Shown here piece by piece: positions 1 through 54,719 of a stretch of DNA of 54,719 nt. The position numbers were made by a program, and so were the translations under genes. Position 1 is the first letter of the stretch. Every line of letters begins with the position of its first letter. This DNA is from an uncultured Pirellulaceae bacterium (GTDB lineage Bacteria; Planctomycetota; Planctomycetia; Pirellulales; Pirellulaceae), in the NCBI GenBank assembly GCA_938082855.1, contig CALKCC010000101.1, positions 1 to 54,719 on the forward strand, read 5' to 3'. Under the pieces are notes generated by a model that saw only the letters and a list, made by a program, of their open reading frames with translations, made no database searches and had not been told where the DNA came from.

Positions 1-2
1 TC

Positions 3-110
3 GTCATTTCGCCATTCATGTTCGTCATCTGTCTGACGTCGTTCTGGCGAGCGTGGGAGTCGGTGACCAATAGTGCCCCCTTGCGCAGACTTACGCACAC
101 CGCTAAGTGA
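3..110 (+). CDS. C-terminal end of a truncated CDS, hydrophobic tail (VISPFMFVICLTSFWRAWESVTNSAPLRRLTHTAK*)
   Basis: Open frame from the window edge to TGA at 108-110 with membrane-like residues; short, so weak. Confidence 0.3.
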   Translation, partial: VISPFMFVICLTSFWRAWESVTNSAPLRRLTHTAK

Positions 111-154
111 ATTCTGCGCGCAGACCGGTGCCCACAAACCAAGAATCAACAAAA

Positions 155-474
155 GTGACACCCACTCTTTGTGCATCAATCGACTCGCTCCTTTCCAACT
201 CGGAATACTAATTCCTACGCCCCGAACAAATCAACCCATCAATAGGTGACACCCACTCATTCCTTCTTCAAGCCGATTGCGATTTTCCTTGTTTTTAAGG
301 CCTTTTAGGCTCAGTCTTCTAAGTCTTCCGCAACTCACCCTCGGGCAATCATTCGGCGCGCAATAAGTGACACCCACTCTTTGAAGGCCTCCAAATCGCC
401 AAATCTCCGCTTTCCCGCTTAGGCGATTTAGAAAGAATTCCAACGAATGATCGACGACTTCGAGTGGGTGTCAC
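155..474. repeat. Dispersed repeat cluster: three direct GTGACACCCACTC copies (155-167, 246-258, 367-379) and one inverted copy GAGTGGGTGTCAC (462-474)
   Basis: Exact 13-mers read from the sequence; spacing is irregular (91, 121, 95 bp). Confidence 0.85.
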
Positions 475-597
475 CGGATTGGGAGCAGTTCAATGATGAC
501 AGTCATGCGTCAATCAAAAAGAAGATTCCGACGCGGGAATGATTGGCATCGGATGACACCAATTGGCAGAGCTTGAGGTTAAGCGAGAATCAGCCTG

Positions 598-1404
598 TTA
601 ACCAGCTTGCCAGGATAGGGGGTCACGTTCGCAAACGCTTGCCCAGACAGTTAAATCAGAGAACTCGGTACTCAGCTGCTGAGCCAATGACTCCAAGGCA
701 AACCGTTCGCTGGCATAATGCCCTGGAAGCACCATGCCTATACCCAATGACTCAGCTTCCAAACAGGTGTGGAATCGCGCTTCACCGGTCAACAATACGT
801 GACAACCTGCACGAGCTGCCGGGCGGATGAACTCACCGGCACTACCACATCCAATCCCAATGCGAGAAACCTGCATCTGTGGGTCACCAACCACGTGCAA
901 ACCATCGATTTGGAGAAATGCAGAAACAGAAGAAGCAAACTCCTCCAATGTGGTCGATTCACAGACTCCGACACGTCCGGTTCCGAGTCCCTCGAGCCTT
1001 TCATCATCTGAGTCCTGATTGGGCATTAATGGTTTGATCTCAGTCAGCCCCAATCCAACTGCTAGTTGTTGATTGATCCCACTGCGTGCCGAGTCAAATG
1101 CGGTATGTGGGCTATAAACAGAAATTCCATTGGATGCCAAATTCCACAACAAGGCACCGGTCGAACTGTCAGTACTTAATTTCTTGACTCCCTTAAAAGG
1201 GATGGGATGGTGAGTAACCACCATGTCGACTTGCTGCTCAATCGCTTCCTGAACAACATTCGCTGTAACCGTTAGACACGTCATGACTTTATGGACCGCG
1301 GTCTTACGATCACCTAATAGCAGTCCGACGTTATCCCAGTCTTCCGCAAGCGTTATCGGAGCAAAGGACTCTAAGTAGCCGCAAACATCTGCAACCGTTG
1401 CCAT
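598..1404 (-). CDS. Nif3-like dinuclear metal center protein
   Basis: LAEDWDNVGLLLGD, VVTHHPIPFKG and LTGEARFHTCLEAESLGIGMVLPGHYASE resemble NIF3/YbgI family motifs. Confidence 0.85.
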   Translation of the reverse strand: MATVADVCGYLESFAPITLAEDWDNVGLLLGDRKTAVHKVMTCLTVTANVVQEAIEQQVDMVVTHHPIPFKGVKKLSTDSSTGALLWNLASNGISVYSPHTAFDSARSGINQQLAVGLGLTEIKPLMPNQDSDDERLEGLGTGRVGVCESTTLEEFASSVSAFLQIDGLHVVGDPQMQVSRIGIGCGSAGEFIRPAARAGCHVLLTGEARFHTCLEAESLGIGMVLPGHYASERFALESLAQQLSTEFSDLTVWASVCERDPLSWQAG

Positions 1405-1426
1405 AAATCGCTCTCTTCAAAAAGCT

Positions 1427-2017
1427 TTACTTGTCTTCAGGATCTGCTTCTTCGGGAGCAGGCTCAATCGTACCGAAGAGGTGGCCACCTACTTCGCCGT
1501 GGCTCCAGGTACCTGCATACTTGTTCTTATAGATTACCACTCGCGAACTAAATGTTCCGAGTCCCGGGATCGCAGCGTTGGTTAATGTAATCACGGGAGT
1601 CGAGCCAGCCCATTCCACCTGTAACGGCATTGGCACGGTAATATCTTTTCCACCGTATTGAACGCGTGCTGTAAAAAGCCAGTACTCGCCTTCATCTAAC
1701 TTTTTGACCGACTTAATTGTGTAGGTCTCTTTGGGTAAATCACCTTTCTGTTCGCGTCCTAAGACGGTGAAGTTACCTTTGAATTGCACATTGGTGAGCT
1801 TCTTTTCAAAAAGATCGTACAGCTTCTGCTTTTCTGCAGACACTTTTTTCTCTGCAGGTTTATCTTGGGCCATTACTCCGGACACAAATAGCACACTAAT
1901 GCCGGTCAGTAAAATGCATGTTAAAAGATTACCAATTCGTTTCATGGCAATTGCCTTGTTCTCAATGAAGTTTGGATCCGTTGATTTAAATATTGGGCAG
2001 ATGATGACTCGGCCCAA
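1427..2017 (-). CDS. Hypothetical exported protein
   Basis: Hydrophobic N-terminal signal-like segment (LLTCILLTGISVLFVSGVMAQ); likely start is the internal Met at MKRIGNLLTC. Confidence 0.65.
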   Translation of the reverse strand: MGRVIICPIFKSTDPNFIENKAIAMKRIGNLLTCILLTGISVLFVSGVMAQDKPAEKKVSAEKQKLYDLFEKKLTNVQFKGNFTVLGREQKGDLPKETYTIKSVKKLDEGEYWLFTARVQYGGKDITVPMPLQVEWAGSTPVITLTNAAIPGLGTFSSRVVIYKNKYAGTWSHGEVGGHLFGTIEPAPEEADPEDK

Positions 2018-2074
2018 CCTTGACTACATCCGTCATTGTGTCCGTTAACGAAGTCACCCGCAAGCAACTTCAGA

Positions 2075-2857
2075 TTAGATTCTCTTTAAGTGCTCAATCG
2101 TCTCTGCGATTTCCCGAACAGGGTTCATCGCAAACTCGCGGTCTACTGTAAAGAATCCGTTGTATTGCTGTTGCTCAAGTAGGCCGAAGATCTCATCGAA
2201 ATCGACCACGCCTGATCCAAAGGCGACCTCTTCACCACGGCCTGTAGCAATATCCTTTAACCCATCTTTCACGTGCATATGGGCAATAAAGGGAGCCAGG
2301 GCATTGGCTGCTTCGGATGACGAATGACCATTCATGATTAAACTAGCTGGGTCAAAGTCTACCGCCCCACAACCGGGAGGTAACTGGTGCAATAATTCGG
2401 CAAGGATTGCTCCACTTTCAGTACCCGTTCGAGCCGCCAATGATACTCCGACTCGCTGGCCATGTTCTCCGATTTCCGTGAGCACGTCGCGTAGCATTTC
2501 AAAGTCGTCATACGACGTATCTTCCGGAACACGACCAATTCGATTGATGACGACCCTAGAGCCGAGGCGATAGGCAATTTCCATCACTTGTTTCGTGGCA
2601 TGCACTCGACGGTCCAAATCCGCGTGAACGTTGTAGCCCCGCCGAGTCTGAAACGTGATTGCACTAACCGCTAATCCCTGGTCTTCCAGCAGTTTACATA
2701 CATGACGAATTGCCGAGTCACTCAAATCCCGCATGTTTAACTCGGTACGCGCATCGATTTCCACTGCCTCAGCACCCATGGATGCAGCAGTGATCAGTGC
2801 TTTCTTAAAGGGCTGAGAAAAGCAGGCTAATCGAACAGCAGGTCGAATTCTAAGCAA
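2075..2857 (-). CDS. Sugar phosphate isomerase/epimerase (TIM barrel, AP endonuclease 2-like)
   Basis: ALITAASMGAEAVEIDA, HMHVKDGL and GSGVVDFDEIFGLL patterns typical of the family. Confidence 0.75.
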   Translation of the reverse strand: MLRIRPAVRLACFSQPFKKALITAASMGAEAVEIDARTELNMRDLSDSAIRHVCKLLEDQGLAVSAITFQTRRGYNVHADLDRRVHATKQVMEIAYRLGSRVVINRIGRVPEDTSYDDFEMLRDVLTEIGEHGQRVGVSLAARTGTESGAILAELLHQLPPGCGAVDFDPASLIMNGHSSSEAANALAPFIAHMHVKDGLKDIATGRGEEVAFGSGVVDFDEIFGLLEQQQYNGFFTVDREFAMNPVREIAETIEHLKRI

Positions 2858-3030
2858 CGAGATAATCCTCTATACATGATGAGTCGACGGGCGACATTCC
2901 CCCTATCATCATCACAGATTAAATTCAGCACAACCAGAGTTACCAATTATGCTCATTGAGCTATCAATAGGCTGCAAATACAATAAGTCATTCAACTTCC
3001 TACCCTCTGTCCTGTGATCGTTTAGCATCT

Positions 3031-3741
3031 ATGCCCCAGAATTTTCTAACCGCGCTGCCCGTTTTCAACGAGGTCAAGTACGTCAATGAAGTCCTGGATC
3101 TCGTGAAACAGTACAGCGACAACGTACTCGTTGTAGACGATGGGTCTACTGACGGAACGTCCGAAAAGCTAGCTCAGCGAACCGACGTGATTGTGATTGA
3201 ACATGAGCAGAATGCAGGTTATGGAGCGGCACTTAAAACGGCTTTCCAATATGCGATCGATCACGATTACCACTCTGTTGTCACCATTGACTGTGACGGA
3301 CAACATGAACCCCAGCGGATCCCCGAATTCGTAGAGGCATGTAGTAATGGAGTAGATATTGTTTCTGGCAGTCGCTATCTAAAGCAATTTGACGAAGACA
3401 CAGCACCACCTGAACAACGCCGGCAAATCAATCAAACAGTGTCTGCCGAAATCAGCCGACGCTTAGGGATCCAACTCACCGATGCCTTCTGTGGATTCAA
3501 AGCCTATAGCACCAGTGGATTAAAGAAACTCGATTTGACCGAAAATGGATACGCCATGCCGCTCGAGTTGTGGGTACAAGCCGCACAACACGAATTGAAG
3601 ATTATCGAGTGGCCTGTGCCGCTGATCTACCTTGATGAGGACCGTTCGTTTGGCGGAGTCCTCGACGATGCAACCACTCGATTAGAGTACTACCATCTGG
3701 TGCTTGATCGAAGCATTGCAAAAACAGAACAGTTTGCATAA
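3031..3741 (+). CDS. Glycosyltransferase family 2 (dolichol-phosphate mannose synthase-like)
   Basis: LPVFNEVKYVNEVLDLV, VVDDGSTDGT, NAGYGAALKTAF, TIDCDGQHEP. Confidence 0.9.
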   Translation: MPQNFLTALPVFNEVKYVNEVLDLVKQYSDNVLVVDDGSTDGTSEKLAQRTDVIVIEHEQNAGYGAALKTAFQYAIDHDYHSVVTIDCDGQHEPQRIPEFVEACSNGVDIVSGSRYLKQFDEDTAPPEQRRQINQTVSAEISRRLGIQLTDAFCGFKAYSTSGLKKLDLTENGYAMPLELWVQAAQHELKIIEWPVPLIYLDEDRSFGGVLDDATTRLEYYHLVLDRSIAKTEQFA

Positions 3742-3767
3742 TCCCAGACCATCCTACGGTTATTGAA

Positions 3768-5381
3768 ATGAGTGATTCTCGAATCCAATACCGCAAGCTA
3801 CGCGCTCCGCAAAAGCACGGAGGGTTCCTGGTCGAGCCACCACTCTCTGAATCCACGCAACTGGTAAGGACCAATCAGGAGCTCATCGCGAAGTCTGCTG
3901 ACTTAATCATCGCCGGCAGACCACTACACGAACTAAGACACTCTGCCCGTAAAGAACTCATCCAACTCGCATTGGAATTCTCAGGGGATCGACTCTCGGA
4001 GCCAGCTCAAGTCGATGCTGATCTGATTTTCCTGTCTGGGCATCAGCCTAAATTATTCCATCCGGGGGTGTGGTTTAAGAACGTCCTGCTACATCAATTA
4101 GCTCAGCGGCATCAAGCCATCGCCATTAACCTAATCATTGATAATGATTTATGCGGCCTGCCTTCGATCGCCGTCCCTACCGGCTCGTTGGATTCCCCAC
4201 AGATCACGCAATTCGAATTCGATACAGAACAATCCAATCTCCCTTTCGAAGAAGTGGACGTCCAATCCCCCGAGCGATTCGACTCTTTCTCTGAACGAGT
4301 CCTTGAATCCGCCTTAACAGCCAACCGTGACCCACTCCTCACCCAATACTGGGACTATGTCCGGCAATCACCACAAAGCAATGTAGGTCTCAAGCTTGCC
4401 TACGCCCGCCACTCGCTCGAATGTCAACACGGCATACAGAATCTCGAGCTGCCGCTCAGTACGATCTGCCAAACCAGCGAGTTCCTTTTGTTCTGCTTAC
4501 ACTTAATGAAAAACGCCGGTCTGTTAAGAGAGACATATAACCAATCGCTTGCCTCATACAGACAAGTGCATAAGATTCGCAGTCAGTCTCATCCCGTCCC
4601 GGCCTTAACTCAAATGGAATCTGCCATTGAGTTACCACTTTGGTTTTGGACCAGCGATGCTCCTAGTCGGCAATCACTATTCTGCAAACCCCTGGAAAAT
4701 GAAATTGAATTGCTCGATGGATCGGGGGTTAGCTTAGGCAAAATCAATCTCACCGCTGGTAATGACGAGGCAGTTAACCAACTCCAAGTGCTTTGCCAAC
4801 GTGGTTTGAAAATTCGACCCCGAGCGTTAACAACCACCATGTACTGTCGCCTTGTGCTGGGTGATCTATTTCTTCATGGCATTGGAGGAGGCAAATACGA
4901 TCAGCTTACCGACGATATCGCTGAGCAATTCTTAGGGGTGAGCCTCCCTCGTATACAAATTGCAACTTCGACCATCAAGCTATTCGACGAGCAAATTGTT
5001 AATCCGCAACAGGAATTAGATGAAGTCAATCAGGACCTTAGGGCTCTGGAATTCTCTCCGGATAAAGTCGCTCAAAAAGCAATTGAGAATGGTCACAAGG
5101 CTGGAGCGGAGTTGGCTCAACTGATGGAAGAGAAGCGTCAGCACGTACAGCAAACGGTTCCGCCCGAGCAACGACCGGCCTGGCATCAGACGCTTCAAGA
5201 GATCCATCAAAAGATCAAATTGATCCTTGCCGACGAGGAAGAGAGGCTACTTAACACCAAAATCCAACTCGAAAAACAACAGCTCAACTTCCAATTATTG
5301 GACTCTCGGGAATTCTCACTAGTTTTATTTAATGGGAAAACTTTGTTGGATTTACTGGTATCTGCCACAAATACGCCTTAA
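3768..5381 (+). CDS. Conserved protein, possibly BshC-like (bacillithiol cysteine-adding enzyme family)
   Basis: 537 aa; FLSGHQPKLFHPGVWFKNVLL resembles the BshC GQQ.GLF region; IRPRALTTTMYCRLVLGDLFLHGIGGGKYD. Family assignment tentative. Confidence 0.55.
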   Translation: MSDSRIQYRKLRAPQKHGGFLVEPPLSESTQLVRTNQELIAKSADLIIAGRPLHELRHSARKELIQLALEFSGDRLSEPAQVDADLIFLSGHQPKLFHPGVWFKNVLLHQLAQRHQAIAINLIIDNDLCGLPSIAVPTGSLDSPQITQFEFDTEQSNLPFEEVDVQSPERFDSFSERVLESALTANRDPLLTQYWDYVRQSPQSNVGLKLAYARHSLECQHGIQNLELPLSTICQTSEFLLFCLHLMKNAGLLRETYNQSLASYRQVHKIRSQSHPVPALTQMESAIELPLWFWTSDAPSRQSLFCKPLENEIELLDGSGVSLGKINLTAGNDEAVNQLQVLCQRGLKIRPRALTTTMYCRLVLGDLFLHGIGGGKYDQLTDDIAEQFLGVSLPRIQIATSTIKLFDEQIVNPQQELDEVNQDLRALEFSPDKVAQKAIENGHKAGAELAQLMEEKRQHVQQTVPPEQRPAWHQTLQEIHQKIKLILADEEERLLNTKIQLEKQQLNFQLLDSREFSLVLFNGKTLLDLLVSATNTP

Positions 5382-5382
5382 A

Positions 5383-5422
5383 TTACAGTTGCAAAAGGAT
5401 TTGCGGATGGAGCCAACTGTAA
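5383..5422 (+). promoter_or_regulatory. Perfect 9-bp inverted repeat (TTACAGTTG...CAACTGTAA, 22-nt loop) between two co-directional genes
   Basis: Arms 5383-5391 and 5414-5422, just upstream of GGAGGG and ATG at 5444. Confidence 0.5.
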
Positions 5423-5425
5423 CTC

Positions 5426-6823
5426 GTGGAGGGATTCCGTGGTATGAGTTCAAGCATCACGACGCGACGAACTATTACGCTTGATGGGGATCAGGCAAGT
5501 GTCATTGTTCTTGGAGATTCTGCCTTTCAAAAAGGTACGGTCACTGTAACCAATGGCCGAGCGGGCGATCATCCCGCTATCTTTCGTTTTCTCCAAAACA
5601 TCTTTCGACTGCCAACGTCAACTGACTACGCAGCTCAATTGGAAGACCCCCAATACGAACCTCGAGATCGGATCGTAGCCAAACTAGGTAATCAAATCAT
5701 TGGGCATGCTCGCGTGCAAATGAGAGATATCCAATTCGGAGACGTGCAAATACCTGTTGGCTTTTTGTGCGAAATGGCTACCGCTCCTGAATTCCGCAAA
5801 CAGGGAATCGGTACAGCGCTGCTGGAGCAAGCAGAGCAATTGATGTTAGAGCAGGGTGCTATCCTGGGAATTCTTCGCACACCAGCTGTCTCCTTTTACC
5901 GAGACCATGGCTGGAGTGTCGGTGGTCAACACAGTTATAGTGTGACATCACCCCGAAGCATCCTATCACTGCTTCGCCAGACTGTGCTTGAAGAAGAACC
6001 TGAAACAACCAACCCTCTGGACGAACCGCAAAAACCACTCAATGTGCGGATCTGGAGACATGTGGAACAGGAGGCGCTCATGCGTCTCTACAAACAAAAT
6101 CTAAGTGGTAAGTTTGGCGCAATTGTTCGTACAGATGCCACTTGGCGATGGTTGTTAAATCGACACAGCTTCGAACAGGTCTATGTCGCTATCGACGGAC
6201 CTAAGAAACTAACCATCGAAAGCGGTTTCGATTCCATTGTGGGCTATGCCATCGTCAAACACGGACGCATTCTGGAATTGATGACTGATGAAAGTCGGCC
6301 CGACATTGTTCCTGATCTTCTGGAACGAGTTTGTAGCGATGTCATCGAGCAGAAAGATGTCCCCGTACGACTCGATGCACCCGACGGAGACCCTTTACAT
6401 CAACTAATGAAAGATGCCGGCGGCGAGTTTTTACGTCGTACGGTCGTTGGTGGAGAAGTCATTCTCAGTAAAGTGTTCAATCCACTCACCTTGTTAAAGC
6501 AAGTCCGACATCTACTCAACGATCGTGCACAAGCTGCCAACATCCCACTTCCAGCTTCGCTGGGTCTAGTACTGGATGGTAAAGCTTACACCCTAACGCT
6601 CACGCCACGCTCAGCCAAAGTCACTCGAGGTAAAACCGGTAAGAGTCATCTAACGATGTCAAAATCTGTGTTCTCTCAACTCTTGTTGGGAGTATACTCA
6701 GCTGAAGATGCATTTGACGCCAATGAAATCGAAGCATCCACTAAAGTGGCGAAGCAATTGGCCATGACGATTTTCCAACAACTGCCCGGCCACATACCTC
6801 CGCTTGATGACCTGCTAGCATAA
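5426..6823 (+). CDS. GNAT family N-acetyltransferase with C-terminal SCP2-like domain (Eis-like architecture)
   Basis: CEMATAPEFRKQGIGTALLEQAEQ...GWSVGG; probable start is ATG at 5444 after GGAGGG. Confidence 0.75.
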   Translation: MEGFRGMSSSITTRRTITLDGDQASVIVLGDSAFQKGTVTVTNGRAGDHPAIFRFLQNIFRLPTSTDYAAQLEDPQYEPRDRIVAKLGNQIIGHARVQMRDIQFGDVQIPVGFLCEMATAPEFRKQGIGTALLEQAEQLMLEQGAILGILRTPAVSFYRDHGWSVGGQHSYSVTSPRSILSLLRQTVLEEEPETTNPLDEPQKPLNVRIWRHVEQEALMRLYKQNLSGKFGAIVRTDATWRWLLNRHSFEQVYVAIDGPKKLTIESGFDSIVGYAIVKHGRILELMTDESRPDIVPDLLERVCSDVIEQKDVPVRLDAPDGDPLHQLMKDAGGEFLRRTVVGGEVILSKVFNPLTLLKQVRHLLNDRAQAANIPLPASLGLVLDGKAYTLTLTPRSAKVTRGKTGKSHLTMSKSVFSQLLLGVYSAEDAFDANEIEASTKVAKQLAMTIFQQLPGHIPPLDDLLA

Positions 6824-6832
6824 GAAACGCCC

Positions 6833-8518
6833 ATGAACAGTGAGCAACCAGTTGATTCCGCCTCTGGCTTAATCAAGGTGGGCTGGTTTGGTGTCTTTCT
6901 GATCATCGCGTTAAGCATCTATTCTGCCTTCGTTCAACGTCCGGCCATCGCATCCGATGTAGGTACATACCTCTTGGCCACCGCGACAAGCGATGCGCGG
7001 AATCCAGTTACACTCACTTCAGTCGATCCACAAAACCTCGCTGAGGATCGGAATGCTCCGATCACCTGGTGGCCTGAATCTTACAGTGCCATCCCAGCCT
7101 TTGTGGATCACTCCGCTAACAATCTTGGCGTTCAACTCGATGGAGGGCAGGCCATCCAATGGACAACTCTGTTGGGGTGGGTAATCGGTACATTACTGTG
7201 GTTTTGGTTTTTCAAGTTAGTTTGCCAGCCGAGCCATTTGCCGTGGATCGTTCTGATCTTCCTGACGGCCAGATACAGTCACGCCAATTTCTATCTTTAT
7301 GATGGCGGAGAATTTTTCTACTGGGCCTTATTTCCAGCCGTCCTTTTATTGAATTACAAAGCCATCACTCATGATCAGCAGTCATCATACTCCGCTCACC
7401 TTGCCTCTTTAGCTGGTGTAGCCACCCCAATGCTCGTGCTATTGAAATACAGTGCGGGCTTAAGCACGATTGGATTCGGCCTGAGTTGGCTGTGGATGGT
7501 ATCCAATAAACAGGTTAGCAAATGGAGCTTTCTCAATTGGTGCGTCAGCGCCGCCACGATTAGTGCCTTTATCTTCTGGCTTGGCCTGATCCCAGCAGGT
7601 AATCCAACACAAGTAGACTCCCCGATGCAATGGACACCCATACTTTGGATTACCGGTGCGTGGTTGTTTGCCATGACGGATCTGGGGACCCTTCTCAATA
7701 AATTCACCGTTGATGTCCTTCCAGCCATGGGCGAACATTACGACGGCTCTGAAGGTTGGCTATTTGTACCAGCGGTTGTGATTCTGTGGTGGCTCATTAA
7801 AACACAACAAGAATCACAAGAGCCATTATTGCAGCGATTACACCGGGTACCCGCCGTTAACAAGTTATTAATTGGCCACGCCCTTGGATTTAGTCTGGCC
7901 TTGGCACTACTGTTGATTCGAGGTAGCGCCATACACCTCGACACTCGATTCTTAAGACCTGCAGCAATTGCGCTTATGCCAATGTTGTTAGTCACCCTTT
8001 GGAATCGTTTCTCCACGACTCAGGATTCCAAAAGAAAGTGGCTAACCTGTCTCGCTTTACTTGGACTGACTGTCGTTCCTTGTTCCTATGGTCTGTTAGC
8101 ACTCGGCCATAAAACATTTGTACGCTCTCAATTCGCGACTGCACTCACCGACGGGAATGGTCTACGGCATGATGTCCTCTCCCCGACCGGAGATGCAAAG
8201 GCCTTCTTTCAATTTCTTAATGAGTCAACGACCACCGATGACGTGATCTATATCATCGAGCCCACAATGGGAATCCCCCTCAATGGCCGCAGATTATTTA
8301 TTGAAGAACACGCTCACCTACGAACAAAAGAAGATCTCTCCAAACGGGTTTTCCGAGGAGCACCAAAAGGGCAACTCTATCTTCCACTACCTCGTGAGCT
8401 CAAGGAGGATGGACGAGCCGCGTCGATTCAGAACTCTTTCATTGACGTAAACAGTTGGCGGGAAGAATCGTTGGCTAGTCAACCTGATTGGGTGCTACTG
8501 ATTGGGTCCCCAAACTGA
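6833..8518 (+). CDS. Multi-spanning membrane protein, possibly glycosyltransferase-C-like
   Basis: Many hydrophobic segments; no firm motif. Confidence 0.6.
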   Translation: MNSEQPVDSASGLIKVGWFGVFLIIALSIYSAFVQRPAIASDVGTYLLATATSDARNPVTLTSVDPQNLAEDRNAPITWWPESYSAIPAFVDHSANNLGVQLDGGQAIQWTTLLGWVIGTLLWFWFFKLVCQPSHLPWIVLIFLTARYSHANFYLYDGGEFFYWALFPAVLLLNYKAITHDQQSSYSAHLASLAGVATPMLVLLKYSAGLSTIGFGLSWLWMVSNKQVSKWSFLNWCVSAATISAFIFWLGLIPAGNPTQVDSPMQWTPILWITGAWLFAMTDLGTLLNKFTVDVLPAMGEHYDGSEGWLFVPAVVILWWLIKTQQESQEPLLQRLHRVPAVNKLLIGHALGFSLALALLLIRGSAIHLDTRFLRPAAIALMPMLLVTLWNRFSTTQDSKRKWLTCLALLGLTVVPCSYGLLALGHKTFVRSQFATALTDGNGLRHDVLSPTGDAKAFFQFLNESTTTDDVIYIIEPTMGIPLNGRRLFIEEHAHLRTKEDLSKRVFRGAPKGQLYLPLPRELKEDGRAASIQNSFIDVNSWREESLASQPDWVLLIGSPN

Positions 8519-8603
8519 TTGAATCTGTTTTCAATCTATCTGTCTGTTAAAATCATCCTGTATTCACACGGTCCATTTCAATTTCTCATCTCGCGTACTT
8601 ACC

Positions 8604-9629
8604 ATGAAACTCCGCCTGACCTTCTGTCTTGTCCTGTTCGTTACTCTACTAGGATGTTCTGATGACGGCCAACCGTCGAACGCATCTCCTGAATCCTCCG
8701 CCGACACACTTCGCATAGGTGTGATGCCTAAATTGGTTGGCATTTCCTATTTCGAAGCGACTGGAAAAGGGGCTAGAGAAGCAGGCGAAGAATTAGGTAT
8801 TAACGTGCACTATGACGGACCCACGTCTGCGATCCATGAAGATCAGGTACGTATGTTAAATACCTGGATGGCTCAGAACTTTGATGTGCTTGCCATCGCG
8901 CCCAACGATCCAGATGCCATTTCATCGACTTTGCGATCGGCTACCAGAGAAGGGTTTACTGTGATGACTTGGGATACCGATGCCAATGCGGAAAACTCAC
9001 GTCGTCAGATCTTTGTTAATCAGGCGTCCAACCAGTCGATTGCTGATACGATGGTCGACATTATGGTCCAAGGCCTTGAAGAACAGGGGAAGGAACCAAA
9101 AGGGAAATTCCTTGTCGTCTCCGGAACTCCAACTGCCTCCAATCAAAATACCTGGATCAAGCTAATGAAAGTACGCATTGCTGAAGATTATCCGGAGATG
9201 GAGTTGCTGGAAACGCTCATGCCAGGTGAAGACCAAAGCAAAGCCCAGGAAATGACTACCGCCGCGTTGAATTCGCATGGAGATATCGTGGGGATATGGG
9301 GGCTGACTTCGGTCGCTATTCCCGCAGCTGCAAAGGCAATTGAAGATGCTGGAAAGACAGGAGACATCTACGCAACGGGAATTGGATTGCCGTCCACGAT
9401 GAAACCGTTTGTTGAGAGCGGCTCGTGTACCAAGTTTGCGCTTTGGGATCCGGTCGATTTGGGCTACCTATCTGTCTACGTAGCCCATCACTTAAAAACT
9501 AAAGGGGAACTACCCGATGGCACTTATGACTTCGGGCGTATCAAAGGCGTCATCGTCAAAGATGGAGAAGCAATTCTTGGCCCTCCTATTGTCTTTACCA
9601 AAGAAAACATAGCGAACTACAATTTCTAA
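8604..9629 (+). CDS. Sugar ABC transporter substrate-binding lipoprotein (RhaS/LsrB/ribose-binding type)
   Basis: Lipobox VTLLGC; IGVMPKLVGISYFEATGKGAREAGEELG; NDPDAISSTLRSATREGFTVMTWDTDA. Confidence 0.85.
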   Translation: MKLRLTFCLVLFVTLLGCSDDGQPSNASPESSADTLRIGVMPKLVGISYFEATGKGAREAGEELGINVHYDGPTSAIHEDQVRMLNTWMAQNFDVLAIAPNDPDAISSTLRSATREGFTVMTWDTDANAENSRRQIFVNQASNQSIADTMVDIMVQGLEEQGKEPKGKFLVVSGTPTASNQNTWIKLMKVRIAEDYPEMELLETLMPGEDQSKAQEMTTAALNSHGDIVGIWGLTSVAIPAAAKAIEDAGKTGDIYATGIGLPSTMKPFVESGSCTKFALWDPVDLGYLSVYVAHHLKTKGELPDGTYDFGRIKGVIVKDGEAILGPPIVFTKENIANYNF

Positions 9630-9688
9630 AGAATGTCTAAAGACAATGCCTTCGACGCGGTTGGAGGATCAATATCACAATTCGAGGA

Positions 9689-10741
9689 ATGATCATGGAA
9701 ACCATTCGAGTTGGTATGATCGGGTTTGGTGCTAATACCCGATTGAGACATGCTCCAGGACTGCTTGCATGCCCAAATGTCTCCTTAGATGCAGTATGTA
9801 ACCGCTCGCTGCAGTCATCTCAACAAGTAGCGGCTGAATACAATATTGCCAAGACTTGTGAACGCTGGGAACAAGTTGTCGAAGACCCAAACATCGATGC
9901 CATTTGCATTGGCACCTGGCCGTATATGCATTGTCCCATTACGCTCGCTGCGCTCGAGCAGGGGAAACATGTACTCACAGAAGCCCGAATGGCCATGGAT
10001 GACGACGAAGCTCGCCAAATGTATGAAGCCAGTCAACGACATCCGGAATTAGTCACGCAAATAGTCCCCAGTCCACTCGGAATGAAAGCCCATAAAGTCG
10101 TGAAACAAATCTTGGCTGACGGGCGGCTAGGTGAGCTACGAGAAGTGATAGTCCTGGGCACCAACGATGCCTATGCCAATTCAGACACTCCGTTACATTG
10201 GCGTCAGTCCGGACCTTACAGCGGTATTAATATGCTGGCTTTGGGAATTATCCATGAACCTCTTGTTCGCTGGATTGAGGATCCGATTCGTGTACTCGCT
10301 AGTACCCAGACATTCACTCCAACTCGTTTGAATCCTGAAACCAGTCAACCGGAGCCTGTTGGAACACCTGATTCTGTACAGGTCATTACCGAATTTCCAT
10401 GTGGGGCTCGAGGCATCTATCATATGAGCGGCGTCGTACACCACGGGCCGGGTCCAGAGATTCACCTATATGGCAGCCAAGGCACATTGAAATATGTCAT
10501 GGCGCCTGACAATAAACTGTATTTCGGATCGTCCAGTGACAACGCTCTTTCAGAGGTACCTATTCCAGACGACCTAGCTGGTGATTGGCGAGTCGAAGAA
10601 GAATTCATCAATGCAATTCGCGGGATCGAGCAAATTGAATTCAATGACTTTGCCAAAGGTGTTCGATATATGGAGTTCACTAAGGCTGTCGAACAAAGCG
10701 CAGCTTCCGGAGCTGCGGTGGATGTCAACTATTCGGCTTAG
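9689..10741 (+). CDS. Gfo/Idh/MocA family oxidoreductase
   Basis: VGMIGFGANTRLRHAPGL; AICIGTWPYMHCPITLAALEQGKHVLTEARMAMD. Start may be 9695 ATG. Confidence 0.85.
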   Translation: MIMETIRVGMIGFGANTRLRHAPGLLACPNVSLDAVCNRSLQSSQQVAAEYNIAKTCERWEQVVEDPNIDAICIGTWPYMHCPITLAALEQGKHVLTEARMAMDDDEARQMYEASQRHPELVTQIVPSPLGMKAHKVVKQILADGRLGELREVIVLGTNDAYANSDTPLHWRQSGPYSGINMLALGIIHEPLVRWIEDPIRVLASTQTFTPTRLNPETSQPEPVGTPDSVQVITEFPCGARGIYHMSGVVHHGPGPEIHLYGSQGTLKYVMAPDNKLYFGSSSDNALSEVPIPDDLAGDWRVEEEFINAIRGIEQIEFNDFAKGVRYMEFTKAVEQSAASGAAVDVNYSA

Positions 10742-11910
10742 CGGTTTCGAAATTGCCCACCACCGATACGTCCACGACCTCGCACACTTCCTGCGTTACG
10801 ATCCGGCTGTAGCTTGATACTGTAACTTTGCTTGATAAGCTTACACCAACCTTCATCGTGACAAGCGTAGTACTCGACTTCGAGAGTGAGTGACGATTGA
10901 GATAAGGATGCCGCTGGGAGCACGTTGGAATCCCATTCTATTCCCAATAGGAATTCGCGAGGATCTGCATCCGATTCGACCTCGATCTTCCTTGCCGATG
11001 CCTCTGCTAAAGCCACTGTTATCCCTTCGGGCGTGCGGATACGAAACCTCAACGGAGGAGCAAGATTGTTCCAATGGACACGTAGTAGCGGGTCCAAGTG
11101 AAAGCCAACATACATCCACCCCAAGCCCTCCTGCATAAAACGACTGTCTACCTCTGCTCGCAACTTGACGTAATACTGCTCACGGCTCAGACTTGGCTCC
11201 ACCAACAACGCCCTCATCTGACCGGGCATTTGAGGCCTGACCGCGACACCTTTGCCAGCTAGCTGAGGTGGAGGCAATTGCTGTAAATCCAAGTCCGCAA
11301 CCGTCGTCGCTGGTGTGACTTCCCCCACCAAATTCGCTAGGTAACTACGAAGTTCAACTGGGTTACTCCATCCACTGGCATGGATGATCTTCCCTTTGGG
11401 ATCAATCACAAACTGACTGTTCGGAGCACCACCCAGAGCTTGCTTCAGCTCATTTTTCATGTTGTCACAGAGCCACTCAATTTCCGATCCAAGTGTCCTC
11501 TTGGCCTCCGCGACATGAAGCAACCGTTCTTCCTGAGTAAACGGTTGTACGTAACCATTATGTTCTGGATGAGCGAGTGCCTTATAGATGTAATAGAAAG
11601 CAACATCCTGTGATTGATAGTCGACGGCCACTGTTTCCAAACTGGGAACATTTCTGAGAAAAGGTGGTCATGTGAGACACCCAAATACGAGGACTGTATA
11701 TCGCCCTCGTAACTCAGCTGTACTGAATGGTTTCCCGTCTGCTGTGAAAACGGAAACCTCCGGCAGTTCCTGTCCTTGTAGATTTGTCACCTGAGGAAAG
11801 GTTGCATTCGGCTGACGCACGGAAGGCTGAGCTTGTAAAGACGCTCCACCAAACAACACTGCCATAGCTAACAGTCGTGATAGAAAAAAATTCAATTTCA
11901 TTACTGACAC
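10738..11910 (-). CDS. Candidate exported selenoprotein: thioredoxin/deiodinase-like domain with in-frame TGA (11668-11670) in FGCLT-U-PPFLRNV, plus C-terminal DsbD-alpha-like domain (CHDEGWC)
   Basis: Track ORFs 11668..11910 and 10738..11640 are in the same frame, separated by TGA CCA CCT TTT CTC AGA AAT GTT CCC AGT and then the codons TTG GAA ACA. Residues on both sides form a continuous thioredoxin fold (TVLVFGCLT-U-PPFLRNVPSLETVAVDYQSQDVAFYYIYKALAHPEHNGY). Confidence 0.75.
11632..11650 (-). promoter_or_regulatory. Candidate bacterial SECIS hairpin
   Basis: mRNA UGUUC CC AGUUU GG AAACA: 4 bp + C.A mismatch + 2 bp, loop AGUUU with G at position 2; 24 nt between UGA and loop. Confidence 0.5.
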
Positions 11911-11954
11911 CTTACTGAACTAAAGAGCCGCCGATTATCACTACGATCATCCTA

Positions 11955-12899
11955 TCAGTTCAATCGCTTGGCCAGCCATTGATTCCAAACCGCGATGGCA
12001 ACTACGAGCACACCCATCACAATCATTTTCACTCTAGCGTCCATCCAAAGGTAATCATTGGCCATGAGGTCGAGGCTAATATCCAGAGAAGCCATGACAC
12101 ACAGTCCCAGTAACGTGCGACCAATCGAACCATGTCCACCGGTGATCAGCGTACCACCCACCACGACACAAGCAATTACTTTCAATTCCGCTCCTTGATG
12201 AGCGATTGCGATGGCTGTTGTGCGCGACATGACATACATCACTGCTACCACTCCAGCGAGGAGGCCACTCATCACATAGACACCAAATAAAACCTGATTC
12301 ACAGGCAGAGCGACGTATCTAGCGGCGACCGGATTTTCACCTAGATAAAAACAAGTCCTTCCGAATCGAGTCCGATGTAAACCAACCAACGCCATGCAAA
12401 ATACGGAAGCAAACACAAAGTACTGAGCTGGCCACTTGCCAAAGTAAATCGCTTCCTCCAGAGCAATTGGCATTTGGATCCCTGCTTCCGGAGCGATAGA
12501 AAGTGCCAAGCCTGAAAATAATGCCATGGTTGCCAGAGTCACAATCAAGGGAGACAGCCCTTTGTAGATTGCATAGCCGTTAGTGGCACCAGCTAAAGTT
12601 CCGACCAGAATGGCTGTCACTGCAGCGGCTTGAAAGGACCATTCGAATTGATCAAATAATACGCCGGTGGTGACAACACAAAGTGCAACCACCGAGGCAA
12701 TGGATAGGTCAATTCCCCCGGTAATGATGATGGCGGTCATCGCCATCGCAAGGGTTCCTACTTCCATCCATTCCTTGCCAGTCTCAATCAGTGCACTTGG
12801 ACGTTCAACTTTGGTCACGACAATCAAGAGTGCCAAAATCAACAATGAGAGAGGCACGAGGAGTGACAAGACCGTTGACTGAATCTTCTTCCGGTTCAT
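11955..12899 (-). CDS. Sugar ABC transporter permease (RbsC/LsrD/RhaQ type)
   Basis: TAIIITGGIDLSIASVVALCVVTTGVLFD and ELKVIACVVVGGTLITGGHGSIGRTLLG are hallmarks of this permease family. Confidence 0.9.
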   Translation of the reverse strand: MNRKKIQSTVLSLLVPLSLLILALLIVVTKVERPSALIETGKEWMEVGTLAMAMTAIIITGGIDLSIASVVALCVVTTGVLFDQFEWSFQAAAVTAILVGTLAGATNGYAIYKGLSPLIVTLATMALFSGLALSIAPEAGIQMPIALEEAIYFGKWPAQYFVFASVFCMALVGLHRTRFGRTCFYLGENPVAARYVALPVNQVLFGVYVMSGLLAGVVAVMYVMSRTTAIAIAHQGAELKVIACVVVGGTLITGGHGSIGRTLLGLCVMASLDISLDLMANDYLWMDARVKMIVMGVLVVAIAVWNQWLAKRLN

Positions 12900-15418
12900 T
12901 GAGAGGCCCTCCCAGTCGCCGCTTGTTGCTTCGCCGTTCGGCGTGCCAAATGCCGGGCACTCAGATGGTCAATTGTGATGGCTATTAAGATCATGAGTCC
13001 CACAACCAATTTGATGCGACCGGCTGACGCTTGAAATTGAAGCAATACCGCCTGAAGAGTTTTCAATAGTAAAGCACCCAGAGCAACCCCCACGACAGTA
13101 CCCCGACCACCCGTAATGGACACTCCTCCAATCACCGCGATCGCGATGGCATCCAGCTCCCACATCTCTCCTAACGTAGACTGCATTTGAGTGGTTGTGG
13201 CCAGTTGTAACAGACCTGACAACGCTACAAGCACTCCACTCAATGCAAATGCCCAACACCAGGCAACCGGTTTGCGGATCCCCAATAAACTGGCGGCGAC
13301 CTCCGAATTGCCTACGACGTACAGATGGCGACCGCGATGATGTCGAGTCATAAAAATATGGACGCTAATGAATATCAATGCTCCATAGATTAAAGATGTT
13401 GGAAAGCTTCCATATTTGGCAATCCAGGTAAATACGTCGGGCACGTCCGTAATCGACTCCCCGTTCATTAATACCGCTACCATTCCACGAAACGCGTATA
13501 GCATTCCCAAAGTCACCACGATCGGATGAACATTCCCCCAAATCGACATTGCTGCATTAAGGAGGCTCCCAGCTATAGCAACAAAAACCGCCACCCCAAT
13601 GCCAATAAAGATGCCGAGGATGGGAGGCAAGCCCGAGGTCATGACGATTCCTCCGGCTGCCGTAGCCAGACCCAGAAGCGAACCGACTGATATATCGATG
13701 GCACCAACGACAATGACAATTGCAGCAGCTAGTCCCAGAATCGCCCAAGGGACGACATTGACGAACAAAACTGCAAAGTCAAACGAGGGATTTTGCAGCT
13801 TGAGAACGATCATCAAAACAACTGCGATGGCGGCCAAGCCAACCTCTGTAAGATACCTACCAAAGAAGCTTGTTTTGCTTTCAAACGATTGCCCAGCGCT
13901 ATGAGAACTCTCTTCCGTAGTCGATACCGGGAAGGCCAGCTCAGCGACTTGCTCTGCCGTTGCTTCTTGCGAATTAAGGTCACCGGAAATGGAGCCATCA
14001 CGAAAGACGATCGTTCGGTGACTATAACGCAATACTTCTGGAAGTTCCGAGCTGATAAAGATCACTGCGCAACCGTCCGAAGCTAGGTCAGCAATTATGT
14101 TATGCAGTTCTTCCTTGGCACCGACATCCACGCCTCGAGTCGGCTCATCTAGTATCAGTACCTTGGGACGATTCAGTAACCACCGACCCACGATGACTTT
14201 CTGCTGATTACCACCCGAGAGATTCTCAATAGCTTGCGCCGAACTGGAGAACTTAATATTAAGTAATTCTTGAATTCGAGTGGTTGCTGCCTCTTCCCGA
14301 GCGTTACTCGTCAATACGCCTTTGCCGAGGGTTGGCAGGGCCGCCGCCACGGCATTTTCCGAAACGCTATGCCATCTGAAGATTCCCTGATGGAGCCTAT
14401 CTTCGGTAACCAATCCTATTCCGTTGGCCACGGCCTCTTTAGGGTTGTTAGGGTTAGCTCGCTGCCCATCTACAAAGATGTCTCCAGCCTGCCGCTCCCG
14501 GACACCAAATACTGTCTCTGCGAATTCCGTGCGACCTGCGCCAACAAGACCGTAAATCCCTACAATCTCTCCCGCTTTGACGTCTAATGATACCTCTTTA
14601 ACCCCACCCGAAATGTCACTCAATTCACGTACAGAAAACACGTTCGGTGCCTCGGTCAAATCAGGGATCATCCGTTGTTGATCCAGATTAACTCGACGGC
14701 CCACCATGGCTTCCACTAAGGAATGACCGGTCACTTCTTCGAGAGGGAGCGTCCAGATAAGTTGACCGTCTCGTAAAACAGAAATGCGGTCGCTCAATTC
14801 AAAAATCTCTTCCTGCCGGTGAGAGATATAAACAATCGCCGCTCCCTGACGCTTTAGCTGAGCTATCTGTTCGAAGAGCCAGGTGGTTTCTGTCGCGCTT
14901 AGTGCGCTGGTGGGTTCATCCAAAATCAAGACTTTGGCGTTTTGAGCAACCGCAGATGCCACCTGAAGCATTTGGCGCTGAGCCACTGAAAGAGAGGCCG
15001 CCGATACCCTCGAATCAATCGGCTCCGGCAACTGCTGGAGATACGCCTGAGCCGAAGCATGGATTTGAGTCCAGTTCACAAACCCAAGCTGATCGATTGG
15101 CAGGCCTTGAAGTAGAGCAATGTTCTCGGCGACGCTTAGATGATCAAATAACTCGGATTCCTGAAATACAGTAACCACGCCATTTTGCCGAGCCTCGATC
15201 GGAGTCGAATAAGCATCGCCTCCATGCATTTGAATCTCACCAGCGTCTGGCGTGTATACACCGGCAGCTAGGTGAATTAATGTGCTCTTTCCAGCTCCAT
15301 TTTCACCCACGATCGCATGGACTTCCCCTTCGTGAAGAGAAATGGAGACGTTATTGAGCGCGCGTACGCCTGGAAACGTCTTCGTCACTTCTTTCCATTC
15401 AAAGACGGTCTTGCTCAT
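12896..15418 (-). CDS. Fused sugar ABC transporter: tandem ATPase (RbsA type) + permease (RbsC type)
   Basis: Walker A GENGAGKST, LSVAQRQML, LDEPTSAL; second domain LSGGNQQKV, LDEPTRGVD; then permease GAIDISVGSLLGL...AIAVIGGVSITGGRGTVVGVALG. ATGA overlap with the downstream permease gene. Confidence 0.92.
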   Translation of the reverse strand: MSKTVFEWKEVTKTFPGVRALNNVSISLHEGEVHAIVGENGAGKSTLIHLAAGVYTPDAGEIQMHGGDAYSTPIEARQNGVVTVFQESELFDHLSVAENIALLQGLPIDQLGFVNWTQIHASAQAYLQQLPEPIDSRVSAASLSVAQRQMLQVASAVAQNAKVLILDEPTSALSATETTWLFEQIAQLKRQGAAIVYISHRQEEIFELSDRISVLRDGQLIWTLPLEEVTGHSLVEAMVGRRVNLDQQRMIPDLTEAPNVFSVRELSDISGGVKEVSLDVKAGEIVGIYGLVGAGRTEFAETVFGVRERQAGDIFVDGQRANPNNPKEAVANGIGLVTEDRLHQGIFRWHSVSENAVAAALPTLGKGVLTSNAREEAATTRIQELLNIKFSSSAQAIENLSGGNQQKVIVGRWLLNRPKVLILDEPTRGVDVGAKEELHNIIADLASDGCAVIFISSELPEVLRYSHRTIVFRDGSISGDLNSQEATAEQVAELAFPVSTTEESSHSAGQSFESKTSFFGRYLTEVGLAAIAVVLMIVLKLQNPSFDFAVLFVNVVPWAILGLAAAIVIVVGAIDISVGSLLGLATAAGGIVMTSGLPPILGIFIGIGVAVFVAIAGSLLNAAMSIWGNVHPIVVTLGMLYAFRGMVAVLMNGESITDVPDVFTWIAKYGSFPTSLIYGALIFISVHIFMTRHHRGRHLYVVGNSEVAASLLGIRKPVAWCWAFALSGVLVALSGLLQLATTTQMQSTLGEMWELDAIAIAVIGGVSITGGRGTVVGVALGALLLKTLQAVLLQFQASAGRIKLVVGLMILIAITIDHLSARHLARRTAKQQAATGRASQ

Positions 15419-15434
15419 TGGGTTTCACGATGGA

Positions 15435-15446
15435 TTCAATATTGAA
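15435..15446. promoter_or_regulatory. 12-bp perfect palindrome TTCAATATTGAA in a divergent promoter region
   Basis: Lies between the divergent starts at 15418 (-) and 15484 (+); GTTTCA (15422-15427) and TGAAAC (15443-15448) also pair. Confidence 0.4.
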
Positions 15447-15483
15447 ACTAGCTGGCTTTAAGAAGATCGTATTATAAGACACA

Positions 15484-16041
15484 ATGAGAGACGACGTTAA
15501 TAACAAGCCTGAGACCTGCATAACACCATCTATGGAATTTCTCATCTGCCTACTGATCGCAGCAAGTTTCGCTCTGGGATACTATGTGAAGGCTTACGTA
15601 GGTCAGCGTGGCTCTTTGATGTGGGTCGATCAAACGACGGGATTACCCGGTCGACCGGATTTCGAGCGTGCCGTTCAACTTGGATTGAAAGCTGACTCTG
15701 GCTTAGGGTTGATCATCGTTGACCTAGATAATTTCAAAGTGATTAATGATCAACAGGGCCACTTAGCTGGTGATTTGAAACTTCAGTCGGCTGCCAAGAT
15801 GCTTTTAGAAATTACTGCCGACGAAGGTACGTTGTTCCGCTGGGGTGGAGATGAATTTGTCTTATTGGTGCCAAATTCGAGCCAGGATTTATCCGAGGTG
15901 GGGCATCGGCTGGAAGCTCAATTCAATGCGTCGCAGCTCGGTCTTACTTGCTCGACAGGCTATGCTCTGCAACAGGAAAATGACACTCCAGAGACACTCT
16001 TTGATCGCGCCGATCAAATTCTCTACTCAAATAAATCCTGA
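15484..16041 (+). CDS. GGDEF domain diguanylate cyclase
   Basis: DQTTGLPGRPDFE, LIIVDLDNFKVINDQQGHLAGD, FRWGGDEFVLL; N-terminal TM segment. True start may be ATG at 15532. Confidence 0.9.
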   Translation: MRDDVNNKPETCITPSMEFLICLLIAASFALGYYVKAYVGQRGSLMWVDQTTGLPGRPDFERAVQLGLKADSGLGLIIVDLDNFKVINDQQGHLAGDLKLQSAAKMLLEITADEGTLFRWGGDEFVLLVPNSSQDLSEVGHRLEAQFNASQLGLTCSTGYALQQENDTPETLFDRADQILYSNKS

Positions 16042-16270
16042 TCCGTTTTAAACTCGCCTTGACCTCTACAAGGCTTGTCCATTAATCTCCCGCCCTGTTG
16101 GGATGGTAATCACTCAACGGATTTTCTGGCTCTGCGGAACGGAAGCCCATTGCCTGAAAATCAACCAATCCAATCGCTCCCGAGATGAAAGTCGGAATCC
16201 TCTGCCCCCCTTGGATCCACTAGCATTTTGGGAGCTTTTTTATGCGCCTCCCAAAAACAAGCTCCAATAA

Positions 16271-16566
16271 GTGACACCCACTCGATCCTTGGCCCATTCT
16301 TCGGCATCCAATAGGTGACACCCACTCTTTGTTTGAGCATCGATCACTCTCAAACCACTTATTTTCCAGAGTTTAGGAAACGCTTTGCAGAATAAGTGAC
16401 ACCCACTTTTGACTATTCGTCGATCTGGTCAATCTAAAAGTCAATCTCGGCCAAATTCGGTCAAGCAGCCCGTAATGTAGGCTTTAGCAGGCATTCAACC
16501 CATCGTCTTCTGCTGATTCAGTGCATCGATCCATCTAAATCTGATAGACCCAAGAGTGGGTGTCAC
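16271..16566. repeat. Second copy of the GTGACACCCACTY cluster: direct at 16271-16283, 16315-16327, 16396-16408 (last base T); inverted at 16554-16566
   Basis: Same 13-mer and same 3 direct + 1 inverted layout as 155..474. Confidence 0.85.
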
Positions 16567-16574
16567 CGATTTAA

Positions 16575-17195
16575 TCAGTCAGATTTCTCTTCGCCGTTGA
16601 TCAGCGTGAGAGGCGCGTCTTCAGTCGGAGCTTTTAGCGTTTGGGGGACTCGTTCAACCTCTGGCTCCTGAGTATTGCCACGTGATGTCACCGTGAGTGA
16701 TTGAGCGCCACCTGAGTCGATAAATTGCTTTAGCGGTGAATGCCATTGGGGCTGATTTCCAACCACAGGTGTCCAACCAGTGACAAAGGGTCGCCAGCTC
16801 CCATGCTGAATACTGCCGTAGCCTCCATGGGGCACATTGATATAGGGAGCCTCCATGACCATCGAGCGGTCAATGCCCTGGCTGGCCCATAGATTGAAGC
16901 CCCCTCGCATGTTACCTTTACGCCATCCAAATCCGAATCGAGCGTCACGGCCGTCATAGCCACCATAGGGAGGAATCACGGGAGCACCCCAGTTAAAGAA
17001 CCAGCCCCCGCGTCGAAAATTCTGCTCCATATAAAATGACGAGCCGATATTCTCAAACCATCGCTCGGTCATGCGGCCGTTGGGAGCCGACAAGACGACT
17101 TGCTGCGCCTTCACCTGTGTCCCACCAAACATCATGAATAGGAGCAGCAGAGACAGCGAACTGACAATCAGATTGAAACGTAATTTACTTCTCAT
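16575..17195 (-). CDS. Hypothetical exported protein
   Basis: Signal peptide LIVSSLSLLLLFMMFGGTQVKAQ; G/W/N-rich body. Confidence 0.65.
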   Translation of the reverse strand: MRSKLRFNLIVSSLSLLLLFMMFGGTQVKAQQVVLSAPNGRMTERWFENIGSSFYMEQNFRRGGWFFNWGAPVIPPYGGYDGRDARFGFGWRKGNMRGGFNLWASQGIDRSMVMEAPYINVPHGGYGSIQHGSWRPFVTGWTPVVGNQPQWHSPLKQFIDSGGAQSLTVTSRGNTQEPEVERVPQTLKAPTEDAPLTLINGEEKSD

Positions 17196-17202
17196 GTCTT
17201 CA

Positions 17203-18573
17203 TTATTGGGTCATATACACGAGTAGTCCAATAAAAAGTGAAGGCATAATCGTTGCCATCAATAGGGCCCCAATTGCCTGTCCCATCGGTTTGTCATGAG
17301 TCTGTGACAAGCCACAGCACATTTGTACGAACCAAAAGAGCAGAAGTAATACCGGCCCGACAAATGGTATGGCCAGTAATTGTAGTACCGAGCCAAGACT
17401 ATATGCCATCATCCTGTTGGTCGTCTCAAACGGCTTCTCCGTGCCTCCCACCACGAACGCCGCTGCGTGTAGCATCGCTCCAAAGCAAAACATCAGCAGC
17501 GGTAGCAGTAGCAATCCGGCACCAAACCAAATGCCAACACCGACTCCAAATTGCGACGCCAGTTTTGGATAATCCACACCCGAAGCCATATGGGGAGATG
17601 CTAAGACACATGCCAGTATCAAAACGGGAATCATAGCCAAAGCAAATAAGATGGTGGCCAATAAATGCCCAATCACTGCGAAGCCAATCGGATTCCCGAG
17701 CCCATCATCCTCATACATCTGCTTAAAGCCTGTATTCGGACTGAAGAGCAGTAACTTACAAGTCGACCAAAAACGACCACCTGATTCCGGAGGATTTTCC
17801 CAAGGCAATCCATCACGTTTGACTGTTTTCTTCGACCCCATTGGCGGATTGGGCTTAGTCGGGCCGGGCGATTTCCTAGGCGGAGTCCAGGCTCCAGCTT
17901 TTAATGGCGATTCAGGAACGAAGTTCTTCAGCAGATCCGTGCCTCCCAAATTAACCTGCATCGGGGTCAGTGGTTTCAAGGGAGAGGAGACTGTAGACTG
18001 CTTCACTCGAAATCCGGTTATCGTCGAATAGAATGGAATCTCGACCGTAGCTCGGCAATTTGGACAACGCCCTTTCTTACCTGCATGCTCTTTCGGAACT
18101 CGTACCTGTTGCCGGCACTCTTTGCATTCAAATTGGATCTTATCTTCGTCAGCCGCTCCGATCGCCACACCGTGCTCGGGCTCCTGGCTCGGAGCTTCCT
18201 CCTGAGCGGATTCCGTGCTGGTTAATTCCAGTACCGAGAGGCTCAACCTAGAGATGGCTTCGCAGCTAGTGCACTGAATCTTCTTGTGAGCTTTATCGGC
18301 TGGAATCGATAATCCATGATCACAGACTCGACATCTAAATCGGTAGAACTCCTTATCACCACTCTGATGTCGCTCAGCCTTTTGAATCAAAACGATGCAT
18401 TTACCGTCTCGAATATCCGCCAGTTTGCCTTCAAGGCTATCAACCGGAATCTCCATCACGGCCTGGCAACCAGGGCAAGCTCCCTTTTTCCCCGCAGCAG
18501 AACCTGGGGCGCTCATCGGCGACTGGCAGGACTTGCAGAGGAATTCAATCTGAGAGGACGGGGAATTCACCAA
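17203..18573 (-). CDS. Protein with three zinc-ribbon modules and C-terminal Yip1-like membrane domain
   Basis: CKSCQ..CPGC, CRVCD..CTSC and CKECR..CPNC repeats; hydrophobic C-terminus. Confidence 0.7.
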   Translation of the reverse strand: MVNSPSSQIEFLCKSCQSPMSAPGSAAGKKGACPGCQAVMEIPVDSLEGKLADIRDGKCIVLIQKAERHQSGDKEFYRFRCRVCDHGLSIPADKAHKKIQCTSCEAISRLSLSVLELTSTESAQEEAPSQEPEHGVAIGAADEDKIQFECKECRQQVRVPKEHAGKKGRCPNCRATVEIPFYSTITGFRVKQSTVSSPLKPLTPMQVNLGGTDLLKNFVPESPLKAGAWTPPRKSPGPTKPNPPMGSKKTVKRDGLPWENPPESGGRFWSTCKLLLFSPNTGFKQMYEDDGLGNPIGFAVIGHLLATILFALAMIPVLILACVLASPHMASGVDYPKLASQFGVGVGIWFGAGLLLLPLLMFCFGAMLHAAAFVVGGTEKPFETTNRMMAYSLGSVLQLLAIPFVGPVLLLLFWFVQMCCGLSQTHDKPMGQAIGALLMATIMPSLFIGLLVYMTQ

Positions 18574-18641
18574 ATGCTCAACTAACAGGTCAGAGTGAAA
18601 TAACAGTACTCGTGAGCCATTATTCTAGTCACCGAGACAGG

Positions 18642-19409
18642 TTAAAGTCGAACGGGAACCCCGCGTTCGGCCATGAGCTGTTTCGTTTCCTGAATCGTGT
18701 ATTCCCCAAAATGGAAAATACTGGCTGCCAGCGCGGCATCCGCTTTCCCTAATAGAATTGCATCGGCCAGATGGTCCGGCGAACCGGCTCCACCGCTGGC
18801 CACAACCGGAATCGACACGGCTTCGCTTACTGCTTTGGTGATTTCGATGTCATAACCATCTTTGGTACCATCACAATCCATGCTGGTTAAAACGATTTCA
18901 CCCGCTCCTAATCGCTCGACTTCCTGAGCCCAACTCACTGCTTCCAGCCCTGTTGGTTTGCGTCCACCATTGATATGCACTTCCCATACTTCACGGCCAT
19001 CCCGTTGTATGCGTTTGGGGTCGATATTAACGACGATACATTGACTACCAAATTTACGAGCGGCTTCCCTGACGAATTCAGGATCCTTACATGCTGCAGA
19101 GTTAATCGACACTTTATCGGTCCCGGCATTGAGCAGGGCTCGGATATCTTCAATCGACCGAATACCTCCGCCTACTGTCAGCGGCATAAAAATCTGCTCG
19201 GCAGTCCGTTGAACCACGTCGAGCATAATATCACGCCCTTCGTGACTTGCAGTGATATCTAAAAACACCAATTCATCCGCACCTTCACGCTCGTAGCGCG
19301 AAGCGACTTCGACCGGGTCCCCAGCGTCTCTCAGATTGACGAAATTAGTACCTTTGACAACCCGCCCACTTTCAACATCCAGGCAGGGAATAATTCGATT
19401 TGCCAGCAT
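18642..19409 (-). CDS. hisF: Imidazole glycerol phosphate synthase subunit HisF
   Basis: [57 protein letters not shown]. Confidence 0.97.
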
Positions 19410-19439
19410 TAGAAAATGCCTTTCAGCCCTCTCTCGGTT

Positions 19440-20297
19440 TTAGTGTACCTTCGCAATCGCATCTTTTGCGACTTCGATGCACTGCTTGATATCGTCAATG
19501 GGGTTTTGAGGATTCGCTTCGTACTCCAGCGAGATCGAACCATCGGCTGGGAATTTGATCTTCTTCAAGGCTTTGAAGATTCCGACGACATCCAAATGGC
19601 CTTCACCGATGATGGTGTTATGGGAAACCTTTTCCATTTTGGCTTCGTCTTTGATGTGTAATGCAAACACTCGTTTGTTCAATTTCAACACGGCTTCGAC
19701 TGGATCTTCCTTACTGCGAATAAAGTGTCCAGTATCAACACATGCGCCGATCAGCGGATGGTGATCTTTGACAGCATCCACCACCGAATCGATTTTGTCA
19801 TACAACGCATCCGGACCGTGATTATGAATCGCAACGCGGATCTTATATTCGGCCACCAACTTATCCAGCGAATCAAATGAATCAGGAGCGGGATTAGCGG
19901 TCAGACACTTGATTCCCAATCGCTTGGCAAAATCAAAAATGCTCTTATTGAACTCATGGTTATTGTTAAAGCTCCAAACCCCATGTGCAGCGATCGTAAT
20001 CTCGGCTTTCTTCAGCAAAGCCTGGAGATTGCTCAAGCCTTCAGCATCAATCTCTTTGGGGACGTGATTAGGGTAAAACTCAACAAAGTGCAGCCCCATT
20101 CCCTGAATATGGCGAATCGCTTCCAGCAGGTTATATCCTCGCAGTGAATAGCTTTGGATCCCAATCGGCAGTCCTTTAAACGGATCTTCAGCAGCAGAGA
20201 CACTGGGAATATCAAATAGTGAGACGCCGGCCGCAGCAGCCGCAGCCAACACCTGACGGCGTTGCATCAAAAACTGACTCATAAGTCTTCCAATCAA
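19440..20297 (-). CDS. Sugar phosphate isomerase/epimerase, exported
   Basis: N-terminal RRQVLAAAAAAGVSLF (Tat-like); TIM-barrel motifs IGACVDTGHFIRS, FALHIKDE. Confidence 0.8.
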   Translation of the reverse strand: MIGRLMSQFLMQRRQVLAAAAAAGVSLFDIPSVSAAEDPFKGLPIGIQSYSLRGYNLLEAIRHIQGMGLHFVEFYPNHVPKEIDAEGLSNLQALLKKAEITIAAHGVWSFNNNHEFNKSIFDFAKRLGIKCLTANPAPDSFDSLDKLVAEYKIRVAIHNHGPDALYDKIDSVVDAVKDHHPLIGACVDTGHFIRSKEDPVEAVLKLNKRVFALHIKDEAKMEKVSHNTIIGEGHLDVVGIFKALKKIKFPADGSISLEYEANPQNPIDDIKQCIEVAKDAIAKVH

Positions 20298-20573
20298 ACG
20301 TAACAGGGTGGGATGAGAGTAATCTTCAAAGCTCAGTATAGGCTATTTAACTCACCACTATAACCTGCCATATCTACCTACCTTTTCACCTCTCAGAGTG
20401 ATGCATCCACGGCCGCTGATACGACCACGCACTGCAAAATTAGTGTGCTATACTTGTTAATACTCCTAATTAGGAAAACAATCCTAACGAAGAACTTTTC
20501 ATATCACGTTTGTATTCTTCAAACAGTACCTTTAAACAACTCGGTGAATACCGAACCCGTGGAGCACTGAACG

Positions 20574-21740
20574 ATGGCCTCGACAGAACAGCCTGCAGCT
20601 AATGTTGATCAGGACATGGCACGATTCCTTACTAAGAAGGAAGAGCTCGAAGTCGATAAGATTTTCCGCGCCCTAGTCAAATTAGAAGGCTCGGACTTAC
20701 ACATGAAAGTTGGCCGTCCACCGATTGTACGGATCAATGGGGCGTTAAAGGACTTGAATCGAGGGCCGATTGAACGGGAAGAGATGGTGCGACTCTTATT
20801 CCCAATGATGGATAAGAAGAATCGTAAAATCTTCGAGGAAGAAGGCGGAGCTGACTTCGCTCATACGGTTGACGTGGATGGCGAAACCTGGCGATTTCGT
20901 GTCAACATGCTCACACAACTCGGCAACATTGGTCTGGTCGCCCGGCGAATTAGCAATTGGATTCCCGACTTCCGTGGTCTGCACCTGCCGCCTGTGATGG
21001 AATCTCTCTGCCACTACGATCAGGGCATGGTCCTGCTAGCCGGTGTGACCGGTTCCGGAAAGTCGACCACCATTGCTTCCATGTTGAATTACATCAACAG
21101 CATTTACTCAAAACATATCCTCACACTTGAGGATCCAATCGAATTTGTTTACACCGAAGACAAATGCCTGATCAACCAGCGCGAAGTCGGTCAGGACGTC
21201 AAAGACTTCGAAATCGCCATGAAGCACGCGGTGCGTGAAGATCCTGATATTATTCTGGTCGGTGAGATGCGTGATGAAGAGACATTTATGACCGCGATCC
21301 ACGCAGCGGAGACAGGGCACTTGGTGTTTGGTACTGTCCACGCGTCAAGTTCTTCAACCACCATCGGTCGTATTCTCGACCTCTTCCCGGAAGAAATGCA
21401 CGGAGCCATCCGTAGTGCGATCGCCTTCAATATGAAAGGCATCGTCGCTCAAAAATTACTCCCATCGATTCGGGAAGGCGTTGGGCGAGTCCCAACCTGT
21501 GAAATCATGACCTTTAATCCAATGATCACCAAACTGGTATTGGAAGGGCATGACGAAAAACTACCTGATGCGATTCGCATTGGAGCTGAAGAGGGAATGC
21601 AGGACTTTACCATGAGTCTCAAACAGTTGATCGATGACGAACTCATCGACCGTGAAACCGCCTTCAAGGTGGCACCCAACCGAGACGCTCTTAAAATGGC
21701 GATCAAAGGTATCAACGTTTCGACTCCCGGGATCATCTAA
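20574..21740 (+). CDS. PilT/PilU-like type IV pilus retraction ATPase
   Basis: GVTGSGKSTTIASMLNYIN; LEDPIEFVY; REDPDIILVGEMRDEET; AAETGHLVFGTVHA. Confidence 0.93.
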   Translation: MASTEQPAANVDQDMARFLTKKEELEVDKIFRALVKLEGSDLHMKVGRPPIVRINGALKDLNRGPIEREEMVRLLFPMMDKKNRKIFEEEGGADFAHTVDVDGETWRFRVNMLTQLGNIGLVARRISNWIPDFRGLHLPPVMESLCHYDQGMVLLAGVTGSGKSTTIASMLNYINSIYSKHILTLEDPIEFVYTEDKCLINQREVGQDVKDFEIAMKHAVREDPDIILVGEMRDEETFMTAIHAAETGHLVFGTVHASSSSTTIGRILDLFPEEMHGAIRSAIAFNMKGIVAQKLLPSIREGVGRVPTCEIMTFNPMITKLVLEGHDEKLPDAIRIGAEEGMQDFTMSLKQLIDDELIDRETAFKVAPNRDALKMAIKGINVSTPGII

Positions 21741-21812
21741 TCCTCTCCCCCTATTACGCTCCCGTTACGCTCCTTTTACTGTCTCTCTCCCTGAGGAATT
21801 TAAACCGAAATC

Positions 21813-23153
21813 ATGGCAACCGATACTGAAGGACTTTCCCCAAACGAAATGGGGCCCCCTGTCGATGTCCGCTCAACCACCGGTGATAATTCGGCAAATC
21901 AAACTGCCGAAATCCAATGCCGGCAATCCATGGGAATTGTCCCAGTTAAGCAAGTGCTCTACGAAGCGCTTGTCCAAGACGCCGAACGACTCCTCATCGA
22001 CTGTACGATGCAGGGAGCGACATCCCAGATCGAAGTGGATGGCTTGTGGCAACAGCTTCCTATGCTGGATCCGCAAAGTGCCACGATGATGGTCGCCGTG
22101 ATGAAAACATTGGCTCATCTCAATGCCAATGATCGCATGAATGAACAAAGAGGCGAGTTCACAGCCAACAGCGGAGAAATTGGTCGACGATGTCATATTA
22201 CTTCGGTCGGCACGCAAACCGGTGAACGCATTATCATCAAACTCGAACCCAAAAAGCCTCGATTTAAGTCGATTCAACAATTGGGGATTCGGGATGAGAT
22301 CCTGGAGGAATTCAAACGCCTCACCGGCAAGTATATGGAAGATACTTCGCAGCAGGTGCATACAGGAATCTTTATTGTGTCTGCTCCTGCCAATGGCGGA
22401 GGGCTTACGACGGCCTGGACACATGCGTTGGGTGCAACCGACCGATTCATGCGAGACTTCTTCTGCCTCGAACAAAAGGGACTGAAGGAAACCGACGTCG
22501 AGAATATCCATTTAGAGGAAGTGGATGCGGCAGCGGGTCAAACGTTCACCACCGTCATTGACAAAGTAAAACTCCGCGAACCCGACGTATACGTTCTCCC
22601 GCAAGTGCCGGATAAGGAAACGCTCGAAACACTGTGCGACGAAGCCTTAAATAACAACCGTATGTCTATCATCTCAGTCAACGCCATTGACGGGATCGAA
22701 GCCATTCACAAAATCCGGTCACTCGGAGTGGCTCCGGACAAGTTTGCCAAGTGCCTCAACGGTGTGATGCATATGCGACTTTGCCGGAAACTATGCGAAA
22801 ACTGCAAACAGCCGTTTCAGCCGGGCCCACAATACATCCAGCAATTAGGACTTCCACCTTCACATGTTCAGATCCTATATCAGCATTTCCAACCCGTCCC
22901 GGACGAAAATGGAAATCTTCCGGAACAATGTGAAGTTTGTTCCGGTCGCGGATTTATGGGACGTACCGGAATGTTTGAGTTGATCACGATGGACGATCAG
23001 CTTCGCCAAGCGGTAGCGACTCAACCGGACTTAAATGCACTTCGCCAGCTTGCTCAACAGTTGGGCAATAAATCCACGCAACAGGAAGGTATCCTGCATT
23101 TGGCCCAAGGTGTAACTTCGATTCAGGAATTGCAGCGAGCAATGTCGAGTTAA
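21813..23153 (+). CDS. GspE/PilB-family protein with degenerate Walker motifs (likely inactive ATPase)
   Basis: Walker A position reads SAPANGGGLTTAW (no GK[ST]); Walker B position reads REPDVYVLPQV; C-terminal zinc motif CRKLCENC...CEVCSGRGFMGRTGMFELI retained. Confidence 0.8.
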   Translation: MATDTEGLSPNEMGPPVDVRSTTGDNSANQTAEIQCRQSMGIVPVKQVLYEALVQDAERLLIDCTMQGATSQIEVDGLWQQLPMLDPQSATMMVAVMKTLAHLNANDRMNEQRGEFTANSGEIGRRCHITSVGTQTGERIIIKLEPKKPRFKSIQQLGIRDEILEEFKRLTGKYMEDTSQQVHTGIFIVSAPANGGGLTTAWTHALGATDRFMRDFFCLEQKGLKETDVENIHLEEVDAAAGQTFTTVIDKVKLREPDVYVLPQVPDKETLETLCDEALNNNRMSIISVNAIDGIEAIHKIRSLGVAPDKFAKCLNGVMHMRLCRKLCENCKQPFQPGPQYIQQLGLPPSHVQILYQHFQPVPDENGNLPEQCEVCSGRGFMGRTGMFELITMDDQLRQAVATQPDLNALRQLAQQLGNKSTQQEGILHLAQGVTSIQELQRAMSS

Positions 23154-23206
23154 CTTACGTAGGACTAATCGAACTACTCTAAGTTATCAAATGGGAACTC
23201 AATACT

Positions 23207-23995
23207 GTGGTTGATGAACACTCTCCATATCTCCCTCCTGAAAAGCATGACCATTGGGGGGAAGAAACCGGTTATCGGCGACTCCATTGGGCCGCCATCA
23301 CCAGCCTGGTATTGGCGTTCCTTTCGCCGTTGGGCATCTTCTCTTCTGGATTCATTGCCTTGGCAGTCATCAGTGTCATACTTGGCTGGAAAGCACATCG
23401 CGAAATCTCCAAAAAACCAGAGATCTACACCGGCCATGCCTTTGCCACCATCGGCCTGTTTGTGTCGATCGTCTTTGGAACTTGGGCAACGTATGGGAAA
23501 ACGAATGAGTCTGACTACCTGTACTTGCAGGCAGCTGAGCAAACCAAGCACTGGCTTGGCTACCTCAAAGAAGGAAAACTCGGCCATGCCCACCAGGTCA
23601 TGCTAAGTGTCGAGGGAGGGCGGAATTACGAAGTTCGCGACATTGAAGAGTTCTATCAAAATGACCGCGGAATGCTGGAAGAACAAAATGCTCGGTTTGC
23701 ACGCCAGCCCATGAAGATGATGCTCGATCATATTGATCGCTGGAACCCGGAAGACTTAGTCGTTATTAAAGACGTTCTCATTAAAAGCGTGAAAAGAAAC
23801 GAACGCCAGATCGTTCAGGAATATATGCTGCCACTGGAAGGTTCTCAACAAGAAGCCATTGGGTTCCGAATTCAATACTGGCGAAAGTTCTTTCCTGAAG
23901 GGCGAGCATCTCATTGGCAGTTAGAAGGTATCGGAATGCTCGACGGAACTTATGGTGACGATGCCGCAGATCCTCACGCCGGTCATAGCCACTAG
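23207..23995 (+). CDS. Hypothetical membrane protein with N-terminal DUF4190-like segment
   Basis: ITSLVLAFLSPLGIFSSGFIALAVISVILGWKAHREI. Confidence 0.65.
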   Translation: MVDEHSPYLPPEKHDHWGEETGYRRLHWAAITSLVLAFLSPLGIFSSGFIALAVISVILGWKAHREISKKPEIYTGHAFATIGLFVSIVFGTWATYGKTNESDYLYLQAAEQTKHWLGYLKEGKLGHAHQVMLSVEGGRNYEVRDIEEFYQNDRGMLEEQNARFARQPMKMMLDHIDRWNPEDLVVIKDVLIKSVKRNERQIVQEYMLPLEGSQQEAIGFRIQYWRKFFPEGRASHWQLEGIGMLDGTYGDDAADPHAGHSH

Positions 23996-26019
23996 AAGAC
24001 CTGACCGTCCACGGACTCGGTTACCACTGCCGTCGGTGGCAATGAGTCGATAAAGAGCTGGCCATAGAACTTAGTGCGAACCCGTGGATCCAAAAGCACT
24101 ACAATACCGTGGTCGCTACGAGTTCGAATAAGGCGTCCAAATCCCTGCTTAAATTTGATCGCCGCTTCAGGAAGCTGAAAATCCATAAATGGATTACCTC
24201 CCTCCAGCTTAATCTTCTCAAGTCGGGCCTCCAGCAAGGGCTGATCTGGCACACTAAACGGCAGGCGGGGGATGATGACATTTTGAAGTGCGTCACCGGG
24301 GACATCGACTCCCTGCCAAAAACTATCCGTCCCGAATAAAACAGACCGCGGATTCTCCTTAAACCGCCGCACCATTTCTGTACGCGGTGTCCCGTCTCCC
24401 TGGCTGATGATTCCCAACTGCTGCTGAGTCAGCCACGGTGTCAAAGCGGATGTTAAATACCGGATCATGTCGTAGCTCGTGCACAAGACGAAAGCATGAC
24501 CATCGGTACGTTCAACATACCGTTTCACCATTTCTACAGTTTGAGTACGAAACTGTTCTTTTTGTTGCGAAGGATCCGGCATCCCTCCTACTAAGATCAA
24601 CTCGGACTGTTTTTCATAGTCGAAAGGACTACCGATTTGTGCATTATTGGTGTCGCCCAACCCGATCCGCGATCTGAAGAAATTGAAGTTTTCATCGCGA
24701 CCTACTCCGAGCGTGGCACTCGTCAGAATCACACTTGGAATCTTATTGAATAGCTCTCTTCTGAGGATTGGGCCAACATCGAGTGGCGCTCCACGTAGCT
24801 TTACGCGAGGCCCCTGTCGCCTGGTATTAAAAGCCTCAAGCCAATACACCATGTCTGGCGCAGACTGTTCCATCCATTGGTGAATCGCGTCGGATAATGT
24901 CTCCAAACGAGCCACGGCCGAAGTGTAATCCTTACGTTCTGACGTATCCTCTATTCCGGAAGCAATCCGACGAATCATGCCGGCAAGCTTCGACAATGCC
25001 GGACTAAGCGCATTTTGAAAAGTTCTTTTCTTGTGCATCCGACCATTGGATTTAGGATGCTGTTCCTTCCAGGTCATGATATCGCCGAACAACTGATCTG
25101 CTGCCATATAGCAATCCACCACCTGCCGCTGAGCTTTATCAAACCGTCCATCTACTAACAGCCCTTTGTTCGTCCGGTCGTTGTACAACTTTTTCAAAAT
25201 GTAAGCGACCTGCCCGGAGGACACGCTGGGACCTAAATGATCTCCGGCAACACTCTCAACCGTATGCGCTTCATCCAGAATAACAGCATCGTAATCCGGA
25301 AGAACACTCACCCCCTGACTGCGTAATGCCAGATCGCTAAAGAACATTGCGTGATTCACAATGATGATCTGAGCATGTTCCATTCGTCGGCGAGCACGAT
25401 AGTAAAAACAGGATTTATGCGTCTTACAACTGGGGCCCATGCAGTTCCCAGAATCGCTGGCAACTTCGTCCCAAACTGAACCGTTTGGCTGAAATGGCAA
25501 GGTACTGCGACTTCCGTCGGTTGTGTCTTTGGCCCACTGGTTGATTGCATCGAGTTGTTCGAGTTCTTGAGTACTTTCAAATAGTGTGGCACTACGAGTC
25601 ACAGCACTCTTCAATCGCCTTTGACTGAGGTAGTTGGCTCTGCCTTTGACTAACACCGCAGAGAATTCTCGAGGGATCACGCTGTTTAGCAGTGGCAAGT
25701 CTTTGCCGAGCAACTGTTCCTGCAGGCTGATGGTATGCGTCGAGATAATAATACGACGGTTCCGAGTTTGCCCATCCTCGGTCTCCACGGTTGCGTGCTC
25801 TGGATCCGTTGCTGCCAGAATCGAAGGAACAAGGTAGGCAAAACTCTTTCCGACTCCTGTCCCAGCTTCCACCACTAAATGGCGTTTATCAGCCAACGCT
25901 GTGGCAACCGCATCAGCCATTTCGAGTTGCTGCATCCGATGTTCATAATTCTGGAGTCGGGCAGCGATCCGCCCCTCTGGCCCCAGAATATCCTCAGATT
26001 GCAAAAAGTCATGCTCCAT
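23992..26019 (-). CDS. DinG/XPD-type ATP-dependent helicase
   Basis: VVEAGTGVGKSFAYLVP; CMGPSCKTHKSC possible FeS cysteines; LDEAH; GTDSFWQGVDVPGD; QGFGRLIRT. Confidence 0.9.
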   Translation of the reverse strand: MEHDFLQSEDILGPEGRIAARLQNYEHRMQQLEMADAVATALADKRHLVVEAGTGVGKSFAYLVPSILAATDPEHATVETEDGQTRNRRIIISTHTISLQEQLLGKDLPLLNSVIPREFSAVLVKGRANYLSQRRLKSAVTRSATLFESTQELEQLDAINQWAKDTTDGSRSTLPFQPNGSVWDEVASDSGNCMGPSCKTHKSCFYYRARRRMEHAQIIIVNHAMFFSDLALRSQGVSVLPDYDAVILDEAHTVESVAGDHLGPSVSSGQVAYILKKLYNDRTNKGLLVDGRFDKAQRQVVDCYMAADQLFGDIMTWKEQHPKSNGRMHKKRTFQNALSPALSKLAGMIRRIASGIEDTSERKDYTSAVARLETLSDAIHQWMEQSAPDMVYWLEAFNTRRQGPRVKLRGAPLDVGPILRRELFNKIPSVILTSATLGVGRDENFNFFRSRIGLGDTNNAQIGSPFDYEKQSELILVGGMPDPSQQKEQFRTQTVEMVKRYVERTDGHAFVLCTSYDMIRYLTSALTPWLTQQQLGIISQGDGTPRTEMVRRFKENPRSVLFGTDSFWQGVDVPGDALQNVIIPRLPFSVPDQPLLEARLEKIKLEGGNPFMDFQLPEAAIKFKQGFGRLIRTRSDHGIVVLLDPRVRTKFYGQLFIDSLPPTAVVTESVDGQVF

Positions 26020-26052
26020 CAGTAAACGCCTTAGTTTGGTTTAGAATCGCGT

Positions 26053-26919
26053 TTACTTGCCACGAGGATAAGGGTGAGTGGCAATCACGCCCTCTTCCGG
26101 GCTGCTTGCCGATGCATACAGTCGTTTGGGAATTCGGCCGGCCAGGAACGCTTGTCGCCCTGCGTAAGTCGCGGACTTCATGGCCTGTGCCATTCTGTGG
26201 GGATCACGAGCATGCGCAATCGCCGTATTGAGCAACACCCCGTCCACTCCCAATTCCATTGCTTGAGCGACATCACTTGCCGTCCCAACACCCGCATCAA
26301 CGATCACGGGGTAGTCCGGATCTTCATCCTTTAAGTACTCAAGGATGATTCTGATGTTGTTGGGATTGAGGATCCCTTGCCCCGATCCAATCGGACTACC
26401 GGCGGGCATCACTGCAGCGGCACCGGCTGCTTTCAATCGCCGTGCTGTTACCGGATCGTCGCTGGTGTAACAAAGCACATGAAAACCGTCGGCCACGAGT
26501 CTTTCAGTCGCTTCCAAAGTAGCAACCGGATCGGGCAACAATGTTTTACTATCTCCGAGACACTCAAGCTTGACCCAATCTGCCCCTGGATTCCCCAGTG
26601 CTCGCAAGATTTCACGTCCCATCTTGGCAACCCGTACGGCATCAGCCGCGCTGTAGCAGCCTGCAGTATTGGGCAACAGGATGTACTTTTCCGAGTCGAT
26701 AAAGTCGAGTAAGTTTTCGCCATCCGCATCATGGAGCCGTTCACGGCGAACAGCCACGGTAATGCACTGAGCTCCGGATAGTTCCAGGCATTCTTTCATG
26801 ACTGTCGCATTTTCATATCGGCCACTACCGACAATCAACCGACTGTTCAGCTGGAACGGACCAACGGTCAGCATGCCTTGGTCGGAGACTTGTTCGAGAG
26901 AATCTATTTCTGTTGCCAT
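26053..26919 (-). CDS. thiG: Thiazole synthase ThiG
   Basis: [12 protein letters not shown]-like [57 protein letters not shown]. Confidence 0.95.
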
Positions 26920-26939
26920 CGTCTTTCCAGAACTGAGTG

Positions 26940-27191
26940 TTAGCCACCACCAACAAGTGTCACGACTTCTAACTTGTCACCATCATGAAGCTCGCACTTG
27001 GCATGATTCTCAAACGGAACGATCTCCAGATTCAACTCAACCGCCACGTGTCGAGTTGTGATTTCCAACTGGAGAAGCAGCTGATCCAAAGTCGTTTCGG
27101 CAGCTACATCGATAGGTTTTCCGTTAACGTGGACGACCAAGTCGGTTTCCTTCGCGTTATTGTCCAAGCGTAATATTTCGAGCCTGGCCAA
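26940..27191 (-). CDS. thiS: Sulfur carrier protein ThiS
   Basis: [10 protein letters not shown]...[12 protein letters not shown]...[15 protein letters not shown] with C-terminal GG; upstream of thiG. Confidence 0.88.
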
Positions 27192-27723
27192 CCTTTAATG
27201 CCACCAAGATTCCATTTTGTGGACGTCCTGTCGATTCCATCTGGCGATTCCAAGGAACATAGTATGCAGCAAAATTTCCGGTCGTTGCATCAACAATATA
27301 AACCAAAGAGTTGCCAGGTCGGTTATTACCAACGAATTGCACGTCACCGGTCACCATTAGCAACCGTGGTTTCTTCGTTCGTTGAACCTGTAAATCATTA
27401 AACACGTTGGTTTTGAAGTGCCCGCCAATTTGACCTGTTCGTGCATAGGGAATAATGCACTGTAAGTCACCGGTTAACGCATCCAGAAAGAACGCCCCTT
27501 CGGCCTGATCCGAAATCGCACCGGTGGCTAAGGAGAAGTTATCCGAACTGTCACTACCTGCTGCTTTTAAGACCATGCCATCGATTTCAAAGGTCGCAGC
27601 GTTTTGTTCCGACTTCAATCCAATGACCGTGCCAGCAACCATTCCCAGGCCAAACAACAACCCAATACCGATGCCAAGTAATAGCGATTTGTTTCTCATG
27701 TAAAACCTTTGTATATCCACCAA
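27157..27723 (-). CDS. Hypothetical protein with N-terminal signal anchor
   Basis: LLLGIGIGLLFGLGMVAGTVIG; 3' end overlaps the thiS 5' end by 35 bp. Confidence 0.65.
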   Translation of the reverse strand: MVDIQRFYMRNKSLLLGIGIGLLFGLGMVAGTVIGLKSEQNAATFEIDGMVLKAAGSDSSDNFSLATGAISDQAEGAFFLDALTGDLQCIIPYARTGQIGGHFKTNVFNDLQVQRTKKPRLLMVTGDVQFVGNNRPGNSLVYIVDATTGNFAAYYVPWNRQMESTGRPQNGILVALKVGQARNITLGQ

Positions 27724-28047
27724 GTTAAAAGACTAAGTAAGACACTCGCGATGAAAATGGTCCCAAGAACACAACCGAAACCACTCAGTCTCCATTATAG
27801 GCAAAAACATGATTTGAAATAACTAGCTAACTGGGGATTGGTGGACAGTCCGTCAGACATTCCCAGACATTCCCAGCCAGTTCCTGACTGGGACCGCACT
27901 GGAACAAGACGCGGGATATGCTAAAAAAGAGGAAAGACGAATCCACTAATCCAACGACATCAGGTATCCACAGCCCCTTACTCGCCAATCTCAGGTGGCA
28001 TTTTTATAAGGCTGTAACTACGATGTCCGAACAGGAGCAATTTACAT

Positions 28048-29244
28048 ATGTCCACCAATGGTGACTTAAATAGAAAACTGCGAATGGCATTGGTTGGCGG
28101 GGGTGCGGGATCATTTATTGGCCGCGTTCACTGTACTGCCGCTGTTTTAGATAATCGAGCGGCATTGGTTGCCGGAGCGTTGTCTTCGAATCCGGAACGA
28201 GCGAAGGCTTCTGCGCCAGCTTACGATATTGGCGAAAGCCGAGCCTACGGTTCGTATCAGGAAATGCTCCAAACCGAAGCGGCACTTCCTGCAGACGAGC
28301 GAATTGACTTTGTCTCAGTCGCCACACCTAACCACACGCACTTTGAAATCGCCAAAGCCGCCGTGGAATCCGGCTTCAATGTTATTTGCGACAAGCCGAT
28401 GACGTTTGACCTCGCTCAGGCCGAGGAACTGGCTTCCGCCGTGGACAATTCAGATGTCGTTTTTGCCGTAAGCCATAATTACACCGGATACCCGCTCGTA
28501 CGACAGGCTCGGGAAATGATCCTCAACGGTGAACTCGGTGAAATCCAGGCCGTCCGCGCTTTCTACATTCAGGGCTGGCTAAGAACACGCCTGGAAGCAG
28601 AGGAACAAAAGCAGGCAGCCTGGAGAACAGACCCTTCCAAGAGCGGTGCTGCAGGTTGTTTCGGCGATATCGCCACGCATGCCTATAACCTCGGTCGCTA
28701 TATGACCGGCCTACTGCCAGACCAAATCAGCTGTCACCTGCGTACTTTTGAAGAAGGACGTCAACTGGACGACTACGGAACGGCAGTGATTCAGTTTGAA
28801 AATGGCGGATTGGGAACTGTGACTGCTTCTCAGATTAGCCATGGACGCGAAAACGACCTGTTCATCGAAATCGATGGAACCAAAGGGGCGTTACAATGGC
28901 GTCAGGAAAATCCCAACGAGATGATCGTTCGCAAGAACGGGGAACCACACAAGATTTATACTCGGGACCCTAATGCTCCATTTATGAATGGAAGTGGAGC
29001 CGCAGCGTGTCGATTACCAAGTGGACACCCGGAAGCATTCTTCGAAGCCTTTGCCAACGTCTACCGTTCAGCTTACGATGCAATGGCTGACCGAGCCTTG
29101 GGCAACAGTATCGAAAAAGTCGACACGATCTACCCGAATGTCCATGACGGCGTTGAAGGTATGTATTTCATTCAACAATGTGTTGCCAGCTCCGCGGACA
29201 ATGGAGCATGGTTACCGCTCAAGCATGAACGAGCCCGTCGATAA
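28048..29244 (+). CDS. Gfo/Idh/MocA family oxidoreductase
   Basis: MALVGGGAGSFIGRVHCTAA; VATPNHTHFEIAKAAVESGFNVICDKPMT. Confidence 0.92.
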   Translation: MSTNGDLNRKLRMALVGGGAGSFIGRVHCTAAVLDNRAALVAGALSSNPERAKASAPAYDIGESRAYGSYQEMLQTEAALPADERIDFVSVATPNHTHFEIAKAAVESGFNVICDKPMTFDLAQAEELASAVDNSDVVFAVSHNYTGYPLVRQAREMILNGELGEIQAVRAFYIQGWLRTRLEAEEQKQAAWRTDPSKSGAAGCFGDIATHAYNLGRYMTGLLPDQISCHLRTFEEGRQLDDYGTAVIQFENGGLGTVTASQISHGRENDLFIEIDGTKGALQWRQENPNEMIVRKNGEPHKIYTRDPNAPFMNGSGAAACRLPSGHPEAFFEAFANVYRSAYDAMADRALGNSIEKVDTIYPNVHDGVEGMYFIQQCVASSADNGAWLPLKHERARR

Positions 29245-29292
29245 AACTTAACGAAACCACCCAAACAAAGACCTTACTTAAAGGAAATAAAT

Positions 29293-29922
29293 ATGATTCG
29301 CAAACTGATGATGGCCGTGCCTGCTATCCTGCTCGCTGCAGGTATCACGCTAGCCGATAAAAAAGAAGATGGATTCGTCACCATTTCCAATGGAAAAGAC
29401 TTTAGCGGTTGGAAAGCCAGTGAGAACAAAGATTCCTGGAGCATGAAGGATGGCGCATTCGTTGCCGCCGGCCCTCGTAGCCACCTGTTCTTTCAAGCCG
29501 ACAAACCATTTACCAACTTCGAATTGAAAGTCGATGTTATGACACTGCCGGGAAGCAACGGCGGTATCTATTTCCACACCAAGTATCAGGAAAATGGTTG
29601 GCCAAAATACGGTTATGAAGCTCAGGTCAATATCACCCACGGTGATCCTAAGAAGAGCGGCAGCCTGTACGGTGTCGTTAACATTGCCGATCCTAAGCTG
29701 AAGGATAACGAGTTCTACGAAACTCATATCATTGTCAAAGATCGTCATGTGACCATCAAACTCAACGGCCGAACTGTTGTGGATTACACCGAACCCAAAG
29801 GGAAAGAAGCCTTTAGCAAAGACTTTGAACGTCGCTTGGGCGAAGGAACCTTTGCATTACAGTGCCATGACCCGAAGAGCATTGTGCACTTCAAAAACAT
29901 CCGAGTAAAACGACTCGACTGA
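29293..29922 (+). CDS. Exported DUF1080 protein (3-keto-disaccharide hydrolase/LamG-like fold)
   Basis: Signal peptide; GKDFSGWKASENKDSWSMKDGAFVA; GSNGGIYFHTKY; IRVKRLD C-terminus. Confidence 0.9.
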   Translation: MIRKLMMAVPAILLAAGITLADKKEDGFVTISNGKDFSGWKASENKDSWSMKDGAFVAAGPRSHLFFQADKPFTNFELKVDVMTLPGSNGGIYFHTKYQENGWPKYGYEAQVNITHGDPKKSGSLYGVVNIADPKLKDNEFYETHIIVKDRHVTIKLNGRTVVDYTEPKGKEAFSKDFERRLGEGTFALQCHDPKSIVHFKNIRVKRLD

Positions 29923-30181
29923 TTTCCAGCGAGTCTGGAAAGAGTGAATGAACAGGACTTCCCGCTGTTGAATTTCAACATTGGGAATCGCTGAAATTAG
30001 TTAATTCTTCCTCCGAGGCTGGCCGATAAGTTTTTACACTTCGGCTAATCCGGCAGAGGGACCAAATTTTAGCGTAAGTCAGGATCACTAATACGACAGT
30101 GCAGAAGCACGTCAGCATCCTCGCTTGTCTCGCAGCGACTCCGCTCGCCGCATTCACAGCCGAAGTTTTAAAACGATAAGA

Positions 30182-30218
30182 ACCCCGAGCGTGACTTTTG
30201 TTGCTCTCGGGGTTTTTT
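30182..30218 (+). terminator. Rho-independent terminator
   Basis: ACCCCGAGCGTGACTTTTGTTGCTCTCGGGGTTTTTT: near-perfect stem followed by a T run. Confidence 0.85.
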
Positions 30219-30263
30219 ATGGTCAGACGAATCTTCGCTGAATTTCTTAAGTATCATACGGAT

Positions 30264-31301
30264 ATGAATTATCCACGTTATGACCGCCACCAAAGCTACC
30301 AGTGGAATTATGACCATGCTCCCGAACCGGTTGCCGTGGACGTTCCCAACTGGCCAGCACCCATCACTTTGTGCGGTAAGTCACTCAAGTCTCCCCTGGG
30401 CATTCCGGCAGGGCCGCTGCTCAATGGCCGTTGGTGTCTGTACTATGCCAGCCTCGGGTTCGATCTGGTGACTTATAAAACGGTGCGTAGTGGAGTGCGA
30501 CCTTGTTACGATCTTCCCAACCTGCAACCTGTCAGTGTGGGGATGCTGCAGGGTGGGGAAGCTGATGTACCGGTTCAGGACCAAATGACTGGAAGTTGGG
30601 CGGTCTCTTACGGCATGCCCTCTACGGCACCGGAAGTTTGGTGTGCCGACGTGCGTCAAACTCGTGAACTACTTCCGAAAGACAAGCTGTTGTCTGTTTC
30701 CGTCGTCGGCACCATTGAACCGGGCTGGACGTTACAACAACTGGCTGATGATTATGCGCTTTGTGCTCGACTCGCTGTTGAAAGTGGAGCCGATTTTGTT
30801 GAGGCCAACTTCTCTTGCCCCAACGTGTCCACCTGCGACGGTCAACTTTATCAAAATCCATCTGACTGCCAGACAGTGGTGAAGACTATTCGCCAACAGA
30901 TCGGGGACACACCGCTGATCGGTAAAATTGGGCGAGTCATGGACTCCACGGATATGCAACAGTTACTCTTGGCGATTCATCCTTTTGTGGATGCTTTGGC
31001 AATGACCAACAGTATCGCCACGCGAGTAAGAAACGCGGATGGCTCGTATTTATTTGATGGAGAGATGCGAGGAATCTGCGGCAAAGCCACTCTGGATGCT
31101 TCTGTTGAACAAACCCATATGGCCAAGCAGCTCATCGAAGAAAATCAATTCGATCTGGATTTGATCGGAGTGGGTGGAGCAAGTTGTTTGGAAGATGTGC
31201 AGCGGTATCTTGCTGCTGGAGCGTCCGCGGTGCATCTGGCAACCGCCGCGATGGAAACCCCTGAGATCGGATTGAACATCAAATCCGCCAAAGCTAGCTA
31301 A
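30264..31301 (+). CDS. Dihydroorotate dehydrogenase-like protein
   Basis: Track ORF begins 30198 within the terminator; the ATG at 30264 (MNYPRYDRH) is more likely. SPLGIPAGPLLNGRWCLYYASLGFDLVTYKTVRS; VEANFSCPN; IGVGGASCLEDVQRYLAAGASAVHLATA. Confidence 0.85.
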   Translation: MNYPRYDRHQSYQWNYDHAPEPVAVDVPNWPAPITLCGKSLKSPLGIPAGPLLNGRWCLYYASLGFDLVTYKTVRSGVRPCYDLPNLQPVSVGMLQGGEADVPVQDQMTGSWAVSYGMPSTAPEVWCADVRQTRELLPKDKLLSVSVVGTIEPGWTLQQLADDYALCARLAVESGADFVEANFSCPNVSTCDGQLYQNPSDCQTVVKTIRQQIGDTPLIGKIGRVMDSTDMQQLLLAIHPFVDALAMTNSIATRVRNADGSYLFDGEMRGICGKATLDASVEQTHMAKQLIEENQFDLDLIGVGGASCLEDVQRYLAAGASAVHLATAAMETPEIGLNIKSAKAS

Positions 31302-31386
31302 CTGCCAACTGACCAACTGACCAATTGTCTAATTGTTTAACTGTCTAAATGTCCAACTGGCTAAATGGCTAAATGGCTAAATGAAA
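31300..31386 (+). repeat. Octamer-periodic array, about 11 units of consensus AAHTGNYY
   Basis: aactgcc|aactgacc|aactgacc|aattgtct|aattgttt|aactgtct|aaatgtcc|aactggct|aaatggct|aaatggct|aaatgaaa; begins within the stop codon of the preceding gene. Confidence 0.9.
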
Positions 31387-31505
31387 AACGGGCCTGGAAT
31401 ACTAAGCGTTTGAATTCGTAAACCACTTGTCCCCAGTGACAATCGACGGAAGCAAACTAATGTCGACCGTGGTTACAAACCTGAACTTAGTAATTCTGGC
31501 CCGTT
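31387..31505. repeat. ~119-bp imperfect palindrome with 20-bp terminal inverted repeats
   Basis: AACGGGCCTGGAATACTAAG (31387-31406) vs reverse complement of CTTAGTAATTCTGGCCCGTT (31486-31505) = AACGGGCCAGAATTACTAAG; internal pairing GTAAACCAC/GTGGTTAC and TCGAC/GTCGA. Confidence 0.8.
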
Positions 31506-31865
31506 ATGAGTTGGATGAGACAACTCTCAGCTTTCGATCCCCACCGAAAAGCTAAAACTGTTCTCCGGTAAAGGTTCCGCATTTTACTTACTTTCCCTTT
31601 ACACCCTATATATCGCATATTCACTAGTCGCATCTTTTCCGAAAATGTTAACAGACCCGAATTGTTTGCCGTAACTGCCTAGCTTTATAACAACTTTGAC
31701 GATTATGACGGTTGCTCCAGAACCTGATTGATTTGCGCTAGAATCCGCGGTTCCATGGCTCGGTTGATCGTATTTTTTAAGGTTTTAATGAAGGACGATG
31801 TCCGATTTACCTAGTACAATTCAATCAGACACTAAATTAACTTTCTGATAACAGGTAACGAGAAA

Positions 31866-33173
31866 ATGTCTAACAACATATTCCGTATCACTCTTTGTGT
31901 TCTTTTATCTTTCACGGCCACAGTCAACGCTCAGAATACTTCTGAAGCAAAGCTCTATGGTCAGGGCGTCCATGCTTACAACAATGGTGACTATGCCGGC
32001 GCGTTGAGTATTTTCAATGCGGCTGTTGAAAATGGCTCGGAAGACCCACGTGTATACCTGTTTCGCGGATTGGTATATCACCAGCAAGGCAAAGCAGACG
32101 AGTCGTTAAAGGACCTCAAACACGGAGCCGAATTGGAAGCCGTCGACAAACGTGGTTTCTATCCTGTATCTCCAGCTTTGATCCGAGTCCAGGGCAAGGT
32201 GAGATTGCAGATCGAAAACCTTCGCCGCGAGGCACGTGCCAACTTAGTTGCGATTGAGAAGGCTCGCGCTGCTGCTCGCTATGAAGAACAAAAGGAAAAT
32301 GAAGCTGCCGCTCTACGAAAGCCTACACCGACCAAGGCTCCGGAAATTCCATTAGATGCTCAGCAATCAACCAGTGCAGACAACCCATTTGCTCCCAACA
32401 ACATTGCTGGAATTAGAAGCAATCCTGCTAATGTCACGGTTTCAAAGACGAATCCCAAAGCGGCCATCGACGACAAAGACCCATTAGCAAATCTGAACAA
32501 CGACAACCCAATGCCGGCTAATCCTGTGGCGACCAACAACCCACCTGCAAACAACACGCCACCTGCTGGGAACAACCCTTTTGCCCCCGGTAATAACGCA
32601 CCTCCAGCAAACAATACTCCTCCTGCCGGCAATAACCCTTTCGCACCGGGCAATAACACTCCCGCGGCAAACAACAATCCACCTGCCGGTAATAATCCTT
32701 TCGCACCTGGTAATAATACCCCGCCCGCGAATAATACCCCACCAGCGAACAACAATCCGCCAGCCGGAAATAATCCATTTGCTCCTGGCAACAATGCTCC
32801 AGCAGCCAACAACAATCCGCCAGCAGGCAACAACCCTTTCAATGGCGGCAATGCACCTGTGGCAGGTGGAGACGACAACAAGGGTCAAGGCGGTGGCGGC
32901 ACACTCGGTGCCATCTTTGGATCGCTGAACCCGTTTGGCGGAGGCAACGACGATCCGGATGCGAATGCTGTCCCAGGCGGAGGCAAGCCTCCAACTTCAC
33001 TCGATGAAATCAAGAAGTTCATTGAAGGCAGTCTGCCCGGAGGTGGTGCTGGCGGATTACCTGCCATCCCAGGCGTGCCCGGCGGTAATGGTGGCGGAGC
33101 CAATCCTGGCAACAACAACCCTGCTCCTGGTGCTAATAATCCATTTGGGCCAGCTCCCAATCCTTTCAAGTAA
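31866..33173 (+). CDS. Exported TPR-like protein with Asn/Pro-rich NNPFAPGNN repeat domain
   Basis: Signal peptide; YGQGVHAYNNGDYAGALSIFNAAVENGSEDPRVYLFRGLVYHQQGKADESLKDLKHG (TPR); repeats of NNPFAPGNN.P.ANN.PPAG. Confidence 0.8.
   Translation: MSNNIFRITLCVLLSFTATVNAQNTSEAKLYGQGVHAYNNGDYAGALSIFNAAVENGSEDPRVYLFRGLVYHQQGKADESLKDLKHGAELEAVDKRGFYPVSPALIRVQGKVRLQIENLRREARANLVAIEKARAAARYEEQKENEAAALRKPTPTKAPEIPLDAQQSTSADNPFAPNNIAGIRSNPANVTVSKTNPKAAIDDKDPLANLNNDNPMPANPVATNNPPANNTPPAGNNPFAPGNNAPPANNTPPAGNNPFAPGNNTPAANNNPPAGNNPFAPGNNTPPANNTPPANNNPPAGNNPFAPGNNAPAANNNPPAGNNPFNGGNAPVAGGDDNKGQGGGGTLGAIFGSLNPFGGGNDDPDANAVPGGGKPPTSLDEIKKFIEGSLPGGGAGGLPAIPGVPGGNGGGANPGNNNPAPGANNPFGPAPNPFK
32500..32845 (+). 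repeat. Coding tandem repeat (NNPFAPGNN/PPANN units)
   Basis: Recurrent aacaayccnttygcncc / ccrcc-gcnaacaay units in frame. Confidence 0.85.
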
Positions 33174-33199
33174 TTAGCCCCAACCTGCGGCAAATCAAT

Positions 33200-33243
33200 A
33201 TCCCCGAAGGCTACTTCCGAATGGGTCCTTCGGGGATTTTTTT
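33200..33243 (+). terminator. Rho-independent terminator
   Basis: ATCCCCGAAGG ... CCTTCGGGGAT TTTTTT. Confidence 0.9.
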
Positions 33244-33377
33244 GCGCCCACCCGTAGGCTATCTGCACATACCCACTGTCATTTTTTTAAGGTAAAATAA
33301 ACATCCTTAATCGAAGCATCTACTATTGCCCCCGATGCATCCCTTTACCCTTAATTCCCCGTAAACACGGTTTAAAC

Positions 33378-35687
33378 ATGAATCGCATTTACTCTGCCTT
33401 CCTACCTGCAATCACCATTTTCAGTCTGACGCTACAAAGTGCAATTGGTGCTCCCACCATCAATAACACCAGCGTTCCGGGCATTCAGGCAGGCACGACA
33501 TTTCAAATCACCGTCACCGGAACGGATCTCGCGCCAGCTCCAAAGCTTGTCGCTTCCTTTCCAATTGCGTCTCAAAAAGTGATCGAGGGATCGGACAATG
33601 GGAAGGCGATTATCGAATTAAATACGACGGAAGTTCAACCTGGTATTCATTGGATACGGATTGCCAGTGCACAGGGAATTTCCAATGCTTTATCCATAGG
33701 CGTCGACAACCTTCCGCAACAACCATTTGCCGAATCCGTCGATGCTCTTCCTGTCGCGCTCTCGGGCGATCTCACCGGCGGTAACATTCTCAAAACGACT
33801 TTCGCTGGGAAACAAGGAGAAGCTATCGTTGTCGACATCGAAGGCCGACGCATCGGCTCTAACATTCGACCTGTCTTGCGTTTGCTAGATGAGAAAGGCG
33901 TTCAAGTCGGCTTTAGTGCTCCACAGCCTGAGCTCCATGGAGATGCACGGATTTCCACGACACTTCCTAGCGACGGTTCTTATACACTCGAGTTACATGA
34001 CATTCTTTATAAGGGTCCTGCCCCCGGGCGGTTTCGACTCAAGATTGGCAATCTGTCCTTCGCCGATTTAGCCTTCCCAATAGGGGTCCAACAAGGGCAG
34101 CCAGCGAGCGTTCAGTATGGCCGAACTAACATCGACAGCACGGTTGAAATTGCTGCCGTTGAAAACACACTCAATGCGTTACCTTTGCCTGCCGCTGGTC
34201 ACGCAACCGGTTCACGACCTCGCATCGTTGTCAGTCAGCACGCCGAATATGTCGAATCACCTGAAGCGGGTGACGTACCTGCTGCTCCGGTTGGCATCAA
34301 TGGCCGTTTGTCTGCCAAGGGAGAAACGGACAGTTTCAAGGTCCTTGCCAAACCTGGTTCAAAACTCCGTTTGGATGTCATTGCCCGTCGTGCCGGATCG
34401 CCTGTCGATGGAGTGCTCGTTGTCAAAGCAGCCAATGGTGCACAAATAGGAAACAATGACGATCGACCGGGGCTCTCTGATCCGGGAGTCGATGTCACTG
34501 TCCCTGGTGACTCAGAATTTATCACGGTATCACTTCACGACCTGTTACGTCGAGGTGGTGACGATTTCATTTACCGCATCGAAATTGAAGATATTTCCCA
34601 ACCTCAATTCGCCGTCTCGATTGCCGAAGACCGATTACAAATTCCCTCCGGCTCAACACAAACGGTCATCGTCAATGTGGCCCGTCAAGGATACAACGGA
34701 GACATCGCATTGGCTTTTGATGGTTTGCCTGAAGGAGTCACCGTCGCCGGCAATCGTATTTTGGCCGGGCGGACCCGAGGTTTGGTCTCTATTACTGCTG
34801 CCAATGGAGACGCAACTTTTTCTATCGGCCGCATTAGCGCTTCAGCAGCTGATGAAAATGTGAACACAACTAAGATCGCGACCGTTGGAGCTGATAGCCC
34901 GCACTATCGAGTACTTCCCGAATTACGACAGAATCTCGGTATTGCCCGAGCCACCGCAGCGCCCATCAGTGCTTCTCTGGCTGCCACCACCACTGAACTT
35001 CAGAGCCCTCGTGGGAAGTATCTTCCCATCACAGTCAATGTTGGTCGCAATGAAGGTGTCACCGGCAACATCCGCTTACGACTGGTTTCGAATCAAACCA
35101 TGCCTCGCAAGAAAGTCAAACAAAACAACAAAGACGTTGAAGTCAATGACACTGACCGAGCGTTACGTCTCAGTGAAGATCCCATGCTGGGAGCTGACGT
35201 CACCAGCCAAACCGTCAATGTTTGGATTCCTCATGACTTGGGAATTATGCCATGGCGTGGTGTCATCGTTGCCGAATTACTTTCAGCAGATAACAAGGCG
35301 GTAGTCGCGTCTGTTTCTACCGCTCAATTGAACATTACTCCTGTCAACTCACTCAGCATCGCGATTACGACAGAAGCCGGTATTCAGGCTCGCGCCGGAG
35401 AAGGCGAGACAGGACACTTTGCAGGAACCATCACACGGGCCTCAGGTTTTGATAAACCGGTTACGGTCACCCTTGCAGGATTGCCGGAAGGTTATGCCGC
35501 TCCGAGTATCGAAGTGCCTGCCGACCAGACTGAATTTAAGCTGGAGGTGCGCTTTCCTAAGGAAGCTAAACCTGCTGACCTCAAAGACATCAAGCTGGTT
35601 GCAAACGCACCTACCGACCTGAAGCCTGAGTTAAAGGTCACCAGCAATCAAATCAACACAACCATCAAAGTTGTTGCTCAGGAATAA
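33378..35687 (+). CDS. Large exported protein with pre-peptidase C-terminal (PPC)-like domains
   Basis: Signal peptide; [29 protein letters not shown] and [31 protein letters not shown]. Confidence 0.7.
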
Positions 35688-35695
35688 ACTATTCC

Positions 35696-37837
35696 TTGCC
35701 TCAACCTCTCTTATCACTAAGGAAGATTATGCGCTTTTCAAATCGCTTCCTGGCCTTTGCGCTACTGGCATTGGCAGCTATAACTTCACAAGCAAAAACG
35801 ACGCAGGGACAGGACAAAGACAACCGTCCAAATATCCTGTTCATTTTTTCCGATGACCACGCCTACCAGGCGATCGGAGCTTACGACAGCAAGGTAAACA
35901 AAACTCCCAACCTTGATCGTATTGCCAATGAGGGGATGCGTTTCGACCGAGCGTTTGTCACCAATTCCATCTGCGGCCCTTCACGTGCTGTCGTGCTAAC
36001 AGGAAAGTATGGCCACCTCAACGGATTCGTCCGTAACGGCAACACGTTTAATGGCAATCAACAAACTGTCTCCAAACTATTACAGTCTGCAGGCTATGAA
36101 ACCGCAGTCATTGGGAAATGGCATCTTAAAAGCACGCCAGTCGGATTCGATTACTATCACGTGTTGATCGGTCAGGGACCCTATTACAATCCACCGATGA
36201 AGACGACCAATGGCCCGGTCAACCATGTAGGCTATACCACCGAAATCATTACCGACGAAACACTCAAGTACCTCAAAGAGCGTCAAGATTCCGACAAGCC
36301 CTTCTTTTTGATGTACCAGCATAAGGCTCCCCATCGAAATTGGCAGCCTGGTCCAAATGAAATCAATAACTACAACAACGAAACCATTCCTGAGCCCATC
36401 ACACTTTTTGATGATTACAAAGGGCGTACGTCAGCGGCCAAAAATCAGGCAATGTCCGTTAAGGAACATTTAACGAAGTACGACCTCAAACTGGATCCAC
36501 CGCGCAACCTAACACCAGAGCAACTCAAAGTCTGGAATGCTGCTTACGAAAAGAAAAACGCTGAATTCGAAAAGCTCAATCTGGAAGGGGATGATCTGAT
36601 TCGATGGAAATACCAGCGATATGTCAAAGACTACCTTCGCTGTATCGACAGTGTGGATAAAAACGTTGGGCGAGTACTGGACTATCTCGAAGAATCGGGA
36701 CTGGATGAAAACACGATCGTGATTTATACCTCCGACCAAGGATGGTATCTGGGTGATCATGGTTGGTATGACAAACGCTGGATGTATGAAGAATCATTCC
36801 GCACACCTTTAATGGTACGCTGGCCCGGAAAAATCAAACCCGGTACGGTCAACACGGATATGGTCATGAACCTCGACTTCGCTCAGACGTTTTTGGATAT
36901 CGCCGGAGCGAAACAACCAGAAGACATGCAGGGTGCCAGCATGAAGCCAATCTTTGAAGGCCAGACTCCTGAAGATTGGCGAAAGAGTGTGTACTACCAC
37001 TACTACGAATTTCCCGGCGCCCACAGTGTTGCCAAACACAACGGAGTACGAACAGAACGCTACAAACTCATCAACTTCTACGAAAACAAAGAGTGGGAGT
37101 TGTTTGACCTCAAGGAAGATCCTAATGAGCTAAACAGTGTTTATGACGACCCGAAATACGCTGAGATCAAAGCCGAACTCGAAGTGGAATTGGAGCGTCT
37201 TCAGGAATACTACAAGGATGATGGGACGGTCGTTAATTTCGGAGCGGAGCGAGCTAAGCAACAACCAAAGCAATTGGTAAGACGCTTCCGATTTGGTGAC
37301 TTCGACAACACCGAGCGATCTCCACATGGAGCAGCCGTCATCACCGATGGTAAGCAGCACATTTTCCTAAACCCAAGCACGAACAAATTCAATCCCGCCT
37401 ATAAGCCAATTACCTTGGGAGGGTTCATTCATCCTACGACCGGTGACGGTGTTATTGCCGCACAGGGTGGGGAAGCGATGGGATATACCATGCGACTCAA
37501 GGATGGGAAGATCCAATTTTCCGTGCGAGCTCAAGGCGAGCTCTTCACCGCCGTCGGCCCCGCTATCAAACTCAACGCCTGGACCCACGTCCTTGCTGTT
37601 TTGGATCGAAATGCGAAACTCGGTTTCTACATCGACGGAAAGAGAATCAAAACAGACATCAAAGCAGCATTTTTACCAAGTGCTCCGGCCGATGGCTTTA
37701 CTTTAGGTTTGGACGGAGGCTCTCTGGTCGATGACTATGGTGCAGCCAATGGCCTACAGGGGAAAATGGCGGACTTCAGACTTTACTGGGGAGTGCTCGA
37801 GTCCGCAGATCTTGAATCGTGGATTCAACCTAAGTAG
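35696..37837 (+). CDS. Sulfatase with C-terminal LamG/concanavalin-like domain
   Basis: [20 protein letters not shown]; formylglycine motif [26 protein letters not shown]...[12 protein letters not shown]-terminal domain. Likely start 35729 ([10 protein letters not shown]). Confidence 0.93.
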
Positions 37838-37892
37838 CTAACGCAACCATTAAATTAAACATTCGGTAGATCCAACAATCGGGAACAACACC

Positions 37893-38831
37893 ATGAATCT
37901 CAACCGACGACAGGTCATACAGGCTTCCGCCGCTTCACTTGCGACTGCAGGAACGTTACAGGCGACGACTGTTTCAACTGCTGAGAAAATCGAGAAGCCC
38001 TTTGGCTACTGCTTCAACACAAGTTGTGTCCGCGGACAAAAACTCACTCTCGACAAACAAGTAGACCTGGTTATCCAAGCTGGTTACGAAGGAATCGAAC
38101 CTTGGATTCGTGACATGCAAGCCTATCAGGAAAGCGGAGGCAGCATAAAAGATCTAGGTAAAAAACTTGCCGACAATAATGTGCAGGTAGTCAGCGCCAT
38201 CGGTTTCGCTCGTTGGATTGTGAATGACGATAAGGAACGTGCTGCTGGACTTGAAACCGCCAAAAAGGACATGGCGTTGCTGAAGGAGATGGGAGGAGTA
38301 AGAATTGCCGCTCCACCAGTAGGAGCCACGGATATTGAAAACTTCGACCTCTTTGCTGCTGCCAGCCGCTATTACGATTTATGCGAAGTGGGTCGAAATG
38401 CAGGAATTACTCCTCAGCTCGAATTATGGGGTTTCTCCAAAACGCTTAGCCGCTTAGGCGAACTCGCCTTCGTAGCCGCAGAAGCCGGACACCCTGATGC
38501 CTGTATCCTGCCAGATATTTATCACATCTATAAAGGCGGGTCTTCCTTCGAAGGACTTAAAATGCTCAACGGACAACACATTCACTGTTTCCACGTGAAT
38601 GACTATCCCGCAGAGCCACCTCGCAAGACGATTGCCGATAAGGACCGAGTCCATGTCGGAGATGGTGTTGCGCCTGTGTCTAAGATTCTACAAATGGTCT
38701 ATCAAGCTGGATGCCGAGGCATGTTATCGCTTGAGCTGTTCAATCCTGAATACTGGAAACAGGATGCCATGACCGTTGCCACGGAAGGACTCGCCAAAGT
38801 GAAAGCGGCCGTCGCCAAAGCATTTGGCTAA
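37893..38831 (+). CDS. Sugar phosphate isomerase/epimerase (TIM barrel)
   Basis: NRRQVIQASAASLATAGTLQA N-terminus; QLELWGFSKTL; CILPDIYHIYKGGS; HIHCFHVNDYP. Confidence 0.85.
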   Translation: MNLNRRQVIQASAASLATAGTLQATTVSTAEKIEKPFGYCFNTSCVRGQKLTLDKQVDLVIQAGYEGIEPWIRDMQAYQESGGSIKDLGKKLADNNVQVVSAIGFARWIVNDDKERAAGLETAKKDMALLKEMGGVRIAAPPVGATDIENFDLFAAASRYYDLCEVGRNAGITPQLELWGFSKTLSRLGELAFVAAEAGHPDACILPDIYHIYKGGSSFEGLKMLNGQHIHCFHVNDYPAEPPRKTIADKDRVHVGDGVAPVSKILQMVYQAGCRGMLSLELFNPEYWKQDAMTVATEGLAKVKAAVAKAFG

Positions 38832-38845
38832 ACCAATAAGGCAGA

Positions 38846-40690
38846 ATGGTCATGAAACAATCCGCTCGGAGCAAGAAGAAGATCCTCTTCCCATTGCTGG
38901 CCATCAGTGTCGGATTGCTACCTTTTGTGACTTTGGAAATTATCTTCCGCCTGTTCGACATCGCCAATCCAACCGAAGTAGTCGATACCTCATCAGGTTT
39001 CTCAGGTCATCAACCGCTGTTTTCCCTGGGAGCGGACGGAGCCGACTACAGTACCACCCGTAACAGGGCCTTGTACTTTGGAGATCAATCATTCGCTGCC
39101 TCCAAAGCGGATGATACTTACCGCATGTTTTTCTTGGGTGGGTCCACCGTCCGTGGCCGCCCCTACGCTGTTGATTCTGCGTTTGCTAAATGGGTCGAGA
39201 TCGAGCTAAATCAACGTAGCACAAAGACAACGTATGAATCGATTAATTGCGGAGGGCTCTCTTATGCCAGCTTTCGCTTGACGCATATCAATCGGGAAGT
39301 GCTGGACTACGATCCAGACCTTGTCGTCATTGCCACCGGACATAATGAATTCTTAGAAAATCGCACCTTTGAAAAGCAAAGCTCTCAGGCAGAAGTACGC
39401 AGTGCTTTGGAATCTCTGCGACTGGTTGTGTGGTTACGCTCGATGATCGGTCAGGATGTCGAGTCCTTTAAGGACTCATCGCAGGATACACTACCCGAGA
39501 ACGTCACGGCACGTCTCGACTCGGAAAGTGGATACGCTTCCTATCATTGGGATCCAGAATGGGTGGCCGCCATTACTGCTCAATACGAATCCTCATTGGA
39601 AGCAATGATCCAGCAGTGCCAGCAAGCCGATATCGACATCGTACTAGTCTGCCTTGGTTCCAATCTACGAGATTGCCCGCCCTTTAAATCCGAGTTCAAC
39701 GAGCAGGTCGCTCCAGAAGCACAGCAACGCTTCTTAGATTTGTTTGAGCAAGCGACTCTATTAGCCAATCAACCTCACCAGGCACTGAAACACTATCAAA
39801 GTTGCCTGGAAATTACCGATCAATATGCATTACTCCATTACCGGATGGCTCGGGCTTACGAGCAGATTGGTGAACCTGAGACTGCCAAAGAACATTACTT
39901 ACTCGCCAAAGATACCGATCTCTGTCCGCTTCGACTGACCGAAACGATGGACAACATCCAACGGGCCTTAGCAAAGAAGCATGACGTCCCATTGGTAGAT
40001 GCCCGAGCGGCAATAGAAAGTTCCAGTGCCGGAAATATTCCTGGCTACGAAATGTATGTGGACCACGTGCATCCAACATTGCACGGTCATCAAGTGATTG
40101 CCGGAGCAATCGTTGATGAGCTAATCACGCAAGACATCGTACTACCGGACCTGGAACTCGATGTCCAGCAATACCAGCAGTTGTACGGTCAGCACATTCA
40201 GTCCTTACCTCTGGCGTTCTTTGCAAATGGAGCACGGAGAGTCGGTTGGCTTGAAAACTGGGCACGACGTGATCTCTTAGCTAAAGAACTTGAGCCGTTC
40301 GATTTACGAGGCGAATTGGCAGTGGTGCACCGCCACCTAGGATTTGATGAAACCGAACACGCTATCCAGGAACTAAATAAAATTGCCGACAAATACGAAA
40401 GTATCACTGAGCCGACGTTACAGCTTGCACTCACCTTTCAATCCCATGGCCGATACCAACCCGCTCGTTCCGTGCTGGAATGGCTACTCGAATATGAAAC
40501 TGAAGCGAATCTGTTACAAGAAATTCAGTACGCCCGGATGATCAATGCGGAATCCATGGGAGACCGGGGGGTTGCCATTCTGATTTATGACAACTTCTTT
40601 GAACGGTTACCTTTTGAGGTGGAAGCGAATCAATCCTGGCGCCGGTTCGTGCCAGACATCTGGGAACGAGTCCGACTCGAAGACTTATAA
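38846..40690 (+). CDS. SGNH/GDSL-like hydrolase domain with TPRs, membrane anchored
   Basis: FFLGGSTVRG, VVIATGHNEF and DHVHPTLHGH catalytic-block-like motifs; TPR segments. Confidence 0.75.
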   Translation: MVMKQSARSKKKILFPLLAISVGLLPFVTLEIIFRLFDIANPTEVVDTSSGFSGHQPLFSLGADGADYSTTRNRALYFGDQSFAASKADDTYRMFFLGGSTVRGRPYAVDSAFAKWVEIELNQRSTKTTYESINCGGLSYASFRLTHINREVLDYDPDLVVIATGHNEFLENRTFEKQSSQAEVRSALESLRLVVWLRSMIGQDVESFKDSSQDTLPENVTARLDSESGYASYHWDPEWVAAITAQYESSLEAMIQQCQQADIDIVLVCLGSNLRDCPPFKSEFNEQVAPEAQQRFLDLFEQATLLANQPHQALKHYQSCLEITDQYALLHYRMARAYEQIGEPETAKEHYLLAKDTDLCPLRLTETMDNIQRALAKKHDVPLVDARAAIESSSAGNIPGYEMYVDHVHPTLHGHQVIAGAIVDELITQDIVLPDLELDVQQYQQLYGQHIQSLPLAFFANGARRVGWLENWARRDLLAKELEPFDLRGELAVVHRHLGFDETEHAIQELNKIADKYESITEPTLQLALTFQSHGRYQPARSVLEWLLEYETEANLLQEIQYARMINAESMGDRGVAILIYDNFFERLPFEVEANQSWRRFVPDIWERVRLEDL

Positions 40691-40703
40691 GACGAGTGGA
40701 AAC

Positions 40704-42095
40704 ATGAGCACACAACATTCTTATAACGACGTTGAAATTATCCTGCCTGCTTTACGGCAGTTGCTTGGTGACCGACTGAGTCTGGATCAGGATATCCTCG
40801 ACGACCATGGGCATGATGTTTCCCGACATTCTACTCAAGCACCCCAAGCTGTTGCTTTTCCTAAGAGTACACAGGAAGTCTCTGAAATCGTTCGGCTCTG
40901 TAACCAGCATCGCGTGCCAGTCATCCCCTTTGGTACAGGAACGGCCGTCGAAGGCGGCGTCGTTGCTTTATACGGTGGCGTTTCAATTGATCTGACACAA
41001 ATGAATCAAGTGCTTGCCATCAACGTCACCGATGCGGATGCCACCGTACAAGCAGGCGTCACTCGCTATCAACTCAATGCAGCTTTACAAGAACAATCAA
41101 CCGGGCTGTTGTTTACGGTGGACCCCGGAGCAGATGCCTCCATTGGCGGGATGGCAGCCACTCGTGCCTCCGGCAGTTCGGCCGTCCGATACGGAACCAT
41201 GCGAGACAACACATTAGCTCTGACCGTCGTGCTTGCCGACGGGGAAATCATAAAAACGGGCGGACGGGCTCGCAAGTCGTCCGCCGGCTACGATCTGACT
41301 CACTTGATGGTTGGCAGTGAAGGAACACTCGGCGTTATTACAGAAGTCACAGTAAAGCTCTATCCTCAACCTGAGCAGGTGTCTTCGGCAATCTGCCCGT
41401 TTGAGACGATTGAAAGTGCCGTCGAGGCTGTATTGGAAATTCTTGCCAGCGGAATTCCCGTCGCTCGAATCGAATTATTGGATGATGTCCAGATCGAGGC
41501 CGTCAATCAGTACAGTGGCCTGAACAACGCTCTCAAGCCTACCATCTTTTTTGAATTCCACGGTTCCCCTAATCATGTCGCTGAACAAACAACCCGAGCT
41601 AAGGAGATTTCAGCCCGTCATGGTGGTGACAAATTTCAATGGGCCGTCGACCAACAGCAACGCGATCGGCTATGGCAGGCAAGGTATGACTCATTCCATG
41701 CTGTCATGGCCTTAAGAGACAATGCTGTTGGCTATGTCACAGATGTTTGTGTGCCAATTTCTCAATTGGCCAGTTGTTTTTTAAAGGCTAAGGAAATCGT
41801 CAAAGAGGCCTCCTTACCGGCACCTGTGTTCGGCCATGTTGGCGATGGGAATTTTCACGTCGTCTTTCCACTCGATCCCGACAATCCTGCTGAACTAGAG
41901 GAGGTCACGACGTACCATCAGCAACTGATTGACATGGCATTGGCTGCTGGTGGAACATGTACCGGTGAGCATGGTATCGGATTAGGAAAGCGTCATGCGT
42001 TGGAGCAGGAACATGGAAATGCAGTCAACACGATGCGTCAAATCAAACAAGCCCTAGACCCCTTCCACATCATGAACCCCGGAAAAGTTGTGTAA
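40704..42095 (+). CDS. FAD-binding oxidoreductase, D-lactate dehydrogenase/glycolate oxidase (GlcD) type
   Basis: VIPFGTGTAVEGGVVALYGGVSIDLTQMN; LMVGSEGTLGVITEVTVKLYP; FGHVGDGNFHVVFP; GTCTGEHGIGLGKR. ATG at 40704 preferred over the track start 40587. Confidence 0.93.
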   Translation: MSTQHSYNDVEIILPALRQLLGDRLSLDQDILDDHGHDVSRHSTQAPQAVAFPKSTQEVSEIVRLCNQHRVPVIPFGTGTAVEGGVVALYGGVSIDLTQMNQVLAINVTDADATVQAGVTRYQLNAALQEQSTGLLFTVDPGADASIGGMAATRASGSSAVRYGTMRDNTLALTVVLADGEIIKTGGRARKSSAGYDLTHLMVGSEGTLGVITEVTVKLYPQPEQVSSAICPFETIESAVEAVLEILASGIPVARIELLDDVQIEAVNQYSGLNNALKPTIFFEFHGSPNHVAEQTTRAKEISARHGGDKFQWAVDQQQRDRLWQARYDSFHAVMALRDNAVGYVTDVCVPISQLASCFLKAKEIVKEASLPAPVFGHVGDGNFHVVFPLDPDNPAELEEVTTYHQQLIDMALAAGGTCTGEHGIGLGKRHALEQEHGNAVNTMRQIKQALDPFHIMNPGKVV

Positions 42096-42185
42096 AATAG
42101 GACTCTTCCAATTTATCTCAAACCCTCATAACAACTGGCTGGTCATTCCAAACTCATAAAGCCCGTTGTCCTTGGATTAAACACT

Positions 42186-44204
42186 ATGAAACTACATGCC
42201 CTTTTGCTCGTTGCCATCTCTTTGCTCAGTAACGTAACCCTTGCGGACGGAGAAGGAGATAACAATCCTGAAGCTGTTCGACAAGTCCCTCGCGTTGGTG
42301 TTCAGGTTTCAGAAGAAGATCGCTCTCAGCTCAAAAAAGGTCTTGCCGAACTTGCCGACTTGATGGACCAGATCAAATCCAGTGAATCTGATTTTGGATT
42401 GTTCTACTTGCCGGATGTGGAAATCTACCACCGGGCAGTAAAGGATAATCTGGAGCATCAAGAGTTCTTTAGCGACAAGGATATTGCCAAAGCACACACC
42501 GCTCTGGCCAGCGGCAAAACCAGAGCCCAGCAGCTGCTTAATGGCGAAGCTCCCTGGCTAAGCCAAACAGGTTTAGTCGTTCGGGGATTCCGCAGTGAAC
42601 TGGATGGCTCCGCCCAGCCTTACGGATTAGTCATTCCGTCTAATTACCGAGCAGGAGGCGACTCGTCCGTGCGACTCGACATTTGGTTCCACGGCCGAGG
42701 CGAAACACTCAGTGAAACAAACTTCATTGATAAGCAATCCAAAGTGGTCGGTTACTATGCTCCTCAAAATACGATCGTGCTTCACCCGTACGGTCGATAT
42801 AGCAATGCCTTCAAATTCGCCGGCGAAATTGATGTACTGGAAGCACTCGAGCATGTGAAAGCGAATTATCGCATTAACAATGACCTCGTCAGTGTCCGTG
42901 GATTCTCGATGGGAGGAGCCGGTTGTTGGCAATTTGCACAGCTGTATGCCGACCGTTGGTTTGCTGCAAACCCAGGTGCCGGGTTCTCAGAAACGCCCGA
43001 ATTCCTAAAGTCATTCCAAAAGGAAACACTGACCCCATACTGGTGGGAAGAAAAGCTATGGCGTTGGTACGACACCGATGACAATGCAGTTAATCTGGCC
43101 CATGTTCCATTGATCGCTTACAGCGGTGAAGACGACATCCAAAAGCAAGCCGCCGATGTCATGGAAGCAGCATTAGCGAAAGAAGGAATTGATTTAGTCC
43201 ATATTATCGGTCCCAAAACCGGCCATCGAATTCACCCTGATTCTCAGAAGATCATTGAGAGTAAAATGGCCAGTCTGGCACGCGTGGGCAATGACAAGCT
43301 TCCGTTGACCATCAACAAAGTCACTCACACATTGAAATACAATCGTCAGTATTGGCTTACGATTACCGGTATGGCTGAACATTGGGAACCTGCTCGCGTA
43401 AGGGCTGAGATTAGAGGTAACCAGATTGAAATCACTGCCACCGATGTAACCGGCTTGAAATTTGATATGGGAGCTGGTTTGGCGCCGTTCAACGGTATGC
43501 AGGAAGTCTCCATCGAAATCAACAAGCAGACGATCGCGGCCCCCAAAGCTAAGTCCGATCGCAGCTGGCAATTTGAAATTCATCTCGCCGATGGCAAATG
43601 GCAAGCCGGCCCTCTTCCTGAGGACGGGTTACAAAAACAACATGGCTTACAGGGTCCAATCGATGATGCCTTCCTAAGCAGTTTTCTAATGGTGACGCCA
43701 ACCGGTAAACCTATCAATGAGGCCATTGGCAACTGGACTGCAAGCGAACAGGCACGAGCGATCAAACACTGGCGTCAGCACTTTCGCGGGCATGCTCGCG
43801 TAAAAACCGACACAGAGATTTCAGAAGCTGACATCGCGAATCATAACTTGATTCTTTGGGGTGACTTCTCGTCCAACAAAGTCATTGGGGCAATCCTAGC
43901 CCGACTACCACTGAATTGGTCAGCTCAGGGAGTTTCCATTGGCGAAACAGTATTCGACGCCAAAAGCCATGCACCGATCCTCATTTATCCCAATCCGCTT
44001 AATCCGGAAAAATACATCGTGATTAACAGCGGGTTTACTTATCGCGAATATGCTTATTTAAACAATGCACGACAGGTTCCTATGCTTCCGGACTGGGCAA
44101 TCGTTGACGTAGTCAACAAGCCTAAGCCCAACGATTCCATTTACCGATTCCCCGGAATCCCCAAGGATGCCAATTTCTTTGATGAAAACTGGAACGTTAA
44201 ATAA
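42186..44204 (+). CDS. Exported alpha/beta hydrolase (esterase/peptidase-like)
   Basis: Signal peptide; DIWFHGRGETLSE; VRGFSMGGAGCWQFA nucleophile elbow; GPKTGHRI. Confidence 0.8.
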   Translation: MKLHALLLVAISLLSNVTLADGEGDNNPEAVRQVPRVGVQVSEEDRSQLKKGLAELADLMDQIKSSESDFGLFYLPDVEIYHRAVKDNLEHQEFFSDKDIAKAHTALASGKTRAQQLLNGEAPWLSQTGLVVRGFRSELDGSAQPYGLVIPSNYRAGGDSSVRLDIWFHGRGETLSETNFIDKQSKVVGYYAPQNTIVLHPYGRYSNAFKFAGEIDVLEALEHVKANYRINNDLVSVRGFSMGGAGCWQFAQLYADRWFAANPGAGFSETPEFLKSFQKETLTPYWWEEKLWRWYDTDDNAVNLAHVPLIAYSGEDDIQKQAADVMEAALAKEGIDLVHIIGPKTGHRIHPDSQKIIESKMASLARVGNDKLPLTINKVTHTLKYNRQYWLTITGMAEHWEPARVRAEIRGNQIEITATDVTGLKFDMGAGLAPFNGMQEVSIEINKQTIAAPKAKSDRSWQFEIHLADGKWQAGPLPEDGLQKQHGLQGPIDDAFLSSFLMVTPTGKPINEAIGNWTASEQARAIKHWRQHFRGHARVKTDTEISEADIANHNLILWGDFSSNKVIGAILARLPLNWSAQGVSIGETVFDAKSHAPILIYPNPLNPEKYIVINSGFTYREYAYLNNARQVPMLPDWAIVDVVNKPKPNDSIYRFPGIPKDANFFDENWNVK

Positions 44205-44212
44205 TTTGTCCG

Positions 44213-46525
44213 ATGCTGCATAAATTGAAATTGAACCAACTTGGCCTTCAGGTTTTATTGGCTGCGATCATCGTGAGTCCTCTATGGGCTGCGCCAAAAA
44301 AAGGTGGGACTCAGGATGAGTCAGGTAAACGTATTTACCTGAAGCAATGTGCTCATTGCCATGGAATGCAGGGAGAGGGGGTGGTTGGAGTCAATGAAAA
44401 CCCACTCTACGGCAACAAACGACTCCCTGAGCTCATTCAGGTAATTGACGAAACCATGCCGGAAGACAAGCCAAAGGCATGTCGAGGTGATGACGCTGTC
44501 GCCGTTGGGCGGTACATCTTCGAGACTTTCTATACGCCGGAAGCGCGTGCGAGCCAGAAGCCGCCTCGCATTGAACTCGCGCGGCTCACGAACCGACAGT
44601 ATGTTCAGACCATCCGCGATATCTTCCGGAATTTTCTCGGCCGGCCGGAGCTCGACGAACTGCGAGGTATCAAAGCTCAATACTACAACGGGCGTAATTT
44701 CAGAGATCGGGTTGGGGAAGCCATTGTCGATTCCATCGACTACGATTTTGATCAAGCACTTCCCTTTGACAAACTCACTAAGAAGGAGGAATTCTCCATC
44801 AAATGGGAGGGCTCGATTATTGCCGAGGAAAGTGGGGTTTATGAGTTCATTGTGCAGAGTCCGAATAGTATTCGACTCTACATCAATAACCGAGAAGAAC
44901 GACTGATTGATAAATACGTCGCCACCAACGAACGTGATGCCGAACACAAAGCTACAATCTTCCTGCAAGGGGGCGAGGCTTACTTCTTTAGATTAGAAAC
45001 ATTTCGTTTCAAAGATCCGGCCGCCTCAATGACTCTCTCCTGGGTCCCTCCGGGAGGAACTCGACAGATCATTCCCAAACGGAATTACTCACCGACTTTA
45101 ATCGGCGATAGCATTCTCGTTCAGACTCCCTTTCCACCAGATGACAGTGCCAGCGGCTATGAACGTGGCACGGCCGTTAGTGCTGAATGGGATGAAGCAA
45201 CTACCAATGCTGCAATCGAAGTGGCCGGACAGGTACTGCCTTTGCTAGATCAGATTGCCCGCACGAATAGCAAAGCTGCGGACCGAGTCGAGAAGATTAA
45301 GGCATTTTGCCATGACTTTGTACAGTATGCATTCCGTCGGCCACTGACCGATGAACATAAGACACTTTACGTAGACAGTTTCTTTGATGACGAGTTAGAT
45401 ATCACCGATTCGGTCAAAAGGGTCATTATTTCGACACTCAAGTCGCCGCTGTTTTTATATCCGGAATTAAATCGCAAACCTGATGCGATGGAATCCAACG
45501 GCGTGGATAGCTACTTAATTGCCAGTCGATTGGCACTCGCTCTATGGGACTCCGTGCCTGACACAGCATTACGCAATGCGGCTGACCGTGGTGATTTGCT
45601 CGAACCGGTCAAAGTCGAACAGCAGATTAAGCGAATGCTGAACAATAGCCGAGCTCGCTCAAAAATCGACTACTTTCTACTGCATTGGTTGCAACTCAAT
45701 GAAAAAGGTGAGTTCTCGAAAGACGAGGAACAATACGCCCAATTCAATGAAAGCGTGAAGGCTGATTTACGCGTTTCCTTACGCCAATTTCTGAGCGATG
45801 TGATTTGGAGTGAATCCTCGGACTATCGGCAATTCTTCCATGCACAACAGATCCCGTTTAATCAAAACCTAGCCACCTATTATGGTATCGAGGGTGTGAA
45901 TGGAACTGATTTTGTGCCAGTGTCGCTGGGCGATCATTCCAATCATGGGCTTTTGACGCATCCCTACATGTTGTCCATGCTGGCTTATCGGGATAATAGT
46001 TCTCCGATTCATCGAGGTGTCTTCATTACACGACGCCTACTGGGACGCACGCTCAAGGAGCCGCCGCAGGCAACTGAGTTAGGCAGTGCAGAGTTCCCGG
46101 AGGGGCTAACGATTCGCGAAAAAGTCAGCATGTTAACAGAGCCCACCGCGTGTGCCGGTTGTCATAACATCATTAATCCTTTGGGATTCAGTCTTGAGAA
46201 CTATGACGCGATTGGCCGATATCGGAATCAGGAAGTTGGTAAAGCCATCAATGCTGTAGCCAACTATAATACAGTGGATGGAAACACGATCGAATTGAAC
46301 GGAGTCGCCGGTCTAGCTGACTTGATTGCCAGCAGCCCCCAGGCTCATGGCGCATTTGTGGATCATTTATTCCATCAGGCAATGAAGCAACCAATTAATG
46401 CCTATGGTGATTCATTGCGATCCGAACTAATCACACAATTTCAATCGTCCGAGTTTGATATTCAGCGATTACTCACCAATATCGTACGTGAGGCTGTTTT
46501 GTTTGAACCCGTACAGGAACCATAA
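44213..46525 (+). CDS. Cytochrome c + PA14-like + DUF1592/DUF1588/DUF1585 protein
   Basis: [11 protein letters not shown] heme motif; [21 protein letters not shown]14; [44 protein letters not shown]. Confidence 0.92.
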
Positions 46526-46527
46526 GC

Positions 46528-47844
46528 ATGACCATTCAACATCGTCGTCAATTCATACAGGACATGGGGTTTTCAGCTGCCAGCCTGCCTCTATTGATGG
46601 GCTTACCTGCGTTTTCCGGCGCGAGTGAAGTCACGGCCAAGCAGCGAATGATAGTAGTGTTTAGCCCGAACGGGACGATCCCAAATGACTTTTGGCCGAA
46701 TGAAGTCGGAGCCGACTTCAAGCTGAAGCGTATTATGGAATCGCTCCAACCCTATCAGGACCAGATGCTGGTTTTGAAAGGAATCTGTGACCAGATCAAA
46801 GGGGATGGTGACAGTCATATGCGCGGCATGAGTTGTTTGCTGACAGGCATTGAATTGCTGCCGGGTAATATTCAAGGCGGTAGTCACACGCCTGCAGGTT
46901 GGGCGAGTGGTTTATCGGTGGACCAGGAGATCAAAAACTTCTTGCAGAAAAATCCGAACACCCAGACACGGTTTGGTTCTTTGGAATTTGGAGTCGTCGT
47001 TCCAGATCGTGCGGATCCGTGGACACGAATGGTTTATTCTGGTTCCAACCAGCCTGTGGCTCCGATTGACGATCCGTATGTGATGTTCAACAAGCTTTAT
47101 GGCAAAGTCGAAGATCGTAAGAGTGTAGAGAGCGTACTGGACCGAGTGCGGAATGACTTGCGTCGCGTTCGGACGTTGGTTGGCAAGGAAGATCGTAAGC
47201 TGTTAGAGCAGCACGAACAATTCATCCGTGACATGGAAGCTCGGATCAAGCGTGACGCTGAGCACCAGTTGGATATTCCGGCACCGGTTCAAAAGGCTGG
47301 AGTCAAGAATGCCAATGAGAACATGCCGGACTTGAGCCGTATGCAAATCGACATGCTGGTGAATAGTATGCAGAACGACATGGCTCGGGTGGGTTCGCTG
47401 CAATATACCCGTAGTGTCGGTCAGGCCAAAATGACCTGGCTGGGCATCAATGAGGGACATCACGGTTTATCGCACGAACCGGATAGTGATAAAGAAGCTC
47501 AGGAGAAGCTGGTCAAAATCAACCGCTGGTATTGTGAAGAGATTGCCTATTTGGCCAAACGGCTAGCTGATACACCGGAACCCGACGGCACGGGATCGAT
47601 GCTGGACAACACGACCATTGTCTGGACGAATGAGCTAGGCAAAGGGAATTCGCATACGCTTAACGACATTCCATTTGTGTTAATTGGCGGTGGTCTTCGC
47701 TTCAAAATGGGTCGAAGTCTGCAGTATGGCCGAGTGCCACATAACCGATTATTAATGGCATTTGCTCATGCCTTTGGCCATCGGGTTGAAGCCTTCGGTA
47801 ATGCTAATTACTGCGGAGACGGGCCACTTCACGACCTAACTTAG
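46528..47844 (+). CDS. DUF1552 protein
   Basis: [56 protein letters not shown]; paired with the DUF1592 protein. Confidence 0.92.
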
Positions 47845-47869
47845 GCGTGGTAATATAAACGGACGATTG

Positions 47870-47943
47870 GGGCGGTTAGCTCAGTTGGTTAGAGCGCCAC
47901 GTTGACATCGTGGAGGTCGTTGGTTCGAATCCAATATCGCCCA
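47870..47943 (+). tRNA. tRNA-Val(GAC)
   Basis: GGGCGGT/ATCGCCC acceptor, GCTC/GAGC D stem, CCACG-TTGACAT-CGTGG anticodon arm, GTTGG-TTCGAAT-CCAAT T arm; CCA not encoded. Confidence 0.95.
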
Positions 47944-47959
47944 CTACCCCAAAACCAAG

Positions 47960-47993
47960 AACTCTGAAGTGACAATTCGCTTCAGAGTTTTTT
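47960..47993 (+). terminator. Rho-independent terminator of the tRNA
   Basis: AACTCTGAAG-TGACAATTCG-CTTCAGAGTT then TTTT: perfect 10-bp stem. Confidence 0.88.
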
Positions 47994-47998
47994 CATGC

Positions 47999-48976
47999 GC
48001 CAGTGAAACCAATTCAGCGGTGGATCATATCTTTGGATATACCGGCCGGGAACGTGATACCGAGAGTGATCTTCAGTACAACCGGGCTAGGTATTATGAC
48101 GCGGACGCAGGTCGCTGGATCAGTGAAGATCCGATAGGCTTCTCTGCGGGGGATACAAATCTAGCTCGATATGTCAGCAATAGTCCAACCAATGCGACCG
48201 ATCCGAGCGGGATGTATCAGGAAACCGTGGAGAATCCTAACCCTGACTTGGTTACTGAGGGGAAAGATGTAATTCGTAGACGTCCCACCAAAAAATGGAC
48301 GACTGATTTTGAGCTACCATGGATTATAGATGGCTCTGTGACTGGTATCCCAGATGAGAGTGCGTTGGTAATTAGGGCCGACGTACTCATCGCTGGTACT
48401 GTGGATTTTGGGCTGAGAAGTCCAATATCTAGTCCGGCATTGGCACGTGGCAAACTGAAATTGAATCCCAAAGTTTTTGACGACCTTGTTCCCGAAATAT
48501 ATGAATCAATAACCACTGACAAAAGGCTTCTTGAGCCTCGCGGTGAAAACTATTTTTCGATACATCCAGACTTCGCAAATTTCATGCATGAATTGAGCCC
48601 AAAACGGAGGAAACCTGGGTCTATTGAGGCTTTAATTAATACTGACGCACATCAAGGCCGGTTGTTGTGGGACAGTGTTGTAGGTGGCGTTACGGGCTAT
48701 ACTATCGATAAAGCAAAGGATAAATTGTTATTCGATTTTTCTGAAGATGATCCCGATGAATATAGAGTGAATTACCCTATACGTAACATTGTGAGAAACG
48801 TCATAGGTGGAATCAGAGTCGATGAAGATACCATTGTATTGAGGACGGGAGGAGAGTTTTATGCGGGTGACGAGATTGAGCCCGACACTACTATCACACG
48901 ATACAATGTTAGGTGGGAATACGATCGCGATACCCGCCAACATAGAGTTATCCTTGTATTTGAAAAAAGTTACTAA
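47999..48976 (+). pseudogene. RHS/YD-repeat core C-terminal fragment with unique tip domain (orphan tip)
   Basis: AVDHIFGYTGRERDTESDLQYNRARYYDADAGRWISEDPIGFSAGDTNLARYVSNSPTNATDPSGM then ~265-aa unique tip; no credible start (track GTG start is inside the terminator). Confidence 0.8.
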
Positions 48977-49138
48977 TATACATAGCGTTCAAACCTCTCC
49001 TTGGGCCATTTGTCGTTCCGCTTCACGGAATCTGGTAGTAGTAGTTCGAGTAAGCTGATAGTCTTTCCGCAGATTCTGACGTCTACACGGACAGCTATCG
49101 CCAACTTTTGGGTGGCATGAGAATCTTTACTAACTTTC

Positions 49139-51691
49139 CTACGGTTGCAATTGCTTGCGAACCTCGGCAATGGACTCTAACGATTCAGACACCAATGGAT
49201 GCTCTTCGCCGTACCTGAATTCACGTATCTCGTGCGATTCTATGAAACTGCTAAGCGCTTTTTCATTTTCACCCTGGGCCAAATAATACTTCCCCCAGGA
49301 ATCCATCATGTCACTGTAGAAGGGGTGCTTTTTACCCCAACTCGCAGCCAGAGGTTGAGCTTCTTCGAGCAGAGGTTTGGCTTTATTCAGTTTTCCATTT
49401 TGAATGTGAAGGTTTCCTAAACGCAGCAACAAAACCTCATAGACGCGGTCCGGTTTGTTTTCTTCGCCAAGTTTCCTCAATCCCCGAACCGCTTCACTTA
49501 ACAGGGCTTCTGCTTGCTGATCGTATCCTTGATTGAGTTTGACTTTGCCGAGAACCCCTAACGAATTAAGGTACAAAAAAGATTCTTTCCCTAATACTTC
49601 TTCAAAATTAGCCTGAGCATGATCCAGGAGTTGCTCTGCTTGTTCATGTTTTCCCACTTCGGATGCTAAAAGTGCGAATGAACCAGCATCGACATGGAGT
49701 TCAGTTGACTCTTTAATTAGCCATGGCTCTCTGATTTCAATCGACTGCGCAAGAACAAAGGCTGCTTGTTCAAACATTTGGAGCCTTACATAGCACGATC
49801 CTAATTCCCTCATGGAATTTGCGAAAGCAACACTTTCCTCGCCCGTTGAACACTTTATCATCTTCACTCGCTTACTTGCGAATTCCAGGGATTTGAAATA
49901 GTCACCCGATAACGAATGCACGTAAGATAAATCTTTCAAACTTTGAGCGCAAAGATAGTGATTGGGGCCCCATATTCGTTCTCTAACGGACAAGGATTTT
50001 TGATATGTAGCAATGGCTTTGGCTTGCTCATTTTCGGAAGCATAACGCATTGCAAGCCGGTCCAGACATTTTGAATACAATCTGTAGTCGACGTCTTTTT
50101 TCTCAGCCCAGAGGTCAAGATAATTACTTAGTTCTTTCGTAGTTGCAAACGTGTGACACTTATAAAACCTTTCCAAATTGCTTGATATTCTTGGTTCTTT
50201 GACGCTTAGTGTGGAAAACTCCTCATCGCTGAAATTACCGGTTTTTTCATAGAGTAAGACGCCAATAATCTTTCCATGATATTCCACCATTATCTCTAAT
50301 TCGAAAGCAAACTCACACAAATCAAAACTTGATCCCGTTTTCCATTCGTCATAAATCGTGACTACCTCCCTTGCGATTTCGGCGACGATGCCGACTGCCG
50401 GTATACATCCCTTCGATACTGCTAGTTTGCCTTTCAACCATAATGCGTCCGCATAGGCCGGATGATTCGGCCCAACACACCGGCGGAGTATTTCACAGCT
50501 TTCTAGGCAGAGAGGTTCTGATTTCTGGAAGATTTCACGTTCGAAGTAATACGAAGCCTGTTTGTACAAGCAAAGAGCCCGCAAATAATCGCGATGAAAA
50601 CGATCTGGTTGTTCTTCGTAAATATCGATCGCAGCTTCCAGCTGCTGTTCTGCCAAAGGAAGATTGTCAATCTCGTTGTAGTAATCAGCCAACATGACCA
50701 GTGCTTCAGCGTACCGAACGTCTTGCTTTCCAAAACGGGCCTCAGCTTGAGCCAGCCCTTTGTCTAAAAGGATCTTGGCTTCCTTAAATTCGTACTGTCG
50801 CTGGGCGATGATTCCTTGCAATAGACTGAAGTTAAGAACATCCGGGTCGATCAATTCCTGCTCATTTTCGATGACCGTCCATTGCTCTAGAAGGATCTCT
50901 TGGTTTGCGATGTCAACAAATAGCCTGATCACAAGATCCTGATATCTACTGAACAATGCGCTGTCAGTTCTCCCTACTTTTTCTGTCAGCGTAGAATGTA
51001 TCTGCTTTTGCAGCGTCATTGCTTCAATCAGCTTATGATTAATGATCCGCAATTCTAGTAATTCTGTCACAACATCAAGGTACGCCGCAGGATTCTGATC
51101 CTTATTACCGATGGCAATGGAATACGCCTGTAGACACTTTTCTTCAGCTTCCTGAAACCGGCACCCCTGTTTGAGCTGCGCTATTTTCGAGAGAAGTTTC
51201 GGCAGATCCTGATTGCTGTCGACGTTCAACTGAAAAGTGTCTTCCACCGCAACAGAGACCGGAAGAACAAATTCGCCGTCGTTCGATATTTGAAAGGCAC
51301 TGGATCTGTCTGGGATCTCAGAAGAGTCGGGAACAACGTATTCGCTGTCCGTTGAGATTTGAAAAGCACTGGATCTGTCAGGCATCTCAGCTAATTCTGT
51401 GTTAGATGCTTTGGGAGCATCATAGCTACCAGCGTTTTGTTCTTCCGTATCACGAACAGAAATTGACTTGGCAGTCGGCACTTCGTCTAAGCGAGCTGTC
51501 TTGCTTGCAACGTCCACAGCAGGACTTGTGGGATCAACTTTCAAGGTGGTGGGTGTCGGCTCAGAAGGTGAGCAACCTATCGAGCACAGGGACGTGATGA
51601 CCAGAAAAAAACTAAACCACCAACAGGATTTGTGATTTTGTTTTGGCATGGTTAACTCCATTTCTTTGATCTTGCGTTTGATAGGACTCAT
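49139..51691 (-). CDS. Tetratricopeptide-repeat lipoprotein (NB-ARC/kinesin-light-chain-like TPRs)
   Basis: LVITSLCSIGC lipobox; many TPR units (e.g. AIATYQKSLSVRERIWGPNHYLCAQSLKDLSYVHSLSGDYFKSLEF). Confidence 0.85.
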   Translation of the reverse strand: MSPIKRKIKEMELTMPKQNHKSCWWFSFFLVITSLCSIGCSPSEPTPTTLKVDPTSPAVDVASKTARLDEVPTAKSISVRDTEEQNAGSYDAPKASNTELAEMPDRSSAFQISTDSEYVVPDSSEIPDRSSAFQISNDGEFVLPVSVAVEDTFQLNVDSNQDLPKLLSKIAQLKQGCRFQEAEEKCLQAYSIAIGNKDQNPAAYLDVVTELLELRIINHKLIEAMTLQKQIHSTLTEKVGRTDSALFSRYQDLVIRLFVDIANQEILLEQWTVIENEQELIDPDVLNFSLLQGIIAQRQYEFKEAKILLDKGLAQAEARFGKQDVRYAEALVMLADYYNEIDNLPLAEQQLEAAIDIYEEQPDRFHRDYLRALCLYKQASYYFEREIFQKSEPLCLESCEILRRCVGPNHPAYADALWLKGKLAVSKGCIPAVGIVAEIAREVVTIYDEWKTGSSFDLCEFAFELEIMVEYHGKIIGVLLYEKTGNFSDEEFSTLSVKEPRISSNLERFYKCHTFATTKELSNYLDLWAEKKDVDYRLYSKCLDRLAMRYASENEQAKAIATYQKSLSVRERIWGPNHYLCAQSLKDLSYVHSLSGDYFKSLEFASKRVKMIKCSTGEESVAFANSMRELGSCYVRLQMFEQAAFVLAQSIEIREPWLIKESTELHVDAGSFALLASEVGKHEQAEQLLDHAQANFEEVLGKESFLYLNSLGVLGKVKLNQGYDQQAEALLSEAVRGLRKLGEENKPDRVYEVLLLRLGNLHIQNGKLNKAKPLLEEAQPLAASWGKKHPFYSDMMDSWGKYYLAQGENEKALSSFIESHEIREFRYGEEHPLVSESLESIAEVRKQLQP
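51261..51390 (-). repeat. 69-bp coding tandem duplication (23 aa, PDRSSAFQIS[TN]D[SG]E[YF]V[VL]P)
   Basis: ATTCGC... units begin at 51271 and 51340, period 69 bp. Confidence 0.85.
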
Positions 51692-51965
51692 GTGTCAAAC
51701 GAGGCCTAAATACGACTAAGATTTTGTTGCCGTATTATATTGCTTTCTGACCATTCAGGTCATCACCAGATTACGCTTTCTGGTATAGCCGGAATTCTTC
51801 CTACCAACCTTTATTCACCTAGGCTCGATTCGCATGATCGATTTATACTCCATACAGTAATCCTGCATGTCCAATCGCATGTGGGCATAACACTAGTGAT
51901 TTGGTGATGCCGAGTAACCAAACTCATTAACGAGGAATATGAAGGATGCTAATGCCGTTCTTTAG

Positions 51966-52433
51966 AAATCGGTTGAGTATACCTGGGATCAGCGTAACCG
52001 GCTGACAACGATTGTCGAGAAAGATTCGTTTGGAACAGTTACCAAACAGGTGGACTATTCTTACGATCCGCTTGGTCGCCGTATCGGCAAATCCATTGAT
52101 GACGACGGCGCAGGTCCTAATACGGCTGTAATCGAAAGCTACGTTTACGACGGTTCGGATATTGTGCTATCGGTAAGTGGTAGCGCTGTAAATAGCAGCG
52201 GAGCGGTCACGAACCGTTACTTACACGGTCCCGCGGTTGATCAGATTCTTGCCGATGAGGATTCCTCTGGCGAGGTGCTTTGGGCTCTTACAGATCATCA
52301 GGGCAGTGTTCGTGATTTAGTGGACAACAGCGGTAATGTAGACAACCACATCACTTACGATGCCTATGGAAAGATCACCAGTGAAAACAGATCCAAAGCG
52401 GATACCCTAAACCCCGGCCTGCTAATTGTCTAA
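51966..52433 (+). pseudogene. RHS/YD-repeat core internal fragment
   Basis: KSVEYTWDQRNRLTTIVEKDSFGTVTKQVDYSYDPLGRRIGKSI...LTDHQGSVRDLVDNSGNVDNHITYDAYGKITSEN; open frame extends upstream of the track start to a TAG at 51963 without a start codon. Confidence 0.85.
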
Positions 52434-52720
52434 ATTGTTAATTGGCTTCGGCCGTTCGGCCTATCCGACTTCGACCTCCTTCCTCGGACGGAGTTTATCC
52501 GCCGAAGCCTGAAAGGCGAAGGGGGAACGGACAAGCTCTTTTTGCATTTACCCATTTAACCAGTTAGCCATTTAGCCACGTGTCATTGGACATTTTTGAC
52601 ATTGTCCATTGGGCTAATTGAAAACTGTTTAACTGTCTAATTGTTTAACTGTCTAAATGGCCAATTGGCTAAATGGTTAAGTGGTTAACTGGCTAAATGT
52701 CTAAACGTTTACCTGCTTAC
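52424..52720. repeat. Composite intergenic element: octamer units (52424-52447), GC-rich hairpin (52444-52509), inverted octamer units (~52543-52580), forward octamer array (52623-52718)
   Basis: AATTGTCT/AAATTGTT/AATTGGCT; GGCTTCGGC (52444-52452) pairs with GCCGAAGCC (52501-52509); then AACTGTTT AACTGTCT AATTGTTT AACTGTCT AAATGGCC AATTGGCT AAATGGTT AAGTGGTT AACTGGCT AAATGTCT AAACGTTT. Confidence 0.85.
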
Positions 52721-53054
52721 AGTACTTAATCCAGCCCAACCAGGATGGTACGACGTAGACAATCGTGACTAACGCAGCCAACCCGGGGGCGATTGCATCT
52801 GCAACTGGGTACAAACCAAACTCAGGCCCCTGATGCTTGATCCATAACGACAAATACGACCCAACTAACAGACACAGCGGTAACAAGAGAATGTTACGAA
52901 ACAGTACGCTAGGAGCAGAGCTTCGTCGCCCACAGTCTGTGCACTTCTTGCTCCAGCGCAACATGCACTGCACCCGAGTCCAATCTGTCTCGGCGACATG
53001 TTTCTTACACTTAAAGCACCAGGGGCTCCACAATTTTGGGTCCGGCTTTTCCAT
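52701..53054 (-). CDS. Hypothetical membrane protein with zinc-ribbon-like N-terminus
   Basis: CFKC...C..C cysteines; two hydrophobic segments; TAATG overlap with the upstream hydrolase gene. Confidence 0.6.
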   Translation of the reverse strand: MEKPDPKLWSPWCFKCKKHVAETDWTRVQCMLRWSKKCTDCGRRSSAPSVLFRNILLLPLCLLVGSYLSLWIKHQGPEFGLYPVADAIAPGLAALVTIVYVVPSWLGWIKYCKQVNV

Positions 53055-53953
53055 TACTTCACCGACTTCAGGTTCTTCGTAAAGAACTCCAAAAATACCT
53101 TGTTCGACTCGGGCGAGATAAATTCCTTACCTCCGTGCTTCGCTCCTTCCAACGCTACAAACGTGGATGAGACTCCTGCCTTGGTAAGAGCCGCATGTAA
53201 TTTTTCGCTTTGGCTGATGGGAACACCCGGGTCCGCCGTACCATGCATGATCAAAAATGGCGAGTCATCTTCGGACACATTATCTAATGCACTAGCATCT
53301 TTCGCCAATTTAGGCACATCCTTCACGGTCGCTCCCAGTAACTTCGCTCCGTTACTATTCGCAACATCTTCTTCGGTTCGACCGTTACCAACATTATTAG
53401 GTGGCATCGTCAATAACTCAGACGGGCCAAACCAATCAGCCGTCGCCTGCACTCGACTCGAAATCTTTTCTTTGCCAGGATAGGGCCGCGTTCCAACCAA
53501 AGCGGCTAGATGAGCACCTGCCGATGTTCCCCAACAACCAATACGTTCTCCATCGAGCCCATATTCGCTTGCGTGTTTTCGTACCCAGCGAACAGCTGCG
53601 TAGCAGTCGTTGATCTGATCAGGCCACTGCCCCACGTCGGTTAGACGATAACTAATACTGGCGATGGCGAATCCGTGGGGCACAATCCAAGCTCCTCGTT
53701 TACCGGATGCCTTACTCCCGTTCTTCCAGCCTCCGCCATGCACAAACACAATCACAGGCACACTACCTTTGATCTCTTGAGGGACATATAGATCGAGCTT
53801 CAACTCTACGCCATCATGCTTAGCGTACTCAATGTCCTTAATTAGCTTGACACCCTCAGGTAACACCTGCTTTTTCTGATTCTGAGCCCAACCGGTGGAA
53901 GTTCCCAAAATGGAAATAACGATAACCAAAAGTGCTGGTTGAATGAGTTTCAT
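53054..53953 (-). CDS. Exported alpha/beta hydrolase (esterase/lipase, BD-FAE/axe-like)
   Basis: IVFVHGGGWKNGS oxyanion motif; GCWGTSAGAHLAALVG; DDSPFLIMHGTADPGVP; GAKHGG. Confidence 0.92.
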   Translation of the reverse strand: MKLIQPALLVIVISILGTSTGWAQNQKKQVLPEGVKLIKDIEYAKHDGVELKLDLYVPQEIKGSVPVIVFVHGGGWKNGSKASGKRGAWIVPHGFAIASISYRLTDVGQWPDQINDCYAAVRWVRKHASEYGLDGERIGCWGTSAGAHLAALVGTRPYPGKEKISSRVQATADWFGPSELLTMPPNNVGNGRTEEDVANSNGAKLLGATVKDVPKLAKDASALDNVSEDDSPFLIMHGTADPGVPISQSEKLHAALTKAGVSSTFVALEGAKHGGKEFISPESNKVFLEFFTKNLKSVK

Positions 53954-54100
53954 GAATAGCCTTTATCTAGTAGCTTCCGAAGACTTTGTGCACAAACTTA
54001 CTTTGTCAATTATAGGGTGGGTACGAGTAAACCGTGAAGTTTCCTTGGCTTGAACTCGCTAGAATATGGGATACCCATACTTCACTTGGAGCCTTCACGA

Positions 54101-54719
54101 TTGAATAAGACGAATTCGAACCGTCCAATAGGACGATTACCGATTGTACTACTCAGCCTAATCGTGGCCATATTGGGAATCACCCTGTCACAAGTCATTC
54201 TTCGCCCCGTCCCCTCGGTCGAAGCTGACTTCTGGCTCATCCATCACGATGACGCGGATCGTAGTCAGCGTACCGAAGCCGTACTCCGGCTACTCAATGC
54301 CAATAACACTAAGTGGGCAGGAGCCAATCTTAAAGGGGTCAAGCTGTCCGGTAAAGAACTCGATATTGTTGATCTGACACACGCTGATCTGAGTGAATCA
54401 CTGCTCGTTGGGACGAAACTAGCTGGAGCCACATTGGATCACAGCATTCTTGATGCATCTGATCTACAAGAAGCTGAGTTGACGGGAGCCAGCCTGAATG
54501 AAGTCTCACTTTTGCGATGCAACCTGAACAACGCCAAGCTGGAGCTAACCAGTTTCTTTCAGGCGAGCCTGGAACAAGTCACTGCCAACCACGCCGACTT
54601 CTCGGGAGCAGATCTGTCAGAGAGCCACTGTATGATGGCAAATTTTACTAATGCAAATATGACCGACGCTGAATTTGATTATGCAAATCTCGAAGCGACC
54701 GTATTCCAGGGTGCTGAAC
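54101..54719 (+). CDS. Pentapeptide-repeat protein, membrane anchored, truncated by window end (TTG start)
   Basis: Not in the supplied ORF track; translation LNKTNSNRPIGRLPIVLLSLIVAILGITLSQVI...WAGANLKGVKLSGKELDIVDLTHADLSESLLVGTKLAGATLDHSILDASDLQEAELTGASL. Confidence 0.85.
   Translation, partial: MNKTNSNRPIGRLPIVLLSLIVAILGITLSQVILRPVPSVEADFWLIHHDDADRSQRTEAVLRLLNANNTKWAGANLKGVKLSGKELDIVDLTHADLSESLLVGTKLAGATLDHSILDASDLQEAELTGASLNEVSLLRCNLNNAKLELTSFFQASLEQVTANHADFSGADLSESHCMMANFTNANMTDAEFDYANLEATVFQGAE

Follow-up and report, generated by a model that had tools for sequence, protein, structure and literature searches.

A predicted Cys-x-x-Sec selenoprotein joining a deiodinase-like thioredoxin fold to a DsbD_N-like domain in an uncultured Pirellulaceae bacterium

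The window, that is, the whole stretch of 54,719 nucleotides analysed here, corresponds to contig C101 of a 4.16-Mb source genome assembled in 351 contigs and 85% complete. On its minus strand, at 10738..11901, a complete selenoprotein gene was found, comprising 387 codons with UGA read as selenocysteine (Sec), closed by a TAA stop and aligned with 27 orthologues. Very probably, this gene encodes a functional selenoprotein whose plan combines a Cys-x-x-Sec (CxxU) thioredoxin-fold domain with a DsbD_N-like domain, a judgement that concerns the domain plan and excludes the electron path discussed below. Two elements presented here, a SECIS hairpin and the C-terminal DsbD_N-like domain, go beyond the preliminary description of this locus.

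Direct reading confirmed that two minus-strand open reading frames (11668-11910 and 10738-11640) share the same frame and that the sole stop between the open stretches is the TGA at 11668-11670, as had been described. Reading through this UGA generates TVLVFGCLT-U-PPFLRN..., and no further stop is encountered until the TAA at 10738-10740. The frame and its single TGA were retained from the earlier account, but two of its bounds were corrected: the open frame resumes at 11667, directly past the TGA, 11640 being only its first TTG, and the ATG at 11901 is likely the start codon, in preference to the GTG at 11910. What may be a Shine-Dalgarno-like sequence, AAGGTG, was read directly at 11908..11913 (minus strand), 6 nt upstream of this ATG. 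The N-terminus, MKLNFFLSRLLAMAVLFGGASLQAQ (11827..11901, minus strand), is hydrophobic and signal-peptide-like, ending in ..AQ in most orthologues, and the protein is probably exported to the periplasm, judging from these residues. The Sec codon itself corresponds to residue 78 (11668..11670, minus strand), and the invariant Cys75 (11677..11679, minus strand) forms with it the CxxU pair.

The conservation of this codon was assessed in two overlapping sets of relatives. In the first, a search of 99 relatives followed by reading of the loci at the TGA codon revealed TGA at exactly the same codon in the window gene and in 25 orthologues of the same family or order, and TGT (Cys) in three orthologues (L043-L045), which grouped together on a long branch in a tree built by a quick method with a midpoint root. 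The second set derived from a GTDB genome scan that yielded 185 relatives, from which 80 were retained and 79 proved readable; GCLT-TGA-PPF was present in 79/79 of these readable named-genome relatives, the nearest being Rhodopirellula sp. NAT69 (91%, L057). Merging both sets resulted in a total of 88 distinct Sec-form genes, which span Planctomycetota, Acidobacteriota, Verrucomicrobiota, Kiritimatiellota and Poribacteria. The earlier question of whether homologues carry Cys or Sec at this position is thereby answered with Sec, or with Cys in one clade of three genomes, and the possibility that another codon might stand at 11668-11670 is contradicted by the recurrence of TGA in so many genes and assemblies. 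Moreover, Cys75, Sec/Cys78, Cys347 and Cys353 were all invariant in the 28-member alignment, which upholds the CxxU arrangement (CLTU) pointed out before.

Other observations were made among these relatives. One orthologue (G011:C33:113726-114717) was apparently broken in two frames and presented an extra TAG, which may reflect gene decay or misassembly, and two near-identical gene copies found in one bin (G002:C99 and G002:C47; L058, L064) probably represent strain-level duplication in a metagenome-assembled genome (MAG). Single in-frame TGAs were also observed in more distant redoxin-like relatives of the same order (26-36% identity), such as G069:C7:55985-56497, G049:C104:9452-10030, G088:C166:3653-4105 and G088:C84:8455-8799, among others, which suggests that redoxin selenoproteins form a larger set that has escaped annotation.

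A hairpin was identified at 11632..11650 (minus strand), beginning 17 nt past the UGA and occupying nucleotides 21-39 counting from its U, with a core of GUYYCC - AGUUU or GGUCU - GGARRC. The loop is AGUUU in the window gene and GGUCU in many relatives, and the latter resembles the SECIS loop of E. coli fdhF. Simple folding of single sequences over the 51 nt after the UGA produced inconsistent structures, and the conserved hairpin emerged only via comparison. Among all variable column pairs of these 51 nt, the two with the highest mutual information were the stem pairs 20-38 and 23-35 (zero-based). Pair 23-35 links the third positions of Val and Glu codons (GTC..GAG 66, GTT..GAA 12, GTT..GAG 3), so that its changes compensate each other and leave the amino acids unaltered. 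In 25 sequences, 20 compensatory cells were counted, a value matched by 0/500 shuffles, and pairing occurred in 96% of hairpin cells vs 24-66% in slid controls, the shuffle test ignoring the relatedness of the sequences and the slid control not. Codon choice within the hairpin was also fixed, since Pro was encoded by CCC in 60/60 cases, Ser by AGT in 50/50, Gly by GGT in 28/28 and Arg by AGG in 10/10, against background uses of 27%, 15%, 21% and 8%, respectively. One inner stem pair was a C-A mismatch in 57/83 distinct sequences, including the window gene, and U-A in the rest, and the hairpin sequence was not kept in the three Cys genes. A hairpin just past the UGA with a small apical loop containing a G, as defined for bacterial SECIS elements (PMC1088965), is present here. 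From its covariation and codon restriction, the 11632-11650 hairpin has the properties that a bacterial SECIS should show.

The Sec-decoding genes on which the selenoprotein reading had been said to depend were largely recovered. The window's own genome harbors a tRNA-Sec with anticodon UCA (contig C239) and adjacent selA and selB genes (C130:4702-5790 and 6096-7988); no selD was detected in this bin, which is 85% complete, yet the gene occurs in 6/8 congeners, where it carries one in-frame TGA itself. In a 21-genome set, strong matches to both selA and selB were found in 15/17 Sec-form genomes. Both genes were found in strain K23_9, a cultured planctomycete with a complete genome that carries the selenoprotein gene (L113). 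No true selA or selB was found in G004 and G008, which carry the TGA form and are 69 and 91% complete, and the three Cys-form genomes (97-99% complete) presented no selA/selB, only weak paralogue matches. The SelD of the genus and of some relatives (L053-L056, from G001, G008, G032 and G006) is itself a selenoprotein with one in-frame TGA; in other members of the order, the SelD frames are long (740-840 aa) and free of TGA, and may correspond to the Ndh-SelD fusion already known. In the congener G005 (89% complete), a tRNA-Sec of 65.6 bits was observed, and neither selD nor an orthologue of the selenoprotein gene was found.

Standard ORF calling cuts the gene in two at the UGA, as would also be seen if this TGA were a nonsense mutation, a sequencing error or a reassigned codon in a pseudogene or an altered code. 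Such an explanation was rejected, and its probability is negligible. First, the matches to Pfam PF00837, PF00578 and PF08534 all span the TGA at 11668-11670, and the split frame is not due to chance because one protein family covers both of its sides. Second, comparison with the 91%-identical orthologue L018 gave dN/dS of 0.03 before the TGA and of 0.06 and 0.09 after it, which points to purifying selection on both sides, as estimated from the one usable pair, dS being saturated for most congeners. Third, TGA retains its ordinary use as a stop nearby, since a TGA (11955-11957) closes the permease ORF located directly upstream, and other genes here end likewise, which argues against a reassigned code. 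Together with the conservation of the TGA in 88 distinct genes across phyla, the SECIS covariation and the Sec machinery, these results agree with the earlier proposal of a functional selenoprotein rather than a nonsense mutation. On the sequences compared, the TGA at 11668-11670 is a selenocysteine codon.

Pfam, profile and structure matches altogether delimited a deiodinase-like thioredoxin-fold domain at residues 42-193 (11323..11778, minus strand). In the window protein, AhpC-TSA, T4_deiodinase and Redoxin all scored above cut-off, PF00837 reaching 29.3 bits vs a gathering score of 27 with Sec at the active site; among the aligned members, PF00837 was matched in 26/28 (E up to 1), and AhpC-TSA and Redoxin in 28/28. 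A profile search of solved structures returned DIO3 first (E 1.4e-7), with ResA also among the closest, and the AlphaFold model of the full protein (pLDDT 89, pTM 0.83) matched ResA as well as DIO2 and DIO3 (9h48 and 4tr3; rmsd 2.2/2.7, identity 23/26%). The deiodinase similarity noticed at the outset is sustained by the PF00837 score and by the 4tr3/9h48 matches, as a statement of fold and family.

This likeness does not extend to the whole active site. Thr169, Tyr197 and His202 of Dio3 correspond to the invariant T77, Y106 and H111, but Ser167 is replaced by Cys75, a difference from which the CxxU pair arises, Glu200 is replaced by Leu109, and His219 is located in an insert with no match. 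In Dio3, Glu200Ala is inactive and Ser167Ala is reduced by over 90% (PMC7506546). Thyroid-hormone chemistry is unlikely because no equivalents of Glu200, Ser167 and His219 are present, and a true iodothyronine deiodinase, for which the Glu, the Ser and the second His are required, was rejected. A reductive dehalogenase applying deiodinase-type chemistry to a non-thyroid iodinated or brominated marine aromatic would be in line with the PF00837 score and with the three retained residues. However, the same Ser, Glu and His differences, with the loss of activity reported for the Dio3 mutants, weigh against it, as do records of relatives in groundwater MAGs; this activity is very improbable.

Residues 229-366 (10804..11217, minus strand) were modelled as an Ig-like domain (pLDDT 93), which harbors the invariant C-x5-C pair formed by Cys347 (10861..10863, minus strand) and Cys353 (10843..10845, minus strand). 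The DsbD_N profile (PF11412) matched 13/27 members with a best E of 3.6e-5, and the window protein itself presented no DsbD_N score by single-sequence HMM. Comparison by hhalign with planctomycete DsbD_N and E. coli nDsbD resulted in 94% probability, against 0.3% for a Sec-domain control, and no PDB sequence was matched when the C-terminal profile was searched on its own. Foldseek placed nDsbD at rank 22 (E 0.024), amid other Ig-like folds, and owing to this weaker structural signal the domain is considered DsbD_N-like with moderate confidence. The Cys pair was kept in 78/79 named relatives, the exception (L064) being cut by a contig end. EF-hand Pfam matches were found in 12/28 aligned members, with none in the window protein, and EF-hand-like motifs lie past the DsbD_N-like domain in about 46/79 named relatives.

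Regarding the genomic context, within the genus the gene is placed 3′ of a sugar-type ABC transporter, after a gap of 53 nt and in conserved order. The conserved block (window 8604-15418) includes an ABC ATPase-permease and a permease upstream, on the same strand as the selenoprotein gene, and a MocA-type oxidoreductase and a sugar-type binding protein on the opposite strand. In this block, a TGA at 12969-12971 (minus strand), flanked by open frames of 96 and 337 codons, was not judged to be a selenoprotein because the 5′ stretch shares its DNA, in a different frame, with the ABC ATPase-permease gene (12896-15418), and the 3′ stretch corresponds to the permease gene. Outside the genus, no consistently linked partner gene was found; since the neighbours vary there, an operon partner was rejected as a guide to function. 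Sulfatase-like genes recurred nearby in 16 loci, a proximity that was given no weight because Planctomycetes are rich in sulfatases, of which they carry large families (PMC4807772).

As to the catalytic role, that of a disulfide reductase (selenol/thiol-disulfide oxidoreductase) is the most likely of those considered, although at somewhat less than even odds, part of the probability falling to none of the roles named here. In the proposed mechanism, the UGA at 11668-11670 would be decoded as Sec78 by SelB and tRNA-Sec, directed by the 11632-11650 hairpin, and the mature exported protein would display a CxxU deiodinase-like domain joined to an Ig domain with C-x5-C. The Sec78 selenolate would reduce an oxidised periplasmic substrate, such as a disulfide, a sulfenate or a peroxide, Cys75 would resolve the Se-S intermediate, and the Cys347/Cys353 pair would re-reduce the CxxU centre with electrons that may come from a DsbD-type membrane reductase. 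A search via the DsbD_N domain found no full DsbD in the own genome. We infer the substrate, the direction of electron flow and the resolution steps from the anatomy of the protein.

Alternatively, the protein could be a thiol-dependent peroxidase (peroxiredoxin/GPx-like), in which periplasmic peroxides (H2O2, organic or lipid) would be reduced by Sec78, the latter being recharged by the Cys pair of the C-terminal domain or by some other thiol. Peroxidases tend to favour Sec, and such an activity also accords with AhpC-TSA and Redoxin, which both score above cut-off in the window protein and are matched in all 28 aligned members. However, the solved structures that came closest in the profile search were DIO3 and ResA, not peroxiredoxins, and the peroxidatic signature of peroxiredoxins, PxxxTxxC/U, is absent, the motif here being GCLT-U-PPF with CxxU; a peroxidase is rather unlikely, if still a serious competitor of the disulfide reductase.

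Deiodinase-like selenoproteins of bacteria were described in 2005 (PMC1088965) and in 2008 (PMC2398784), from the Sargasso Sea and GOS surveys, and the present family has in common with them PF00837, Sec at the deiodinase position, a SECIS just past the UGA and Cys homologues. A 2026 review lists for them the motif UxxC (PMC13188914), which is not clearly defining, and PMC2398784 lists none, whereas UxxC is absent here, PPF following the Sec and the conserved pair being CxxU (UPPF). A DsbD_N-like domain is unmentioned for the published proteins, which were compared by description and may be identical with the present family. In 2021, an EF-hand-fused deiodinase-like selenoprotein and a Prx-like/PF11412 fusion were reported (PMC9402790). 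The text on the former makes no mention of a DsbD_N-like domain, and the present family, with EF-hands in the members and relatives counted above and none in the window protein, probably coincides with, or stands close to, that EF-hand-fused family. The latter (DsbC domain, now DsbD_N) likewise combines a Sec-type thioredoxin fold with PF11412, but it was reported with U/CxxC and as Prx-like, in contrast with the deiodinase-like CxxU observed here.

Compared with DIO2/DIO3, the family shares the thioredoxin fold, T-U-PPF, the Tyr and the AHP motif, and differs in lacking the Glu200, Ser167 and His219 equivalents, in its extra DsbD_N-like domain and in being a bacterial, probably exported protein. 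The likeness to E. coli nDsbD (DsbD-alpha; 1l6p, 1jpe, 1jzd), an Ig-like fold with C-x5-C near its end, is remote, the structural match with 1jzd having 12% identity, and here the fusion partner of the domain is a Sec redoxin instead of the membrane domain of DsbD. A partial match to NCBIfam NF038285 (deiodinase_rel), over the Sec domain, scored 53 bits, far below the 250-bit cut-off of that model, and no NCBIfam or Pfam model in the libraries searched covers the whole protein. Since gene callers also split these genes at the UGA, many genomes probably contain members of the family that were cut short or overlooked. Sec was kept in nearly every family member found, in at least four phyla, unlike many redoxins, in which Cys forms dominate, and this retention suggests that selenium is important for the function of the family. 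The elements added here are the DsbD_N-like domain, the invariant CxxU pair, the near-obligate occurrence of Sec over several phyla and the covariation that supports the SECIS. In animal deiodinases, the selenol reduction step is treated as still open (PMC7506546, PMC9141512), and the fused DsbD_N-like domain provides a concrete, testable hypothesis for the reduction of a deiodinase-like selenol. More speculatively, the family could constitute a near-obligate-Sec class spanning several phyla, in which CxxU is recharged in-chain by a DsbD-N-type domain, that is, a self-contained selenium branch of periplasmic disulfide reduction, often with calcium-binding EF-hands, that would stand apart from the deiodinase-like selenoproteins of a single domain catalogued to date.
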